Of a DNA stretch of 64,000 nt, positions 1 through 64,000 are shown one piece after another. Under the pieces are notes generated by a model, which saw nothing but the letters and a program-made list of their open reading frames with translations, ran no database searches and was not told the DNA's origin. The DNA is from Nostoc sp. UHCC 0702 (GTDB lineage: Bacteria > Cyanobacteriota > Cyanobacteriia > Cyanobacteriales > Nostocaceae), in the NCBI GenBank assembly GCA_017164015.1, contig CP071065.1, positions 5,842,091 through 5,906,090 on the forward strand, in the 5' to 3' direction. Each line of letters begins with the position of its first letter. Within the stretch, counting starts at the first letter, position 1. A program made the position numbers and the translations under genes.

Positions 1-10
1 ACGAAAAAAA

Positions 11-32
11 TATGACAATGCGCGTAAGTCCT
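11..32. repeat. Right end of a MITE-like element cut by the window edge
   Basis: These 22 bases are identical to positions 31119-31140, where they form the right end of a 144-bp element with inverted ends. The left part of this copy must lie outside the window. Confidence 0.6.
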
Positions 33-69
33 AAGCAATTTCAATGAGATATTTTTTATTTGTCAGTCT

Positions 70-913
70 CTAAAGAGATTGTGCAGGTAGAATTTCTGGA
101 TTATCGTCTAAGGAGAGGAGAAATTCTATTAAGTCTGACTGGTCTTGAGTAGTGAAACCAGCTTGTTTATCCACCCAGTAATTATGTCCACTACCGTCTA
201 CATTTGATTTTTGCAAGTTGGCTTGAGTATGATTAGCTGCAACCACTTGCTTGCGTAAGTTGCGATCTACAAGCGATCGCAGACTGGCGCTGGGATCGGG
301 TGTAATATTATTTAACAATGTGCCTGCAATACCTGAACCTGGGGGAACATCAAGTCCGGTATTGAGGATATCCCCTTTTTTAAAAGTTTGATTTCCCACA
401 GTCATATCTCTATCTAAAGATACTTGCAGATTTGTTGTATGTTTGCGGCCAAGGGAAGCGATCGCTTTTGCTAAGTTACCGATATTCAAAGGGCCGTTGA
501 GAATACCAGTCACATCTGTTATAAAAAATTCATTGCCAAAAGTTTCTGTATAAAAAGCGTCACGCCCTAGCTTGATTAAATCTTCAGTGATTGCTACAGC
601 ACCGTTATTTTCTGATAGTAGTTGTTTGCCTGCGTCTGTTTTGAGCAAACTTACTGCTACATCTATCTTTATTAACGACTTTACCTAGTACATCGTAGGA
701 GCTAATTTCCTGGGCTGTAGGCTGTGTCAAAGCTGTGTATGTAGTATTAATATTTGGGGTTTTTGGCAAGGTAACATCTATTTGGTATGCCCAAAAAACA
801 ATGAAAATAATTATACCTATGAGTATAAAAACTCGACGTAGCTGCAAAAAGCTTTGCTTATTTGCTTTTAAGTTATATTCTGCCTTTTTCGTCTGTTCGG
901 GAGAATAAACCAT
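70..913 (-). pseudogene. Decayed membrane-anchored cytochrome-like protein, frameshifted
   Basis: Two overlapping minus-strand frames make one broken gene. The 5' part (913 down to about 665) encodes a basic N-terminus and one membrane segment (LIGIIIFIVFWAY). The 3' part (about 663 down to 70) encodes text such as GRDAFYTETFGNEFF and ends DQSDLIEFLLSLDDNPE. Removing one base near 664 joins them as NKD-DVAVSLLKTDAGK, so I infer a single-base insertion. The 3' part recalls cyanobacterial di-haem cytochrome/MauG-like proteins, but no CxxCH motif is present and the product (about 280 aa) is much shorter than such proteins. The haem-binding section therefore appears deleted as well. The family assignment rests on recalled sequence style and is tentative; the frameshift is directly visible. 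Confidence 0.6.
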
Positions 914-1346
914 AACATTTGACCTAGAGTATATGTCACGAACTAAGAAAACTTACATTTCAGTATTCTGTACATAGAAAAAAACACTTTATAAAAGTAT
1001 TACAAGAGCTATAAATCTATCATCGTACCGAAGTAGTACAATTTATCTAAATTGTTGTTATGTGAAATGCCAAGCTAGAAAGTGATAATTCTGGCTGAGC
1101 TTCTACAACTAGCGATGATAGTTTTTCTAGGATTAGCTTTTATTTTTACTATGATGCTGTAATCTTGGCGCTGATGATTTGTATCCCTTGTTACTACCAA
1201 ATTTAACATTTAAACATTTTTATCTATCTTTAGGTTTTCAGCAGATGGAAGACTGAATTTGAGTAAAAATAGTAACTTTTTAAGGTCAGCATTAAACGAT
1301 TTTGTTATCTTTGACACTTCCTACCCCATAAAGACGAAGATTTAAA
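914..1346. other. Intergenic, divergent promoter region
   Basis: This 433-bp AT-rich stretch separates the decayed minus-strand gene from the plus-strand PAS-Crp regulator. I see no ORF, hairpin terminator or tandem repeat in it. Promoters for both genes would be expected here, but none stands out. Confidence 0.4.
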
Positions 1347-2513
1347 ATGAACATAGAAAAATTTCTCCGACGGACAGAAATATTGAATAAGCGTTTAACA
1401 GATTTATCCCAAACTGCTAATATCTTGCCTTGGATTCCGCGAGATCTTCTGCCACAAGCTTTTCAGGAAATCCAGACAAACTTAAGAAATTTGAATTTAG
1501 CAGTGGATGAACTGTATCAGCAAAATGAGCAACTAATAGAAACACAATCTTTGTTAGCATCAGAACGCCAACACTATCGGGATTTATTCGAGTCGGCACC
1601 AGAGGCATATTTAGTAAGTAATGCTAAAGGGATAATCTTTGAAGCTAATCTTGCCGCTGCTAGGTTACTCAACTTTTCAAAGCATTTTATGGTGGGCAAA
1701 GCATTAATTAACTTTGTGCCTTTAGAAGAACGTCAGCATCTTCGCAGCTTCCTGAATCAGCTATCTGAATCTGACAAAGATAGAGAATTAATAGTACGCT
1801 TACAGCAACGTGATGGTGAGTCATTCAATGCAAACTTGACAGTGGCAGTTGTCCGCAATCAGCAGGGTAATATAATATCCTTACGGTGGATAATGCGGAA
1901 AATTGTTGAGGCTAAGCAAGCAGAATTATCATTAGTCAATAATGACAGCGACCTCATTCAAAATCGCTATTTACATAAATATACTAAAGGAGAAAATATT
2001 ACCCTCAACCCGCTAGAAATTTTATATGTTTGTCGGGGTTTAGTTAAACTAAGTAGCTTCTGTGAAACGGGCGAAGAAGTGCTTGTAGGATTGGCAAAAG
2101 GAGGTATGGTTTTTGGTTCAAGTTTAACTTTTCAAAACAATTACCAAGCAACAGCCCTATGTGATGTCGAGTTAGTGTCAATTAATGTAGGAGAGATAGC
2201 AGCTTCTTTAACACTGAGTTATACTCTTTTACCAAAAATCAAGCAGCGTTTACAGCAGACTGAAGCTTTTTTAGTGATTTGTGGAAGGCGACGGGTAAAA
2301 GACCGCTTGCACCATCTATTGCAACTTTTGAAACAGGAAGTTGGTGAAAGCATGTCAGATGGAACTCGCTTGAGTGTTCGCTTCACTCATGAAGATATTG
2401 CTAGTGCTTGCTGTACTACTAGAGTAACAATTACACGATTGATGGGTAAATTAGAAAAACAAGGGATTATCAGTTTTGATTCCAAAAATTATATTATCTT
2501 GAAAGATTTTTAA
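1347..2513 (+). CDS. PAS-domain Crp/Fnr-family transcription regulator
   Basis: A 388-aa cytosolic regulator. Residues about 1-75 look like a helical or coiled-coil leader. A PAS domain follows at about 75-195 (HYRDLFESAPEAYLVSNAKG, then the NLAAARLLNFS and FVPLEERQHL elements). Residues about 205-300 resemble the cyclic-nucleotide-type beta barrel of Crp/Fnr proteins. A winged helix ends the protein, with recognition helix TRVTITRLMGKLEKQGII. Such proteins bind promoter DNA, and the PAS domain suggests a redox, ligand or light input. The PAS-Crp fusion is less common than plain NtcA-like Crp proteins. No [Fe-S] cysteine pattern like that of Fnr is seen. The target genes are unknown. The neighbour upstream is divergent and decayed, so context gives no hint. 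Confidence 0.8.
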   Translation: MNIEKFLRRTEILNKRLTDLSQTANILPWIPRDLLPQAFQEIQTNLRNLNLAVDELYQQNEQLIETQSLLASERQHYRDLFESAPEAYLVSNAKGIIFEANLAAARLLNFSKHFMVGKALINFVPLEERQHLRSFLNQLSESDKDRELIVRLQQRDGESFNANLTVAVVRNQQGNIISLRWIMRKIVEAKQAELSLVNNDSDLIQNRYLHKYTKGENITLNPLEILYVCRGLVKLSSFCETGEEVLVGLAKGGMVFGSSLTFQNNYQATALCDVELVSINVGEIAASLTLSYTLLPKIKQRLQQTEAFLVICGRRRVKDRLHHLLQLLKQEVGESMSDGTRLSVRFTHEDIASACCTTRVTITRLMGKLEKQGIISFDSKNYIILKDF

Positions 2514-2594
2514 TGAGATTTAGTTAAAAAATCAATATTCTATGTTCATATTTATAATTTAGTTCACTAATTATTTTAATTATTAAAATATCAA

Positions 2595-2718
2595 GCGAAT
2601 GAATTCGCGGCTACACAGGCAAAGTCCGCGCAGGCGGACTAAGGTCAAATTAAGGTTTTTTAACCCACGGAGGTGGGTTTTGTTTGTGTAGATGCGGTTT
2701 ATAACCGCCCTAACATGC
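2595..2718 (+). repeat. Dispersed repeat, copy 1, with built-in hairpin
   Basis: First of two near-identical copies of about 124 bp. It starts GCGAATGAATTCGCGGCTAC and ends ATAACCGCCCTAACATGC. Inside is the stem AACCCAC-GGAG-GTGGGTT followed by T-rich sequence, which could terminate transcription from the regulator gene about 150 bp upstream. The core reads AGTCCGCGCAGGCGGACT. Confidence 0.8.
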
Positions 2719-2739
2719 GTTAAATTGACTTAAGCCTTG

Positions 2740-2863
2740 GCGAATGAATTCGCGGCTACACAGGCAAAGTCCGCCTGCGCGGACTAAGGTCAAATTAAGG
2801 TTTTTTAACCCACGGAGGTGGTTTTTTTTTGCGTAGATGCGGTTTATAACCGCCCTAACATGC
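2740..2863 (+). repeat. Dispersed repeat, copy 2, core inverted relative to copy 1
   Basis: Same sequence as copy 1 apart from a few bases and one 18-bp block. The block reads AGTCCGCCTGCGCGGACT, the exact reverse complement of the copy-1 core. The ACCCAC-GGAG-GTGG hairpin here is followed by a run of T, a better terminator than in copy 1. Confidence 0.8.
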
Positions 2864-3033
2864 CTGAAATTGTCTATTACTAATTTAATCGATTTGTATC
2901 TATAAACACTTACAAAATTAATCTAGAATTTTCCTAAAGATAGAAGGAAAGTTGAGAATAAAAAAGATATTTTTAAATCATCTATTAAGTTCACTCCATC
3001 AGTACTCCTTTAACATTAACACCAACGCCTAAA

Positions 3034-3065
3034 CCCCATCATATGAATATGATGGGGTTTTTTTT
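3034..3065 (+). terminator. Rho-independent terminator
   Basis: An 11-bp perfect stem CCCCATCATAT / ATATGATGGGG with a 2-base loop is followed by eight T. It lies between the convergent regulator gene and the GH15-like gene. By its T-run it stops plus-strand transcription. Confidence 0.8.
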
Positions 3066-3082
3066 AGCGATCGCATCCCTTC

Positions 3083-3235
3083 ATATCATGTCCGGTTAAT
3101 TAGTTATGATTACCACAGTCATTGCACCCCACCCCCAACCCCTCCCCGTTGACGAGGAGGGGAGTGAAAGCGTAGCTTTTGCGGGGTGGGGTTCTTCGGT
3201 TTTAATAAGTAATAAGCAAAGGACATGATATCATA
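3083..3235. repeat. MITE-like element with ATATCATGTCC ends
   Basis: Starts ATATCATGTCCGG and ends GGACATGATAT, an 11-bp perfect inverted terminal repeat with weaker similarity further in. The middle holds a C-rich/G-rich hairpin pair (CACCCCACCCCC at the left, GCGGGGTGGGG at the right). No ORF is present. Its right end is shared with the next element. Confidence 0.6.
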
Positions 3236-3394
3236 TCATGTCCGTTTAAACACTTATGATATCTGTGGAGGTCGGTAATTGGGAATTGGTAATTGGTAAT
3301 TGGTAATTGGTTTTGAGTATTACCTATTACCCATTACCCATTACCAAGCAAACCGACTAGATCGTAAGTAATTAGCCGAACTTGATATCATATC
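3228..3394. repeat. MITE-like element, copy A
   Basis: About 160 bp with imperfect inverted ends, containing GGTAATTGGTAAT heptamer-type tandem repeats and their complement ATTACCCATTACCC. A second, almost identical copy lies at 36325-36483, next to the vnfR-like gene. It abuts the element at 3083-3235. Confidence 0.75.
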
Positions 3395-3412
3395 ACTCTT
3401 GATTGCGTTCAC

Positions 3413-6400
3413 CTATGGCAATTGTGCTGTACTAGCTTCTGCAAATTTTGTTAAGAACCTGAACGCCTTCAGAATATAACTGGCACAATCTTTAGGAGAG
3501 GTGTTGTAGAATGATCGCCACGCGCTAGCCTTATCTTCATCATAGCGATCGCCTCGTTCGGGATGGTGTTCTAACCATGCCAATCGTACAGCATGACCGA
3601 TTAACACATCCAAGACAATATATTCTTCAATTTGCAGATTGGGATTTTTCGCTGCGATCGCAGTTAATTCTATTAATGCTTCAATATTAACTTGGCGATA
3701 TTCTGAAGCTTCGATTTTATTTAACAAATGCTCAACTCGCAAAGCAAAATTCTTTTCACCGGCTGTCATCTCCGATAACATCAACTCGCTATCTAAACGA
3801 TTGCGGCGTTCTAGTTTATCACCAATTACTAGCCCTTTGCAATGTTTTAGTAACAGCCAAACTTGCTGAAAAAAGTCTTTGGGGACGCGGTTTAACGCGC
3901 CTTCACCTTGGCGATACCGTCGCCAACCCCCTGGTGGAACTTCAATTTCCTCGATGGTTGTAGGAAGCACTACCCACTCAATATCACTTTCTTTTTGCTT
4001 GACGTGCAATGATTCCTGCTGGCGTAACAAATTACTCATACCTGTATAACCAGTCAATACCTGACGCAAGCGCATTTTTACCTCAAAGGGTGAAAGTTCC
4101 ATCAAGTATTCGTATGCTTCATCTTGAGTGACATGCAATTCCTGTGCCAATTCACTGGTTATTAACAGGATGAGATAGCCGACTCTCAATGTGAGTAGTC
4201 CGCGAAACAGTTCGCTTTGGGATCTGATGAGGACACCTAGATAGATTATTATCTCTTGAGTGAGGACGCGATCGCGTATATCTTCACGACAAAAATGATT
4301 AATTTTCTCGGCAATTTCATTATTAGACATGGGTACAATTATCAGCGACGCTTCACTGTAAGCTTTACCCACAGAAATTTGCTTACCCTGTACCAAAATA
4401 CTCGTCACAGCGTCCGACAAGCCGATATCAACCATTTGTCGCAACCCCGCAGCCCGACGTACAACAGCCCAAATACCTAAATCTCCAGCTTTGGTATATA
4501 CTTCATCGAGTAAATCACCTACCGTGACAGGATATTGTGGGCCGCTAAACCCTGTATTAAATTCTAGTCCCTGCAAACGCATCAAAGTCTGCAATAACTC
4601 AATTTGCTCATAAAGATTTTCTGATGCACGCAAAGAAGAAAGCAACAAACTCAAGTTAGTTTCGCACTCCATTTGGAATTCTTGAGTATGTCCCAAACGC
4701 CAGTTTTTTTCAGGATGATAACCGAGATAATAGCAACGTGGTGCAGCATCTTTCACCGGCGATTGATCAAAATCTGCATTTTGGAGAAAATCAATTCTTT
4801 GTATCCCAGCTGTCAGCATTAACTGATTTAACCGTCCTAATTTCACTTGCACATTGTTACAAACTCCATTTTTGAGTTCTTGCATCAATTCTAGTAATGC
4901 CTCAGCACCAATTTCTAACATGGTGTGCGTCAACATGAAAGTTAAAGTAGGGCGGCCTAAATCACTCCAATACTTTTGAATGTAAGCAAGTTCACTTCTA
5001 AATTGATCCACCAAAAAATGGTAATCGAGAGTTAAATAAAACTGTTGGGAGTCTACAAACGATGGTAAAAATACTATTGTTTCGCCGTGAATGCGAAAAA
5101 TTCTCGATGTTGTTAAACTCCGCAGTCGCCGCACTGGACGACCAGTTAAACCAAGTTTGTCGTTACGTCCGATTTGGGTATAAATGGCTGAAAGTTCCCC
5201 GGCTTTTCTGACTTGAATCGGTTCTACTTGCTTGGGTGTTTGCGTTTCAATGCCGTGAATTTCTAACTTTGTCTGTAAATCTTCATCTTCGGCTAACAAG
5301 GCGATTTGTACCATTGATTCGCGGTTTTTGCCCACACACAAATGTCTCCCCAAGGGGTCGATATCACCAACTGCTATTAATCCTTCGCTCAACATTTGAC
5401 TAAGAAAATATAAACTCTGTGCCCATACTAAAGGAATATTTTCGTTAGGTAAGCGAACTTGACTTTGGGGGGATAATTTTTCAGCTTCTATATTTTCTTT
5501 TGGTACATAATAAAGTTCTGGTAACAATGCTAAATTATCACGTTTTATCAGTAAATTTTCCAAAAATTCTTGATATTTTTGAACTTGTTTTTTATCGTCA
5601 CGAAATAACCCATCAAGAACTAAATAAGTGAAAAATAAAGGCCATTCACATTCAATATGTTCAAATTGTTTGAGTTCCCAAGGTTCGTAGTGTAAACGAT
5701 GGCTGTCTTCCAAAACAGTTTGATGCCCATCGCGTAAGAAACGTTTACAGCCGTATTTACCTTGGAGTTTATTGATAATGTCATTAAAAGTGCGATCGCG
5801 CAATTGCAAATCTTCCACTGCAAAGGCAGGATAACTAATAATACTCAACAGTGCCGCATCAATTTCTTTGGAACCAGATTCTCTAGGTAATAGCGATTCT
5901 AATGTAATTCTGGCGCGGGCAACTTCATCTGGCAACACATGAATTACTGAAGCTTGACTACCACGCACACCAAATAAATCCAATCCGTTGATAGCTTCTA
6001 AAGCGGCTTTTGCCATACCTACAGAACTGGCGTTTAACTCAGCATTTCCATGATTAATTTTGTTACCTCGTTCCCAAATACCATAGTCTGGTGTGCGGTA
6101 AGCTCGTCCAATGTAATAAACTAAATTTTGCACAAAATTTACTTCATCAATCGTATAAATTATTTGCAATCCTGAAGCGGTCATTTCTGCCAACATCAGT
6201 AAAAATATAGATGTAGCATCAAGTTGCAAATGTCCCCATTCGTTATCGCCAACCACGATGTCGCCTGTAGAGGTATTGTATTTGGCGTGTAACCCATCTA
6301 GGGGTGACTGAGTATGTTTAAATCGCTCTACTTTATGCGCTTGTCGCATCATAGCAAAGAGCAAACCCCGCATCAGCTTAGTAACACTATGTTCTAATTC

Positions 6401-6634
6401 ATAGGTGCGTCCTTTGTCTTCATCAACCTTACGATATGCAAGTGCTAAACCCCAAACTCCTAAAATACTGTAAACATTGTCTCTTACCCAAGCATCTGTA
6501 TAATCACCGTGGGCAGTTATGGCCGTACTTGCAGGTAGCAAACCGGTAATGGGATTCTGACGAGCAAGGATAATAGTCTTAATTTGCTGATAGTAATATT
6601 CTAGTCGAGCTTGCAATTCGGTGGCTGTTTTCAT
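3413..6634 (-). CDS. GH15-like / phosphorylase-kinase-alpha-like protein
   Basis: A 1073-aa protein without signal peptide. The N-terminal half has the (alpha/alpha)6 glycoside hydrolase family 15 style: AWVRDNVYSILGVWGLAL near residues 48-65, then DGLHAKYN, GDNEWGHLQLDATS and YRTPDYGIWERGNK. This layout is shared by bacterial glucoamylase-like proteins and the alpha/beta subunits of eukaryotic phosphorylase b kinase. The C-terminal half resembles the long helical tail of the kinase subunits and has no catalytic motif I recognise. A role in glycogen metabolism or its control is plausible, and an alpha-amylase gene lies about 3.6 kb away, but enzyme activity is not shown by the sequence. It ends just inside the repeat block at 3.1-3.4 kb. 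Confidence 0.8.
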   Translation of the reverse strand: MKTATELQARLEYYYQQIKTIILARQNPITGLLPASTAITAHGDYTDAWVRDNVYSILGVWGLALAYRKVDEDKGRTYELEHSVTKLMRGLLFAMMRQAHKVERFKHTQSPLDGLHAKYNTSTGDIVVGDNEWGHLQLDATSIFLLMLAEMTASGLQIIYTIDEVNFVQNLVYYIGRAYRTPDYGIWERGNKINHGNAELNASSVGMAKAALEAINGLDLFGVRGSQASVIHVLPDEVARARITLESLLPRESGSKEIDAALLSIISYPAFAVEDLQLRDRTFNDIINKLQGKYGCKRFLRDGHQTVLEDSHRLHYEPWELKQFEHIECEWPLFFTYLVLDGLFRDDKKQVQKYQEFLENLLIKRDNLALLPELYYVPKENIEAEKLSPQSQVRLPNENIPLVWAQSLYFLSQMLSEGLIAVGDIDPLGRHLCVGKNRESMVQIALLAEDEDLQTKLEIHGIETQTPKQVEPIQVRKAGELSAIYTQIGRNDKLGLTGRPVRRLRSLTTSRIFRIHGETIVFLPSFVDSQQFYLTLDYHFLVDQFRSELAYIQKYWSDLGRPTLTFMLTHTMLEIGAEALLELMQELKNGVCNNVQVKLGRLNQLMLTAGIQRIDFLQNADFDQSPVKDAAPRCYYLGYHPEKNWRLGHTQEFQMECETNLSLLLSSLRASENLYEQIELLQTLMRLQGLEFNTGFSGPQYPVTVGDLLDEVYTKAGDLGIWAVVRRAAGLRQMVDIGLSDAVTSILVQGKQISVGKAYSEASLIIVPMSNNEIAEKINHFCREDIRDRVLTQEIIIYLGVLIRSQSELFRGLLTLRVGYLILLITSELAQELHVTQDEAYEYLMELSPFEVKMRLRQVLTGYTGMSNLLRQQESLHVKQKESDIEWVVLPTTIEEIEVPPGGWRRYRQGEGALNRVPKDFFQQVWLLLKHCKGLVIGDKLERRNRLDSELMLSEMTAGEKNFALRVEHLLNKIEASEYRQVNIEALIELTAIAAKNPNLQIEEYIVLDVLIGHAVRLAWLEHHPERGDRYDEDKASAWRSFYNTSPKDCASYILKAFRFLTKFAEASTAQLP

Positions 6635-6997
6635 AATCTCATTAAGGGCATACGGAATTTGACCCTGTGGCTGTGAAGTGAATTATGTAAGCCAAGCCAA
6701 AACAAGTTTTGTAATGGGCGATGGTATTACAGCTGAGGGTAGTGGAAATTTCTTATTATCTCGTGTAAGCGTAATTGGTTACTTAATTTTTAACGAAGAA
6801 TAACCGATAATCAAGATTTTTTCAAATCTTTATCTCTACGCAGTCTATTTTATACATTCTTTAAAGAATTTCTGTTAATTCTAGAGAGTGAGCAACAATC
6901 ATTCAAAAGATACAACGATCGCTCAAAACAAATTGACTACATTGTAGGTATAAAGCGTTGTTACACAAAAAATCACTAGTATGAAAGGGGATTTATT
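6635..6997. other. Intergenic, divergent promoters
   Basis: 363 bp between the minus-strand GH15-like gene and the small plus-strand gene. It is AT-rich with no array or hairpin that I would call. It should contain both promoters. Confidence 0.4.
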
Positions 6998-7132
6998 ATG
7001 TCTCTGCGCCATAATGAAAATCATGCTCCATTGGTAAAAGTAGTTTACTCCCAAGTTAGAGTTAACGGTAAAGTGGAATTAATACCATTAGAGTTGTATG
7101 CTGATGGTTCCCTAAGACGGTCTGTTGGATAG
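6998..7132 (+). CDS. Small 44-residue conserved-looking protein
   Basis: A 45-codon frame begins MSLRHNENHAPLVKVVYSQV and ends ADGSLRRSVG. An AAGGGG-type ribosome site stands about 8 bases before the ATG. The frame alternates hydrophobic and polar residues (VKVVYSQVRVNGKVELIPLELY), as expected of a small beta-rich protein. There is no signal peptide and no cysteine. Function is unknown. It is followed by a heptamer repeat array and the terminator of the opposite gene. The good ribosome site and sensible composition make a real gene likely. Confidence 0.6.
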   Translation: MSLRHNENHAPLVKVVYSQVRVNGKVELIPLELYADGSLRRSVG

Positions 7133-7165
7133 TTGAAACCTGCATTGCTGGCTGTTCAAGGTTAA

Positions 7166-7226
7166 CAGTCAGCAGTCAGCAGTCAATAGTCAATAGTCAA
7201 TAGTCAATAGTCAATAGTCAATAGTC
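7166..7226. repeat. Heptamer tandem array (TCAATAG)
   Basis: Tandem 7-bp units: first CAGTCAG-type, then about six copies of TCAATAG. It belongs to the short tandemly repeated repetitive (STRR) class known from heterocystous cyanobacteria. Confidence 0.85.
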
Positions 7227-7273
7227 ATCAGTTTTTATTATTGCGAACACGAGTGATTATGCAATTTTGGCAT

Positions 7274-7302
7274 AAAAAAACCAGCACGAATACAAGTGCT
7301 AG
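7274..7302 (-). terminator. Terminator of the TerB-like gene
   Basis: Read on the minus strand: stem CTAGCAC / GTGCTGG (one G-T pair) with an 8-base loop, then seven T. It lies about 70 bp beyond the stop codon at 7371. Confidence 0.75.
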
Positions 7303-7370
7303 TAAAGTATTTCATCTTGATGATGTTTTTTGCTTTTAGTCAGTGTTTAGCTAGAAAAGCAATGTTGAGG

Positions 7371-8420
7371 CTAAGTAAATTCTATAGTATCAACAAACTC
7401 TAAAATTCTTTCTTTGATTTCCTCAGCTTCTTCTTGAATAGAACCAGGAATTTCGTCTTGGAAAAAACTACGCTGGCTGCTAACTATATACAAAAATTCA
7501 GCATTGATAAAACAGATAAGCCCCCGGTAGGCATCCAATCTGCTGGCAGTTCCGTTATTTTTTTCCTGGGAAATTGTTGACCCCTTGGGCATATCAACTA
7601 ACACGAAGTAAGCCCCCGCCAGCGTATTTTGTAAATACTCGGTGTGTTTTACATCAGCATTTGGCACGTTGGCTAAAATTGCCTGTGGTACATACTTATC
7701 TAGTAAAATTGATTGAAAGTATTCTTCCAGTCCGATAGACTCCAACTCTTCCAATTGTTCTGGAGGTATGGCATAATAATCGATTCTCAGCAAAGTGCCG
7801 AAGTCATCAGAAAAGCCGACTACCCCTTCTTGACTTTGAACTTTACCGCCCTGCTGAGGATCAACAGGAATCGGGACGGTGAAATTATCTAAAGGTGACT
7901 CATACACGCCTTCGCCATAGTTTTCTACTCCTACTGTGTCTTCGTCTTCAAAGTCTTCTTCATTTTCTGCTTCTTCAAAGGCGGCAATTACCTCCTGTAT
8001 AATTTCGTGGGCTTCTTCATCCTCAAGTTTCAAAGCTTGCTGTAGCTTTTTGATGTAAGGCTGTTTCTGGTTGGGGATAACCAGTTCTTCTTCATCTATC
8101 AACACGATGATCCCAGCAGCAAAACCATCCAGCACCAAATCTTCAGATAAGGCTTGACTTGCAGCATTAAACAAAGGGCCGAGTCCTTCATCTTCTGCAA
8201 TACCAATGAGTCTATCGACTGTTTCTGTGAGTTCATCTTCTGAATATTCTTCAAAGATTTCAAATTCCCAAAGAATACTCGCTAAGATTTCTGGATCGAC
8301 CTCTTCAACGCTAGAATGAGCAATAGCGGTGACAACTGCGATCGCTGCTACCCCTTCTTCTGGACTGAGGGGTTCTTGTGAAATCTCTGATGAGCTAAAA
8401 ATCTTGTCAAAATTGCTCAT
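7371..8420 (-). CDS. Acidic protein with N-terminal TerB-like domain
   Basis: 349 aa from the ATG at 8420 (MSNFDKIFSSSEIS), preferred over an upstream TTG at 8468 because AAAGGTAAC precedes it. Residues about 17-150 are helical and acidic (SPEEGVAAIAVVTAIAHSS, then DELTETVDRLIGIAEDEG), like the TerB fold of tellurite-resistance-associated proteins. A strongly acidic linker follows (EEAENEEDFEDEDTVG). The C-terminal 150 residues form an alpha/beta domain I do not recognise (GVVGFSDDFGTLLRIDYYAI). There are no membrane segments or signal peptide. TerB folds are linked to metal and membrane stress, but no other ter gene is nearby, so the role is open. It is transcribed in the same direction as the hydrolase at 8578, 157 bp upstream. 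Confidence 0.6.
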   Translation of the reverse strand: MSNFDKIFSSSEISQEPLSPEEGVAAIAVVTAIAHSSVEEVDPEILASILWEFEIFEEYSEDELTETVDRLIGIAEDEGLGPLFNAASQALSEDLVLDGFAAGIIVLIDEEELVIPNQKQPYIKKLQQALKLEDEEAHEIIQEVIAAFEEAENEEDFEDEDTVGVENYGEGVYESPLDNFTVPIPVDPQQGGKVQSQEGVVGFSDDFGTLLRIDYYAIPPEQLEELESIGLEEYFQSILLDKYVPQAILANVPNADVKHTEYLQNTLAGAYFVLVDMPKGSTISQEKNNGTASRLDAYRGLICFINAEFLYIVSSQRSFFQDEIPGSIQEEAEEIKERILEFVDTIEFT

Positions 8421-8577
8421 AAATGTTACCTTTTTTGCTGGATAGTCATCATAAATTGACACTAACAATGGTTCAGTTTACCAATGCAGTGAACTTAGCA
8501 CACAAGAGGTTTGCTAAGACGCGGCTAATTTAACGCATTCACTCTGACTGACTTTAATATATTTTTGTGACAAACTT

Positions 8578-9816
8578 TTAATTGTTATCGTCGTCATCTG
8601 AGACATATAAGAAGCGATCGGCGATGCTTTCGTAAAAACTTGGTTCAGTCCAGTAACCTAGGTGTCCATCTAGTCCCCAGGATGTTTGATATTTCATTTC
8701 AACGTTATCTAAGTTTTCATAGTAATCCAGATGCCCGCTGATGGGGTCTTTCAAGTGGTAGTAATTAACCCAACGAATTTGCTCAAGTTTACACATAACT
8801 GGGTTTTGGTTCAAGTATGGACTTTGCGACGTAAATTGTGGTTTGACGCGAAATGAGTTCAGATGTTCTAACATCCGCTGTCGAATATACTGATCCTCGT
8901 TTGCAGTCTCCCGGAAGAAAAAAGCAATTTTGTCCAGTGGTGAACCAAAGGAAATTAGTCCTTTAATCTTATCCAGCAATAAACTTTTACTCTGATCTCG
9001 ATCAAGGCTAGATTCAATGCATAGAAGATTCAATGTGTCGTAGGCAATACAGCTACCAAGAGAATGTCCAGTCAGTATTATTTGGTCGTAGTTTGCTTGT
9101 TCATCCTGAATAATTGCTTCCAGTAACGTTTGGCATTCTGCAAGTATTTCCTGGCGAATTTTTTGATAAGGTGATTTAGGGTCGGTAATACTATAAATGG
9201 CAACATCAGCAAGATAATCAACCAAGGGCGGAGTAATAATTTCTTTACTCAGTGTCCAGGCTGATTGGAGAAAACGACCTTTGAGAAACGGCCCGATTAA
9301 CAATAGAATTAGCCAAAGTCCGAGTCGCAAAGCTGGATATACAAAGTTAAATAGACGCAGCAATATGGAGACCCCGCGCAGGCGGTATTTAAAGAAGCTT
9401 TTTCTTTTGTTATTAGCTACAAGCCTATTTAATAACTCTTCATTACCCTTGCGATTATAAAATTTAATTGTGCCATCAACTGTTTGATCTGCCCATTGTA
9501 ATAGTTCTGGTACACTAATTTTATTTTCTGTATTAGGTGCCCAGTAGTACTCATGAATATCAATCAGCCAATCTGGTTTAGTGTCAATAGAACTAACTCT
9601 CACAAAGCTTTCTGTCCAAATAGAGCCAGATGATAACTTCCGCCTCGCAATTAAGTGTTCTAGCTTAAAAGGTAAACTCTGATTCTTAAAGTATTTGATC
9701 AAGTTACGGGCGAAATAGTCCATAGTTTCAAAAGGATTTTGTTCACCAACACCGTGAATGAGAAAAAATGCTGTGCGACCTTTGGGAAATTTGACATTAA
9801 TGTCTTGATTGTTCAT
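8578..9816 (-). CDS. Alpha/beta hydrolase (lipase-like) with central membrane segment
   Basis: A 412-aa protein. Residues about 14-25 read RTAFFLIHGVGEQNPF, an HG-type oxyanion strand. A hydrophobic segment near residues 165-182 (LRLGLWLILLLIGPFLKG) could associate with a membrane. The nucleophile elbow is ILTGHSLGSCIAYDTL at about residues 246-261, a clear GxSxG motif. A late HLDYYENL or DGHLGYW histidine could complete the triad. The substrate is unknown; lipids or esters are the usual targets. It may be co-transcribed with the downstream TerB-like gene. Confidence 0.65.
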   Translation of the reverse strand: MNNQDINVKFPKGRTAFFLIHGVGEQNPFETMDYFARNLIKYFKNQSLPFKLEHLIARRKLSSGSIWTESFVRVSSIDTKPDWLIDIHEYYWAPNTENKISVPELLQWADQTVDGTIKFYNRKGNEELLNRLVANNKRKSFFKYRLRGVSILLRLFNFVYPALRLGLWLILLLIGPFLKGRFLQSAWTLSKEIITPPLVDYLADVAIYSITDPKSPYQKIRQEILAECQTLLEAIIQDEQANYDQIILTGHSLGSCIAYDTLNLLCIESSLDRDQSKSLLLDKIKGLISFGSPLDKIAFFFRETANEDQYIRQRMLEHLNSFRVKPQFTSQSPYLNQNPVMCKLEQIRWVNYYHLKDPISGHLDYYENLDNVEMKYQTSWGLDGHLGYWTEPSFYESIADRFLYVSDDDDNN

Positions 9817-10278
9817 GTTGATTACCAGTTAGATATAAAATAATTTCATTGGATTATTTGGTTTTAATCCTCTATCTGCCGCCAAGACTTGTTTTTAAAT
9901 ACTTTGTAAAAAATGACATTTTGATTGAGGATTACATTAAATTTTCGATAATTGGCTGAATATCATAAAATTTTTATTTATCCATTGTTTTAATACTTTT
10001 ATCAAGTCTTGCTTTATAGAGTGCCAAGTTCATATCATGGTTGATATTTCAACAGTCGCTCATAGAAAGCCACAGCAAATCACAACTGATACAACTGCTG
10101 ATTTTTATCCTCTAGCAAATGAATTATGTCTATGGATGGAACTATAAACTAGCTAACGATAGATACTTATGCCAAGGGAAGGATGGCATAATACCGTTGT
10201 TTGCCATGACACACACTAATTAAAAATACTGTACTCATGGCTGTGGAAACTTAAATTACATAAAATTTTGCATCTTGT
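9817..10278. other. Intergenic, divergent promoters
   Basis: 462 bp between the hydrolase and alpha-amylase genes. It contains a 36-codon ATG frame at 10037-10147 without a ribosome site, which I do not call. No repeats or terminators were seen. Confidence 0.4.
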
Positions 10279-12207
10279 ATGGTAAAGACTCCTCCATCCC
10301 AGTTCTCACCAGACCAATACAAAGTAGATTCTCCCCAAGCAGAAGTAGAAGCCATTATACAAGCACCACCAACAGATACGGAGATTAATCTAGAGTTCCT
10401 TTACACCAGAGATATTGAATTTCGCCAGGAAACTATTTACTTTCTCGTCGTCGATCGCTTTTATGACGGCGACCCGGATAATAGTGAAGGTGCTAACTCA
10501 GAACTGTACGATCCCAACAGACAAGATTGGGGTAAGTATTGGGGTGGCGACTTGCAAGGTGTCATCGATAAATTAGACTATCTGAAAAACATGGGAGTAA
10601 CTGCCATTTGGTTGACTCCTTTATTTGAGCAGGTTGAAGAGTTATTTGTTGGTAATGCAGCCATACATGGCTATTGGACAAAAGATTTTAAACGTATAAA
10701 TCCTCGCTTTATAGCTAAGGGAGAAGACCCTTCTTTAAACAATACTCAAGAAGCAAAAAATACAACTTTTGATCGGTTAATTGCAGAACTGCACAAGCGC
10801 AATATGAAGCTGGTGCTGGATATTGTCTGTAACCATAGCACCCCTGATACCAGCGGTAGTAAGGGCGAATTGTATGATGATGGTGTGAAAATTGCTGATT
10901 TTAACGATGATGTCAATAACTGGTATCACCATTATGGTGAAGTACAAAATTGGGAAGATGAATGGCAAGTACAGAACTGTGAACTAGCTGGTCTAGCAAC
11001 CTTCAATGAAAACAATAGTGAATATCGTGAGTATATCAAGTCAGCAATTAAACAATGGTTAGACCGGGGTGTAGATGCACTGCGGGTGGATACTGTCAAG
11101 CATATGCCGATTTGGTTTTGGCAAGAATTCACCGGGGATATCAGCAATCACAAACCAGATGTGTTTATTTTTGGTGAATGGATTTACAGTAATCCTGGTG
11201 ACGATCGCTCGGTAGAATTTGCTAACAATTCGGGTATGACACTGCTAGACTTTGGGCTGTGTGTGGCAATTAGAGCCGCATTAGCGCAAGGTTCAGAAAA
11301 CGGATTCCAGACAATTCAATACATTTTTGATGAAGATTATCGCTACAGCGGCGCAACAGAGTTAATTACCTTCATCGATAACCATGATATGTGCCGCTTT
11401 CAATCGCTGAACCCCGATCCAGCGATGTTGAAAGTGGCGATCGCTCTGATTATGACCTGTCGCGGCATTCCCTGCATTTATTACGGTACAGAACAATATC
11501 TCCACGACGACACCGATGGCGGTAATGATCCATACAACCGCCCGATGATGGAAAGCTGGGATAATGATACAGAAATTTATCGCTATATCAGGTTGTTGTC
11601 TGGTTTACGGCGGCTGAATCCCGCTGTTTCAATGGGTAGTCATTGGGTAAAATACTTAACACCTGATGTTTACTGTTACGTGCGCCGCTATCGTGACTCT
11701 TTGTGTTTCGTCGCACTCAACCGTGGTGGCGAGGTGACTCTCCCAGAAGTAGAAACAGAACTCCCTGATGGTGAGCATACCTGTGTAGTGACTCGCAACA
11801 AGTATGAAGTCAAAGATGGCAAGATTTATGACTTGGTACTCGAAGAACGAGGTGTGATTGTTTTCAGCCACGTTGGAGAACGGATTAAAGGGCAAACCAT
11901 TGTACGCGCCCAACTCAACGGCGTGCAGACTCAACCTGGTGAAATCATCGTCGTCACAGGAAATTGTCCAGAGTTGGGTAACTGGGATATTAGCAAGGCG
12001 TATCCTTTAGAGTACATCAACACTAATACCTGGTTTGCAGAGATTCCCTTTAATGAAAGTGCTGGGAAGCTGATCAGTTACAAATATGCAATGTGGCGCG
12101 AAGGGCGATCGCCCCTGCGTGAAAACACTGCGTCACGCCGTTGGGTGATTGCTAAAGAAGGCACTGTCAAATGGCGTGATACTTGGGCTTCGGGACGAGA
12201 GTCGTAG
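10279..12207 (+). CDS. GH13 alpha-amylase family enzyme with C-terminal CBM20
   Basis: A 642-aa protein that acts on alpha-1,4-glucans. The four GH13 regions are present: VLDIVCNHS (region I), GVDALRVDTVKH (region II, nucleophile Asp about residue 271), FIFGEW (region III, acid/base Glu about 300) and TFIDNHD (region IV, Asp about 370). The last 100 residues are a starch-binding CBM20 (VVTGNCPELGNWDISKAYPL, then the WFAEI strand). There is no signal peptide, so it is probably cytosolic and acts on glycogen or maltodextrin. Cyclodextrin glucanotransferases share the GH13 plus CBM20 arrangement, so hydrolase versus transferase activity cannot be decided here. It is transcribed alone and ends in a strong terminator. 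Confidence 0.93.
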   Translation: MVKTPPSQFSPDQYKVDSPQAEVEAIIQAPPTDTEINLEFLYTRDIEFRQETIYFLVVDRFYDGDPDNSEGANSELYDPNRQDWGKYWGGDLQGVIDKLDYLKNMGVTAIWLTPLFEQVEELFVGNAAIHGYWTKDFKRINPRFIAKGEDPSLNNTQEAKNTTFDRLIAELHKRNMKLVLDIVCNHSTPDTSGSKGELYDDGVKIADFNDDVNNWYHHYGEVQNWEDEWQVQNCELAGLATFNENNSEYREYIKSAIKQWLDRGVDALRVDTVKHMPIWFWQEFTGDISNHKPDVFIFGEWIYSNPGDDRSVEFANNSGMTLLDFGLCVAIRAALAQGSENGFQTIQYIFDEDYRYSGATELITFIDNHDMCRFQSLNPDPAMLKVAIALIMTCRGIPCIYYGTEQYLHDDTDGGNDPYNRPMMESWDNDTEIYRYIRLLSGLRRLNPAVSMGSHWVKYLTPDVYCYVRRYRDSLCFVALNRGGEVTLPEVETELPDGEHTCVVTRNKYEVKDGKIYDLVLEERGVIVFSHVGERIKGQTIVRAQLNGVQTQPGEIIVVTGNCPELGNWDISKAYPLEYINTNTWFAEIPFNESAGKLISYKYAMWREGRSPLRENTASRRWVIAKEGTVKWRDTWASGRES

Positions 12208-12266
12208 AAAAAATAGATATGGGAGATTCGGTATAACTCTTTACGATGCCCGATTCCCGATGCAAA

Positions 12267-12299
12267 AAACCATGCCCGTAAATGGCGCGTGGTTTTTTT
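12267..12299 (+). terminator. Terminator of the amylase gene
   Basis: Stem AAACCATGC / GCGTGGTTT (9 bp, one T-G pair) followed by a seven-T run, 60 bp after the stop codon. Confidence 0.85.
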
Positions 12300-12530
12300 G
12301 CTATGAACATAGAAATTAAGAAAAATTTCAATCTTCAGTGGCTGTGCGTAATTTCTCCATATGCTACTGATTAACTGAATACATCTCTCTTTGGAGCAAA
12401 TGTATCTTAACTGCGAGTCTGTAACGCCTTAACTTTCAATCAAACAGAGAAGCCCTTAAATGGGCACATTTTCAGGGACATCTGAAATAGTCTCTGTGGT
12501 TTACCATGCAAATCAAATGTTTGGGATGTT

Positions 12531-14249
12531 ATGAAAAAGTTTCTGATCACTTTGATGTTAGCAATCTTCACAATTATGGGGACATTGCTACTGCCAGGTA
12601 TTGCTTACGCTCAATCTTCCCAGTTAACGCAGCCAACTCCTTCAACCCCATCCACTCCTTTAAGCAAGCGATATCGGATACCTAAGACTCCAACAACAGC
12701 AGTCTATACTCGGTATAATATCGATACTCCCGAAGGAAAAAAGGCTCTCCAGTCGATGGAAAAAGCCTTCACAATCCTGCGAAAAGCTGGATGTGAAAAT
12801 CCTTCTAGCTGGTATTATCAAGGAGCTGTCCATTGGGTTCCAACTTTGAGTAATTTTGCAACCCAAAACACCGTATGTCAGAAATATACGCAAGCTGCAT
12901 ACGATGATCCACAGCAGAAAGCTGAGGTAGAAAAGCTGATAGCTGCATGGCAGCACTGCACCCATTTAAAAAAAGATCAAAATCCGCCTCCGCATTCGCG
13001 AGTAACTGATCAATTTCTCCTGCACTTCTTACCTTGGCATCGACTCTACATTGGTTACTTGGAAAAAATTGTTCGCAAACTCTCTGGTGATCAGAATTTT
13101 GCAATTCCGTATTGGGAATACACTGATCCCTACCAGACTACAATAGCGAAAGATTTCGTCACATCAGGTAGTTCTCTTTATACAGATTTGAGGAATAAAG
13201 ACCTGAATCAGAAAGATGGACAAGTGGGCAGCGAAAAACAACAAGAGATAGAAAAGAACAAAAAAAAGGCATACAGATCTACATTATTTAATCAACTCTC
13301 TGACCTAGACAACGTCGGCAATTTTACTAGGCAAATTAACGGTTCGCCTCACGGTGAGATGCACACTTACATTGGTGGTAATGTTGGTCAAGCATATAAT
13401 CCTATCTGGCAAGGCCCTAGCAGTAGCGGACTGATGACAGATGTGATAACTGCTGGATTCGATCCGATCTTTTGGGTACATCACTCTACTATCGACCGTT
13501 ACTGGGAATCTTGGACACAAGCAACAAAAATCAAAGCTACGCCCCAGGATCTACCTCTACCCAAAGAGCTAGCACCACTGTATACTTTTGCTGATGAAAA
13601 AGGGATTGAACATCAATTCAACAGTTCCGAAGAAATTATTAATGCAGTCTACAATGTGGACTACAAATACGATCAACTCGATCCCGATAGCCAAACAATT
13701 AAGCGACGACTGAGAACGGTGACAGGCATCGGAACCTCCCCAACTGTGACTGTTGTAGGTGCTAAGAAGAATGGTGACAGCTTGGATGAATTTACAAAAA
13801 TCACTGTGCCATTAACCCAGCCACTAGAAGCGATTGAAGCGCTTCCAGATACTTCTGTGAGGTCTGATAGTGAACCGGCTCAACCAAATATCTCTGCAAA
13901 AGCTCCTTTAGCAGAGGGGCAATATGTGCTGGGGGTTAGAGTCTCTTTCACCAAACGCCCAATTGGTAACTATAGTGTTTACTTGAACTTACCTCATACC
14001 AAGACGGTGAGTGAAATAATTGGTGACATCGAGAATTACTATATCGGTGCTGCCAACTTCTTTGATGCACACTCTGGAGATGGAGGAACCAAAACCTTTG
14101 CTTTTGATGTTACTGATGAACTCAATGCACAATGGTCTCAACTTGAAAAGGGTACAGTCGAAGATTTTGATGTGTATTTCGTCTCAGACAATCCTTCTCA
14201 AACAAACGATATCAAAGTTGAAAGCTTGACATTACGCAGGCTAGCGTAA
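12531..14249 (+). CDS. Exported tyrosinase / polyphenol oxidase
   Basis: A 572-aa protein with a signal peptide (MKKFLITLMLAIFTIMGTLL, cleavage likely after AYA). The type-3 copper sites are visible: WQHCTH and HFLPWHRLYIGYLE for CuA, and SPHGEMH plus DPIFWVHHSTIDRYW for CuB. It should oxidise phenols to quinones outside the plasma membrane. After the catalytic domain, residues about 460-572 form a beta-rich domain (GQYVLGVRVSFTKRPIGNYS, KTFAFDVTDEL) resembling the C-terminal domain that shields the active site in plant polyphenol oxidases. The next gene encodes a free copy of this domain. Both genes share the leader TTTGGGA...GTTATGAAAAAG, pointing to a common origin of their 5' ends. A possible role is quinone or melanin-like chemistry at the cell surface. 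Confidence 0.92.
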   Translation: MKKFLITLMLAIFTIMGTLLLPGIAYAQSSQLTQPTPSTPSTPLSKRYRIPKTPTTAVYTRYNIDTPEGKKALQSMEKAFTILRKAGCENPSSWYYQGAVHWVPTLSNFATQNTVCQKYTQAAYDDPQQKAEVEKLIAAWQHCTHLKKDQNPPPHSRVTDQFLLHFLPWHRLYIGYLEKIVRKLSGDQNFAIPYWEYTDPYQTTIAKDFVTSGSSLYTDLRNKDLNQKDGQVGSEKQQEIEKNKKKAYRSTLFNQLSDLDNVGNFTRQINGSPHGEMHTYIGGNVGQAYNPIWQGPSSSGLMTDVITAGFDPIFWVHHSTIDRYWESWTQATKIKATPQDLPLPKELAPLYTFADEKGIEHQFNSSEEIINAVYNVDYKYDQLDPDSQTIKRRLRTVTGIGTSPTVTVVGAKKNGDSLDEFTKITVPLTQPLEAIEALPDTSVRSDSEPAQPNISAKAPLAEGQYVLGVRVSFTKRPIGNYSVYLNLPHTKTVSEIIGDIENYYIGAANFFDAHSGDGGTKTFAFDVTDELNAQWSQLEKGTVEDFDVYFVSDNPSQTNDIKVESLTLRRLA

Positions 14250-14337
14250 ATACAGCTGCTGAACTCTGGTTGAGGGTAAACTACTTTTACCGACATCTAT
14301 GAGTTTACTAGCTGTTTAGCCGACTCTGCATAATTTA

Positions 14338-14390
14338 AGCGATCGCTCTTAGTTGAGTCTAACTCTCTTGAGGTGAGCGATCGCTTTTTT
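14338..14390 (+). terminator. Terminator built from two HIP1 octamers
   Basis: Stem AGCGATCGCTC / GAGCGATCGCT (11 bp) followed by six T, about 90 bp after the tyrosinase stop. Each arm contains GCGATCGC, so each arm is also self-complementary. Confidence 0.75.
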
Positions 14391-14474
14391 GTTGTTGCTA
14401 TAGGATTCGTATCTGATTTGTAAAAAATAATTTGTTTTAATACCAATTTGAAAAAAGAATGCAACAGATACCTT

Positions 14475-14502
14475 GTAGGGGCGTACAGCTGTACGCCCCT
14501 AC
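14475..14502. repeat. 28-bp perfect palindrome
   Basis: The two halves are GTAGGGGCGTACAG and CTGTACGCCCCTAC, with no spacer. It lies between the tyrosinase and its domain-copy gene. It is probably a dispersed palindromic element or could act as a transcript hairpin. Confidence 0.7.
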
Positions 14503-14634
14503 TCTAAAATTTAGTTCAAAAATCAAAGAAAAGTGATACAGCCAATCTCTTACTTTTAATATACCTGTCTCATTTTGCCTGAAGTAAAATTGAAGAAATA
14601 GCAATCCTTAATTTCCCATAGGTTTGGGACAGTT

Positions 14635-15267
14635 ATGAAAAAGCTTCTTTTCACTCTGGTGTTGCTAACGTTTACTACCTTCGGAATACTGCTGTCCAGC
14701 AATGTTTACCCTCAGTTACCCCAGAATAATATCCATCAAATCAATTACGCTCATGAGGCTCTAGTGGACAGTCAACCATCATTTGGCCTTCCCAGACAAA
14801 ATCAGCTACTAGCAACTGTTCTTGCCTCTCAAGAACAGAAAACGCAGTTAAGAAATAATCGATCAACACCAACACAAGTAAATTTACCTTTATCTACCCC
14901 TATTCAACTTGATTGGGCTAAGTCTGGTGATTTATCTAATCTCATGAAACAGTACGTGGTGGGAGTTCAAGTTTCTTCAACTGGTAGACCAGTTGGCAAC
15001 TACAGCGTTTATCTAAATCTGCCCAATCTCAGGGCTGTCTCTGATGTCGATACTTACTATATAGGGCCTCTCAATTTCTATGATGGGGTAGATCCAAAAG
15101 ATAAAACCAAAAATTTTCAATTTGATATCACCGAAGAATTAATTAAACAGGTGAAAAAAGGCGAACAACCAACAAAAATTGCAAACCTCACCTTAACTTT
15201 TATTCCCGATGACACTGCTGGCGGGTCAGACGTTTTTGTTGATAGGGTTTCACTTCGGGAACTGTAA
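14635..15267 (+). CDS. Exported stand-alone copy of the tyrosinase C-terminal domain
   Basis: A 210-aa protein with an N-terminal signal-like segment (MKKLLFTLVLLTFTTFGILL). Residues about 105-210 align by eye with the tyrosinase C-terminus: VGVQVSSTGRPVGNYSVYLN against LGVRVSFTKRPIGNYSVYLN, then DTYYIGPLNFYD against ENYYIGAANFFD, and NFQFDITEEL against TFAFDVTDEL. No copper-binding histidine motifs are present. In polyphenol oxidases this domain can cap the active site, and bacterial tyrosinases may use separate caddie proteins for copper loading. A chaperone or inhibitor role for the neighbouring enzyme is therefore a reasonable guess, not shown. It lies 385 bp after the tyrosinase with its own upstream region. 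Confidence 0.8.
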   Translation: MKKLLFTLVLLTFTTFGILLSSNVYPQLPQNNIHQINYAHEALVDSQPSFGLPRQNQLLATVLASQEQKTQLRNNRSTPTQVNLPLSTPIQLDWAKSGDLSNLMKQYVVGVQVSSTGRPVGNYSVYLNLPNLRAVSDVDTYYIGPLNFYDGVDPKDKTKNFQFDITEELIKQVKKGEQPTKIANLTLTFIPDDTAGGSDVFVDRVSLREL

Positions 15268-15350
15268 CAACTATGTGTGCAGCCTCTCCTAAATCAAATG
15301 GCAATGGTGAATCCTTTGGGTTTCAAAAGTTGAGATTGCTGATATTTTTG

Positions 15351-15755
15351 TTACCTATTGGGTTGGGCAATTCGTGCTTCGATATCTTCTAATGTTTGCA
15401 ACAATAAACGTTTTGCCTGCAATTGCCATCCCCATTTCTGAATTCTAAAAGCTCCTACAGTCCCACCAATAGCTGCCAATAAGCCAATGGGTTGATTTAA
15501 AGAAATTCCGAATAACAAACCCAATCCCGCAATTCCCCAAAATGGTAAGGCTACTGCTTGTCTTTGTTCTTCAACAACTTGAGTAATTGTACTAGATTCC
15601 ATAGTAGCTAATAATTCTTTTTTCACCTGCTTTTGTTCTGCTGCCGATAGAGATATACCGATTTTACGACGCAGCTTTTCAATTTTGCGGGCATCAGTGC
15701 TGTACTCAGTTAGCTCATCTTCTGCCATTTTTAGTAGTCGTTCGAGTTGACCCAT
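15351..15755 (-). CDS. Small membrane-associated protein of unknown function
   Basis: 134 aa. Residues 1-65 are a charged helix (MGQLERLLKMAEDELTEYST and onwards). Residues about 70-105 are hydrophobic and glycine-rich (FWGIAGLGLLFGISLNQPIG, LLAAIGGTVGAF) and could make one or two membrane passes, followed by a short basic helix. No motif is recognised. It is convergent with the domain-copy gene and about 330 bp from the next plus-strand gene. Confidence 0.6.
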   Translation of the reverse strand: MGQLERLLKMAEDELTEYSTDARKIEKLRRKIGISLSAAEQKQVKKELLATMESSTITQVVEEQRQAVALPFWGIAGLGLLFGISLNQPIGLLAAIGGTVGAFRIQKWGWQLQAKRLLLQTLEDIEARIAQPNR

Positions 15756-16082
15756 TTTGCCTTACATCCGGGATTTTGATACAGCTATTATCCCGAAAAA
15801 AGTTGCCTTGAAGCGAGCGATCGCACTCTCTACACCTAAAATTTGTGTAAATCTGCTGGAAAATTAAGCTCATACCATTTCACGCAATCACTGATACAAA
15901 TTCTTTCACCACTGCTCCTCTGCTCAAGATGGCTATTGGATAATTTTTAAGCTATTGTTACGTTATCTGCCAATTAAATGGTACAAAAGTATTACTCTAG
16001 AAAAGCATCCCCTGATACTAAGGTGCTACTTTTTCCCCATACTGATAAACTTGTTTAGCAAAACCTTTGATAGCCTAAAACG
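15756..16082. other. Intergenic, divergent promoters
   Basis: 327 bp between divergent genes, with one HIP1 site. I see no array or hairpin. Confidence 0.35.
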
Positions 16083-16952
16083 ATGAAAGCATCTGCTAAG
16101 TTCGACTTTGAGGACGAAAAATTTAATGCACCGCCTTCTCAAGTCATCCCCTGGTGTCAGATGATTAATCCTCGCTATGGCACAGATGGCATCCAACCCC
16201 ACGGGTTGGCGATTAAGGTGGATAATGCCCAGGCTGTCGGCTTTCAACCAGATGATAACTGGCAGCAGGTGGAGCATGAATTTAGCTCTGGAGTGGAAAC
16301 TGTTTTTATGACCGCTACTCCCCAGTTGGTCATAGTACGTAGAGGCCCTTTATCTGTTAAAGACAGGGAAACTGGTCTGAAACTCGGTACACTCAAAGAT
16401 AATTATGATGCTTTTTTAGCAGACAAACTTAAATTTAAAACCTTTACTCGCTATCTAATTTTTATAGTAGGAGAAAATAAAAAGTTTTTACATGAATCCG
16501 CACTGCAATTAACTCTTAATGGTGCAGCAGGAGCGAGTTTCAGCAAAAGTTACTGCGACTACCAACAAGGCAAAGTCGTTAGTGGGTTTGTTGCGGAATT
16601 AGAAAAAGCTTATGCTGTATACCGCAAGCAACCCGTAACACCAAAAGGCCCACTATTCCATGCTCACGGAATTTTTTGCCCGATAATTGAGTGCGAAGAA
16701 AGAGGTATTGAACCGAATATTGCTTTGGTAGCTTCAACTGTAGACTTCAAACATCCCACAGTGGGAACGTTGACACAATACCTGATTGCTTCGGATTCTC
16801 CGGAATCTGCAATTATCTGTAAGACTTTTGAAGAATACAAAGAATTTGGTAAGGAACCCGTAAAAGTAGAATCATCCAAAATTGCAATGGCTGGCGTTTC
16901 CAGTTCTTACATTTACGCTGATGAAGATGATTTTGCTTATCCACCATATTAG
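16083..16952 (+). CDS. Cyanobacterial protein of unknown function (DUF5895-like)
   Basis: A 289-aa soluble protein. The start context is weak but the ATG at 16083 gives a natural N-terminus ([20 protein letters not shown]). Text such as [32 protein letters not shown] and [15 protein letters not shown] resembles a family of cyanobacterial proteins annotated DUF5895, a match from memory only. No signal peptide, membrane segment or nucleotide motif is seen. Such proteins sometimes recall single-strand-DNA or plasmid-related factors, but I cannot support a function. A heptamer array starts at its stop codon. Confidence 0.6.
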
Positions 16953-17057
16953 GGACTGGGGACTGGGGACTGGGGACTGGGGACTGGGGACTGGGGACTG
17001 GGGACTGGGGACTGGGGACTGGGGACTGGGGACTGGGGACTGGGGACTGGGGACTGG
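16951..17057. repeat. Heptamer tandem array (ACTGGGG), about 15 units
   Basis: Uninterrupted ACTGGGG units, the CCCCAGT-type STRR on the other strand. It begins at the stop codon of the preceding gene. Open frames across it (VPSPQS repeats) are artefacts of the repeat. Confidence 0.95.
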
Positions 17058-17092
17058 GAAGTAATTCAGTTTACACAAATTACTATTTCTTG

Positions 17093-17147
17093 TTAATACC
17101 TAATCCCTAATACCCAATCCCCAATCCCTAATACCCAATCCCTATTC
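17093..17147. repeat. Degenerate heptamer array (CCCTAAT / CCCAATC)
   Basis: TAATACCCAATCCCTAAT-type units run up to the end of the mltA gene on the minus strand. Confidence 0.7.
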
Positions 17148-18398
17148 TTTAAGCAGCAAATAATATAATGAACCATTGCCGCCTGTGATGCCGGCGCGAT
17201 CGCCTGCTAACTTACCAGTTCCCATAAAATAGTCTACTCGTCCTGGCCCTTTAATGGCGCTGCCTGTATCTTGATCGAGAACATAGCGGCTAACAGCACG
17301 AGATTCTAATCTGCCGGAACTAGCAGGATAGGGAAATGAATTATAAATCAGGGCTAATGCTCCCGGTGGCATGAGAGACTTATCTGTAGCAATGGAACGT
17401 TCAGGTGTAACTGGCACATTAATGCTACCTGTAGCTTGTCCACCGCCACTTTCACTGAAAAACACAAACCGTTCCCAACGCGGTAGATAATTACTCAACT
17501 CCTGGGGCTGTTGGCGGAAATAACTAATCAAACGTGGCATTGTCAATCCTGCTAGTGGCAGTTTGCCATCTTTCGCCAGTTCTTTGCCAATACTAGTCCA
17601 AGGATAATCTGTTCCACCTGCATAGCTAACAGACGTTCTTTTGCCATTGGTTAATTTAATTTGGGCAGAACCTTGGATGTGTACCATGTATGCATCTAGG
17701 CGATCGCGGAACCAAAGCATTTCTAAACCATGCAATCGGCTTCTGTTGCCTAGTAAACCATCTTTACCTTCCAATTCAATTCGTTTGGGATGGGGTTTCG
17801 CCCATTGATCGAAATCTTTTGGTAATCGATAAAGGGGATATTTATATACTGAAGTTCTTACTCTACTGGCAGTATAAACAGGCTCGTAGTAGGCAGTAAA
17901 TTTAACTGTACCCTTGCCATCATTGCCCACAGATTTGTAAAAAACAAACTCTTGCCGCACAGCAGCTTGCAGTTGTGCGGGAGATTTGGCACTGACTACC
18001 AGTTGACGGAAACGTACTAAACTGCGACGCACGCGGTCAAGTGTAATGCCTTGAACTGGATAGTTTTGATACACTGCGGCCGCCTTATTTCCTGCTAGGT
18101 AACGCAGACTGTTGTCAATGGATGCCAACAACGCCTGGCGATCGCCAACTTTACCCCTTTGACCCCAAATTTGCTCATCCCAACCTAAGCAACTGTACTG
18201 GGGGGTACAATCAGTACCGAGGTTAACGGGTATAAGCGGCGTTTGTATTTCAGCAGTGCTTGGCAAGACTGGCGGCGGGATTTCCGAATTGGTCGGTACT
18301 GGTATTGTTACAGGAACCTGAGCCACAGCTGACCAGATTGTGTTTACAAGGGCAATTCCTAGACTCAAAGAAGCCAAAGCAAGGGTTTTTCTCATCAT
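17142..18398 (-). CDS. mltA: Membrane-bound lytic murein transglycosylase A
   Basis: A 418-aa protein with a signal peptide (MMRKTLALASLSLGIALVNT, cleavage near SAVAQ). No lipobox cysteine is obvious, so it may be periplasmic. The MltA core is seen as FTAYYEPVYTASRVRT, PKRIELEGKDGLLGNRS, WFRDRLDAYMVHIQGSAQI and SYAGGTDYPWTSIGKEL. The 3D domain at the C-terminus (LDQDTGSAIKGPGRVDYFMG) carries the catalytic Asp of the family. It cleaves peptidoglycan glycan strands to form 1,6-anhydro ends. Its ATG follows directly on the TAA of the 84-aa gene upstream, so the two are probably one operon. Confidence 0.93.
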   Translation of the reverse strand: MMRKTLALASLSLGIALVNTIWSAVAQVPVTIPVPTNSEIPPPVLPSTAEIQTPLIPVNLGTDCTPQYSCLGWDEQIWGQRGKVGDRQALLASIDNSLRYLAGNKAAAVYQNYPVQGITLDRVRRSLVRFRQLVVSAKSPAQLQAAVRQEFVFYKSVGNDGKGTVKFTAYYEPVYTASRVRTSVYKYPLYRLPKDFDQWAKPHPKRIELEGKDGLLGNRSRLHGLEMLWFRDRLDAYMVHIQGSAQIKLTNGKRTSVSYAGGTDYPWTSIGKELAKDGKLPLAGLTMPRLISYFRQQPQELSNYLPRWERFVFFSESGGGQATGSINVPVTPERSIATDKSLMPPGALALIYNSFPYPASSGRLESRAVSRYVLDQDTGSAIKGPGRVDYFMGTGKLAGDRAGITGGNGSLYYLLLKE

Positions 18399-18653
18399 TT
18401 AGTTGAATCTTTCAACACTAGAGCTAAAAACGGGTTCTACCCGGATTGACACAATCCGAGATGGGCGTACAACCATATACTCCCCTTGTATATTTTTGAT
18501 CGGTACGCTAATAAAGTCATTAGAAGCAGACTTGGGTACAAGTTCGCCGCTATACCACTTTTGGAATTCCTGAATAGTAGGAAAACGTACTTCTTCGCGG
18601 TGTCCACTTTCCAGAAGCAGGTAGACAGCGTATTCATTCGGTGTTCTAGGCAT
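18399..18653 (-). CDS. Small conserved cyanobacterial-type protein upstream of mltA
   Basis: 84 aa (MPRTPNEYAVYLLLESGHRE and onwards), soluble and mixed alpha/beta, with no motif I recognise. Its stop codon abuts the mltA start with no gap, which indicates translational coupling. Text such as EVRFPTIQEFQKWYSGEL and PIKNIQGEYMVVRPSRIVSI looks like a compact domain. It may be a regulator or accessory of the transglycosylase, but nothing in the sequence proves this. Confidence 0.7.
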   Translation of the reverse strand: MPRTPNEYAVYLLLESGHREEVRFPTIQEFQKWYSGELVPKSASNDFISVPIKNIQGEYMVVRPSRIVSIRVEPVFSSSVERFN

Positions 18654-18840
18654 AAAGTTGAACCTGTTTCAAATGATTCAACCCATGTTAACCACGTCAC
18701 CTCAGAATGAAAAGGGTAAGCATACGGGAGCAAGAAAAGCATTTCGGGAAAGTTGTAAATATTAACTCATGAGCGATCGCTCCTAACTGTTGATGAACGC
18801 ATATGATGACGGTTGCTTACCTAAAGACAGTTCCCAGACT

Positions 18841-19101
18841 AGGGATTGGGTATTGGGGATTGGGTATTGGGGATTGGGGATTGGGGATTGGGTATTGGGT
18901 ATTGGGTATTGGGTATTGGGTATTGGGGATTGGGTATTTAGAAAAACTTTCTCCAGTCCCTAGTCCCTAGTCCCCAGTCCCTAGTCCCCAGTCCCCAGTC
19001 CCTAGTCCCCAGTCCCCAGTCCCTAGTCCCTAGTCCCCAGTCCCCAGTCCCTAGTCCCCAGTCCCCAGTCCCCAGTCCCCAGTCCCTAGTCCCCAGTCCC
19101 C
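18841..19101. repeat. Two opposed heptamer arrays
   Basis: The left part (18841-18939) is ATTGGGG/ATTGGGT units. The right part (18952-19101) is about 21 units of CCCCAGT/CCCTAGT type on the opposite orientation. Together they could fold back on each other. The right array ends only 44 bp before the kinase start codon. Confidence 0.95.
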
Positions 19102-19144
19102 TGCTTATGTCAAGATTAAAATAAGGACTTAGGCAAATCATACA

Positions 19145-20464
19145 ATGTTAGGAAATTTACTAGACGGGCGTTACCAAGTCCTTCAAGTCTTAGGTGGAGG
19201 AGGATTTGGTCAAACCTATATAGCCCGCGACACCCATCGACCAGGTTCACCCAAGTGTGTTGTTAAGCAACTGAAACCTCTCACCCAAAACCCCGAATTT
19301 CTCGAAACTGCCAGACGACTATTCACCAGTGAGGCAGAAATACTAGAACAACTTGGGCATCATGACCAAATTCCTCGGCTTTTAGCCTACTTTGAAGAAA
19401 AACAAGAATTTTTCTTGGTACAAGAGTTTATAGAAGGGCATTCTCTTGCAGCAGAACTTTCACCAAGTCAAAGGTGGACAGAAGAGCAAGTTATGCAACT
19501 TCTGCACCAGGTCTTGGAAGTCCTAAAGTTTATTCACAGCCACAATGTCATCCATCGAGATATCAAGCCGGAAAATATTATTAGACGGCAAGTAGACAGC
19601 AAGTTGGTATTAATTGACTTTGGCGCGGTTAAGCAAATTCAATCTCAACTGCTGACAGCTTTAGGACACATGGCTACTACAATTGCGATCGGTACGCCAG
19701 GATATATGTCTACAGAACAGGGTCGAGGCAAACCCCGTCCCAACAGTGATATTTATTCTTTAGGTATTATTGGTATCCAAGCGCTGACGGGGTTGCATCC
19801 CCGACAACTTGAGGAAGATTTAGAAACAGGAGAAATTATCTGGCAACATCTGACAAATGTTAGTCCTGGGATGGCATCTGTGCTATCTAAAATGGTGCTA
19901 CATCACTTTAGAGACCGCTATCAGTCTGCAACAGATATTTTACAAGCGCTTCAACAAATAAATACTGGTATTAACCCTATAAATCAAGCAGCAAATCTAA
20001 CCCAGCCTTCACAAAATACAATCCTCTCTCAGGAACAGTACAGCCGCCTAGAAAATATACTCTTAGAAATTGTTGGCCCCGTAGCCCGGACATTATTACG
20101 AAAAGTTACGGCATCAGCGCCCAATAGCCAAACAATAATAGATAATTTGGCGCTTCATCTACCAGGACATCAACAAATTGAGCTGAAGAAGCGGACAACA
20201 TTCCTTCTCGAAGAAACTCAAGTCAACCCTGCCAGTCAGCCAGTGAATTTACCGGGTACATCATCCCAAATCATCAATGACAGTTTTGTCCGTCAATGCG
20301 AGCGAGATTTGACTAATTTAATTGGCCCCATTGCTGCTTTTCTTGTGCAAAAAGCGATAAAAACTTCTCCTCAGATTTCTCGCACTGAACTTGTACAAAC
20401 TTTAGCAGTACACATTAGCGATCGCCAAAAAGCTCAGCAATTTCAGCAACGCTTACTTACTTAA
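19145..20464 (+). CDS. Eukaryotic-type Ser/Thr protein kinase with duplicated C-terminal module
   Basis: 439 aa. The kinase domain (about 1-275) is complete: glycine loop GGGGFGQTY, VVKQL lysine 41, HRDIKPEN with catalytic Asp139, DFGAVK with Asp158, GTPGYMSTEQ and a DIYSLG helix. There is no transmembrane segment, so it is cytosolic. The tail contains two related segments, IVGPVARTLLRKVTASAP (near 310) and LIGPIAAFLVQKAIKTSP (near 390), each followed by a helix ending in a basic-hydrophobic stretch. I infer a duplicated helical module, possibly for protein interaction. The promoter must lie in or before the heptamer array that ends 44 bp upstream of the ATG. Confidence 0.92.
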   Translation: MLGNLLDGRYQVLQVLGGGGFGQTYIARDTHRPGSPKCVVKQLKPLTQNPEFLETARRLFTSEAEILEQLGHHDQIPRLLAYFEEKQEFFLVQEFIEGHSLAAELSPSQRWTEEQVMQLLHQVLEVLKFIHSHNVIHRDIKPENIIRRQVDSKLVLIDFGAVKQIQSQLLTALGHMATTIAIGTPGYMSTEQGRGKPRPNSDIYSLGIIGIQALTGLHPRQLEEDLETGEIIWQHLTNVSPGMASVLSKMVLHHFRDRYQSATDILQALQQINTGINPINQAANLTQPSQNTILSQEQYSRLENILLEIVGPVARTLLRKVTASAPNSQTIIDNLALHLPGHQQIELKKRTTFLLEETQVNPASQPVNLPGTSSQIINDSFVRQCERDLTNLIGPIAAFLVQKAIKTSPQISRTELVQTLAVHISDRQKAQQFQQRLLT

Positions 20465-20498
20465 TTTACAGAATAATTCAATATTTTCAAGAGTTATA

Positions 20499-20719
20499 TA
20501 GCGGTTCTCGAACTAGTGAGCTACAATTTTGACCTCTCTGGTAAACCTCTCTCCTTTTAGGAGAGAGGCTTTGAATTGTTCCCCCTTCCCGAAGCGGGAA
20601 CTCGGGGCCCCCATTAAATTCGGGCTAAGCCCGAATTTAATGGGGATTAGGGTCAGGGGGTTAGGGGGTTAGGTCTATTTCCATACCTGTACCTCACCGG
20701 ATTGAAAATGGCTATAGCG
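20499..20719. repeat. MITE-like element with nested perfect inverted repeat
   Basis: The outer ends read TATAGCGGTTCTC and, inverted, TATAGCCATTTTC, an imperfect terminal repeat. Inside are the hairpin CCTCTCTCCTTTTAGGAGAGAGG and a near-perfect 37-nt palindrome at 20609-20645 (arms CCCCATTAAATTCGGGCT / AGCCCGAATTTAATGGGG). There is no ORF. Confidence 0.6.
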
Positions 20720-20732
20720 CTATTGTCAATTG

Positions 20733-20954
20733 TCATTTGTCATTTGTCTCAGTTTCATCATTGCCAAAAGTTACACAAGGACTGTCAATTTTGAGGGTTG
20801 GCTCGAATGAATTGCAGAAAATGACGGTAGAACAATTAACCCCAATTTCATCAGGGTGAATGCACTCTATCACTCCTTCTACGAAAGCATGGAAAGCACA
20901 ATCATTGCAGATAATTTTAGATGGCAATGGTTGCCATAAAGTTGAGTCTGACAT
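20733..20954 (-). CDS. Small cysteine-rich protein
   Basis: 73 aa from the ATG at 20954 (MSDSTLWQPLPSK); an upstream in-frame ATG at 20978 lies inside a heptamer array and is less likely. It holds six cysteines, starting with CNDCAFHAF, then IECIHPDE, VNCSTV, IFCNSF and SPCVTF. Such spacing suits zinc or iron-sulfur binding. Its last codons (DETETNDK) run into another heptamer-type sequence. There is no recognisable family. It is transcribed in the same direction as, and only just downstream of, the haem sensor gene. Confidence 0.5.
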   Translation of the reverse strand: MSDSTLWQPLPSKIICNDCAFHAFVEGVIECIHPDEIGVNCSTVIFCNSFEPTLKIDSPCVTFGNDETETNDK

Positions 20955-20961
20955 CAGTTTA

Positions 20962-20996
20962 CAAATGACAAATGACAAATGACAAATGACAAATTA
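20962..20996. repeat. Heptamer array (GACAAAT)
   Basis: About five GACAAAT units between the sensor gene stop and the cysteine-rich gene start. A shorter copy of the same type lies at 20726-20750. Confidence 0.85.
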
Positions 20997-21896
20997 CTGA
21001 TTTTGCTGATTAAGCAGGTTCATAGCTATTTCTAAACTGGATTTCATCCGATTAAAAGCTGCTGCTAAACCACCAATTTCATCATGAGACTTTTCTGCAA
21101 AATCAGCGCTCATATCACCAGTGCTGACTTGTTGAGCGATTTTTTCAATTTTGCGAATCCGCTGAATTACAGTTTTCTTGATTAAATAATTAATTAACAG
21201 AACTACGATCGCAAAAATCGCTACTAAAAGTCCCATAATCAAATTCCAAGTCCGGTTAGCACTGGCAAAAACATCTTCAGAGGGGACAGAAATTATTTGA
21301 GCAGCAATAATCTCGTTGAGTTTCCAGCCAAAACCATTTTCTGTGCCATAACTTGCCAATTGGCTTTTAGGAGCTTGGTCAGGTGTAGAATGGCATTGCA
21401 AGCAACTTTGTTGTGTAACAGCTAATGGTCGGGCAATATAAAATACCTGACCGTCGGGAAAGTCCCGAAAGCCAGAAATTTCTGGAGTCTTGGGGTTTTG
21501 GCGGAAGCGCTCAACTAGTTTAGTTTCAAAATTATCCGCTTTATCCCGCAAATTAGTGGGATTAATAGTTGCTTCTTTATAAAGGAAATTTTCATATTCT
21601 GGGTTTTTACGTAAATTTTCAAAAACTTCTGTAGCTGAAAATGCTGGTACTGTTTCTGGAATAAATGCAGCTTCCGTAGCTAATCTGGGTGCTAGCAGAC
21701 CATTTATCCGATTTTGTGTATAACTTCTAACAGAGTTCATCGTTTTGATTAAAATCAGCGCTTGAGAAGTCACTTCATTTTGCGCTCTCTGCTCCAGTAC
21801 CCTAGATAAGGCTAGACCACTTACAACAATGCTGACTAGAAAAACCAGCATCAAAATTAAGTTAAATTTAGTACCGATTTTTAAGTTTTTTAACAT
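20994..21896 (-). CDS. Haem-binding membrane sensor: DUF3365 (Tll0287-like) plus HAMP
   Basis: 300 aa with membrane segments at about 10-30 and 217-237. The periplasmic part holds a single c-type haem motif, CLQCH at residues 165-169, in the Tll0287/DUF3365 setting (FYIARPLAVTQQSC, NGFGWKLNEIIAAQIISVP). A HAMP domain follows (VIQRIRKIEKIAQQVSTGDM), and the protein stops shortly after, with no kinase or methyl-accepting domain. It may signal through a partner, or sense redox state or gas. It is divergent from a PhnD-like lipoprotein, 170 bp apart, so the two could share control. Confidence 0.88.
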   Translation of the reverse strand: MLKNLKIGTKFNLILMLVFLVSIVVSGLALSRVLEQRAQNEVTSQALILIKTMNSVRSYTQNRINGLLAPRLATEAAFIPETVPAFSATEVFENLRKNPEYENFLYKEATINPTNLRDKADNFETKLVERFRQNPKTPEISGFRDFPDGQVFYIARPLAVTQQSCLQCHSTPDQAPKSQLASYGTENGFGWKLNEIIAAQIISVPSEDVFASANRTWNLIMGLLVAIFAIVVLLINYLIKKTVIQRIRKIEKIAQQVSTGDMSADFAEKSHDEIGGLAAAFNRMKSSLEIAMNLLNQQNQ

Positions 21897-22066
21897 ATTA
21901 TTGAATTCCTAAAACTTTACAAAGGAAACTAGATTTGAGTTGATCTAAATGTCGCTGATAGCTACTAAAAAACTACCACTGAAAAAATCAATAAATGTTA
22001 ATTTTTATCAGCAAATAACTATCTAGATCAACTTTGAGAGCAAAATAATTTTTTGAACCGTAATTA

Positions 22067-22924
22067 ATGATGTCTCGGCAATTTTCACGTCGTTTGTTTA
22101 TTTTACAGCTGCTATGTTGTACAGTTACTGGATGCAAATCAACACCAAAATCAGAGGGCGTGTTAACCATAGGCGTCATCAATTATGGTGGAGGTGGAGA
22201 AATAATTGACAAATTTGCTAAATTTAGTAATATTCTGGGGCAAGAAACAAAAGCACGCATTCGGTTAGAGCCTGCTTTCAATGAAAATAAAGCTATTGAA
22301 CGTCTATCGGCTCAAGCTTGGTCATTGGTATTTGCACCGCCAGGATTAGCAGCTGTAGCGATCGCTCGTTATCAGTATGTACCTATATTACCTTTAGTGG
22401 GTGTCAGTAATTTGCGCTCAGTATTAGTCGTTCGCAAAGACAGCCCAATTCAAGACTTAAAACAGCTACAAGGTAAAACAGTTGCTTTAGGTCAACCAGG
22501 TTCAGCAACAGGATATTATTTACCACTTTACAATCTCTATGGGTTGACAGTGGCTGAGATATTATCTGCACCTACACCCAAAACCATTTTAGAATTGGTG
22601 GCTGAAGGTAAAGCTGACGCTGGGGCGATTTCGATAGCAGAATTGGATCTCTACAGTCCCCAGTTACGCCAAACAGAGTTTCGCATCCTTTACACAGATC
22701 CTCACTATGTTCCCCCTGGTGTGGTTTTAATAGGATCTACTGTGGAACGCAACCGCCAAGAATACATCCGCAAAGTTTTGAGTGAAGTTCCTGCGGTTTT
22801 GGCGCAAGAAGTAGGGTATGTTCCCAATGGAAAAGTACCCGATTATAAATATATGATTGATGTAGTTGAGCGGGTCAAATTAATTTCTTCTCAGTTACAA
22901 AACAAGCCTGTTCGCTTATTTTGA
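22067..22924 (+). CDS. PhnD-like phosphate/phosphonate-type binding lipoprotein
   Basis: 285 aa. The N-terminus (RRLFILQLLCCTVTGC) ends in a lipobox cysteine, so it should be lipid-anchored. The remainder is a type-2 periplasmic binding protein of the PhnD family: LTIGVINYGGGGEIIDKFAK, WSLVFAPPGLAAVAIAR, VVRKDSPIQDLKQLQGKTVA and AEGKADAGAISIAEL. No ABC permease or ATPase gene is nearby, so transport is unlikely to be its only role. Together with the divergent haem sensor, a sensory use of the binding protein is possible. The ligand is unknown. Confidence 0.85.
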   Translation: MMSRQFSRRLFILQLLCCTVTGCKSTPKSEGVLTIGVINYGGGGEIIDKFAKFSNILGQETKARIRLEPAFNENKAIERLSAQAWSLVFAPPGLAAVAIARYQYVPILPLVGVSNLRSVLVVRKDSPIQDLKQLQGKTVALGQPGSATGYYLPLYNLYGLTVAEILSAPTPKTILELVAEGKADAGAISIAELDLYSPQLRQTEFRILYTDPHYVPPGVVLIGSTVERNRQEYIRKVLSEVPAVLAQEVGYVPNGKVPDYKYMIDVVERVKLISSQLQNKPVRLF

Positions 22925-23719
22925 GTTAGTTAAGAGTAAGTTAGGGTGCATTTAATTTACATAAATACTGGTAGTGGTAATTGACTGTTGACTACTGCGG
23001 GGTGATGCTCAAAAAGCGTAGCGTAATACCCTACTTCCTCCACTTGGTACAGCCCTGTGCTATTGCCTGTCGACAGCCTTTACACGCGGTGTTAAATTCT
23101 AAAATCCAACGGGAGAGGTAGTTACTCCACTTGAGAGAAGACAGAGCTTAACTAGCACTGATGTGCAAAACTTATACCGCAGATTTCAACAAGCATGAGG
23201 TACAAAAATACCCTACTCGCAATACATTCGTGATAGTTTAAGATCGGATACAATTTGTCAATAAGCAATAGTACTTAAAATATTGCTAAAAATCGGGGTT
23301 GTCAACAGAATTTTTGAGCAGGCGATGCCTAAGGGCAAGCCGCTAGCCTGCGGCAACGCCAAAGGCGAACGCGCCTACGCGTCATCTTGATAAGCATCAT
23401 TCATTCAGTACCCATCTGTTCAGTACAAGAGTTAAGTTAATACCTCCGCTTTTTCCAAATTTTCAGGATAATTTCTAATTGACAAAAGCATGATTGTCTT
23501 AAATTCTCACCAATGCTCGCAATATTGCGCTTTAGAGATTAGGGACACGGTATAGTTCATCCACGTAAAAAGCGTTGAAATCCGCTAAAGTGCGTTATTT
23601 TACTTATATATAAATTAGAAAGGAACCCGCTTAAATACTGTAGATATTCATCAAAAGCTTGTGTCATAAATATCTTTGTCAGAACCAATTCATTTACTCC
23701 TTAAAATAGCCCCAAGCTT
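22925..23719. other. Long intergenic region with repetitive hairpin
   Basis: 795 bp without a supported gene. At 23321-23385 lies a GC-rich repeat typical of Nostocales intergenic DNA: GGCGATGCC and GGCAACGCC as outer arms, with GCCGC-TAGCCT-GCGGC nested inside. The segment before the next gene is AT-rich and should hold the promoter of the methyltransferase-azlCD operon. Confidence 0.5.
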
Positions 23720-25264
23720 ATGAGCCAATTAACTATTGCTGCTCCTGATACTTCCTTGATATCGTACTGTGATTATGTGTGCCTAGATAATCAAAATGAA
23801 GACAATATTTGCAGAATCATCGAAAAGTCCTGGATTGAAACTCAGAATGGTTTGAACGCAACAGGGATTGCTTTTAGCCATAGTCATCTTGACAGCGAGC
23901 AACTTTTATCTGTTATCCAAAGCGCTCGTAATCTTTTACTCTCCAAAAAATATTTTTTCTATCCCATACGCTCTTTTATCATTCCTAAAGGCAATATTGT
24001 CCTGCTCTTTTCCTTCCACCGAAATGATACTGGTCAAAAGAAAAACGAGATTTGCTCTCTTGTGATGGCTCAGGATTTGCAAACCGACGATGTTTTACAA
24101 ACAGCGATTGTATTAAGCCGACTTGCAGATGATTGGCATCCTTTAACACCAGAAATACAAGAGATTTTGTTGGAATTGTCTAGACGTGGCGATTATGCCA
24201 TAGGCACGCTTGCAGCAGAAGTGATCACGCAACATGGCACTCCTACTATACCTGCTATTCTTGAAACCTCGATTTGGCAGAACGATAAGCAATTACTCAC
24301 CACCGTGCCTACCAGTAGTGAAACTCTCTTTACTGAAAATTCTGGCGCATTATTTGAGGATAGAATTGACGTTCATAGCTATAACTTTTTTGAATATGTT
24401 CACCCAGCATATGCACGCCAAGTTGTTACAATGGCTCGTTTCATTCGAGAACTTTCTACTGAGCCTGGACAGATTATAGATGTTGGGACAGGTACTGGTG
24501 CAGCGCTTGCAATTTTACTAGATTTAATACCAAGCCTTGAAGTTCTTGCGGTTGAGCCTAGCCCGCTTGCTTTCCAGTATTTGAAAAACAACATGAAACA
24601 TCTACCAAATGTATGTCCGTATCATGGCGATTTTCTTGGTCTAGAATTAGTACAAAAAACTGTTGAGATGATTATTTCAACAGGGGCTTCGCATCACTTT
24701 AATACCTGCTTTTTCTTCCAAAAAGCTGCTCAGCTTCTGACCAATAATGGTGTTTTAATTGTCGCCGATGAATTTATTTCATCCTACAAAACACGTTCAG
24801 AACGTGATAAAAATCTTATTCTTCATCATGCAGCTTACATGATATCGATTCTCTTTTCAGTGCCAGATTATGTAAAGAGTAAAATAGATCAAAAAGAAAA
24901 CAATATTATTAAATGGTTTAGTGAAGTTATTCCATTTGCTCTTTTCAATGCTGTACAAGACAATATTGTCGAGGCAAAGAAACTTTTGAGAGAGCTTTTA
25001 CATAAATCGGAAGCTTTAAATCTAGGAACACATATTTCACATCCCCTCATGGCATTCTTCAGACTACAACTCTTGGAGCTTGAGGCCATGGTTGCTGGGT
25101 TTGACTATGAGGTTGAGCAAAAAACATCGCCTGAGCGGTTCATTGAGATGTCTAAAAAGTCAGGGTTCAAGCTCCTCACCCATGAGCGTGTTTTTGCTAC
25201 AGATGGGGATGGTAAATTGGATGCAGGAACACATGTGATGGTTTTTAGGAAGGTCGCACGTTGA
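23720..25264 (+). CDS. Class I SAM-dependent methyltransferase, large
   Basis: A 514-aa protein. Residues about 1-210 form an N-terminal region without a motif I know. The methyltransferase core begins near 250 with motif I, GQIIDVGTGTGAALAILL, then EVLAVEPSPLAF (motif II, acidic Glu) and VEMIISTGASHHF. The C-terminal 180 residues are helical and end in GTHVMVFRK. The substrate is not apparent. Its TGA overlaps the TTG start of azlC (TTGA), and azlC overlaps azlD, so the three form one tight operon. Coupling of a methyltransferase to an AzlCD exporter suggests a modified amino acid or similar small molecule is made and exported (inference). Confidence 0.75.
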   Translation: MSQLTIAAPDTSLISYCDYVCLDNQNEDNICRIIEKSWIETQNGLNATGIAFSHSHLDSEQLLSVIQSARNLLLSKKYFFYPIRSFIIPKGNIVLLFSFHRNDTGQKKNEICSLVMAQDLQTDDVLQTAIVLSRLADDWHPLTPEIQEILLELSRRGDYAIGTLAAEVITQHGTPTIPAILETSIWQNDKQLLTTVPTSSETLFTENSGALFEDRIDVHSYNFFEYVHPAYARQVVTMARFIRELSTEPGQIIDVGTGTGAALAILLDLIPSLEVLAVEPSPLAFQYLKNNMKHLPNVCPYHGDFLGLELVQKTVEMIISTGASHHFNTCFFFQKAAQLLTNNGVLIVADEFISSYKTRSERDKNLILHHAAYMISILFSVPDYVKSKIDQKENNIIKWFSEVIPFALFNAVQDNIVEAKKLLRELLHKSEALNLGTHISHPLMAFFRLQLLELEAMVAGFDYEVEQKTSPERFIEMSKKSGFKLLTHERVFATDGDGKLDAGTHVMVFRKVAR

Positions 25265-25974
25265 TAGAAAAGTCTTCTACATTAACACAATTTTGCAAGG
25301 GGTTGCAGGCAGCAATACCAATTGTTATTGGATATATTCCAATTGCTGTTTCATTCGGCATCATTAGTACTGAAAAGCAGTTATCTGTCGCAGCATCTGT
25401 TCTTATGTCAGCTACAGTATATGCCGGAGCGAGTCAGTTTATGGCAGTGAGTATGCTTGCTGCTGGCACTCCTTTTCTTGAAATCGTAATTGCCACGCTT
25501 TTTATGAACCTGCGCCATATTGTCATGAACCTATCGTTGCTGCCACAACTACATGGGATGTCTGATACCAATAAGGCTTTATTCTCTTTAGGTATAACAG
25601 ACGAGACTTTCGCTGTTGCCTCGCTGATAAAGGACAATGACATCCGAACTGTCCCCGGAATGACTGGGCTGATAATGTTTTCGTTTTTGGCCTGGGTTAG
25701 TGGCACAATTCTTGGTTCTTGGATAGCTTTATTTCTACCTCATGTAATAAGCAGAGGGATGAGTGTGGCTCTTTATGCCATGTTTATTGCACTGCTTGTA
25801 CCAGCTTTGCGACAAAATAGGAAATATATTTTGGTTGTGGCTGCTGCAATAATTATTAATGCAGTTCTACAAAACTTTATTTCTTCTGGTTGGTCGTTAA
25901 TTATTGCTATTGTATTAGGGTCGTTTTTTTCTCCATTTCTTGAAAGAAAAGGTAGAACTTCTAATGAGAACTGA
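25261..25974 (+). CDS. azlC: AzlC-family permease subunit
   Basis: 237 aa with many membrane segments. AzlC signatures are seen: AAIPIVIGYIPIAVSFG, SATVYAGASQFMAVSML, NLRHIVMNLSLLPQL and the GITDETFAVAS stretch. With AzlD it forms a branched-chain amino acid (or analogue) exporter in the cytoplasmic membrane. The start is a TTG overlapping the methyltransferase stop by four bases; no better ATG lies near. Its last codons overlap azlD by 11 bases. Confidence 0.88.
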   Translation: MIEKSSTLTQFCKGLQAAIPIVIGYIPIAVSFGIISTEKQLSVAASVLMSATVYAGASQFMAVSMLAAGTPFLEIVIATLFMNLRHIVMNLSLLPQLHGMSDTNKALFSLGITDETFAVASLIKDNDIRTVPGMTGLIMFSFLAWVSGTILGSWIALFLPHVISRGMSVALYAMFIALLVPALRQNRKYILVVAAAIIINAVLQNFISSGWSLIIAIVLGSFFSPFLERKGRTSNEN

Positions 25975-26275
25975 AATATTCCTAGTGTTGGGAATGTCAA
26001 TTGCTACAATGATACCTCGATTGCTTCCTGTTTGGCTAATCTCTAAGTTAAAATTGACATCTTTTACAGAATCATGGCTAAAAGGTGTACCTTATGCCTC
26101 ATTGGGTGCGCTAATTTTTCCTGGTATATTGAACGCTGATCCCGGAAGTGAGTGGACTGGCATATTAGGAGGTACAGTAGCGTTTATGTTTGCTCTTTCG
26201 AGACTGCCAGCTTATTACGCAGTTATTTTTGCTGTGATTACAGCGTCTGTCTTTAAGTTAATAGAAAGTTCATAA
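25964..26275 (+). CDS. azlD: AzlD-family exporter subunit
   Basis: 103 aa from the ATG at 25964 (MRTEIFLVLGMSIATMIPRL), chosen over an upstream TTG at 25940 because it gives the usual AzlD N-terminus. It has four hydrophobic segments, with MIPRLLPVWLISKLK and GVPYASLGALIFPGIL as family landmarks. It completes the AzlCD pair. No terminator is seen in the 60 bp before the convergent gene. Confidence 0.85.
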   Translation: MRTEIFLVLGMSIATMIPRLLPVWLISKLKLTSFTESWLKGVPYASLGALIFPGILNADPGSEWTGILGGTVAFMFALSRLPAYYAVIFAVITASVFKLIESS

Positions 26276-26334
26276 AACCCAAAAATCATCTGACTTTAAA
26301 AACTTTGAATGCAATACTACATTTAATGAGAGTT

Positions 26335-27105
26335 TCAAAAAAACAATTTGAATCTTGCTAGCTGATTTTCAATCGCTGCTTTGAGGATTTTATTTAGTTC
26401 TTTGCTGTCTTTGAATTGCAGAATTTGTTGTGTAGGTAAATCAAAAGGAAATTGTCCTTCGATGTCTGGGCGTTGCATCTGCGCTAACAAAATTTGTTCT
26501 GAACGCTTACTTTGCATAGCATAGCCAATTTCCACACAGACATTGGGACTCGGAATCAATTGAGTAGTTTCTTTGCCTGTAACACTGGTAATGGGTGTAG
26601 TGTCTGCAACAAACAACAAACTCTTACGGATTTTTCGCATCATAGTGCGACTTAGCCGTAGAGGAGCATCACTAGGGCGATAAGATTCTACTAATGTTAA
26701 AGGCAAGCGCGATCGCAAATTCAAAGCTGCTAAACTTTTTTCTAGTCCCTCTCGTAGCACATCACTGGCTGTGGGATACTCAGTTTGATAGCATAAAAAA
26801 ATGATTGGTTCTAACTGAGCTAACAACGCTTGCTTAGTGAAATAAATTTCATGACTGATTAAGTCAATGTTGGCTACACAATAGCCACCACTACCTTCAA
26901 TATAAAATTCTATATTTTCCCCTTCCAGATAGCGCCCAAACCAAGTTGATTGCTTAACTTTGTCGCTGTCTTCTAAAAAATCGGCTCTTAATCCCGATCT
27001 CAGTAGACTTTTTTTACTGAGGCGGATGTCTGGCGGACGTTTTTCCAGTTCTGCGATCGGTTCATAATCCTGAAGATACCATGCTCTGAGCGCAATAATT
27101 GACAT
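26335..27105 (-). CDS. TIR-like (NDT-type) domain protein
   Basis: 256 aa, cytosolic. Residues about 1-95 are a leader domain I do not recognise (MSIIALRAWYLQDYEPIAEL, WFGRYLEGENIEFYIEGSGG). Residues about 100-240 read as a TIR/nucleoside-deoxyribosyltransferase-like Rossmann fold: IIFLCYQTEYPTASDVLREG, IRKSLLFVADTTPI, SPNVCVEIGYAMQ with the Glu where these folds place a catalytic one, and FPFDLPTQQILQF. Related domains cleave NAD or nucleosides, often in antiviral defence. However, no partner sensor or effector gene is adjacent, and the leader looks like a conserved cyanobacterial protein. Activity and role are therefore uncertain. Confidence 0.6.
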   Translation of the reverse strand: MSIIALRAWYLQDYEPIAELEKRPPDIRLSKKSLLRSGLRADFLEDSDKVKQSTWFGRYLEGENIEFYIEGSGGYCVANIDLISHEIYFTKQALLAQLEPIIFLCYQTEYPTASDVLREGLEKSLAALNLRSRLPLTLVESYRPSDAPLRLSRTMMRKIRKSLLFVADTTPITSVTGKETTQLIPSPNVCVEIGYAMQSKRSEQILLAQMQRPDIEGQFPFDLPTQQILQFKDSKELNKILKAAIENQLARFKLFF

Positions 27106-27298
27106 AAGGCGCTATTTCAAATGTCTCTTGCTATTCAACTTTTTACAAGCTTATACCATTTTGGATTTGAGATTTGAGATTTTCGATTAGGAGTAAGCTA
27201 AAATATCTTTAATTTGCACAAACACTTTATCTGGTCGTCCTTTGTCATTAGTCATTAGTCAAAAGTATTTACAAAGGACAAAGGACTCTTGACAACCT

Positions 27299-27467
27299 TA
27301 GAGGATGTTTGAAAAGTCGTAAAGTATACTAGAAACCCCGCTTCCATTCCTCTCCCCCACAGGGAGAGAGGCTTTGAAACCCCCATTCCCTCGTGAGTGT
27401 TGGGGGGTAGGGGGGTTAGGTTTCTGAGGCTTTGATGTTAATAAAAATACTTTTCAAACATCCTCTA
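27299..27467. mobile_element. MITE with 19-bp perfect inverted ends
   Basis: The left end TAGAGGATGTTTGAAAAGT and right end ACTTTTCAAACATCCTCTA are exact reverse complements. The flanking TA at each side fits a TA target duplication, as in IS630/Tc1-type elements. The inside has a CTCTCCCCCACAGGGAGAGAG hairpin and C/G-rich text but no ORF. Any transposase would have to act from elsewhere. Confidence 0.8.
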
Positions 27468-27807
27468 AATACAACAACACCCAAACTTCTACTAGCTCTC
27501 CACATTTCCTCTCCTTGTTTATACTAGCCGGGGATGTACTTACCTTTCATCACTATAAACAAGCAATGAAAACCAGTTACAGCGCCCCCTGATTTTCACC
27601 AATCTGAGGAAATATCAGCGTTCGCGTTGGGTGTTGTTGTGTTTTGGCGAGACAGAAATAAATCAAACAGCGTTTTTTACCTCTTTGTTTATTACAAATT
27701 CAGCTGTTGCATCTGCCAGGGAAGCTTTATTAGCTTCAATTATTAGATTAGCACTTATAGATTGACGTGGATATTTTTGCAATTAAACTTTACTTTTAAT
27801 TCTATTA

Positions 27808-27837
27808 GTAGAGTGGGCATTGTAATGCCCACTCTAC
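27808..27837. repeat. 30-bp palindrome
   Basis: Arms GTAGAGTGGGCATT and AATGCCCACTCTAC pair perfectly around a GT spacer. The layout (GTAG, G-rich arm, C-rich arm, CTAC) resembles the palindrome at 14475-14502. Confidence 0.7.
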
Positions 27838-27941
27838 ATTTAGCCAAATGGCAAAAATTATGTCAATAATATGATGTTTTGTTAAGCATCAACTCAGTAA
27901 TTATTAACTTTTGAAAAGTTATATACCCCATGCCCCATTCC

Positions 27942-30662
27942 CTAACTTTGGAATTTGATAGGAATCTCAATCCAGAACTCTGTACCTTTGCCTGGTTCTG
28001 AAATACATTCCATCATTCCACCGTGGTTTTCTACGACAATCTGGTAGCTGATTGACAATCCTAATCCAGTACCTTTACCTACCGACTTGGTAGTAAAAAA
28101 TGGATCAAAAACTCGTTTTCTTACTTCTTCAGTCATTCCCGAACCATTATCAGCAATGCGAATTAGCAAGCGTGACTTGTCTGTTGAGAGTCTAGTAGAA
28201 ATCCAAATCTTAGGTGTAACTAGAGAATTTGTTGCTGCTACTGTTCTTTGCTTTTCTAGGGCATCAATGGCATTGCTAATAACATTCATAAATACTTGAT
28301 TCATCTGTCCGGCGTAGCATTCTACCCGTGGCAAGTTGCCATAGTCTTTGATGACTTCAATGGCGGCCAAATCAACATTTGCTTTCAGGAGATGGTGCAA
28401 AATTAATAAGGTGTTTTCTATGCCTTCATGGAGGTCAACGGGTTTGTTGTCAGCTTCATCTAGGCGAGAAAAATTACGTAATGACAATACTATAGAACGG
28501 ATGCGATCGGCTCCCACTTGCATGGAGGACATGATTTTAGGTAAGTCTTCTTCCAAAAAGTCTAAATCGATCGCTTCGGTTGCTGAGCGAATTTCATCTT
28601 TCGGGTATGGATAATGTAACTGATAAATCTTTACAAGTTCCAGGAGTTGTTGAGTATAATTGCTAGCGTGGTACAGATTGCCGTAGATAAAGTTAACGGG
28701 GTTATTGATTTCATGTGCTATACCTGCCACTAACTGTCCTAAGCCAGACATTTTTTCTGACTGAATTAATTTTGCCTGTGTTTCTTGGAGTTGATGCAAG
28801 GTATGCTCTAATTGTGTAGCTTTCGCTTTTGCTTGTGTTTCGGCAACACAGCTTTGTTCGTAGAGTTGTGCTTGTTGAATAGCGATCGCAGCTTGATCTG
28901 CTAGTTGTTGCAATAAACTAATTTCTGCATCCTGCCAATTTCTGGGCGCATCACACTGATGGGCAATAAGTAAGCCCCAAAGTTGCGTACCGATGTTGAT
29001 GGGAACGATTAAGTTGGCTTGCACTTGCAGACTTTGCAAAAACTCTCGATGACAAGCACTCAAAGAATCCCTTGACACATCATCAATAGCCCTTACCCTT
29101 CCCCGAAAGTATAGACCAGCATATTCATCGGGAAAGCATTCTTTTGGGGCTTTGATTCCCAACATCGACATCCAGTCACCGTTCATCTCTTCAACAATCA
29201 CTTCCCCATCAGATTCACCCTTGGCTTGGAAAATCAACATCCGGTCTGAATTTAGCAGGGGACGGACTTCCCGGACGATGGTTTGCAAAGTTGTTTTCAA
29301 GTCCAATGTACTGCGGATATGCTGGGTGACTTGGTTGAGTACCTTGGTAAGTAGTAATGATTTTTCTAGTTCAGCAGTTTGTTCTTGCACCCGACATTCT
29401 AAGTTGGTATTCAGCGTTTGTACTTGTTGGTACATTTGCTGCTGCTGAATTGCAATTGAGAAGTGATAGCACAAAGCTTTCCCTAGTGAGATTTCTTCGC
29501 TTTTCCACTCAAGTGCTTGGCCAATTCTTTCTTCTCGCCATACCTCAAAGGAAAGTTTGGGTAGCTGTTGTCGCTGACTTTGGTCACGGCGTCCCGCCCA
29601 CAAGATTTCGCTGTCAAATGCGGCACGAAAAATACTGATCACACCGATAAAGTTTTGGTGGTAATGTAAGGGAATGATCAAGAGTCCGCGAATCTGAGTA
29701 GATTGAAATGCAGGAGCTAAAACTCGCAAACGCGGTTCTTTGTAGAGGTCAGTAATTGCCCAAACATTACCAGGTTTAAATTCAGCTATCCAGTTTTGCC
29801 AGACGGGATGCTGTTCGATGGCGCTGTTTTCTAACTCACAGGGCAGTTTTGGTTGTTCGCCCCAGGTGTAAACTTTTGCACTGTAATCAACGTAAAGTCT
29901 ACCACCTATACCACCAAAAGTAGTAATGACTTCTTCTAGTCCCTCCTGCAATTGGATTGTAGGTAGTTGATGTAACAGTGTATTAACTCGATTAATTGTG
30001 GCTTCTCGCTCTTGCTTAGCGCGGGCTTCAGTGAGTAAATTACTTTGAGCGATCGCGATCGCTACTTGATCCACAACTTCTTGCACTACTTTCAGTTCCC
30101 GCTTTAAAATCGTTCGCGGTTGACTGTGGTGTGATACCAATAATCCCCACAATTGAGGCTTTGCTGATTGCCCACTATGGTCATGATATAAAATTGGCAC
30201 TACCAGCGAAGACTGTACGCCCATTGCTGTTAAGTATTGAATATGACAAGGGTCAACCTGCCGATAGTGGATATTTCCCGTCGCCGGAGGTTTGCTAGTT
30301 TCTGTTTGTAATGGCGATAGTCCAATCTTGCCACTAGTTACATCCACTATGGAACGTTGTCGCGCCCAGAGAAACATCTCTCTGATATTTTGAGGAATAT
30401 CATCCGCTGGGAAATGCAATCCTAACAGTGATGGTAGAGATTGTTCATGAATAGATTCGGCAATGACTTCACCGCTGCCATCAGCATCAAACCGATACAC
30501 CATTACTCGGTCTGTAGCTAAAAATAACCGAATTTCAGCAACAGTAGCCGTTAATATCTCTTGTAGTTCGAGCGATCGCCGAATCTGGCTTGTTATTTTA
30601 TGCAATAAACCTTCTTGGTTGAAGGTTTGCGGCGATCCACTTACGTTATTTGGATATGCCAT
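27942..30662 (-). CDS. Sensor histidine kinase with two likely bilin-binding GAF domains
   Basis: 906 aa, no membrane segment. GAF1 (about 18-208) has phytochrome/cyanobacteriochrome text: DRVMVYRFDADGSGEVIAES, LGLHFPADDIPQ and PCHIQYLTAMGV with Cys139-His140. GAF2 (about 220-405) lacks such a cysteine. GAF3 (about 440-600) has LSACHREFLQSLQVQANLIV with Cys537-His538, the canonical bilin position. A coiled coil leads to the kinase core: H-box HEINNP with His650, N-box VFMNVISNAIDAL, DNGSGM, FDPFFTTKSVGKGTGLGLS. There is no PHY or receiver domain. It should autophosphorylate in response to light, passing phosphate to a response regulator outside this window. Confidence 0.88.
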   Translation of the reverse strand: MAYPNNVSGSPQTFNQEGLLHKITSQIRRSLELQEILTATVAEIRLFLATDRVMVYRFDADGSGEVIAESIHEQSLPSLLGLHFPADDIPQNIREMFLWARQRSIVDVTSGKIGLSPLQTETSKPPATGNIHYRQVDPCHIQYLTAMGVQSSLVVPILYHDHSGQSAKPQLWGLLVSHHSQPRTILKRELKVVQEVVDQVAIAIAQSNLLTEARAKQEREATINRVNTLLHQLPTIQLQEGLEEVITTFGGIGGRLYVDYSAKVYTWGEQPKLPCELENSAIEQHPVWQNWIAEFKPGNVWAITDLYKEPRLRVLAPAFQSTQIRGLLIIPLHYHQNFIGVISIFRAAFDSEILWAGRRDQSQRQQLPKLSFEVWREERIGQALEWKSEEISLGKALCYHFSIAIQQQQMYQQVQTLNTNLECRVQEQTAELEKSLLLTKVLNQVTQHIRSTLDLKTTLQTIVREVRPLLNSDRMLIFQAKGESDGEVIVEEMNGDWMSMLGIKAPKECFPDEYAGLYFRGRVRAIDDVSRDSLSACHREFLQSLQVQANLIVPINIGTQLWGLLIAHQCDAPRNWQDAEISLLQQLADQAAIAIQQAQLYEQSCVAETQAKAKATQLEHTLHQLQETQAKLIQSEKMSGLGQLVAGIAHEINNPVNFIYGNLYHASNYTQQLLELVKIYQLHYPYPKDEIRSATEAIDLDFLEEDLPKIMSSMQVGADRIRSIVLSLRNFSRLDEADNKPVDLHEGIENTLLILHHLLKANVDLAAIEVIKDYGNLPRVECYAGQMNQVFMNVISNAIDALEKQRTVAATNSLVTPKIWISTRLSTDKSRLLIRIADNGSGMTEEVRKRVFDPFFTTKSVGKGTGLGLSISYQIVVENHGGMMECISEPGKGTEFWIEIPIKFQS

Positions 30663-31150
30663 TACCGGGTATACCTAAATTCAAGATATCAAAATCTGCA
30701 CAAAATCCTTGCTAGATGCCGTTCCCCATTTTTAACTATAAATTTTAAATGGACAAAATTTCAAACAATCTTATTAAGAAACACTTAATAATATATCATT
30801 AAATATTAGAATGTATTCGGTAAAATTATGCAAATCATTAAATTCAAAATATCTTTATATATTTCTGATATCTTTTTACAAATTTTTGACGTTTTATAGC
30901 AAATAAATAAGTAATTATATTTAGATCTATTGCAATAACTTTATGCAAGGAAGGATAGTAAGATCCCCCCTTGCGCCGAAAAATTCTGCTTTTTTCAGGA
31001 CTTACGCAACTGGCACACATATTTTCTGCGATGGCAGTACTGAGTCAATAGTCAAGGGTAAAAAGTCAAGGTTTTTGGACTTTTGACTCTTGACTTTGGA
31101 CGATTTTTGTCCTAAATATATGACAATGCGCGTAAGTCCTATCTTTGTAA
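30663..31150. other. Intergenic with MITE-like element
   Basis: 488 bp. The left part is very AT-rich and should carry the kinase promoter. The right part is the element at 30997-31140. No gene is seen. Confidence 0.45.
30997..31140. mobile_element. MITE-like element, AGGACTTACGC ends
   Basis: It starts AGGACTTACGCAAC and ends TGCGCGTAAGTCCT, imperfect inverted ends of about 11 bp. The inside carries GTCAAGG/TTGACTCTTGACT heptamer-like text. Its right 22 bases recur exactly at 11-32 of the window. Confidence 0.6.
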
Positions 31151-31636
31151 CTATTCAGACAAAACCTCAGAGGAAATTACTGCTGATAGATATAATTGGC
31201 GGATTTCTTCACGTACACTCATGAGAATTTTGCCGAGATGGTTTTGACCAGTTTTATTTGCACCACAGCCCCAGAAATAATCAGTTGGCGAGTTTTCCAC
31301 CAGGATCTCATCCCCTGTGGACAAGAGAATTTCTCTAATCTCTGCATGAGTGAGAAACTTTTTGAGTACCGCTTGTCGCATAACTTGAGTTTTGACCATT
31401 TCCCAGTCTGGACGACATTGGCGTGTGCTACATCGTCCCAAGGCAGCAGCTTCTTCTGGGGTTTCAGCAGTGCGGATTATAGGTATAATTGCTGAATCTA
31501 TACTACTTACAAACTTTTGTGCTTGATAATAATGCTCCACCGTTGACCAGTAAGTACCTTGGATGTGGATGCCGTGGGGAGAAAAGTTAGAAAAACAACC
31601 ATAAGGCTGCCAAACCTTGTAAAAGTAAATGGTCAT
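31151..31636 (-). CDS. NADAR (YbiA-like) family protein
   Basis: 161 aa from the ATG at 31636 (MTIYFYKVWQPYGCFSNFSP), which matches the family N-terminus; the frame extends further upstream but that part overlaps the divergent gene region. Landmarks are GCFSNFSPH, YWSTVEHYYQAQKF with the family Glu, RPDWEMVKTQVMRQAVLKKF and DYFWGCGANKTGQNHLGKIL. YbiA-type enzymes hydrolyse the N-glycosidic bond of riboflavin-pathway intermediates, and other NADAR proteins remove ADP-ribose from DNA or protein. No DarT-like toxin gene is adjacent, so the riboflavin-type role is as likely as an antitoxin role. Confidence 0.88.
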   Translation of the reverse strand: MTIYFYKVWQPYGCFSNFSPHGIHIQGTYWSTVEHYYQAQKFVSSIDSAIIPIIRTAETPEEAAALGRCSTRQCRPDWEMVKTQVMRQAVLKKFLTHAEIREILLSTGDEILVENSPTDYFWGCGANKTGQNHLGKILMSVREEIRQLYLSAVISSEVLSE

Positions 31637-31794
31637 ATGAAAATTTCTCTTATGTATATCAATCTCTATAATGCCTGTAGATGCTAACAGGAAGTTGTCA
31701 ACTTTAGATTGAAACTTAGAACTTGCCCATAGACAGAAGATATTGTTGAAAAAAAATTTTATTGTATAAAAGAAACTTGTTTGTGAGGTTGACA

Positions 31795-32286
31795 ATGGAG
31801 GCAGAAAGTGATACAGAACATCAGCAAATGCCACTAGTTGCAGCTGGGATTTTCTTGGGTCTAGGTTTAGGGGGTTTTGTTGATGGCATCCTGCTGCATC
31901 AGATTTTGCAATGGCATCATATGTTGAGTAACATTAGACCTCTCTCCACCACCTCCAACATAGATTTGAACATGGTATGGGACGGCTTGTTTCATGCTCT
32001 AGACTGGATATTGACCGTAATAGGAGTAGCATTGCTGTGGCAAGCCGGAGGTCGTAAAGATGTTACTTGGTCATCACATACCTTTGTTGGGTCTTTGCTG
32101 ATGGGTGCGGGGTTATTCAATGTGGTTGAAGGAGTGATAGACCACCAAATTCTGGGTATTCATCATGTGAAACCAGGGCCGAATCAATTGGCTTGGGATG
32201 TGGGATTTTTGGCGTTCGGTGCGTTGCTTGTTGTAGTCGGTGGATTACTGCTACAAAATCGTTTTTATGATAAAGGTTCCCAATAA
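31795..32286 (+). CDS. DUF2243 membrane protein
   Basis: 163 aa from the ATG at 31795, with GAGG seven bases upstream. It has four hydrophobic segments: LVAAGIFLGLGLGGFVDGIL, WDGLFHALDWILTVIGVAL, FVGSLLMGAGLFNVVEGVID and WDVGFLAFGALLVVVGGLLL. Histidines sit at conserved-looking spots (LLHQILQWHHML, DHQILGIHHV), as in DUF2243, so a metal or haem site is possible. Function is unknown. It is divergent from the NADAR gene. Confidence 0.8.
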   Translation: MEAESDTEHQQMPLVAAGIFLGLGLGGFVDGILLHQILQWHHMLSNIRPLSTTSNIDLNMVWDGLFHALDWILTVIGVALLWQAGGRKDVTWSSHTFVGSLLMGAGLFNVVEGVIDHQILGIHHVKPGPNQLAWDVGFLAFGALLVVVGGLLLQNRFYDKGSQ

Positions 32287-32497
32287 GAGCAAAATTAATA
32301 ATCGCTCCACTTACCATAGATATGGTGCTTGGTATGCTTTTGTTGAAGAGCAAGCATTGGTAATAGCCATTGAGCAATCTCGCTACACAAAAAACTAGTA
32401 GCAGTGAAACATAAATCAAATTATGTAAATTAAACCAGGGAATTATCCCCTGAGAATTTATACTTTGCTAATTCCAGCAAAATCAAGGGTAAAATTC

Positions 32498-33226
32498 ATG
32501 CAGCACCAAGTGAAGATTTTAGAACCAACAGATTTATGGTATTTAGAAAACAATATTAATAAAGAAACTAACAGATATTATCACCCTACCAAAGATATTC
32601 CTTTTGTTCAACAAGTTGAAATTAATCTAGAAAACTCTGGAGTTGTCATTCAAAAAGGTTCGATGTACAGTTGTGTTGGTAAATTAACTTATGGTGTTTA
32701 TAAAACCGATAACCGCTTAAAAGATATCTGGATATCTTTGAGGACGGATATAGATTACAATGCTCCTGTTTATAGAGGTACTGGTACGGTTAAACTCGAA
32801 CCGAGACAAAAAGGAAATTTTTTGCATTACACTCCTATTGAATTGTTAGAAAACGAGCAATGGGAGTTTGATGATGGTGTATTTCAGTTTTGTTCTGACA
32901 ATGTAGTTATAGGTACTAAAAGATTAAAGTTTCGGCAAATTTCTGGCTCTGATGATGGTAAGTGGAGAATTGCTCTGTCAGCTTTAGCTGGGCAAAAAGC
33001 TCAAGTAGTGACAGCTACATCTGCACCAACTAAAATTATTGAACTAAACAAAGGTGAAATTTTAATTGCTGATTACGATATGGTTAAAGGATTTACTAAA
33101 GGTATTGAAGAAGATTATCGCAAATTGGGTCATTTTGGTAAAGGAGGAGGAGAAGGTTTTGTTTGGTTTTATAGCGGTGAGGGTAAATTATTAGTATGTG
33201 AAACTAGCCATATGGCTCTTGGATAA
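32498..33226 (+). CDS. AIM24-family protein
   Basis: 242 aa from the ATG at 32498 (MQHQVKILEPTDLWYLEN), which has AAGGG about nine bases before it. It is beta-rich with AIM24-type text: SGVVIQKGSMYSCVGKLTYG, RGTGTVKLEP, IELLENEQWEFDDGVFQFCS and GGGEGFVWFYSGEGKLLVCE. The family is named after a yeast mitochondrial protein; bacterial members (TIGR00266-like) have no settled function. There is no signal peptide or membrane segment. It is convergent with the hsdR remnant. Confidence 0.7.
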   Translation: MQHQVKILEPTDLWYLENNINKETNRYYHPTKDIPFVQQVEINLENSGVVIQKGSMYSCVGKLTYGVYKTDNRLKDIWISLRTDIDYNAPVYRGTGTVKLEPRQKGNFLHYTPIELLENEQWEFDDGVFQFCSDNVVIGTKRLKFRQISGSDDGKWRIALSALAGQKAQVVTATSAPTKIIELNKGEILIADYDMVKGFTKGIEEDYRKLGHFGKGGGEGFVWFYSGEGKLLVCETSHMALG

Positions 33227-33245
33227 TATATGAGCAATCAACTAG

Positions 33246-34136
33246 CTACTGTACAGTACAAAAAGGTCGGCGAAGCAATTTTTTACTGATGCTAATTTGG
33301 TTTGACTCAAAGACTATAAAGTGCTTTACTAGCTCCAAGAAACGCCGTTTATCAAAAATACCTTGAATCAACACCTCTAGTTCAGTTGCACCCAAGGATG
33401 TAAAATCTTCACCATCAATTGTGTGCCAAGGTAAAAACTCTTGCCAATCCGAAGTTAATGTACCAACTCGGCAGCGATTTTGGCAAGTAATAACTAGGAA
33501 TGTATTATAGTAAAACAGCTTTGGTATCTGTTGAAGGTAGGTTTGAATTCGTTGATAGCCTGCTTTGAATGTGGCATGTTCATCACTTGGATGAATTGAG
33601 ATAATAACTGCCAACGGTAAACCGTTGATAAAGACAACTATATCTGGACAGTGAGCATAATTCCCTTCAACTACAGTCAAGGGATGAATAACTAGCCAAT
33701 CATTGTTCAGTAGATTAGATGAATCAATGAGCCACACTTTGTCATGGACTATTTCTTTGTTGATGAGGTATTCAACTTCAACACCATCGGTCAAAAGTTT
33801 GTGAAAGCGGCGGTTATTTTCCAGCAAATCAGAACTTTTTGTACAAGTAACCTGATAGATAGCTTTAGCGATCGCTTCATGGGGTTTCGTCGGGTTAATC
33901 TTCTCTAAAGCAGTATGAAGGCGATCGCGCAAAACCACCTCACTATAACTACTGCGTCCTATGCGATACTTCCCCCAAGCGATGTCTGGCTCTAACAAAA
34001 CTGTGTAGCCAATCACCTCAAACCAGGTGAGCAAAAATGGTGCGATCGCATATTGTCTGAGGTCAAAGCGGCGGCGAAGTTTTCTTACAATACGACTCGC
34101 CTTCACAGTTGTTGGTCTTAGCTGTGCTGGATTCAT
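33246..34136 (-). pseudogene. Truncated type I restriction subunit R (HsdR N-terminal domain only)
   Basis: 296 aa that match only the N-terminal nuclease domain of HsdR: FEVIGYTVLLEPDIAWGKYR, NNRRFHKLLTDGVEVEY, NNDWLVIHPLTVVEG, CPDIVVFINGLPLAVIISIH, LPWHTIDGEDF and LELVKHFIVFE. Full HsdR proteins are about 1000 aa with a helicase motor, which is absent; the frame ends in unrelated residues (LLRRPFCTVQ). The PD-(D/E)xK site normally reads RPD...VIELKNP. Here the Asp stays but the E-x-K is replaced by ISIHP, so nuclease activity should be lost. No hsdM or hsdS is nearby. It is a remnant of a lost restriction system. Confidence 0.8.
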
Positions 34137-34226
34137 GAGAATAGAAGACTTAATTTTCAGTCAATACAGAAGCTTGCGCCTAGCTTGCTGACATTGGTTG
34201 GTATATTCACACATGGCGTATACGAC

Positions 34227-34305
34227 TTGATAGTAACTATCAAAGCTAAAATAGGTCTACAAGATTGTATCTAGCGATACTTATTACCAAAAATGTTGGT
34301 AATAA
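34227..34305. promoter_or_regulatory. Cluster of three short palindromes, possible operator region
   Basis: Three inverted repeats in 79 bp: TTGATAG-TAA-CTATCAA (34227-34243), GTATC-TAGC-GATAC (34268-34281) and TTATTACCAA-AAATG-TTGGTAATAA (34281-34305). The last abuts the stop codon of the nif-like fragment. Its core TACCAA-N5-TTGGTA recurs at 37892-37912 upstream of the vnfR-like gene. It may be an operator for the HTH protein of this island, or a processing hairpin. Confidence 0.5.
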
Positions 34306-34306
34306 A

Positions 34307-34675
34307 TTAATGCTTAACTTTTGCTGACTGTTCTAAAAACAGATTGCCAATATCAAATAAAAGCTGCATCGTACCTAGGTAGCCGACTTTCGAGAACTGA
34401 CCGTAATCTAAACTTTTATACAGCATTGAATCAGAAGATAGACTGCTGTAACTTCCCCAAATACTGGCAGCGCAGCCGCTAGGGCCGTGGACTACATGAG
34501 CAGCATCAGTGATTGGGACTAGGGTAATCATTGCACTATCAAAGGCACAACTTCCTTGAGCAGTTCCAGGCTGGGGTAATTGTGTGGAAAGCTTTTTTTT
34601 CTTTGGCTTCTGCTGTTGATTTTCGCCATTTGACTCACTGAGTGAATCGTTAATTTTTCCGGAAGTGGGTTTCAT
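34307..34675 (-). pseudogene. Collapsed nitrogenase-family (NifE/N-like) fragment
   Basis: 122 aa. After a basic leader, residues about 36-86 match the N-terminal cluster-binding part of NifE-type scaffold proteins: QPGTAQGSCAFDSAMITLVP then ITDAAHVVHGPSGCAASIW, keeping two of the three cluster cysteines. The tail (VGYLGTMQLLFDIGNLFLEQ) looks like the last helix of a nitrogenase-family subunit. Such proteins are 430-480 aa, so some 300 residues seem deleted in frame between the two ends. It is unlikely to act in cofactor assembly, though a small open frame has been kept. It lies downstream of, and in the same direction as, the NifH-like gene. Confidence 0.7.
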
Positions 34676-35027
34676 TTTTTTGGTGACAATAGGTAGAAGT
34701 TTTTAGGTGTTAGCTGAATTGAAAAAACTGTGTGTTTCAAGCATGGAATAAAAGGAAATGAGAAAGATAATTTCTCATTCCCTAAAACGTAAATGACCAA
34801 CCAATGAAGAGAAGGAGAAAACAAAAAACTCACAAGAGCGGTTTACCGTGTAAACATTGACAGGTTAATGCTTATACGGGGATTATAAGACGCACAATTT
34901 AACCATTAGACTACCTCGATATCCTTATTAAGGGTGCAATAAAGTGGGTTTATTACCCACCTGATTATTCATCCGATCCTTAGCAAGTTTGGCTATCTCT
35001 TAAGCCAGAACAAAAGCCTCAGTTGTT
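34676..35027 (-). other. Intergenic with tRNA-like stretch
   Basis: 352 bp between the NifH-like gene and the nif-like fragment. On the minus strand, 34920-34870 reads like the 5' half of a tRNA (GGTAGTCTAATGGTTA, then CTTATAA like an anticodon loop with TAT). However, no proper anticodon stem, T-arm or acceptor follows. A GTTTAC-ACG-GTAAAC hairpin lies further on. Confidence 0.3.
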
Positions 35028-36050
<1,023 letters not shown>

Positions 36051-36055
36051 TCACA

Positions 36056-36069
36056 CTGTAGAGTTACAG
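36056..36069. promoter_or_regulatory. Inverted repeat upstream of the NifH-like gene
   Basis: CTGTA-GAGT-TACAG lies 60 bp before the NifH-like start codon. The half sites resemble NtcA half sites (GTA/TAC) but the spacer is 4, not 8, so it is more likely another operator or chance. Confidence 0.35.
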
Positions 36070-36324
36070 ATGTGGCGGTTATAGAACGTCGTTGGAGGCG
36101 ATCGCTCTACAACAAAAACATCTAGTATTGAGTACATATGACTTCGTTGTGAAATTTTTGGTTGTCATTAGTCTTGGCTAATGACTGATGGCTGATAACT
36201 GATGTGTTTTAGCTATATTCGGTTGTTGTCACAAAGTCCATTTGGTTGCTCATACCCAGAGAATAGTTGCAGCAGGTGTTCAAATTTACGCAGAGTTTTC
36301 CTTTGAACCACACAACCAACCTTT

Positions 36325-36483
36325 ATATCATGTCCGTTTAAACACTTATGATATCTGTGGAGGTCGGTAATTGGGAATTGGTAATTGGTAATTGGTTTTG
36401 AGTATTACCTATTACCCATTACCCATTACCTGTTACCAAGCAAACCGACTAGATCGTAAGTAATTAGCCGAACTTGATATTAT
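36325..36483. repeat. MITE-like element, copy B
   Basis: Almost identical to 3233-3394: ATATCATGTCCGTTTAAACA at the left, AATTAGCCGAACTTGATAT at the right, with the same GGTAATTG repeats inside. It differs by the number of GGTAATT units and a TACCTGT insertion. Confidence 0.75.
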
Positions 36484-36495
36484 TTGCAATCTACT

Positions 36496-37623
36496 CTAAA
36501 CGGTTGCGACAACTTCCCCGATTTTGCTGATATCGTAACCACCAAGAATTTCTAACTGTGAATGAACCAACGGATGTCCCAAAGTACTGAGCAATTGCTG
36601 TACTGGCGCTTCTTCCAGATATTCCTTGAGAATCACTAAGTCGTATCTTGACTGATGTAGGGGAATAAATCCCAGCCCAAAGGCGGTAGCTACAGATGCC
36701 GTAGTAATACCTGCATCGGCAATTCCTAATGTTACAGCTTGGGCAACATCTTGGTGGCTTGTGACAATATCGTCAAAGCCTTGGACAGCATGGAATGGTA
36801 TCTGCTCGTTTTGGAGTGTTTGTTCCAAAAGTAAACGACTACCAGCACCAATTTCGCGGTTGACAATAGTAGCTCCCCGTTCCACTAAGTCACTAACTGT
36901 TTTGACTCCCATCGGGTTGCCAGACTTTACTAAAAGTCCCTCCTCCCAAACACCGAGGGTAATCAAAACTGCTTCCCTTCCAGCCAGAACATCTCGAACA
37001 AAAGGAGTATTATACTCACCAGTTTCAGAGTCATAAAGGTGCGTCCCAGCGATATGAGCCTCACCTCGGCATAGACTCTGCAATGCAGACATGCTGTTAG
37101 CAAAGTTAAATTGGACTCGCAGTTGGGGATGCCAACGTTCGGTAGCTCTCGCCCATAATGAGATCACAGGCGCACAGCCAGCAATCACAACAGTGTTGTG
37201 AAGTGTGTCCAAATTATCGTCTAGGAGCCGGACTCGAACTTTACCTTTATCTATGCGAGTCTCTCCGTCAGCCGGAATCATGTCTTGGCGAAAAGCATCC
37301 TTGCCAATCAAAGGATAAGCTACCCATTGCCCTCCCACACGAGCCAGACTGACTCGCGTCTGCTGACCAGCAGGGACAGGTTTGGCAAGCACCGCTTCAA
37401 TTTCAGGTAAATCCCGCTCTAACCAGAATAAGTCCTCTACTTGACAGCCAAGCGCTTTTGCTAAACGAAGTGTGATGGCTACTGAGGGAGCGTATTGTCC
37501 CGACTCTACACCACTTATAGTTTGACGGGTAACACCAGCTAGGTTTGCCAAATCTTGTTGGCTCATCCCTAAGCGGGTTCTGATTGACTTCAAGTTGTTA
37601 CGGAGATCATTATCCTGCTTCAT
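36496..37623 (-). CDS. XRE-HTH regulator fused to a PBP-like (molybdate-type) domain; VnfR-like
   Basis: 375 aa. Residues about 8-65 are an XRE helix-turn-helix (IRTRLGMSQQDLANLAGVTR, SGQYAPSVAITLRLAKALGC). Residues about 90-370 are a PBP-like ligand domain (VVIAGCAPVISLWARA, NSMSALQSLCRGEAHIAGTH, NREIGAGSRLLLEQTL, ADAGITTASVATAFGLGFIP). This pairing is typical of oxyanion-responsive repressors; in Anabaena variabilis, VnfR proteins repress vanadium-nitrogenase genes when molybdate is present. Next to a VnfH-like gene, that role is the best inference. It is transcribed in the same direction as the NifH-like gene. Direct repeats GCAAATTTTTTTGC (37777 and 37796) and a TACCAA-N5-TTGGTA palindrome lie upstream. 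Confidence 0.75.
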   Translation of the reverse strand: MKQDNDLRNNLKSIRTRLGMSQQDLANLAGVTRQTISGVESGQYAPSVAITLRLAKALGCQVEDLFWLERDLPEIEAVLAKPVPAGQQTRVSLARVGGQWVAYPLIGKDAFRQDMIPADGETRIDKGKVRVRLLDDNLDTLHNTVVIAGCAPVISLWARATERWHPQLRVQFNFANSMSALQSLCRGEAHIAGTHLYDSETGEYNTPFVRDVLAGREAVLITLGVWEEGLLVKSGNPMGVKTVSDLVERGATIVNREIGAGSRLLLEQTLQNEQIPFHAVQGFDDIVTSHQDVAQAVTLGIADAGITTASVATAFGLGFIPLHQSRYDLVILKEYLEEAPVQQLLSTLGHPLVHSQLEILGGYDISKIGEVVATV

Positions 37624-37776
37624 TGGCTTTGTCTGTTAGTTTCAAAAAGCCGTAGCGGATTTAACTAAATCTGCCAAGGCAAAAGCATGGGAGCGTGAGT
37701 TTATATCATTTCTCTCGGACGACCTTTGTGCTTTCGCTGTCTTGATTCCCTCTATTCAAAGAATATCACAACTTGT

Positions 37777-37809
37777 GCAAATTTTTTTGCGGATAGCAAA
37801 TTTTTTTGC
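37777..37809. promoter_or_regulatory. Paired direct repeats upstream of the vnfR-like gene
   Basis: GCAAATTTTTTTGC occurs at 37777-37790 and 37796-37809, 19 bp apart (about two helix turns). Each unit is itself nearly palindromic at its ends (GCAAA/TTTGC). A candidate autoregulatory site, about 150 bp before the start codon. Confidence 0.45.
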
Positions 37810-37891
37810 ACTAATTTGTTTTTTTTACTTGCTCCTTAGGACTCAAAACCCCCTAATCATCTCTAATAAGGGATTTTGAATAATTTTTGTT

Positions 37892-37912
37892 TATACCAAA
37901 ATAGTTGGTATA
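37892..37912. promoter_or_regulatory. TACCAA-N5-TTGGTA palindrome
   Basis: TATACCAA-AATAG-TTGGTATA, 8-bp arms and a 5-bp spacer. It shares core and spacing with 34281-34305 on the other side of the nitrogenase-related island. Confidence 0.5.
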
Positions 37913-38380
37913 AGGTAGCGGTCAATACAGTTTTAGAAATTAGTTTGGGTTTTGATGCTTGATAGGCGAGTCATACAAGCCGTAAGGAATATATAGCAAT
38001 CCGATTTGATTTCTGAATCACTCGTAGAGGTAAGGGACTGGGGACTGGGGACTGGGGACTGGGAAGAAGGAATAAAGGTGTACTGAGTTTTGTTCAAAAA
38101 TCAAATATGAGTCCTATACCACCAACCAATTACGTTCTTTGGGGTAAATTTTGCCCTCATACTGTTTTACTTTAATGTTGATACAAATAAGCAGCAGGGG
38201 AGCAGGGGAGCAAGGGTGAAAGAATTTGTAACAGTAATTAAGTGAAATGGTATCAGTAAAAAAATTACCGTTTTCACCTAAAGGAATATGCAGATATATA
38301 TTGCACAATTGGGTATTTACCAAAAGTGCAATAGATGAGAGGCAATTATAGTTGTTTGCATTACAGCAATGGAGAGAATA

Positions 38381-38746
38381 ATGATTACCGAACAAGACTT
38401 AGCCCACCAATTTACCGTAATTATCGAACACACTCACCCACGGGTATGGGAATCACTACGTCAGTGTTATGTGAAGGTGATTAATCGTAAACCTAACTTA
38501 ACAAGAGCGAATCTAAAAACTAGCTTTCGCCATACAAGATACATTGGAATTTATTGCCCTGACAGACTAATTAATGCTGTAAAAGCGCAAAAAAATCTAC
38601 TCAGAGAAGTAGCAGAATATGTGGGATTAGTTGAAGTTGTTTGTTTGAATGCCAACAATTTGATGCGTAATCCTTTGTCGAATCTTAAGGAAGCTTATCC
38701 TCAGTTGTGGTTAGATTTGCTTTTAATTGTCACGCAAGAACAATAA
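38381..38746 (+). CDS. Small basic protein of unknown function
   Basis: 121 aa from the ATG at 38381 (MITEQDLAHQFTVIIEHTHP), preferred to the ATG at 38369 because GGAGAG then stands just upstream. Soluble, mixed alpha/beta, with a basic middle (NRKPNLTRANLKTSFRHTRY). No motif is recognised. Codon use looks like its neighbours. Confidence 0.6.
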   Translation: MITEQDLAHQFTVIIEHTHPRVWESLRQCYVKVINRKPNLTRANLKTSFRHTRYIGIYCPDRLINAVKAQKNLLREVAEYVGLVEVVCLNANNLMRNPLSNLKEAYPQLWLDLLLIVTQEQ

Positions 38747-38901
38747 TGCTAATACGGCTTAGACATGGGAAATGAGAAATCAAAGGTTTGGGCTGGGGAG
38801 CCGTATCCAGCTTTGCCGACAGCGCACTGGCTCCCCTATGCCCTATGCCCTAATACCAATCTTAACCGCAGCTTTTGTATTTTGCTGCTTGCCAAAATCT
38901 T

Positions 38902-39276
38902 ATGAATCAATCATGTCTACCTCCAGATGATTTGCCTTCAGATCAAACAACAAGGGTGAGTGAAATACTATTTAGGCAGCTGGAAGAAGCAACTAAAAAA
39001 AGCTTTTTCTTGGCGTGCGACAAAATGACACGTACCTTATTATGTAGTTGCCATTGGTATTTCCAAATCAATAGTGGCATTCTGACACTGATCATGATTT
39101 GTCACAATATGGAAAGTTATCGCAACATCATGAAAACTATTCCCCATTTTGCTGACAAGTTAAAACAGTTTACCAACACAGCTAAAATTACTGTCAGTTC
39201 TCCAGTTGACAAAGGTATACCGTGGGTACTCAGGATTGATAACATCTTGCCTGAAGGAGACTTGCCCAGTACCTGA
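38902..39276 (+). CDS. Small protein of unknown function
   Basis: 124 aa from the ATG at 38902 (MNQSCLPPDDLPSDQTTRVS). The ribosome site is weak. It has a helical first part (ILFRQLEEATKKSFFLACDK) and a hydrophobic core (WYFQINSGILTLIMICHNME) but no signal peptide. No family is recognised. It follows the 121-aa gene by 155 bp on the same strand, so co-transcription is possible. Confidence 0.5.
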   Translation: MNQSCLPPDDLPSDQTTRVSEILFRQLEEATKKSFFLACDKMTRTLLCSCHWYFQINSGILTLIMICHNMESYRNIMKTIPHFADKLKQFTNTAKITVSSPVDKGIPWVLRIDNILPEGDLPST

Positions 39277-39648
39277 TAGATAAACCCTTTGGCGATCGCT
39301 TTTTTGTAGAAATTAGAGACTAAGCATCGGTGTTAGCGCAGCCTTAGCGATGTAGGAGCGTTGGTAGTTGCTCAAAGGGGGTTTCCACGCCACTTGAGCC
39401 TGCCGGTAAACCCTCATGGGGCAGGGCTGCGCCATGAGGAACTGCCGCTCTTCGCTAAAAAATGTATTTTTTTATACATATCTCAAGGAAGAATGTCAAA
39501 AAAGACAGATGTACCTTTGGGTAGTGAAGTCAAGTTTCTGAAATATTTATTAATATAGTTATAGATCCAATCCCAGGAGTCGAAGAAAGTTTTTACTTGC
39601 AACATTTCTCATAAATCAGCAGATTCTTCACTAAAACAACAAAGGATC
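39277..39648. other. Intergenic with GC-rich dispersed repeat
   Basis: 372 bp. 39352-39450 holds a GC-rich repeat with the stem CCTCATGG / CCATGAGG (39412-39449), of a kind common between Nostocales genes. The remainder is AT-rich without features. Confidence 0.5.
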
Positions 39649-39867
39649 ATGAAAGACCAGCAACCATCAGACTCTAAGGAATTCGTAGGATATCTCAAAA
39701 ATGGGATTTGGCTGTTTGGCCTCTCATCTTGGGTATTTGGCATTACCGATCGCAGTATTGCTTCATTTGCAGATGGCTATCTATCTGCTTTAGATCTGAC
39801 GCAACTATTTACAGCGGCTACATTTTTCGTCGCATGGCTATTTTTGAAACCAACATCCAGGGCTTGA
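39649..39867 (+). CDS. Small membrane protein
   Basis: 72 aa. AAAGGATC just before the ATG supports the start. Two hydrophobic segments are seen (GIWLFGLSSWVFGI and LTQLFTAATFFVAWLFL), so it probably spans the membrane twice. Function is unknown. It is followed by G-rich and CAACTGA-type tandem repeats. Confidence 0.6.
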   Translation: MKDQQPSDSKEFVGYLKNGIWLFGLSSWVFGITDRSIASFADGYLSALDLTQLFTAATFFVAWLFLKPTSRA

Positions 39868-39884
39868 TGGGTAGGGAGGGGAGA

Positions 39885-40004
39885 TGGGGAGCAGGGGAGC
39901 AGGGGAGCAGGGGAAGATGAGGAGATGGGAAGATGGGGAGATGAGGAGATCGGCAGAATTACCACTGACAACTGACAACTGACAACTGACAACTGACTCG
40001 TAAC
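39885..40004. repeat. GGGGAGCA and AACTGAC tandem arrays
   Basis: First GGGGAGCAGGGGAGCA-type units (to about 39950), then about five AACTGAC heptamers (39964-40004). They separate the small membrane protein from the convergent transpeptidase gene. Confidence 0.85.
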
Positions 40005-40023
40005 TCCCAACTCACTCAGCCTT

Positions 40024-40548
40024 CTATTTACGCACTACTACTAAAGTCCCTATAGAAGTCCAGTTGTAAAGCTTGCGAGCTAACTTAACTGGCAAATTCA
40101 CGCAACCATGACTTACTGGAGTCCCAAAACGGTTATGCCAGTAAGCACCGTGAATAGCATAACCTCGATGAAAATACATTGCGTAAGGGACATCAGGAAT
40201 ATCGTAGCCCCTGCCTCGCATTCGATTAGTGCGATATTTAGAATTAATCCGAAAGCTGCCTATAGGTGTGGGAGTTGAGCGCTTTCCTGTGGAAATTCGG
40301 AATGAATATACTAGTTTTTCACCTTCCCATGCACGTAAGCGTTGCTCGGATAAGTCAATTTCAATCCGACGAGGTTGGGATTTTTGCTGCTCGTCAGAGA
40401 TAGTGATGCTGTTGTTTTCCACTGATGCCGCACTGGCTGTAGCAGAGTTATGATCAGCTGCCGTCGGTGGCAAACAAGAGACTAAAGCTGCCACAATCAA
40501 CACCACACCAGCACAGAAAGTCCTTGAGCAACGTATCCAACTTTGCAT
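40024..40548 (-). CDS. L,D-transpeptidase (YkuD domain)
   Basis: 174 aa with an N-terminal signal-type segment ([20 protein letters not shown]); a cysteine within LVSC could make it a lipoprotein. The YkuD domain fills the rest: [20 protein letters not shown], the invariant HGAYWH, and SHGCVNLP with the catalytic Cys. It should form 3-3 peptidoglycan cross-links or attach proteins in the periplasm. A paralogue lies 500 bp upstream on the same strand. Confidence 0.92.
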
Positions 40549-41055
40549 GTTGCATCACCTTCTATCTTAAGTTTGCTTATTTGAGCAGATTGAGAGCAGT
40601 CTTAATACAGTTCGTAATTCGTGAGGAAGTTGCCATCTTGGACGCGGCTGCGATCGCTCGTTTGCAGTTTTGATGAGGTTAACTGCCTAGACGCTCTTAG
40701 CAGCTTGTCGTAGACATCGCACTTACAACTTGAGTAATTTAAAACAGGATTTGTCAGGATTTACGCTTATTTCTTTGAGGCTGATCAGCTAAAATACACA
40801 TTCGTTGCACAATCACTTGTGAGGCTCGCTGACTGCTGACAGTCAACATTATTATGTATGCAACTTTTATGTGGAACAGCTGAATATCAGTCTCCTCTTC
40901 TATTATTTATTTCAACATTAGTAATTCTAAGTCCGGAGATTTCTTGCAGAAAATGAAGGGGATGAGGAGACAATTGACAATTGACAATTGACAATTGACA
41001 ATTGACAATTGACAACTGTCAACTGACCAATGCCCAATTCCCAAGTTGATCAAAA
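40549..41055. repeat. Intergenic with ACAATTG heptamer array
   Basis: 507 bp between the two transpeptidase genes. The array of ACAATTG units occupies 40970-41034. One HIP1 site lies at about 40650. No gene is seen. Confidence 0.8.
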
Positions 41056-41571
41056 CTACTTGTGAATGACTACTTGTGTCCCTAAAGATGCCCATTTGAA
41101 TAGCCACTTAGCATGATTTGGTGCAACATTGACACAGCCGTGGCTGACTGGAGTACCAAAACGCTTATGCCAGTATGCACCATGAATACCATAGTTTCCT
41201 TGGTAAAACATTGCATAAGGAACGTTGGGAACATCGTAGTTTTCTCCGCGCATACGGGTAGTCTTGTACTTGGATTGAATTTTAAAACTGCCAACGCGAG
41301 TCGGAGTAGATTTTTTACCTGAAGAAATCATGACGGAATAAACAGGTTTCCCACCTTCCCAAGCTGTTAATCGCTGCTTTGAGAGATTAATTTGAATCCA
41401 GCGTTGATTGGATTGTTGTAAAGTCTGGATAGTTTGTTTAATGGTCTGTTGATTTGAAACTGCCCAAGCTTCACTAGTCCCAGCACCAATCACACTCAAG
41501 GACAGTGCTGTACCCGCGATCAGTATTTTTAACTGACGCATCCAGTCACCGTTAGTTAGACTTTTCATCAT
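41056..41571 (-). CDS. L,D-transpeptidase (YkuD domain), paralogue
   Basis: 171 aa. AAAGGG before the ATG at 41571 supports the start. A signal peptide (LKILIAGTALSLSVIGAGTS, cleavage near AWA) precedes the YkuD domain: [40 protein letters not shown]. It shares nearly all core residues with the protein at 40024 (for example [12 protein letters not shown] in both), so the two arose by tandem duplication. The signal regions differ, which may give different locations or timing. Confidence 0.92.
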   Translation of the reverse strand: MMKSLTNGDWMRQLKILIAGTALSLSVIGAGTSEAWAVSNQQTIKQTIQTLQQSNQRWIQINLSKQRLTAWEGGKPVYSVMISSGKKSTPTRVGSFKIQSKYKTTRMRGENYDVPNVPYAMFYQGNYGIHGAYWHKRFGTPVSHGCVNVAPNHAKWLFKWASLGTQVVIHK

Positions 41572-41675
41572 AGATACCCTTTAATGACAAAGTTCAGAGA
41601 AATTTTTCAGATTGCAAATTTAGTTTGTAGCCTGTTGCTGATGTAAGTATGAATTTTGTATAATTTCATTCTATC

Positions 41676-42308
41676 TTAGACTAACTGTTGAATCAAGTTA
41701 CTTGCTTTTTGAGCGATCGCTTCCCAATTTCCATCTCTAACCAGCTTTTGAGGAAACAATTCGCTACTTAAACCCACAGCAATTGCCCCTGCTTGTAAAA
41801 ATCCCTTGGCATTTTCCAGGGTGACGCCGCCAGTAGGAATCAAGGGAATGTGACCTAGGGGCCCTTGTAAACTTTTGATATAACTAGCCCCTCCCAGTGC
41901 TTGTACAGGAAAAACCTTCACACAGCTAGCACCTTGAGTCCAAGCAGTCATAATTTCTGTGGGAGTAAGCGCACCAGGAATCATAGCGATATTTCTTTCA
42001 ACTGCGGTATTAATCATCACAGGGTCAACGTGGGGTGTGAAGAGGAACTGTGCCCCGGATGCGATCGCAGCTTGCAGTTGTTGGACATTGAAAAGTGTAC
42101 CCGTACCGATAATACAGTCAGGTAATTTAGAACGTAATTGACTAATTAATTCTGGTGCGCCATCACTATTCCAGGTAATCTCAATTAGCTGCATTCCTCC
42201 AGATGCCACAGCCATTGCCATTTGCTGTCCCAGTTCGATTTTGGGGGCGCGGATAACTGCGATCGCTCGGTGTTTTTGCAACTGTGATAACCAAAATTGA
42301 TCAGGCAT
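41676..42308 (-). CDS. eda: KDPG (KHG/KDPG) aldolase
   Basis: 210 aa, TIM-barrel class I aldolase. EITWNS holds the catalytic Glu, GTGTLFN and FTPHVDP are substrate-loop elements, and [13 protein letters not shown] carries the Schiff-base Lys. [20 protein letters not shown] completes the phosphate site. It splits 2-keto-3-deoxy-6-phosphogluconate into pyruvate and glyceraldehyde-3-phosphate, the last step of the Entner-Doudoroff route. It lies downstream of the phosphoketolase gene on the same strand, separated by a heptamer array. Confidence 0.92.
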
Positions 42309-42318
42309 TTATGAAAAA

Positions 42319-42396
42319 GGGAATTGGGAATTGGGAATTGGGAATTGGGAATGGGGCATGGGGCATTGGGCATTGGGCATTGGGCATGGGGCATTG
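42319..42396. repeat. GGGAATT / GGGCATT heptamer array
   Basis: Four GGGAATT units followed by GGGCATT-type units, between eda and xfp. Confidence 0.9.
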
Positions 42397-42489
42397 GTAA
42401 AAAAAAGTTATTTTCAACTTCTCCCTCATCTCCCTCATCCCCCTCATCCCCCCCTGCACCCCTGCTCCCCTACTCCCCACTCCCCTAGC

Positions 42490-44871
42490 TTAGTACGGCC
42501 ACTTCCAGTCACGAATCTCTGGCATATCTTCGCCGTACTTCGCGATGTAGTGCCTATGTTCGATCAGCTTATCTTGCAAGCGCTGTTTAACATAAGCTGC
42601 TTTATAACCTAGTTTTGGTACGCGATCGATTACGTCCATCACCAAGTGGAAGCGATCGAGGTCGTTAAGCACGACCATATCAAAGGGAGTTGTAGTGGTT
42701 CCCTCTTCCTTATAACCGCGTACATGCAGGTTATTGTGGTTGGTGTGGCGATAAGTTAGGCGATGGATTAGCCAAGGATAGCCATGAAAAGCGAAAATGA
42801 TCGGTTTGTCGGTGGTGAAAATCGTGTCGAAGTCTTTGTTGCTTAAACCGTGGGGATGCTCGCTTTTTGGCTGTAGTGTCATCAAATCGACTACGTTGAC
42901 TACCCGCACCTTCAACTCAGGGAAGTTCTGCCGCAAAATATCTACAGCAGCTAAGGTTTCTAAGGTGGGAACATCCCCAGCACAAGCCATCACTACATCG
43001 GGTTCGCTGTCTTGGTCATTGCTTGCCCATTCCCAAATACCAATGCCTTTGGTGCAGTGCTTAATAGCTGCATCTATGTCCAAATATTGCAGTGCAGGTT
43101 GCTTACCTGCGACGATGACGTTGACATAGTGACGACTTCTTAAGCAATGGTCTGTCACCGACAGCAGGGTGTTGGCATCGGGGGGGAGATATACGCGAAT
43201 GATTTCTGATTTTTTGTTGACCACATGGTCAATAAAACCAGGGTCTTGGTGAGAAAAACCGTTGTGGTCTTGTCGCCAGACGTGGGAGGTAAGCAAATAG
43301 TTAAGAGAAGCAATCGGTCTACGCCAAGGAATATCAAGGGTAGTTTTCAGCCACTTGGCGTGCTGGTTGAACATCGAGTCAATGATGTGGATAAATGCCT
43401 CGTAGCAGGAGAAGAAGCCGTGGCGACCTGTAAGTAAATAGCCTTCTAACCATCCTTGACAACTAGTTTCGCTGAGGATTTCCATCACCCGACCATCGGG
43501 AGACAAATGTTCGTCTTCTGGGAGAATCTGGGCTACCCAAGTCCGGTCTGTAACTTCAAACACAGCATCCAGGCGATTTGATTGGGTTTCGTCGGGGCCG
43601 AAGATCCGGAAGTTACGGGATTCTTGGTTGAGTCGCATGACATCCCGGAGGAATTTTCCTGTCACCCTGGTAGCTTCAGCTTCAATTTTGCCTGGTTGGG
43701 GGATATCTACAGCATAGTCTTGGAAGTCAGGCAATTTCAGGTCACGCAGCAGGATACCACCATTGGCGTGGGGATTGTCTCCCATGCGGCGGTGTCCTTT
43801 GGGAGCCAGTTCTGCTAGTTCGGGAATTAGCTTGCCGTTGGTGTCGAAAAGTTCTTCTGGTTTGTAACTTTTCAACCACTCTTCCAGAAGTTGCAAGTGT
43901 TCTGGCTTTTTGGCAATCTCGCTCAAGGGAACTTGGTGCGATCGCCAGTACCCTTCAGTCTTTTTCCCATCTACTTCTTTGGGCCCTGTCCAACCTTTGG
44001 GGGTGCGTAAAATAATCATCGGCCACTGCGGGCGTTGGCTAAAACCATGCACGCGGGCTTCTCTCTGGATGCTTTGAATTTCCGTAATTATGGTGTCTAA
44101 AGTTGCCGCCATTTGTTGGTGGACATCTGCGGGTTCTGAGCCTTCCACAAAGTAAGGTTTGTAACCATAACCCACAAATAAACTTTCTAGCTCCTCATGA
44201 CTCACCCGTGACAGTAGGGTGGGATTGGCTATTTTATAACCATTCAAGTGCAAGATAGGAATTACTGCACCATCACGGACAGGATTAAGAAACTTGTTAG
44301 AATGCCAGCTAGCAGCTAAAGCGCCGGTTTCAGCCTCGCCATCACCGACAACAGCTGCAACTATTAAATCAGGATTGTCAAAAGCAGCACCGTAGGCATG
44401 AACAAGAGCATAACCAAGTTCACCGCCTTCATGGATAGAACCTGGAGTTTCCGGTGCAGCATGGCTAGGAATACCGCCTGGGAATGAAAACTGGTGGAAA
44501 AGTTGTTTGATCCCCTCAATGTCTTGGGAAATGTTGGGGTAGTAATCGCTATAAGTGCCTTCTAGGTAAGTGTTGGCTACCAGCCCGGGGCCTCCGTGAC
44601 CAGGCCCGGCAATGTATATGGTGTTCAGGTCATACTTATTGATTACCCGGTTGAGGTGAACATAGATGAAGTTCAACCCTGGTGTTGTTCCCCAGTGTCC
44701 CAGCAGTCTGGGTTTGACATGTTCCAACTTTAGTGGTTCTAACAGTAGTGGATTGTCAAGGAGATATATTTGCCCGACTGAAAGATAATTGGCTGCACGC
44801 CAGTAGGCGTTCATTTTATACAATTCTTCATCAGTTAAAGGCTTTGTCTGTGGAGGAGTTGCTAAAGTCAT
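42490..44871 (-). CDS. xfp: Xylulose-5-phosphate/fructose-6-phosphate phosphoketolase
   Basis: 793 aa from the ATG at 44871 ([20 protein letters not shown]), preferred over the ATG at 44883 because GGAG lies seven bases before it. Thiamine-diphosphate enzyme: [15 protein letters not shown], the GDGEAETG cofactor motif, [21 protein letters not shown] and [19 protein letters not shown]. It cleaves xylulose-5-phosphate or fructose-6-phosphate to acetyl-phosphate plus an aldose phosphate. In cyanobacteria this supports carbon flow to acetate or acetyl-CoA in the dark. Length is normal for the family. Eda downstream gives a local pair of sugar-phosphate-cleaving enzymes. Confidence 0.96.
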
Positions 44872-45502
44872 ATCAAACTCCATTACAAAATAATTTGCAC
44901 GAATTCATCAGTATGATAGTTTAGTCGTCTTTTGAAATCAGGTGCATCTTACCCATGACAAATATTGCCAGTGGTAAATCGAAAAATAGCCATGAGCAAC
45001 TATGTAATAGATTTGCTCAAATCTTAAATAAACCTGATTAAATGCTGAGAATTACCTCTAAAAGACGGTAACAGACTCAGCATCACACTGAGTGATTTTT
45101 CCAATTAATTTTATTTTTCTGGAAATCAACCTCAACAATCACCTTGTAATACATTGAAAAAATGAAATAATTACAATTTATAAATATTTATTTTGACACA
45201 ACTTAATTACAACTTAAGAGGGAACATTCAACAGACAGAGAAAGTAGGGAATGGGGGAAGAAAGTGTTTCTTTCATTTGTCGGTGGTGGCGATCGCCCCC
45301 AGTGTGGTTGCTCTTAAGACCCCTATTTTTTCACTCTCCCATCTCTGATAACTAGCTGTTATCAAAGCTATCAGCCTTTTGATGTTCAGTTTTAGTAAGT
45401 TTTTGTAATATTATGTTATATTTATTTACATAATTCAAACAAACTATATACACGGCCATTAACGAAGAAGGCATTGTGAACAACTACGCCACTGAAACAT
45501 AG

Positions 45503-45613
45503 ATGTATTATGCTGTTTATCCCTCACCAGAGCCGCAACGTTGCTACACACTCAAGGGGTGCAGTTGCAGTAGTTTTCGTGACTGCTCTAGTTTTGCTTG
45601 CCTTGGGCATTAG
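45503..45613 (+). CDS. Possible 36-aa cysteine-rich peptide
   Basis: The frame MYYAVYPSPEPQRCYTLKGC continues to a TAG at 45611, with five cysteines (14, 20, 22, 28, 33). A short frame with GTG start (VNNYATET) and an AAGAAGG site ends at the base before this ATG, as in a coupled leader. A terminator follows 60 bp after the stop, so a short transcript is plausible. The peptide's own ribosome site is poor, and the stretch could be a non-coding RNA instead. Confidence 0.25.
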   Translation: MYYAVYPSPEPQRCYTLKGCSCSSFRDCSSFACLGH

Positions 45614-45672
45614 CTGAGATGATTGAAGTTTGGTATCGGTATCTCCCATCGACATTTGGATTTCTCTCTCTA

Positions 45673-45700
45673 ACCTCAGCTGATATGGCTGGGGTTTTTT
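45673..45700 (+). terminator. Rho-independent terminator without an upstream annotated gene
   Basis: Stem ACCTCAGC / GCTGGGGT (8 bp, one T-G pair), 7-base loop, then six T. No plus-strand gene ends nearby, so it suggests a short RNA or peptide transcript starting at about 45.4 kb. Confidence 0.7.
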
Positions 45701-46005
45701 ATGGCTACAGGACTTATACCGTTTCACCTTAAGATTGATACAGATGGCAAGCTGGGGAGGCTGGGGGAGAAAGAAAAGTAATTTGTATCAAAAATTTCGT
45801 GAAATGGTATTAGACGCCAAAAAAAGCCGCTTGGCAGGGTGACTTGGCTTTTGCAGATATTTGATAGCTATGTCATCTTAAAAAATGAGAATAAATTCGG
45901 TGGAAGGGTTTGTTTTTAGTATTGACAGGCTTTTTGCTTTTGATATTGAAAGACTTGTCTCCGAAATTTAAATCTCCACACAGCCATAATTTTGGAGAAA
46001 CATCG

Positions 46006-46305
46006 ATGTCAATTTATGTGGGTAACATCTCTTACCAAGTTACTGAAGATGATATTAAAAGTGTTTTTGGAGAGTATGGTACTGTAACGAAGGTTGCACT
46101 ACCTACTGACCGTGAGACTGGTCGTCTGCGAGGCTTTGCTTTTGTGGAGATGAGTTCAGATGCTGAAGAAGCAGCTGCCATTGACGCTCTCAATGGTGCT
46201 GAATGGATGGGTCGTGATCTCAAAGTCAATAAAGCTAAACCCAAAGAAGACAAGGGCCCGTCTGGTGGTAACAGAGGCAACTATGGTGGACGTAACCGTT
46301 ACTAA
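46006..46305 (+). CDS. RRM-type RNA-binding protein (cyanobacterial Rbp)
   Basis: 99 aa from the ATG at 46006, with GGAG nine bases upstream; the longer frame from 45910 is leader. One RRM: RNP2 IYVGNISY and RNP1 RGFAFVEM. The C-terminal tail is glycine/arginine/asparagine-rich (GGNRGNYGGRNRY). Such proteins bind single-stranded RNA, often in cold or stress response. The leader is more than 100 nt long and T/A-rich, as in cold-regulated genes. Two hairpins follow the gene (ATTGCTT-GCAA-AAGCAAT at 46321, and a longer one at 46348). Confidence 0.9.
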   Translation: MSIYVGNISYQVTEDDIKSVFGEYGTVTKVALPTDRETGRLRGFAFVEMSSDAEEAAAIDALNGAEWMGRDLKVNKAKPKEDKGPSGGNRGNYGGRNRY

Positions 46306-46347
46306 GCTTTGAAATGAATAATTGCTTGCAAAAGCAATAAAATCTGA

Positions 46348-46389
46348 CTTGGAGAGAGTTAGCAGAGGCGATCGCTAACACTCTCCAAG
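46348..46389 (+). terminator. Long hairpin downstream of the RRM gene
   Basis: Arms CTTGGAGAGAGTTAGC and GCTAACACTCTCCAAG pair with a single mismatch around a 10-base loop containing part of a HIP1 site. No T-run follows, so it may protect the 3' end or act as a processing signal rather than a classical terminator. Confidence 0.55.
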
Positions 46390-46610
46390 TACAGACAGTA
46401 GCTGATAATCACTGTCAAATTCGCTCTCATCTTAGTTATCCGTTGTCACATTTGCTGCATTTTGCTCTAGGCAATAGCACCCCATACAGTCAAGTTCCTG
46501 TTTCTGTTGAAGCAGACTATTGGTTATGGCTAGGTTAAGGATTGGGCGGAAATTCCGGATTGTGCTGGTGTAATCAAGTGTATGTATAAAAAAGAGAAGT
46601 GTATTGCACC

Positions 46611-47066
46611 ATGATTAACCAGATTACCGCTTTAGAATCCTGTTGGCATACTTCCCCTCCCTGGGGTCAAATTATGCCTCCTTTGGCAGTTCAAATGCTA
46701 GAAAAAGTCTTTTTAACCAGCTCAGATTTATCAGGCTACTGTTGTGGTGTGCAGTGGGAAGAGCAGCAGTGGATTTATGCGATCGTCTGTCTTGGCGAAA
46801 CACTCTACTTACCTGAGCGAGAATTTTGCACAACGAACATAGGCGAAAACATCACTCTTCCTCGTCCAGCTTTTGAGTTGGGGGATGTAGTGGAAGTTAA
46901 TTTTAGCGAACAGCCAACACGCCGTATTATTCAAGGGATTTTTAGCCTCAAAAGTAATTGGCTTTACGGCGTGGAGTGGCGATCGCCAATTCTCGAAGAA
47001 GTGGCTCCTCAAAGCAGAACCATATGGCTTGCTGATGTTGATTTAGTCGGTGTGGATAGACGCTAA
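46611..47066 (+). CDS. Cyanobacterial protein of unknown function (DUF1392-like)
   Basis: 151 aa from the ATG at 46611 (MINQITALESCWHTSPPWGQ). It has a tryptophan-rich N-terminus and a beta-rich middle (GYCCGVQWEEQQWIYAIVCL, FELGDVVEVNFSEQPTRRII), closing with WLYGVEWRSPILEE. It resembles the DUF1392 family of Nostocales proteins from memory; this was not searched. The SH3-like flavour suggests binding rather than catalysis. No signal peptide. Confidence 0.55.
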   Translation: MINQITALESCWHTSPPWGQIMPPLAVQMLEKVFLTSSDLSGYCCGVQWEEQQWIYAIVCLGETLYLPEREFCTTNIGENITLPRPAFELGDVVEVNFSEQPTRRIIQGIFSLKSNWLYGVEWRSPILEEVAPQSRTIWLADVDLVGVDRR

Positions 47067-47359
47067 CTGAAGGTAGCAATGCTTTCGGCAGAAGGGAAAA
47101 GTCTATCTCTGAGCAGGTTTATTTGGTTGTCCACTACTTAGGAACTCACCCAATATACTGGTTGACAAGCTGTGGCTTCTTTTTATGCGCCTAATAACCG
47201 CAGCTTGGCACATCACAAACTGTCCAATTCCAGCTTTTCGATGACTGCCTTGACATTTTCCACTCTATAGGCATTTGATTTTTGGGTTGATGTCCACGCA
47301 GACCTACACCTGTAGCTTCTGTACTTCATGTCAACGACAATTGCTGTGTATGAAATAGG

Positions 47360-49060
47360 CTACAAATTACTAGATATCGTCTTAAACTTCTCCACTGAAC
47401 CCAAGGAATAATCTTTTAATCTAAAATCACCAAAAGGCTTCTTTTCTAACCTATCTCTTAACGCTTCATCTAGAATTACACCTACTGACTTTTTCCTCAC
47501 ACCCATGATGATTACACTTCTCTGGTATGCAGTCACATCTTGATTCTGCTGACAACTATTACGTAGAAATTGACCAAGATTTAATAAGCGATAACCTTCA
47601 ACGCTTGGTGTATTACTAAATAACTTTTTTGCTAAAACTTGTACCTGCTTAGAACGCTCTAAAGCTATACGTTGTCCAACCCCTACATTCCCTTCACAAG
47701 CAGCTGTACCTACAGAGATAATCTCACTAGAATTTTCCATTATCTGCTGTATACCTTCTTGTTGTAAATTTAAATTTAAAACTTCAATACTAATAACTTG
47801 ATCGTTATATTTTATTTGGAAATTGCTCCCATAAAGCCATTTATATTCTATTGATAAAACAGCTATATTAAATTCAGCAGTTCTACCTTGACTATCTCTA
47901 CCTTCTTCATATGGAAAGTAATCAATCTTGCCTTTTCTTTGTGGATATTGTCCATTGCTGGGAAATGCAGTAAATTTTGGATAGCCTGTAGCTAAAGCTA
48001 TAATATTGAGTAATCCTAATGACACCAGCAGCGCCGTAAATAGTGCTATTAGAGGCAATTTTTCTCGTTGCTTATGTTGAGACGACGAGGGGATATTCGG
48101 TTTTGGTAGGGCTAACTGTTCAGGTTGCAAAATACCGAGGGCATTGATGTGAGTCTGTTGCTGTTCAATATTATGTAAGCGTTGCAAAATTGACTGGGCA
48201 TTATTAGGACGATTCTCCACCTCCGGCATCATTAACCAATCAATTAAATTCAACAGTAAGGGTGAGAGATGGCTAGCATGACTTTGCCACTGCAACAAAT
48301 TGTGTTGAACATCGTACATATCTAAAGGATGATGCCCAGTTAGCAAAAACACAAAGGTGCGTCCCAAGGCAAAAAAATCTGATTGCGGTACAGCTATTGC
48401 GTTTATTTGTTCAGGAGCGCTGTAACTTGATGGCATAATTTTTGTGACGCTGCCACTGTCTTTGCTGAGTTGGGATAGGTAAGTTTTTGTTAGTTCTTTG
48501 GTAGTGCCAAAATCAATTAATACTAACTGCCCATCTTTTCGGAGTATGATGTTAGATGGCTGAAGATTTCCATGTAAATACAGCTTGCCATGCACTAAAT
48601 TTAAAATTTCTGCTAATTGTTTGAGCCAAGTTATAGCCTGTTTTTGAGAAATGAAATGATTTTGCTGTTCCTTTAGCCATTGTTCTAAATTCAACCCGTC
48701 GATTTTTTCCATTACTATGCAGTGCAACATCAAATTATTTCTAGTTTGATGCTGGAAATAATCATCAACTTTGGGAATGCCGGGATGATGCAGCTGTCTT
48801 AACACATCTGCTTCTTGCCGAAACATTTTCACTGCTTTGGCGTCGTTTGATAGATTGTGTGTGAGTATCTTGAGAATTTTCGGTGTGTCTTGTTCATATA
48901 CCTCATAGACTTTGCCAAAATCAGTTTTGTCACTCAACAATTGCATTACCCGATAACGCCCTAGTAATTCTAGGGGAGAACCACAATTTTGACAGAAACG
49001 GTTTTGATGATTATCGGGGTTATTGGATTTGCGACAAACTGGATTGATACAAAGGCTCAT
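47360..49060 (-). CDS. Kinase-like protein with zinc ribbon, membrane segment and altered catalytic loop
   Basis: 566 aa from the ATG at 49060 (MSLCINPVCRKSNNPDNHQN), the usual N-terminus of cyanobacterial Ser/Thr kinases with a four-cysteine ribbon (CINPVC ... CQNCG). A GTG at 49141, overlapping the upstream stop as GTGA, is an alternative. The kinase fold is recognisable: KILKIL lysine, LIDFGTTKE, SYSAPEQI, SDFFALGRT. But the catalytic loop reads HGNLQPSN instead of HRDxKPxN, so Asp is Asn, and the glycine loop is poor. A pseudokinase is likely. A membrane segment (LPLIALFTALLVSLGLLNII) leads to an outer C-terminal domain of about 200 aa of unknown type. Confidence 0.8.
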   Translation of the reverse strand: MSLCINPVCRKSNNPDNHQNRFCQNCGSPLELLGRYRVMQLLSDKTDFGKVYEVYEQDTPKILKILTHNLSNDAKAVKMFRQEADVLRQLHHPGIPKVDDYFQHQTRNNLMLHCIVMEKIDGLNLEQWLKEQQNHFISQKQAITWLKQLAEILNLVHGKLYLHGNLQPSNIILRKDGQLVLIDFGTTKELTKTYLSQLSKDSGSVTKIMPSSYSAPEQINAIAVPQSDFFALGRTFVFLLTGHHPLDMYDVQHNLLQWQSHASHLSPLLLNLIDWLMMPEVENRPNNAQSILQRLHNIEQQQTHINALGILQPEQLALPKPNIPSSSQHKQREKLPLIALFTALLVSLGLLNIIALATGYPKFTAFPSNGQYPQRKGKIDYFPYEEGRDSQGRTAEFNIAVLSIEYKWLYGSNFQIKYNDQVISIEVLNLNLQQEGIQQIMENSSEIISVGTAACEGNVGVGQRIALERSKQVQVLAKKLFSNTPSVEGYRLLNLGQFLRNSCQQNQDVTAYQRSVIIMGVRKKSVGVILDEALRDRLEKKPFGDFRLKDYSLGSVEKFKTISSNL

Positions 49061-49137
49061 GACTGGCTGAATCTGTGGTAAAAGTAGCGATCGCTCATCT
49101 AAATTTTGTTTTGGGTCAAGCGATAATGAGATGTATC

Positions 49138-49977
49138 TCACCTATATTCTTCTGCGAGAAAAGCTGCTATAGTCCGGTTAAATGCCTCTGGATTACTCAA
49201 AAAGGGCCAATGATTGCCGGGAACTCGGCACAAACGTAAGTTTTTCAAGTAAGTTTTGTAAGGTTGGAGTTGCCAATCTTGGCGGTTAACACCTTTTTCT
49301 GGCTGTATGAAGAGAGTAGGAGTGTCCAGGGGAATTGTAAAACCTGGGACTTGCAACACTTCCTCAAAAATCTCATTGCGGGCTGCAACAGTAAACTTGC
49401 TACCCCAGCTACCATCAGGTTTTTGTTCAATTCCTGCTTGGAAAACCTGCTGCTGCAAGACAGTCCATCCTTGATACAGGCTTAATTGACGCGCTTGTTG
49501 TTCTGCTGACTCGTAACTTGCAAACGGCCCCATACCTTTGAGAAAAGGTAAGACGCGGTACAACATTGGTAATGTTAATTTCAGGAAATTAGGCATTTTC
49601 CAGATGAAAATCGGATCGACCAAAATCAAACTCCGCAAACGTTTAGGATTTTGCTTTGCCCAGATCACAGCTAATTTGCCCGTCCAAGAGTGACTCACAA
49701 CATCAGCAGAAGACCATCCCAACTGATCCATGAGTGCCTCTAAGTCTGCGATCGCGCTTGTAAAACTATAATCTTTCTCTGGTTTGCTGCTTTCACCATG
49801 ACCGCGCATATCTGGTGCAACTATGTGATAGTCTGCTGCCAAGTAATCACCTAAGCTAGACCAAACCAGGGCGTTGTCAGCTAAGCCATGTAATAACAAT
49901 AAAGGTTTTTCACCTTGATGCCACTCCAAGTAAGAAAGTTGAATATCTGATTTAAATAAGGTTTGACGTTGAGGCAT
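49138..49977 (-). CDS. Alpha/beta hydrolase
   Basis: 279 aa from the ATG at 49977 (MPQRQTLFKSDIQLSYLEWH); the frame extends upstream to 50028 but the family N-terminus fits this ATG. Landmarks are LLLLHGLADNALVWSSLGDY (oxyanion region), VAPDMRGHGESSKP, VVSHSWTGKLAVIWA with the nucleophile Ser in SHSWTG, and a final histidine in GNHWPFLSNP. The substrate is unknown. Its stop overlaps a possible GTG start of the kinase-like gene, so the two may be one operon. Confidence 0.85.
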   Translation of the reverse strand: MPQRQTLFKSDIQLSYLEWHQGEKPLLLLHGLADNALVWSSLGDYLAADYHIVAPDMRGHGESSKPEKDYSFTSAIADLEALMDQLGWSSADVVSHSWTGKLAVIWAKQNPKRLRSLILVDPIFIWKMPNFLKLTLPMLYRVLPFLKGMGPFASYESAEQQARQLSLYQGWTVLQQQVFQAGIEQKPDGSWGSKFTVAARNEIFEEVLQVPGFTIPLDTPTLFIQPEKGVNRQDWQLQPYKTYLKNLRLCRVPGNHWPFLSNPEAFNRTIAAFLAEEYR

Positions 49978-50338
49978 GATTATGCATCCACCCACAGTAA
50001 TAAGTTTGCGCTTATATGTTACTGCCAAAGCTCTTGTCCACCAAGGGTAGAGTTGGAACTATAGAGGTAAAGTCAATCACGGTTATTGGTTGATGATGAA
50101 TTCTATCAAGTCCACCTGATTACTTAATAATTAGGAGTATGTGTGCAGAAATCTTAAAACCCTCGCCCCTTCTCCCCTGCACCCCTGCTCCCTTGCAGTC
50201 TTAATGATAACTCTTCAACCGGACATGATATTCAAGGGCGATCGCTCCACATAAAAAAAGCCTCAAAATCCTGCTATACAAGACTTTGAGGCTTTTGATT
50301 TTCATCAATTATTCAGATAATTTGACGAAATCAGTGTT
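49978..50338. other. Intergenic between same-strand genes
   Basis: 361 bp. It includes a solo GGACATGATAT repeat end (50221-50231), as in the 3.1-kb elements, a HIP1 site and the terminator of the giant gene. Confidence 0.4.
50253..50296 (-). terminator. Terminator of the 1194-aa gene
   Basis: Read on the minus strand, a 15-bp stem (AAAAGCCTCAAAGTC with GATTTTGAGGCTTTT, one G-T pair) ends in a seven-T run, about 45 bp after the stop codon. It could also work in the other direction. Confidence 0.85.
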
Positions 50339-53300
50339 TTAGTTTGGAGCAAATACGATATCAACCCAGTAATTGCTTGATTGATAACTGTTGTTTGGAA
50401 ACGCAGCATTGGAGCTATATTTATAGACACCGTTGCTGCCACTCACCCCATTTGCAAGGGCGTGCAACGGTGGATTATCCACACCAGCATTAGCAAAGTA
50501 GCCCTCATCTATGGAGTACTGTCCAACATTAGTGTGATAAGACGCTACATATGTAGTGTTAGCGGTAATTGTCTGTGGAGAAGCAAAATTTACCTGTTGC
50601 CAACCTGAAGCAGTTTCGTTACTGAAAGTTGCTCTCTTCAGTTGTGTACCAGTGCTGCTCCACAAAGTACCTACGTGAGTACCCGTATTGGTTGAACTCT
50701 TGTAAAAGCGGATGCCAGTTATTTTACCACTCACATCTGAGCGGAACTTAACACCAACCTCAACAGCACTGGTCTCCGGGTCTGCCACCACAGTAGGAGT
50801 TACTGTATTATTCCAGATACTAGTTGCTCCTGCCCCAGTGGTAAAAGACCAGGTAACATTTGCTGCTAAGGCATTGCCCGCTGAGTCTTTAACTCTAGGG
50901 TCAGTGCTGCCGCCTTTAACAGTGGCCGTATAAGTCGTAGAAGTTGCCAGTGGACTATTCGGTGTCAGCGTTGCAGTATTGTTGCTGGTATTGTATGTGA
51001 CAGTAGCCGTTACTAACGTATTGTTTGACCCCCGCAACTCAAATGTATTGGTATTAATTGTTGCTGAGTTTATGGACTCACTGAAGGTAGCCGTGACGCT
51101 TGTTCCTGTACTCACTCCTGTAGCATTGTTGCTGGGAGTCGTGGAAGTTACTGTTGGTGGAGTAGTGTCAGCCGTAGCCGTAGTAAATGACCAAGTAAAG
51201 TCTGCTGCCAAGGCATTGCCAGCCTGGTCTTTTACCCGTGGGTCAGTAGTCCCACCTCTAACAGTAGCGCTATAAGTTGTTGAAGCTGCCAATGAGCTGC
51301 TTGGTGTAAGCGTGGCGGTATTGTTGTTGGTATTGTAGGTGACAGTGGCTGATACCAGGGTATTATTTGTCCCCCGCAATTCAAATGTATTGGTATTAAT
51401 TGTTGCTGAATCTAGAGCCTCGCTGAAAGTAGCCGTGACGCTTGCTCCAACACTGACGTTAGTAGCACCGTTGTTGGGAGTCGTTGCACTCACCGTCGGT
51501 GGCGTTGTATCAGGAGTTGTGCTAGTTGTGAAGACTACATCCACCCAGTAGTTGCTCGACTGATAAGTTGAGCTAGGGAAGGTTGAGTTCGAGCTATAGC
51601 TATAGACACCATTGCTTCCACTCACTCCATTGGCCAGAGCATAGAGTGGTGGGCTATCAACTCCAGCGCTAGCAAAGTATCCTTCATCTGAGGCATACCC
51701 CCCAACATTGGTATGGTAGGAAGCCACGTAAACGGTGTTAGCAGTAATCGCTACAGGACTAGAAAAACTGATCTCTTGCCAGCCTGAATTGGTTTCGTTG
51801 GTGAAAGTCGCCCTCGCTAGCTGTGTACCAGTACTGCTCCAGAGAGTGCCGACATGAGTACCTGTATTACCGCTTCCTTTATAGAATCGGATACCAGTAA
51901 TGTAGCCGTCCTTATCTGAGCGGAATTTAACTCCCACCTCAACAGCATTAGTATCACTGTCTGATGGATTTGTCGGTGTTGCTGTGCTGTTCCAGATAGT
52001 GCAGGGACAAGTACGTTCTCCAACTGTGACAGTAACACCTGTTCCTGGAGTCTCCAGATTACCGCTATCATCACTGGCGCGGCTGTTGATGGTTACAGAA
52101 CCAGAGGTAGTAGGTGTCCAAGTATAACTCCAGCTAGCACGACCATTGGCAGAATGCCATGTCGTCCCGCCGTCTACCGATACCTCCACAGCACCCACCA
52201 CACCACCACCGACATCAGTTGCTGTACCCGTGATTGTCACCTGTGCACCAATCTGTACATTTGTACCAGTAGTCGGTGAGGTAATTGTTGAGGTAGGAGC
52301 GGTTGTATCAGTGGAAGCAGTAGCAGCTAACAAATTGCTCTGCAATGTAACAGGTTGCACACCCATATCAGCTAACAGGTTAACGGTTGCTTGCTGCATC
52401 CGTACATCCGTTGTATTACCTCGGTCTGTATTGTCGTGATTGGCATCTAAACCCCAAGACCATTGTATGGTTCCAGCACCGAAGACTAGGGCACCACTAG
52501 TATGCTTATAGAGTGTCAAATGATGAGTTGCCGTACCATTGGCATATGTTGATCCGTAGTCTTGTAGAACCTCGACATTGTTAGCTGTGGTCGTTGACAA
52601 GCGAACCAAGCCAGCAGGTCTGAATCCGTTGTCAGAGTCTTCATCCCATTCATAACCTAGGGTGGCGGTAGCCAGTGTAGCAGTACTCCCTGCTGAAAGG
52701 TTGGCAATGTCAGTGTTGCGCCATAAGCGCATCTTACCATCTGCTTCGGGTACTTTGATAGCAGTAGTCCCGCCGTTGACTTTGAAGATTGTTCCAGTTA
52801 GGGCATTCTCAGGACGACCACCATCAGCTGGAGGGCTAAAGCGCGGGTCGCGCCAGGTGCCTGTCCAGGTAGGAGGATCTTGGGGATCGATGACAGCGTT
52901 GGCTTTGGTTTCCTTGTAAGTAACTAAGGTGCGATAGGGTGTGGCCGATGAATCAATACTATTTTCCCAACGAGTTTTCCAGAAGACTTCATTACCGCTA
53001 AAGAAAGCCAGATGAGTACCAAGATTCCTGGCATTTTCGACGTTGGCGCGTTGATCGTTCGACCAGTACTCGTCGTGAGCAACAGATAGAAAAACCTTAT
53101 GATTGCGAATTAAATTACCACGGCGATCGCTATCCACTCCAGTAAAGTAGCTGACATTGTAACCATTAGCCTCCAGCCACCGAACCATGGGGTATTCAGC
53201 GTTAAACAGCCAATCTTGACCGCTGTCAACTACACGGGTATTGAATGGACGGTTATAGCTGACTTTGTATGCTCTACCAGCAGGTGACCCTGTATAAAGG

Positions 53301-53923
53301 CTATTGCCACCGTAGTCATTGTATGCTTGCCAAGTCGTATCAGAGGTTTGGAAAAGCAAATCGGAAGTGCTGGCGTCGTCTCGAACGATAAAGACGATAT
53401 GGCTTGCTCCTCCAGTATCGGTACGCACAACTTTGGCGAAATATATCCCTGATGTGACGTTTGTTGGTACAGACCACGACGCAGACACTGCCCAGTTTCC
53501 ACAATCTATTAGTCCAGTTGTTGTATTTGTGAGGCAGTTTGGTTGGTTTTGGGCCTGTGTTAACGAACGTTGAACAGTTGCTACCTTACGGGCACCGTTA
53601 CCACTGTAGTAGCCCATGCGGTAAATATCTAGCCGATAGTTAGTGGCGTTGGTTTTGATTTTGAAAGAAATAGTCTCTCCCTTATTGACGCTGATATCAG
53701 TGGCAAAACCCTGAATACTTGAGTCACCAACACCACTGATATTCCATTCACTAGAGGGATTACCAGTTTGACAGTTCTCGGCAACTATTGAATTGGCTGG
53801 GGAAGTACAGGGAGCAGCTTGTGCCAGCACCCTCTGCATCGACAGAGGAAACCCCATGTGCAATCCCAAAACCAGAACTGTTGTTAGCATCATCAGGATC
53901 ATCATTCTAATGAGCCTTTTCAT
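50339..53923 (-). CDS. Giant exported mosaic: dimethylformamidase-large-subunit-like domain, Ig-like and DUF4082 modules
   Basis: 1194 aa with a signal peptide (cleavage near VLAQA, about residue 35). Residues about 40-545 resemble the large-subunit domain of N,N-dimethylformamidase: SGVGDSSIQGFATDISVNKG, YRMGYYSGNGARKV, FQTSDTTWQAYNDYGGNSLY, SVAHDEYWSNDQRANVEN, GTIQWSWGLD. An Ig-like domain follows (about 560-650). Then come a DUF4082 module (TNAVEVGVKFRSDKDGYITG, VYVASYHTNVGGYASDEGYF), two SbsA-type Ig repeats (TPPTVSATTPNNGATNVSVG and a near copy) and a second DUF4082. The DMFase-like part suggests amide or similar hydrolysis at the cell surface; the real substrate is unknown. The neighbour at 54313 shares the C-terminal modules. 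Confidence 0.8.
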   Translation of the reverse strand: MKRLIRMMILMMLTTVLVLGLHMGFPLSMQRVLAQAAPCTSPANSIVAENCQTGNPSSEWNISGVGDSSIQGFATDISVNKGETISFKIKTNATNYRLDIYRMGYYSGNGARKVATVQRSLTQAQNQPNCLTNTTTGLIDCGNWAVSASWSVPTNVTSGIYFAKVVRTDTGGASHIVFIVRDDASTSDLLFQTSDTTWQAYNDYGGNSLYTGSPAGRAYKVSYNRPFNTRVVDSGQDWLFNAEYPMVRWLEANGYNVSYFTGVDSDRRGNLIRNHKVFLSVAHDEYWSNDQRANVENARNLGTHLAFFSGNEVFWKTRWENSIDSSATPYRTLVTYKETKANAVIDPQDPPTWTGTWRDPRFSPPADGGRPENALTGTIFKVNGGTTAIKVPEADGKMRLWRNTDIANLSAGSTATLATATLGYEWDEDSDNGFRPAGLVRLSTTTANNVEVLQDYGSTYANGTATHHLTLYKHTSGALVFGAGTIQWSWGLDANHDNTDRGNTTDVRMQQATVNLLADMGVQPVTLQSNLLAATASTDTTAPTSTITSPTTGTNVQIGAQVTITGTATDVGGGVVGAVEVSVDGGTTWHSANGRASWSYTWTPTTSGSVTINSRASDDSGNLETPGTGVTVTVGERTCPCTIWNSTATPTNPSDSDTNAVEVGVKFRSDKDGYITGIRFYKGSGNTGTHVGTLWSSTGTQLARATFTNETNSGWQEISFSSPVAITANTVYVASYHTNVGGYASDEGYFASAGVDSPPLYALANGVSGSNGVYSYSSNSTFPSSTYQSSNYWVDVVFTTSTTPDTTPPTVSATTPNNGATNVSVGASVTATFSEALDSATINTNTFELRGTNNTLVSATVTYNTNNNTATLTPSSSLAASTTYSATVRGGTTDPRVKDQAGNALAADFTWSFTTATADTTPPTVTSTTPSNNATGVSTGTSVTATFSESINSATINTNTFELRGSNNTLVTATVTYNTSNNTATLTPNSPLATSTTYTATVKGGSTDPRVKDSAGNALAANVTWSFTTGAGATSIWNNTVTPTVVADPETSAVEVGVKFRSDVSGKITGIRFYKSSTNTGTHVGTLWSSTGTQLKRATFSNETASGWQQVNFASPQTITANTTYVASYHTNVGQYSIDEGYFANAGVDNPPLHALANGVSGSNGVYKYSSNAAFPNNSYQSSNYWVDIVFAPN

Positions 53924-54312
53924 TCAACCTCCTTTGCAGAACAATAGCAGTTGTAAATATAGAACATTGTTTGAGTTTTAAAAACTTAGGTTAATCAATC
54001 GGAATTAATACTAATTTGCTAAATGAAAGTTACAAATTATCTCCCCTACTTGCCCTCATACGGCAATTTTTAGTTGGTCAATTGCTAGCCTGTTGATCAT
54101 ATGTAGCAACCTTTTGGATAAATGTATAAAAGCTTGATAAATGCTGTTATTCCCTCTTCCTGATGATTTGAATTTCCCCCCTAAAGAGGGAGGAGAGTTT
54201 GACTATTTCCTCCAGCAAATAAAAGTTTTTCTGCTTAGTTTCCTAACAATATAGGATTTTTTGAGGCAGGAAAAGTTACTAGAGGTTAAGTTTTTGATTT
54301 CAGAATCAATTA
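53924..54312. other. Intergenic between the two giant genes
   Basis: 389 bp, AT-rich, no repeats or strong hairpin seen. It should contain the promoter of the 1194-aa gene. Confidence 0.4.
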
Positions 54313-57300
54313 CTAGTTCTTAGTAAAGACAACATCGACCCAGTAATTGCTGGAACTGTAAGAGGAGTTGGGGAAGGCAGGATTGGCGCTGTAATTATAA
54401 ACACCATTACCATTACTAGAGCCATTACTGAGGGCATAGAGTGGTGAATTATCAACACCAGCATTAGCAAAGTAATTTTGGTCTAGGGAGTAATATCCGA
54501 CATTAGTGTGGTAAGACACCACATAAGTAGTATTGGCAGTAATAGCCACTGGCGTAGTCAAATTCACCTGCTGCCAACCCGAAGCAGATTCACTGCTGAA
54601 AGTAGCAGTAGCCAACTGTGTACCAGTGCTGCTCCACAGAGTACCGACGTGAGTACCAGTATTATTTGCACCCTTATAGAAACGAATGCCAGTGATGTAG
54701 CCATTGACATCGGACTGGAACTTAACCCCCAACTCCACAGCATTGGGATCAGGAACTGTCACTACGCTAGGAGTGGTTGCAGCACTCCAGATATTGCATG
54801 GACAGGTGGCGAGGGCGACGGTAGTGAAAGAGCGAGTGAAATTGGCTGCTAAGGCATTGCCAGCTAAATCTTTCACCCGTGGGTCACTGCCACCACCAAT
54901 GACTGTGAGAGTATAACTAGTGGAATTTGCCAATGAGCTAGTTGGTGTGAGTGTGGCTGTGCGATTGACAGTGTTATAGCTAATAGTGGCTGCCACAACA
55001 GCATTACTGGAGTCACGTAACTTCACAGTATTGGTATTAATCGTTGCCGAGTCCATTGCCTCATTGAAAGTGACTGTGACAGGTGTGCCAATGCCCACCC
55101 CAGTTGCACCGCTATTGGGAGATGCTGATGTCACCGTTGGCGGCGTTGTGTCTGGGCCTGTACTAGTGACAAACACTACGTCTACCCAATAATTACTTGC
55201 TTGAAAACTGTTATTGGGGAAGCTACTAGCACCATACTTGTAGACACCATTGCCTCCATTCTCTCCATCGCGTAGCAGACGCAGTGGTGGATTATCAACT
55301 CCAGAATTGGCAAAGAATCCACTATCAGTAGCGTAGTTGCCCACATCTGTGTGGTAAGAAGCCACGTAAACTGTGTTGGCAGTTATGGCTACTGGGGAGC
55401 TAAAGTTAACCTGTTGCCAACCAGAGGCAGTTTCATTGCTGAAAGTTGCTGTTGCTAGTTGTGTACCATCGCTACTCCACAAGTTGCCGATGTGAGTGCC
55501 TGTGTTGCCATTTCCCTTATAGAACCGCACACCAGTGATGAAACCGTCGATGTCTGAAGTGAACTTCACACCCAATTCCACAGCATTAGGATCGGCAGTC
55601 GATGGATTTGTGGGAGTTGTGGAATTATTCCAGATGCTCAATGGTGGTAGTGTACTGGCTGTGGTAAACGACAAATTATAGTTATTGGCTAAGGCGTTAC
55701 CTGCTGGGTCTAATACTCGTGGGTTAATGGTTCCACCAATAATTGTCAGGTTGTAAGTCGTGGAGATTGCTAAGGGGCTAGTGGGTGTGAGTGTGGCGGT
55801 GCGGGTTGCTTCGTCATAGGTGACATTAGCGGCAATCAACGTGTTGCTTTGATTTCGCAATTCTAAGGTGCTGCTGTTAATGGTGGCAGGGTTGATGGCT
55901 TCGCTGAAGGTGGCTGTGACAGTTGTGACTGTACTCACACCAGTTGCACTGCTGCTGGGAGTTGTGGCTGTAACTGTTGGGGGTGTTGTATCCAGGGTGT
56001 ATGTGGCGATGTAACTACCAGACTCACCAGGGAAAAAGGCGTATTCAATGCCTTTGATTCCTTGGGCTGTGTAGGTGAGTGCATTGCCATTACGGCTAAT
56101 ACTGTCCAAAACTAAGTTATTGATGCGAGTTGGTAGCATCGCCTGCAAATTGTTTGCCCCTGTGGCTTTGGTGATTGTAAAGTTGAGGCTGTTGTTGCTC
56201 CATGACAGTGAGCCAATGGATGAGCTGTTGCGAGCGTCGAGCCATGTCAACATTTGTTTGGCGGAGACTATGGGCACATTCCGGTCTTGGGCGGATTTAA
56301 CTACTGCATCGGCAACTGTTGAGTTTGTGGAATCTGTATGAGCGTTGACGTTGAAAACTCCATAGTATCCCTCGGTGCCAATTGCTCGATCTAGTAAAGT
56401 ATCGATTGAGGCAGGATATGTTTGTCCTGATTCATCGGTTAATTGGGTGGTGGCGTTGTAGACATCAATGATTGTGCCGTTGGTGTTGGCTAGGCGCATG
56501 GGCATGCCTGAGCCGGTGAAGAATCCTGGACGGTCAGCTACCCAACTCGGTGGCCAATAGTAGTAGGTGGTGTCGAATCTGATGCCATGATTGAGTTCAA
56601 CAACTGGTGTACTAAACCAGTCACTCCACACTAGACAGTGATGGCGTTGGGTGCTGGGAGCAGGTATGCTGCTGTAGTTAGTGGTAAAGGTAGTTAGCTG
56701 TTGTGTGTAGAAATCTTCTAGTGTGCTGGCTGTGAAATCTGCACAGTTGGTGTTGACATGTAAGGCGACTTCAAAGCCTTCGGCTTCGTAAGCTGCTGCC
56801 TGCTGGCTGGTCATTGGTGAGTTGGGGTAGATATATGATGTGCCGCGAACACAATCCCAATTCTCTACTACGCAGTTGGCTGGACTTTTGGCTTTAAATT
56901 GCTCAAACCTACCTGCTGTGCCGCCATTGGCATGGTCGTCTCCTGTCATCAGTACTACTGCTTTTTTGCCGTTGGGGAAGTACCAAAAACGCGGTAGTGG
57001 TTTTTTATCGAGGTTGATTTTGATAATTAAGTTGGCTAGCAGGCGTTGTTGTTCGTCGGCCTGGGGAATAGCTACTTTGTTGAGGTCTACCCAATCTTTT
57101 TGCAAATCACCACTGGTGTTGCCATAGAATAGGTCGTCGGAGCGTATTGGCGGTTTTGCATCGCGTTCCAGATTGGCCCAGGCGATGTTACCTTGGCGTG
57201 TGTAGATGATTGAACGTGCGAGGTCGTAGGTAAAGGCTGCTACTTGCCCGCCGTTATTACCGACGTTACGCACTGTGATGGCTGGATTGCTGGTTGCTGT

Positions 57301-58869
57301 TGTGGCGTTTGTATATAGGTTGGCGATGCTGGTTGCACCGTTGAGTGTGTAGCGGTCTGCTGTTGAGTGGTATTGGATGGTCTGGTCTACTATGCCGTAG
57401 CCGATATCTGTGCTGCTGTCTACTCGCAAATAGCTGTTGTCGAGGCTGGATGATGCATCACTCAGCCCCAACAAGGAAGCTAGTTTCTTGTCGGGACGCA
57501 TGGCGATTAAATTGCCTCCATCGGCTACCCAGTCGGTGAACATTGCTACAGCATCACTGCTGAGGGCTGTCTCGGACAGGATGACTACGTCGTAGCCTGT
57601 TAGTGTATTTGCTGATACTGAGGAGATATCGCTGACGTTGAAGTTGTTGAATCCTTCGTTGAGCAGGATCTCGCTGTAGTAGTTGCTTACGGGGTTGGCT
57701 GCGCTAGTTACTACTAAAATTGGCCCTCCCGATGCTGATGGTACTGAACCTATTACTGTTCCACTATTGCCACTAACGACGGCTTCCTTAACAGACCTAG
57801 AAATTAGCTGGCTTTTCTGGCTCTTTTTCTCATCTTGGTTGATGGATAATTGGCTATCGCCTATGTTATCCAGTATTTGGATGTCTAGCTCCTGGATACT
57901 AGTTTTTGCGTTCCAGATTTTAATGTCACCATTTTTGTCTGCGCTGACAAACTTTTTCCCATCAGGGCTACGAGTTAGGTCTGTGATGGAATCATTATGT
58001 CCGATGAGGCTTTTGCGGAAACTACCAGTTAGTGTGTCCCACTCGAAAATCTTTTTTTCATCGCCAGCAGTAAACAAGATAGTTCCATCCGAAGAGAAGG
58101 TAACTGCCTTGAGCGGTTTATTAGCTTTACGCAGAACCTTGAGTTGTTTTTTGGTTTTCACATCCCAAAGTCTAGCTGTGGTGTCATCGCTAACACTGGC
58201 TAAGATGTCTCCCTTGGGATTATAGGCAATTTGAGTGACTCTACCAGCGTGTCCGAGGAGGGTTTGAATTTCTTTACCTTCTGTTATGTCCCACAGCTTG
58301 ATTAGACCTTGCTCGTCTGAACTTGCCAGGGTCTTGCTGTCTGGACTGAAGGCTAAACTCTCGATGAAGCTTTCGTGGCCGGTGAGAACCTTGTCGAGTT
58401 TGTTGGTCTGTGCGTTCCACAAGAAGATTTTAGTATCTTCGCCTCCAGTAGCGAGGAAATTCCCGTCCGGGCTGGTGGCAAGTGTTGTAATCGGGTGTTC
58501 GTGTCCTGGGAGGGTGTAGGTTTGTTTGCTTGTTTGTAGATCCCACCCACGCACTACAGAGTCTCGTCCAGCAGTATTGAGCTTTCCTTCTTTGGTGAAA
58601 CTAAGCCCAGTGACAGCAGCTTCTGCTGAGGTAGCCGATATAGTTAGTTTCTCCTTGCCGGTAACTGGGTCATAAATCAGGACTCGACCATCTTCAGTAC
58701 CGCTTACCAGGTTCTTGCCATCCTGGCTGTAAGCGATCGCACTCACTGCTTTGGTACTCTTTTTCGATATAGCTGTTGCAGGCCCATTTATCTGACCCCA
58801 GAAGGACATCAGTAAGATCGTGAAGAGCGTACAGCAAAATAAAATGATGTATCTAGAACGTCGCTTCAT
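54313..58869 (-). CDS. Giant exported mosaic: WD40 propeller, deacetylase-like domain, Ig-like and DUF4082 modules
   Basis: 1518 aa. An N-terminal hydrophobic segment (YIILFCCTLFTILLMSFWG) acts as signal or anchor. Residues about 40-330 hold seven WD40 repeats (for example GHEHPITTLATSPDGNFLAT, GHESFIESLAFSPDSKTLAS). Residues about 375-610 look like a GATase/ThuA-type fold (GPILVVTSAANPVSNYYSEI). Residues about 640-900 resemble a polysaccharide-deacetylase-type domain: VVLMTGDDHANGG (Asp pair) and EVALHVNTNCADF (His). The C-terminus has two Ig-like/DUF4082 pairs (GPDTTPPTVTSASPNSGATG, NAVELGVKFTSDIDGFITGV), close copies of those in the 1194-aa protein. A surface glycan enzyme with a scaffold is my inference. 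It lies upstream on the same strand. Confidence 0.78.
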   Translation of the reverse strand: MKRRSRYIILFCCTLFTILLMSFWGQINGPATAISKKSTKAVSAIAYSQDGKNLVSGTEDGRVLIYDPVTGKEKLTISATSAEAAVTGLSFTKEGKLNTAGRDSVVRGWDLQTSKQTYTLPGHEHPITTLATSPDGNFLATGGEDTKIFLWNAQTNKLDKVLTGHESFIESLAFSPDSKTLASSDEQGLIKLWDITEGKEIQTLLGHAGRVTQIAYNPKGDILASVSDDTTARLWDVKTKKQLKVLRKANKPLKAVTFSSDGTILFTAGDEKKIFEWDTLTGSFRKSLIGHNDSITDLTRSPDGKKFVSADKNGDIKIWNAKTSIQELDIQILDNIGDSQLSINQDEKKSQKSQLISRSVKEAVVSGNSGTVIGSVPSASGGPILVVTSAANPVSNYYSEILLNEGFNNFNVSDISSVSANTLTGYDVVILSETALSSDAVAMFTDWVADGGNLIAMRPDKKLASLLGLSDASSSLDNSYLRVDSSTDIGYGIVDQTIQYHSTADRYTLNGATSIANLYTNATTATSNPAITVRNVGNNGGQVAAFTYDLARSIIYTRQGNIAWANLERDAKPPIRSDDLFYGNTSGDLQKDWVDLNKVAIPQADEQQRLLANLIIKINLDKKPLPRFWYFPNGKKAVVLMTGDDHANGGTAGRFEQFKAKSPANCVVENWDCVRGTSYIYPNSPMTSQQAAAYEAEGFEVALHVNTNCADFTASTLEDFYTQQLTTFTTNYSSIPAPSTQRHHCLVWSDWFSTPVVELNHGIRFDTTYYYWPPSWVADRPGFFTGSGMPMRLANTNGTIIDVYNATTQLTDESGQTYPASIDTLLDRAIGTEGYYGVFNVNAHTDSTNSTVADAVVKSAQDRNVPIVSAKQMLTWLDARNSSSIGSLSWSNNSLNFTITKATGANNLQAMLPTRINNLVLDSISRNGNALTYTAQGIKGIEYAFFPGESGSYIATYTLDTTPPTVTATTPSSSATGVSTVTTVTATFSEAINPATINSSTLELRNQSNTLIAANVTYDEATRTATLTPTSPLAISTTYNLTIIGGTINPRVLDPAGNALANNYNLSFTTASTLPPLSIWNNSTTPTNPSTADPNAVELGVKFTSDIDGFITGVRFYKGNGNTGTHIGNLWSSDGTQLATATFSNETASGWQQVNFSSPVAITANTVYVASYHTDVGNYATDSGFFANSGVDNPPLRLLRDGENGGNGVYKYGASSFPNNSFQASNYWVDVVFVTSTGPDTTPPTVTSASPNSGATGVGIGTPVTVTFNEAMDSATINTNTVKLRDSSNAVVAATISYNTVNRTATLTPTSSLANSTSYTLTVIGGGSDPRVKDLAGNALAANFTRSFTTVALATCPCNIWSAATTPSVVTVPDPNAVELGVKFQSDVNGYITGIRFYKGANNTGTHVGTLWSSTGTQLATATFSSESASGWQQVNLTTPVAITANTTYVVSYHTNVGYYSLDQNYFANAGVDNSPLYALSNGSSNGNGVYNYSANPAFPNSSYSSSNYWVDVVFTKN

Positions 58870-60110
58870 TGCTTGATAATCCTTGCTGCATAATCTTTAC
58901 TACGTCGTGGTCTTCAAACTTACAGCTTCCTATATGTAGATAAACATCACTCAAATCATTCATTCCGCAGGTTAACTCGGCAATTTTGCTAGCTATCATC
59001 CGTTATGCAATACAAAAGTTTTTGTCTTGAAATGATGATAAAAAGCCCTCTTTTCTTTGTCCTGATGGAGTACAAAATATTTCGGGAAATTCTGAATTTG
59101 ACGACATAATCACCGGAATGATTTGATTTCTTCGTTTTTCCACACTAAAAAACTTAAATTTGTAGAATTTTTGGTTGGAATTATGTACTTAATTCGCCCT
59201 TTGCTGTGGCGAAGACTTACTGACACTAACCAAAATACGAGTTGTTCTTTTCACAGGACAATAGACTGATTCATAAATTATGAAATCAGTCTTTTAAACT
59301 GTCTGAACTCGTAGATTTTAACTGTCTATTAACCATCTAATTTAATGAGCAATCAAATAGAGGATACCCAGCACAGCAGAGTATTTCCAATATTTCAAGC
59401 TGGCATAGATGGCTTCGACAAAGTTTTATGGGTTCTGCATTGCAGTACCCAAAGGGTAGGTCAGTGACTTGTTACCAGACTTCCCTAAAAAAAGGAAGTT
59501 GATCCATGTCAACAATGTCTCATCTTTATAAACTGTATAAGGGTATGTGATCCGCCATTAATAGGGATTAAAAGGCCTTAATACCCATGTGGTTTGTGAG
59601 GTAACTAGTGAGTCAGTTTCAATAGGGCATATCAGCAAAGAAATACTCTCTCTTGAAGATTTTTATCTTTGCTATTCACACTTGATTAAAGTTTTTATAC
59701 TCAAGATTTGAGTGTATAATATTCCTAGTTAAATCTACTTAAAGTTTTGATAAATTTTCAAACAAGCTTTTATTAGGCGAAAATCTGCCAGCATTATAAC
59801 TTAATCATAGTTAGTTTTAGAATTGAAACACGTTGATTTTAATAATATTACTTAGTATATATTATATTTACAAATAGTTATCAATATCGAAAGATAAGTC
59901 AATAGGCTGAGACATTACTCAAAGATGCGGGGATGAAGTTGTAGTATCCGAATTGAAAAAATTGGGTGTTGGGAATCGGGTATATCGCATTAATTTTGAT
60001 AAGTCAGGGTGGTCAGATACCCGACTTATTGAAGAAGTCGGGTATCTCGCAGCCATCATAATTAATGCGGTTTCAGCAATTGCGGGTATTTCCACGCTAT
60101 AAAAAGAATA
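58870..60110. other. Long intergenic region, divergent promoters
   Basis: 1241 bp, AT-rich, with no supported gene. A strong hairpin lies at 60015-60047 (arms AGATACCCGACTT / AAGTCGGGTATCT, 7-base loop), a dispersed repeat type. A single ATTAATAGGGATTAAAAGG stretch near 59558 looks a little like a CRISPR repeat but occurs once. The large size suggests complex control of the giant gene or lost genes. Confidence 0.5.
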
Positions 60111-61943
60111 ATGAAGATTAAAAAGAAACGAAATGCCCTGCGCCAATCACTGGCAGTTTTCCGTTATAGCGGGCGGGCTATAGGCTTAGTGTGGAATACT
60201 AGCCGCTCTTTGACCATCATCCTTGCTACTTTAACTTTGGTGGCTGGTCTTTTACCAGCTGCGATCGCCTACATCGGCAAATTAATCGTTGATGCGGTGG
60301 TCTTAGCCTCTCAAACTGAACCACAAAGTCATAATTTTGTCAATATTTACCGACCTTTATTATATGTAGGATTAGAAGCGATCGCTGTAGCTTTACTAGC
60401 AGGCAGTCAGCGAGGACTTAGTATTTGTCAGTCGTTGTTACGGGTGCTATTAGGTCAGCGGGTAAATGTATTGATATTGGAAAAAGCGCTGACGCTGGAT
60501 CTGTGGCAGTTTGAAGACTCAGAATTTTACGATAAATTGACGAATGCTAGGCGAGAAGCATCGATTCGTCCTCTTTCTTTGGTAAATCGCACCTTTGGCT
60601 TAGTACAAAACGCCCTTTCTCTTGTCACCTATGGCGTTTTGCTGGTGAATTTATCAATTTGGTCAGTAGCAATGCTAGTGATAGCAGCTATGCCTGCATT
60701 CATTGCGGAAACAAAATTTGCTGGGGAAGCCTTTCGCCTATTTAGTTGGCGTGCGCCAGAAACTCGCCAACAACACTATATAGAAAATCTCCTCGCGAGA
60801 GAAGACTTTGTTACAGAAGTCAAACTCTATCAAATTGGGGAGATGTTACTAGGACGTTACCATCAATTATTTAATCAACTCTACGGTGAAGACCGCGACT
60901 TGACTATGCGGCGGGGACTGTGGGGATATCTGTTGAGTTTGGTGAGTACCGCTGCTTTTTACCTGGCATACGCTTGGATTGTGGTAGAAACAGTAATGGG
61001 TAGGATTTCCTTGGGAGACATGACAATGTATTTAACTGTGTTTCGCCAAGGTCAGTCTACTTTCTCTAATGCCCTTACTTCTATTGGGGGAATGTATGAA
61101 GACAACTTATATTTATCAAATCTCTACGATTTTTTAGAAGAAAAAGTAGTACAGCCTTGGGGTGAAGCAACCATAGGTGTAAATCCTCAAGATGGGATTC
61201 GCTTTATCGACGTATCTTTTACTTATCCGGGTAGTTCCAAACCTGCATTGAGAAACGTTTCGCTACATTTGAAACCCGGTGAGAAACTGGCAATTGTCGG
61301 TGAAAACGGTTCTGGTAAGACTACCTTAATCAAACTTCTGACGCGACTTTACACTCCCGACTCTGGACGTATTTTGTTGGATGGTTTGGACTTGCAGGAA
61401 TGGAATGTGGATGTGCTGCGGCGGCGCATCGGTGTAATTTTTCAGAACTTTGTCCGCTACCAATTCACTGTAGGGGAGAATATTGGTGTGGGCGATGTGG
61501 AACACTTAGAAGATCAAAGCCGTTGGCAAGTTGCTGCCCAAAAAGGTATGGCACAACCTTTTATTGAACAATTGCCCCAAAGTTTCCAGACTCAGCTTGG
61601 GCGTTGGTTCAAGGGAGGACAAGAACTTTCTGGGGGACAGTGGCAAAAAATTGCCCTTGCCCGCGCCTTTATGCGATCGCAAGCAGATATCTTGGTATTA
61701 GATGAACCAACATCGGCAATGGATGCCCAAGCCGAGTTTGATATTTTTAATCATTTTCGTACCCTCACCCGAAAACAGATGGTATTTTTGATTTCTCACC
61801 GCTTCTCTACAGTCAGGATGGCTGACAAAATCGTGGTCATTGAAGCTGGGGAAGTTAAGGAACAGGGAACTCATGAAGAATTGTTGGCGGCTGGAGGGCG
61901 TTATGCCAAGCTGTTTTTATTGCAGGCAGCGGGTTATAAGTAA
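60111..61943 (+). CDS. ABC exporter (fused permease and ATPase)
   Basis: 610 aa. Residues about 30-330 contain the transmembrane part (LTIILATLTLVAGLLPAAIA, FYLAYAWIVVETVMG). The ATPase follows: Walker A GENGSGKTTLIKLL, Q-loop IFQNFVRYQFTVGENI, signature LSGGQWQKIALARAF, Walker B ILVLDEPTSAMD and the switch His in ISHRFSTV. It is a half-transporter and should work as a homodimer. The substrate is unknown; relatives move lipids, peptides or drugs. The ATG has only a weak ribosome site. A GGGAATT heptamer array follows the stop. Confidence 0.92.
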   Translation: MKIKKKRNALRQSLAVFRYSGRAIGLVWNTSRSLTIILATLTLVAGLLPAAIAYIGKLIVDAVVLASQTEPQSHNFVNIYRPLLYVGLEAIAVALLAGSQRGLSICQSLLRVLLGQRVNVLILEKALTLDLWQFEDSEFYDKLTNARREASIRPLSLVNRTFGLVQNALSLVTYGVLLVNLSIWSVAMLVIAAMPAFIAETKFAGEAFRLFSWRAPETRQQHYIENLLAREDFVTEVKLYQIGEMLLGRYHQLFNQLYGEDRDLTMRRGLWGYLLSLVSTAAFYLAYAWIVVETVMGRISLGDMTMYLTVFRQGQSTFSNALTSIGGMYEDNLYLSNLYDFLEEKVVQPWGEATIGVNPQDGIRFIDVSFTYPGSSKPALRNVSLHLKPGEKLAIVGENGSGKTTLIKLLTRLYTPDSGRILLDGLDLQEWNVDVLRRRIGVIFQNFVRYQFTVGENIGVGDVEHLEDQSRWQVAAQKGMAQPFIEQLPQSFQTQLGRWFKGGQELSGGQWQKIALARAFMRSQADILVLDEPTSAMDAQAEFDIFNHFRTLTRKQMVFLISHRFSTVRMADKIVVIEAGEVKEQGTHEELLAAGGRYAKLFLLQAAGYK

Positions 61944-62313
61944 TTGGGAATTGGGAATGGGGAATTGGGAATGGGGCATGGGGAATGGGAGGAAAGTTTT
62001 TGATATTGCGTTGATAATGTTAGTTCATGGGTATCTTTTGAGGCTTTGAACTCGGAAATTGAGACTTTGAACTCGAAACTTGAGCCTTTAAGCTTGAAAG
62101 TAAAGGCTTTGAGGCTGAAACTTCAGGCTTTGAACTCGAAACTTGAGCCTTTAAGCTTGGAAGTAGAGGCTTTGAGGCTGAAACTTGAGCCTTTAAGCTT
62201 GGAAGTAGAGGCTTTGAACTCGGAAGTTGAACTTTGAAAGCTAAAATTTCAGATTTCACTCTTGACCATTGACTCTTGACTCTTGACCATTGACCATTAA
62301 CTAAAATTTGTGA
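61944..62313. repeat. Heptamer arrays and 21-bp tandem repeat
   Basis: GGGAATT/GGGAATG units (61943-61989), then from about 62040 to 62236 tandem 21-bp units (such as TTGAACTCGAAACTTGAGCCT and TTAAGCTTGGAAGTAGAGGCT types), then TTGACTC/TTGACCA heptamers (62255-62300). The 21-bp units read in one frame as coiled-coil heptads but without a good start codon. Confidence 0.85.
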
Positions 62314-62322
62314 GTGTCTAAT

Positions 62323-63891
62323 ATGAGATTGATTGCCGAACCACCCATACCTATTAAAATTCAAAAGATGAAAGAACGGGTGCGGTGGAAACATTCCAAG
62401 ATTATCTCGTCGGGTATCGACCAAACCAGCATGGTTATTGATGATGGTAAAGAAGATAATCCCGAATTTTCGTTTATGGTTATCGGTGATAGTGGCACAA
62501 AATCTCATTACGGACACCATCCCCAGCGACAAGTTGCCGAACTTATGCTTCCCCACAAGGATGATTGCCGTTTTGTGTTGCACACTGGCGATGTAATTTA
62601 TGTCGTGGGTTCCCATGAGTACTACCCAGCGAATTTTATTGAACCTTACCGGGAGTTTCTCGTGGGTGGTCACAACCCTAAAAATATTCGCTACGATCGC
62701 ATGGTCTTTAATTTACCGTTTCTGCCGGTGCTGGGCAATCACGATTATTATGATGTGCCGTTGATGTATCGTTTGCTGACTGGAAGCACACTACGGCTAC
62801 GTCGAATGCTACGCTATAAAGATTTTGAAATTGGCTGGCATGGATCTAATCAAGGTGATGCCTATGCACGAGCGTTCCTTGACTATATAATAGCCGCTGA
62901 CCCTGAAAAGTTACAAAGTCATTTAGACAGCCATTACACTGCTAAAACTGACACAGGGCGCTGTCTACGATATGAACCCGGAAAGTTCACTCGTTTGCCC
63001 AACCGTTATTATACGTTTCGTTACGGCGGTATTGACTTCTTTGCCCTTGATTCCAATACTTTTAATACACCTTCTCCTTTACCAACAACCGAAGCTGGGG
63101 AAGATTACCGTCGGGAATTGCAAAAGCGTCGCCAGGAAATAGACTCTGAAGAGTTGCAAATTTTAGCAATGTGCGACAAACTGAACGCCGATAATCCTAC
63201 TGATGCTGAACAACTTGATGACCTCAGCGCCAAGTTAGACCAAATCAATGAAGTCAAAATTGATATTGAGAAGCAACTAGCATCCGAAAGCACACCAATT
63301 ATCGACTTTGAACAACTTGATTGGTTACGCAACAGGCTAATTGAATCTTGGAATACAAAAGAAGTGCGCGGACGTGTGATTTATTTCCACCATCCCCCCT
63401 ATGTCACCGAGGCGACAAAGTGGAATCAAGGACAAACTTTGGCTGTACGTCATCGCCTGCGCTCGGTGTTGTCACAGGTGGCGGAAACTCTCGGTTCTTT
63501 AATCAAGGATCGTCCGGTAGCCGATTTGATTTTCAATGGTCATGCCCACTGCTTAGAATACATCCGTACCGTTGATACTGGATACGCTGACTCTCACATC
63601 AATTATATTATCTCTGGTGGTAGCGGTCGCCGTCCCCGCCGCCAGCGTCCCGAAGGGTCTGAATTGATGGAGACTTTTGACGATATTCCTGGTAATCCTG
63701 TCCGTAAAGTTGCGGATTCGCTGCTATATGTTGGTCGTAACGGCCACGGTTCTCAAAAGCGAATACCTTACTCCTGTGTCCGGGTTGATGTTCTGGATGG
63801 TTCTCCACCTAAGTTTATCGTTACACCGTTGGTAGCTGAGCGGGTTGCACATGAGTGGCATAATCCCCAGCTGCAACCGTTTGTAATTTAA
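62323..63891 (+). CDS. Calcineurin-type metallophosphatase
   Basis: 522 aa from the ATG at 62323 (MRLIAEPPIPIKIQKMKERV); a GTG three codons earlier is possible. Metal-site motifs appear in order: FMVIGDSG (Asp; the usual DxH reads DSG), LHTGDVIY, LGNHDYYD, FHHPPYVTE and FNGHAHCLEY. A charged helical insert of about 60 residues (LQKRRQEIDSEELQILAMCD and on) sits between the third and fourth motifs. No signal peptide, so it is cytosolic. It should hydrolyse phosphoesters; the substrate is unknown. It is the last gene in the window. Confidence 0.88.
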   Translation: MRLIAEPPIPIKIQKMKERVRWKHSKIISSGIDQTSMVIDDGKEDNPEFSFMVIGDSGTKSHYGHHPQRQVAELMLPHKDDCRFVLHTGDVIYVVGSHEYYPANFIEPYREFLVGGHNPKNIRYDRMVFNLPFLPVLGNHDYYDVPLMYRLLTGSTLRLRRMLRYKDFEIGWHGSNQGDAYARAFLDYIIAADPEKLQSHLDSHYTAKTDTGRCLRYEPGKFTRLPNRYYTFRYGGIDFFALDSNTFNTPSPLPTTEAGEDYRRELQKRRQEIDSEELQILAMCDKLNADNPTDAEQLDDLSAKLDQINEVKIDIEKQLASESTPIIDFEQLDWLRNRLIESWNTKEVRGRVIYFHHPPYVTEATKWNQGQTLAVRHRLRSVLSQVAETLGSLIKDRPVADLIFNGHAHCLEYIRTVDTGYADSHINYIISGGSGRRPRRQRPEGSELMETFDDIPGNPVRKVADSLLYVGRNGHGSQKRIPYSCVRVDVLDGSPPKFIVTPLVAERVAHEWHNPQLQPFVI

Positions 63892-63899
63892 ATCATCAG

Positions 63900-63945
63900 T
63901 AGGTTGTTAGTTGTCAGTTGTCAGTGGTCAGTTGTCAATGGTCAG
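63900..63945. repeat. GTCAGTT-type heptamer remnant
   Basis: Short degenerate tandem of TTGTCAG/TGGTCAG units after the metallophosphatase stop. Confidence 0.7.
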
Positions 63946-64000
63946 GGTTTCAGGCATATTTACGTTGCATGATAAAACTTAGACACAAAAAGACTTTTCA

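Follow-up and report, generated by a model that had tools for sequence, protein, structure and literature searches.

A linked pair of giant DUF4082 proteins in Nostoc sp. UHCC 0702 that probably removes acyl groups from a secreted sugar coat

Introduction

A stretch of 64,000 nucleotides from Nostoc sp. UHCC 0702 (GCA_017164015.1, contig CP071065.1, positions 5,842,091 to 5,906,090 of the forward strand; hereafter the window) encodes two giant proteins, A and B, which carry the same kinds of repeat modules behind different heads. Do two such heads belong to one extracellular pathway, as an initial annotation proposed, and on which glycan might they act? Biofilms depend on the extracellular de-N-acetylation of such polymers as Pel and galactosaminogalactan. 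In the open-licence PMC literature, no description of this paired system was found, and nothing was found on dimethylformamidase together with exopolysaccharide; DUF4082 appeared there as a table entry only.

Results

Gene pair and repeat modules

The layout of the two genes is summarized in Table 1. ORF and Pfam analyses bore out two giant proteins, each with two DUF4082 and two Ig-type (Big_5) modules. The DUF4082 matches (PF13313) scored 344.9 and 350.1 bits in A and B, respectively, against a cut-off of 28.4, and there are eight such matches in the whole genome. The immediate neighbours of the pair in the window encode a kinase, a hydrolase, an ABC exporter, and a phosphoesterase, with no obvious polysaccharide genes. 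A promoter and terminator scan of the gap between A and B found nothing on the minus strand.

Table 1. Features of genes A and B in the window
Feature	Position	Strand	Residues and description	Basis
Gene A	50339..53923	-	1194 aa; signal-like N-terminus; DMFase-type head, Big_7, DUF4082, two Big_5, DUF4082	ORF, Pfam, 8 orthologues
A head, DMFA2_C	52433..53632	-	aa 98-497; predicted iron-site residues Y201, Y210, H283, E285, N311	Pfam E 1e-105; mapped to parDMFase 6lvb
A Big_7 Ig-like domain	52088..52297	-	aa 543-612	Pfam
A DUF4082 module 1	51542..51982	-	aa 648-794	Pfam
A two Big_5 modules	50837..51496	-	about aa 810-1029	Pfam, 2 stretches; best 919-1029
A DUF4082 module 2	50363..50803	-		Pfam
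Gene B	54313..58869	-	1518 aa; signal-like N-terminus; WD40, GATase-like, NodB-type CE, beta domain, (Big_5 + DUF4082) x 2	
B WD40 propeller	57880..58755	-	about aa 39-330	Pfam
B ThuA/GATase-like domain	57004..57726	-	aa 382-622; probable carbohydrate-binding module	Structure model, VIA
B NodB-type carbohydrate-esterase domain	56221..56970	-	about aa 634-883; D644, D645, H704, H744, R792, H844, D846	Model, VIA, conservation
B C-terminal beta domain	55999..56220	-	about aa 884-957	Model; 6nwz (Agd3) alignment
B Big_5 module 1	55654..55995	-		Pfam, module comparison
B DUF4082 module 1	55183..55620	-		Pfam
B Big_5 module 2	54820..55152	-	aa 1240-1350	Pfam
B DUF4082 module 2	54337..54777	-	aa 1365-1511	Pfam
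Near-identical tract in B	54314..57774	-	99.8% identity, 7 mismatches/3461 bp	Versus L009:10992-14452

Any two of the four DUF4082 modules in the window share 68-77% identity, and the Big_5 modules share 60-79%. The cassettes, initially described as close copies of each other, are paralogous modules at these identities and not near-identical recent copies. Direct gene conversion between the A and B cassettes was rejected in this genome, as the DUF4082 copies cluster mainly by position in the tree; the sequences of one other genome of the tree (G019) suggest A-B homogenisation.

DMFase-type head of A

The DMFase-like head proposed for A was verified by its match to DMFA2_C (PF20254; 354.7 bits, cut-off 27). 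The Paracoccus N,N-dimethylformamidase (parDMFase) is described in PMC7686228 with a 2-Tyr-1-Glu set of iron ligands, a catalytic His and Asn, and a small subunit needed for activity. These Tyr/Tyr/Glu ligands, His, and Asn are kept in A, with Y201, Y210, H283, E285, and N311 matching parDMFase Y399, Y440, H519, E521, and N547, respectively. Among 48 DMF heads, Y210 is found in 46 and each of the other four residues in all 48, so that the predicted iron site is complete in 46/48; the two exceptions (L103 and L112) have E at the Y210 column. The A head aligns by profile to both parDMFase and the N-acetyl-(R)-beta-phenylalanine acylase (8huy, 8i59). Searched against the PDB, a profile of 44 DMF heads matches the acylase 8huy best (E 2.2e-15), followed by DMFase (1.1e-7); by sequence comparison, the nearest solved relative of the A head is thus an N-acetyl amidohydrolase. 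Both relatives are named for small amides, whereas A is modular, apparently secreted, and tied to polysaccharide genes. Weak matches to PHR, Mo-co_dimer, TonB_2, and SorA inside A were judged to be Ig/beta-sandwich cross-matches.

NodB-type head of B

The B head had been read as a WD40 propeller followed by GATase-like and deacetylase-like parts. Pfam identified the propeller; at six homologous loci, the propeller is encoded upstream by an ORF of its own. For residues ~363-960, Pfam gave nothing above its cut-off (ThuA was sub-threshold, E 0.033), and no NCBIfam family matched B at E up to 0.1. In a PDB search with a profile of 90 B heads, Agd3 chains were absent at E up to 10; the sole match in that range, YcjY (E 0.075), was at chance level. 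The head was modelled with AF2 on the 90-sequence alignment (pLDDT 94.7), and fold comparison of this model using VIA confirmed the GATase-like and deacetylase-like parts. The ThuA/GATase-like domain aligned with 2gk3 (Z 18.6, 184 residues, rmsd 2.6) and 4jqs (Z 18.1, 192 residues, rmsd 2.8). The NodB-type domain aligned with 3rxz (Z 18.3, 225 residues, rmsd 3.2), 3qbu (Z 17.8, 219 residues, rmsd 3.2), and 8t0j (Z 16.6, 206 residues, rmsd 2.9). The model had its top Z scores with glycosidases that have parts of its fold in common (6tvk, Z 21.0, 261 residues, rmsd 5.3; 5xb7, Z 19.9).

Agd3 (CE18 and CBM87) deacetylates galactosaminogalactan in Aspergillus, and bacterial homologues of it lie in exopolysaccharide operons, as described in PMC7229062. 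The model of the B head resembles Agd3 in its order of ThuA/GATase-like, NodB-type deacetylase, and beta domains, and 6nwz_A aligns over the whole model (1..576; Z 17.5, 456 residues, rmsd 9.8). Both have an exopolysaccharide gene context and paired acidic residues, the CM1 Asp-Asp of Agd3, its base and metal ligand, being equivalent to D644 and D645 of B. Candidate counterparts of the base-coordinating CM3 Arg and the catalytic CM4 His are R792 and H844, which occur in the same order in 90/90 sequences. However, B lacks the CM2 HxxxH metal ligands, the PDB search with its profile gave no Agd3 match, and Agd3 lacks the WD40 propeller, the DUF4082/Big_5 cassettes, and the pairing or fusion with a DMFase-type head. 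A further three-domain deacetylase of an extracellular amino-sugar polymer is the Bacillus cereus PelADA (CE26 and CBM114), as is PelA (CE21). PelADA keeps HxxxH and has D491 after H488, according to PMC13254593; an Asp likewise stands soon after the predicted catalytic His in B (D846 after H844), but the HxxxH is missing.

Conservation analysis showed that D644, H704, H744, R792, H844, and D846 are present in all 90 B heads, and D645 in 86 (the others have three E and one N). Predicted active-site residues are conserved in the heads on both sides of the pair, and this check did not refute the two-enzyme proposal. The HxxxH metal motif of CE4/CE18 occurs in none of the 90, as H704 is never followed by His four residues on, and the metal site of B is therefore only putative; H744 may substitute for the second His. 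The GATase-like domain was rejected as an enzyme, since Cys does not reach half of the 90 rows at any position of B 382-622. The equivalent Agd3 domain is a carbohydrate-binding module, according to PMC7229062; the GATase-like domain is therefore probably a binding domain and not a catalytic head. The B head is a candidate new NodB-type esterase family with no covering Pfam model.

Linkage and fusion of the two heads

Of 60 relatives, own genome included, seven have both A and B, and in every one of these the two genes are adjacent on the same strand; the adjacency seen here thus recurs elsewhere. Of 77 B-head loci, 28 have the DMF and B heads in one ORF (19 DMF-B and 9 B-DMF), 12 have them as separate same-strand ORFs, and 37 have no DMF head. 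These counts are from a second HMM pass, which superseded the first (25 fused, 15 separate, and 37 none). Among the 37 DMF-less loci, the B ORF runs off the contig end in 19, three are under 15 kb, and 15 have complete flanks. DUF4082 is present in a B ORF at 70/77 loci. The head pair is distributed over Cyanobacteria, Proteobacteria, Chloroflexi, Acidobacteria, Actinobacteria, and Bacteroidetes. Over 35 loci, the distances for one head are correlated with those for the other (Mantel r 0.71; 0/5000 permutations as high), although the permutation values, like the Fisher values, overstate independence, because the relatives have ancestors in common and the loci include some near-duplicates. The families in ten uncharted stretches of the homologues were for the most part Ig and other repeats, and a third head did not recur; there was one GH16 match (L129) and one sub-threshold DUF2194 match (L128).

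Sugar-gene context

A trio of genes, encoding a hexapeptide transferase, a Gfo/Idh dehydrogenase, and a DegT aminotransferase, recurs beside A-type genes, B-type genes, or both, as do polysaccharide exporters. A tally of 137 flanking ORFs was led by DegT (9), Hexapep (8), sugar transferase (5), and Gfo/Idh (5). The full trio with at least 50% identity to that of locus L082 is found at 12/77 loci, L082 counted, plus L067 and L070; it extends over cyanobacteria, rhizobia, methanotrophs, an acidobacterium, and two further proteobacterial lineages. Other recurrent neighbours are nucleotide-sugar enzymes, Wzm/Wzt, an initiating transferase, and Wzz/BY-kinase. In five genomes, A-type or B-A genes lie inside a run of biosynthesis and export genes. 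The trio lies ~30 kb from the pair in this genome, 2.1 Mb away in G035, and on separate contigs in G001 and G016.

The Gfo/Idh orthologue is present in 18 of the 60 relatives. A was found in 8/18 genomes with this orthologue versus 0/42 without it, and B in 7/18 versus 0/42. Any DMF protein occurs in 17/18 versus 12/42, the one exception with the Gfo/Idh gene being G013. The stretch examined in S. meliloti has the sugar trio and a B head with no DMF head; that in R. leguminosarum has the trio and two DMF-DUF4082 giants with no B head. A partner in cis is therefore not strictly required by either head.

Among PDB entries, the trio DegT matches 7b0d best, which is named as a scyllo-inositol transaminase (E 2e-128); below it are QdtB (3e-105), which we take to be a 3-aminotransferase, and WbpE structures (3e-89). 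The best solved match of the hexapeptide protein is the LPS acetyltransferase 3mqg, and no PDB entry matches the Gfo/Idh protein at E 1e-20. The trio resembles the Wbp pathway for 2,3-diacetamido sugars of Pseudomonas aeruginosa (WbpB, WbpE, and WbpD; PMC10622841), in which the same three enzyme types are encoded together. However, its scores to the NCBIfam equivalogs are far under the cut-offs (NF040723, 164-174 bits versus 450; TIGR03570, 79-85 versus 160.8), and its DegT matches another transaminase best. This context fits an acyl-amide-bearing glycan, in line with the amide- or acetyl-bearing glycan first suggested as the target.

Discussion

Proposed function and alternatives

The two heads are fused elsewhere and often lie beside genes for acylated amino-sugar polymers; A and B therefore probably act jointly to take acyl groups off the sugar coat that the cell secretes. 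Most likely they de-N-acylate a secreted polysaccharide with N-acylated 3-amino sugars, a substrate and chemistry that we infer from the gene context and the relatives of the heads. Both proteins would be exported, presumably by the Sec route. B would grip the polymer via its ThuA-like domain and remove N-acyl groups, probably N-acetyl, via a metal-dependent NodB-type domain like that of Agd3. A would hydrolyse an acyl amide on the same polymer using a DMFase-type iron site. The DUF4082 and Big_5 modules may serve as spacers, or may bind glycan or the surface, and so hold both enzymes at the polymer, whose N-acylated 3-amino sugars would be made by the linked trio and which would leave the cell through a Wzm/Wzt-type ABC exporter. 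We give this full mechanism, two enzymes of one extracellular polysaccharide-modification system, slightly better than even chances. The initial annotation is thus partly supported: linkage (7/7), fusion (28/77), conserved sites, and sugar context speak for its one-pathway claim, but its GATase-like part is probably not a catalytic head.

The same heads might instead be deformylases that take N-formyl groups off formylated amino sugars of a polymer, as A belongs to a formamide-hydrolysing family and the esterase domain of B aligns with ArnD (8t0j), which we take to be a deformylase. This is quite unlikely: the linked acyltransferase is of the hexapeptide type and closest to an acetyltransferase, the closest solved relative of the A head is named for an N-acetyl substrate, and the 25 families listed, out of 112 around the loci, include no formyltransferase. 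Foreign glycans are often the target of secreted, multi-modular hydrolases that carry Ig modules. The pair might accordingly degrade or remodel polysaccharide for nutrient scavenging or cell release, and not mature the cell's own coat; the GH16 match in L129 and a Pararhizobium B head that adjoins genes for sugar uptake and oxidation, no biosynthetic cluster being visible there, are consistent with this. The recurrent neighbours are, however, biosynthetic and export genes, with A-type or B-A genes inside such runs, and such a role appears unlikely.

Two further explanations dispense with a shared reaction. In one, which we consider very unlikely, the proteins serve as adhesins or matrix scaffolds whose non-catalytic heads bind glycan or have a structural role. 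A complete predicted DMFase iron site in nearly all A-type heads and six invariant residues in B heads across phyla argue against it, although B lacks HxxxH, the DUF4082, Big_5, and WD40 modules resemble those of scaffolds, and the ThuA-like fold is a carbohydrate-binding module in Agd3 (PMC7229062). In the other, DUF4082/Big_5 recombination has joined unrelated heads with no common function. The modules are repetitive, the head order is variable, and G019 suggests homogenisation of A and B modules; yet the same two heads are fused in both orders and adjacent in many phyla, their distances are correlated, and, as seen in two rhizobia, each on its own is linked to the same trio of sugar genes. 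Such shuffling is highly improbable.

If joint de-N-acylation by A and B is true, polymer de-N-acetylation would have a second chemistry, that of the DMFase-type iron site, as well as a candidate new esterase family. The giant DUF4082 proteins would have a testable function, and the trio would be a pointer to an N-acylated 3-amino-sugar polymer. A more detailed version, which is possible but doubtful, is a widespread system of two unrelated enzymes, a DMFase-family iron N-deacetylase (A) and an HxxxH-less NodB-type N-deacetylase (B), each taking one of the two N-acyl groups from the 2,3-diacylamino sugar of a secreted polymer to give a zwitterionic or cationic coat, with B isoforms in two Amazonocrinis genomes that differ mainly by the propeller.

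Second copy of gene B

The near-identical tract of B (Table 1) has its counterpart inside another B gene (L009:10991-15550, G000:C1:4162990-4167549), in which the WD40 part upstream of the tract has diverged. Two Amazonocrinis genomes have two B isoforms, and the difference lies mainly in the propeller.

Linkage of genes A and B

Genes A and B are minus-strand ORFs in the order B, A, separated by 389 bases; both have a signal-like N-terminus, and the products would be exported. The four DUF4082 modules in the window share 68-77% pairwise identity, and the four Big_5 modules share 60-79%. Among 60 relatives (UHCC 0702 included), the full B head was found in seven genomes: UHCC 0702, G001, G004, G010, G016, G019, and G035. 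A close A orthologue (at least 75% identity) is present in these seven genomes and in G005. The initial annotation, which proposed two enzymes of one extracellular pathway, asked whether the genes are neighbours elsewhere; they adjoin on one strand in all seven genomes having both.

Positions of the features discussed
Feature	Position	Strand	Description
Window	C1:5842091-5906090		Part of an 8.59-Mb single-contig genome
YkuD L,D-transpeptidase genes	window 40024-40548, 41056-41571		Two adjoining genes of similar length
Gene A	window 50339-53923	-	1194 aa; signal-like N-terminus, DMFA2_C 98-497, Big_7, DUF4082, two Big_5, DUF4082 (Pfam)
Gene B	window 54313-58869	-	1518 aa; signal-like N-terminus, WD40 39-330, unnamed stretch 363-960, then Big_5-DUF4082 twice (Pfam)
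Near-identical part of the two B copies	window 54314-57774 = L009:10992-14452		3461 bp, about codon 366 to stop
Genes beside the second B copy	L009:8286-10160 and 16415-17514 region		Downstream, GlmS-like gene (GATase_6 and two SIS); upstream, GNAT acetyltransferase and PG_binding_1 protein
Trio with Wzm, Wzt, and glycosyltransferases, UHCC 0702	about C1:5926.6-5942.5 kb		Trio about 30 kb from B
Another DMF protein, UHCC 0702	L011:5831-7975		One DUF4082 before the DMF-type head, order opposite to A; gene adjoins one reading like psbA
GTP-binding proteins, R. leguminosarum	L153:16144-17328, 22951-24171		One after each DMF-DUF4082 giant
Fused homologue, Adhaeribacter	L129:11729-16852		C-terminal secretion sorting domain (Por_Secre_tail) and GH16 match

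Structure and predicted active sites of the two heads

The B-head structure was predicted from a 90-sequence alignment (A4), with a pLDDT of 94.7 and a pTM of 0.94. Model residues 1-241 resemble ThuA/GATase-like folds (2gk3, Z 18.6, 184 residues, rmsd 2.6; 4jqs, Z 18.1, 192 residues, rmsd 2.8). Residues of about 253-502 resemble polysaccharide deacetylases (3rxz, Z 18.3, 225 residues, rmsd 3.2; 3qbu, Z 17.8, 219 residues, rmsd 3.2) and also align with ArnD (8t0j, Z 16.6, 206 residues, rmsd 2.9). The galactosaminogalactan deacetylase Agd3 (6nwz) gave by far the longest alignment among the 50 entries listed, spanning residues 1-576 with 456 residues (Z 17.5); its high rmsd of 9.8 suggests that the domains sit differently in the two proteins. 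Glycosidases are among the entries of higher Z than 6nwz (6tvk, Z 21.0, 261 residues, rmsd 5.3; 5xb7, Z 19.9, 225 residues, rmsd 4.5). The best Foldseek E-values belong to GH42-type and other enzymes that have the ThuA-like part in common.

The initial annotation made intact active sites a second point, and the predicted active-site residues are conserved in both heads. D644, H646, H704, C709, R742, H744, C745, P773, R792, H844, and D846 are invariant in all 90 B heads, and D645 is kept in 86. None of the 90 sequences has HxxxH at H704. The Asp pair, the late Arg, and the last His of B are arranged in the order of the CE18/CE26 motifs described in PMC7229062 and PMC13254593. The B head is thus likened to Agd3 in action, and is not placed in CE18; by this analogy it might catalyze a metal-dependent deacetylation.

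The nearest PDB structure to a 44-head profile of the DMF heads is N-acetyl-(R)-beta-phenylalanine acylase (E 2.2e-15), followed by DMFase (E 1.1e-7). PMC7686228 gives Y399, Y440, and E521 as iron ligands and H519 as catalytic in the Paracoccus DMFase. These correspond to Y201, Y210, E285, and H283 of A by sequence alignment, and N547 corresponds to N311 by profile alignment; A may bind iron. Conservation is 48/48 for Y201, H283, E285, and N311, and 46/48 for Y210, in a set of eight A orthologues and 40 heads from homologous loci, near-duplicates included.

Head fusion across phyla

GTDB genomes were scanned with a nine-sequence alignment (A2), and 77 loci were kept of 121 relatives (best segment 51-87% identity). 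By record title, they belong to Cyanobacteria, Gamma-, Beta-, and Deltaproteobacteria, Chloroflexi, Acidobacteria, Actinobacteria, Bacteroidetes, Verrucomicrobia, and Peribacteria. Heads were called with purpose-built HMMs, refined on these loci. Both heads lie in one ORF in 28 loci (DMF first in 19, B first in nine) and in separate same-strand ORFs in 12. No DMF head was found in the other 37: the B ORF runs off the contig end in 19, three loci are shorter than 15 kb, and 15 have complete flanks. As a rough yardstick for chance, the four DMF-type matches in the 8.59-Mb UHCC 0702 genome would put one in about 1% of its 20-kb stretches at random. A B ORF contains DUF4082 in 70 loci, and WD40 occurs in 30. 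Pairwise distances of the two heads are correlated (r 0.71, 35 loci, 0/5000 permutations; r 0.68 for the 29 non-cyanobacterial loci), a correlation into which common ancestry and joint transfer feed. The sorting domain of the Adhaeribacter homologue fits an extracellular location.

Sugar-gene context

In the non-cyanobacterial loci, 137 flanking ORFs (of 206 candidates) were tallied by family; DegT came out on top with nine ORFs, ahead of Hexapep with eight and of sugar transferase and Gfo/Idh with five each. A full trio of hexapeptide transferase, Gfo/Idh, and DegT genes that is at least 50% identical to the L082 trio was found in 12 of the 77 loci (L080-L085, with L082 counted, L087, L089, L098, L100, L101, and L113), and also in L067 and L070. 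In the PDB, the DegT protein matches the scyllo-inositol transaminase 7b0d best, and further sugar transaminases, QdtB and WbpE among them, come next; the best PDB match of the hexapeptide protein is an LPS acetyltransferase, and the Gfo/Idh protein has no PDB match at 1e-20. NCBIfam scores of the trio fall far below the equivalog cut-offs. An analogous gene set in P. aeruginosa is described as leading to UDP-2,3-diacetamido sugars (PMC10622841).

In G004 (Pfam) and G010 (synteny and NCBIfam), B and A have a Wzt/Wzm-type exporter on one side and the trio on the other. The same gene run holds a DUF4082-DUF4082-DMF protein in G009, G027, and G052; the DMF protein it holds in G003 gave no DUF4082 match. 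The A-B pair of G019 is flanked by glycosyltransferases and a PF00953 transferase, and A of G005 by Wzz/BY-kinase. On plasmid p_2 of S. meliloti, a B head accompanies the trio, with no DMF head in the 25.7-kb stretch; on pRlvE of R. leguminosarum, two DMF-DUF4082 giants accompany it, with no B head in 25.4 kb. The stretch around a Pararhizobium plasmid B head (L152) has no trio match at E 1e-5. The trio is thus linked to either head alone, though not always. In R. leguminosarum, the first GTP-binding protein is a CobW/G3E GTPase (Pfam), possibly a metal-loading partner, and a peptidase-domain ABC transporter then follows.

Of the 60 genomes, 18 have a Gfo/Idh orthologue (E up to 1e-100). With kinship uncorrected, the genomes with and without it differ for A (8/18 vs 0/42, Fisher 1.7e-5), for B (7/18 vs 0/42, 8e-5), and for any DMF protein (17/18 vs 12/42, 2e-6; G013 is the exception). 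The distance from the Gfo/Idh match to the nearest DMF match is at most 9 kb in 11 of the 18, 27 kb in G019, 39 kb in UHCC 0702, and, to a different DMF protein, 61 kb in G001 and 687 kb in G035. In G008, G013, and G016, a DMF match is absent or on no contig common with Gfo/Idh.

Linkage, fusion, and context suggest that A and B very probably form one polysaccharide-modifying system. That both de-N-acylate the same polymer is somewhat favoured, and a regioselective pair of deacetylases is a doubtful reading. De-N-acetylation of secreted polymers by enzymes is already known; no description of the A-B enzyme pair, the B family, or the DMFase-type partner was found in the papers that could be searched.

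Concerted evolution of the B copies

A second B copy is present in UHCC 0702, G001, and G004. The two copies of UHCC 0702 are 99.8% identical over the shared part, whereas identity in the WD40 parts falls to about 50-67%. Those of G001 share 96-100% identity from about codon 400 to the contig limit, with 99.9% in the final 970 bp. In the comparison between the two species, the WD40 parts are orthologous (82-95%), but the remainder of B reaches only 70-91% identity. Near-identity within genomes against divergence between species indicates that the catalytic part was probably homogenised independently in the two species, while the propellers were held distinct. The paralogues, homogenised over the catalytic two-thirds, amount to one enzyme with two propellers. 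In G001, A adjoins the other B copy than in UHCC 0702; the G001 contigs break within the repeat, and a mis-join is possible.
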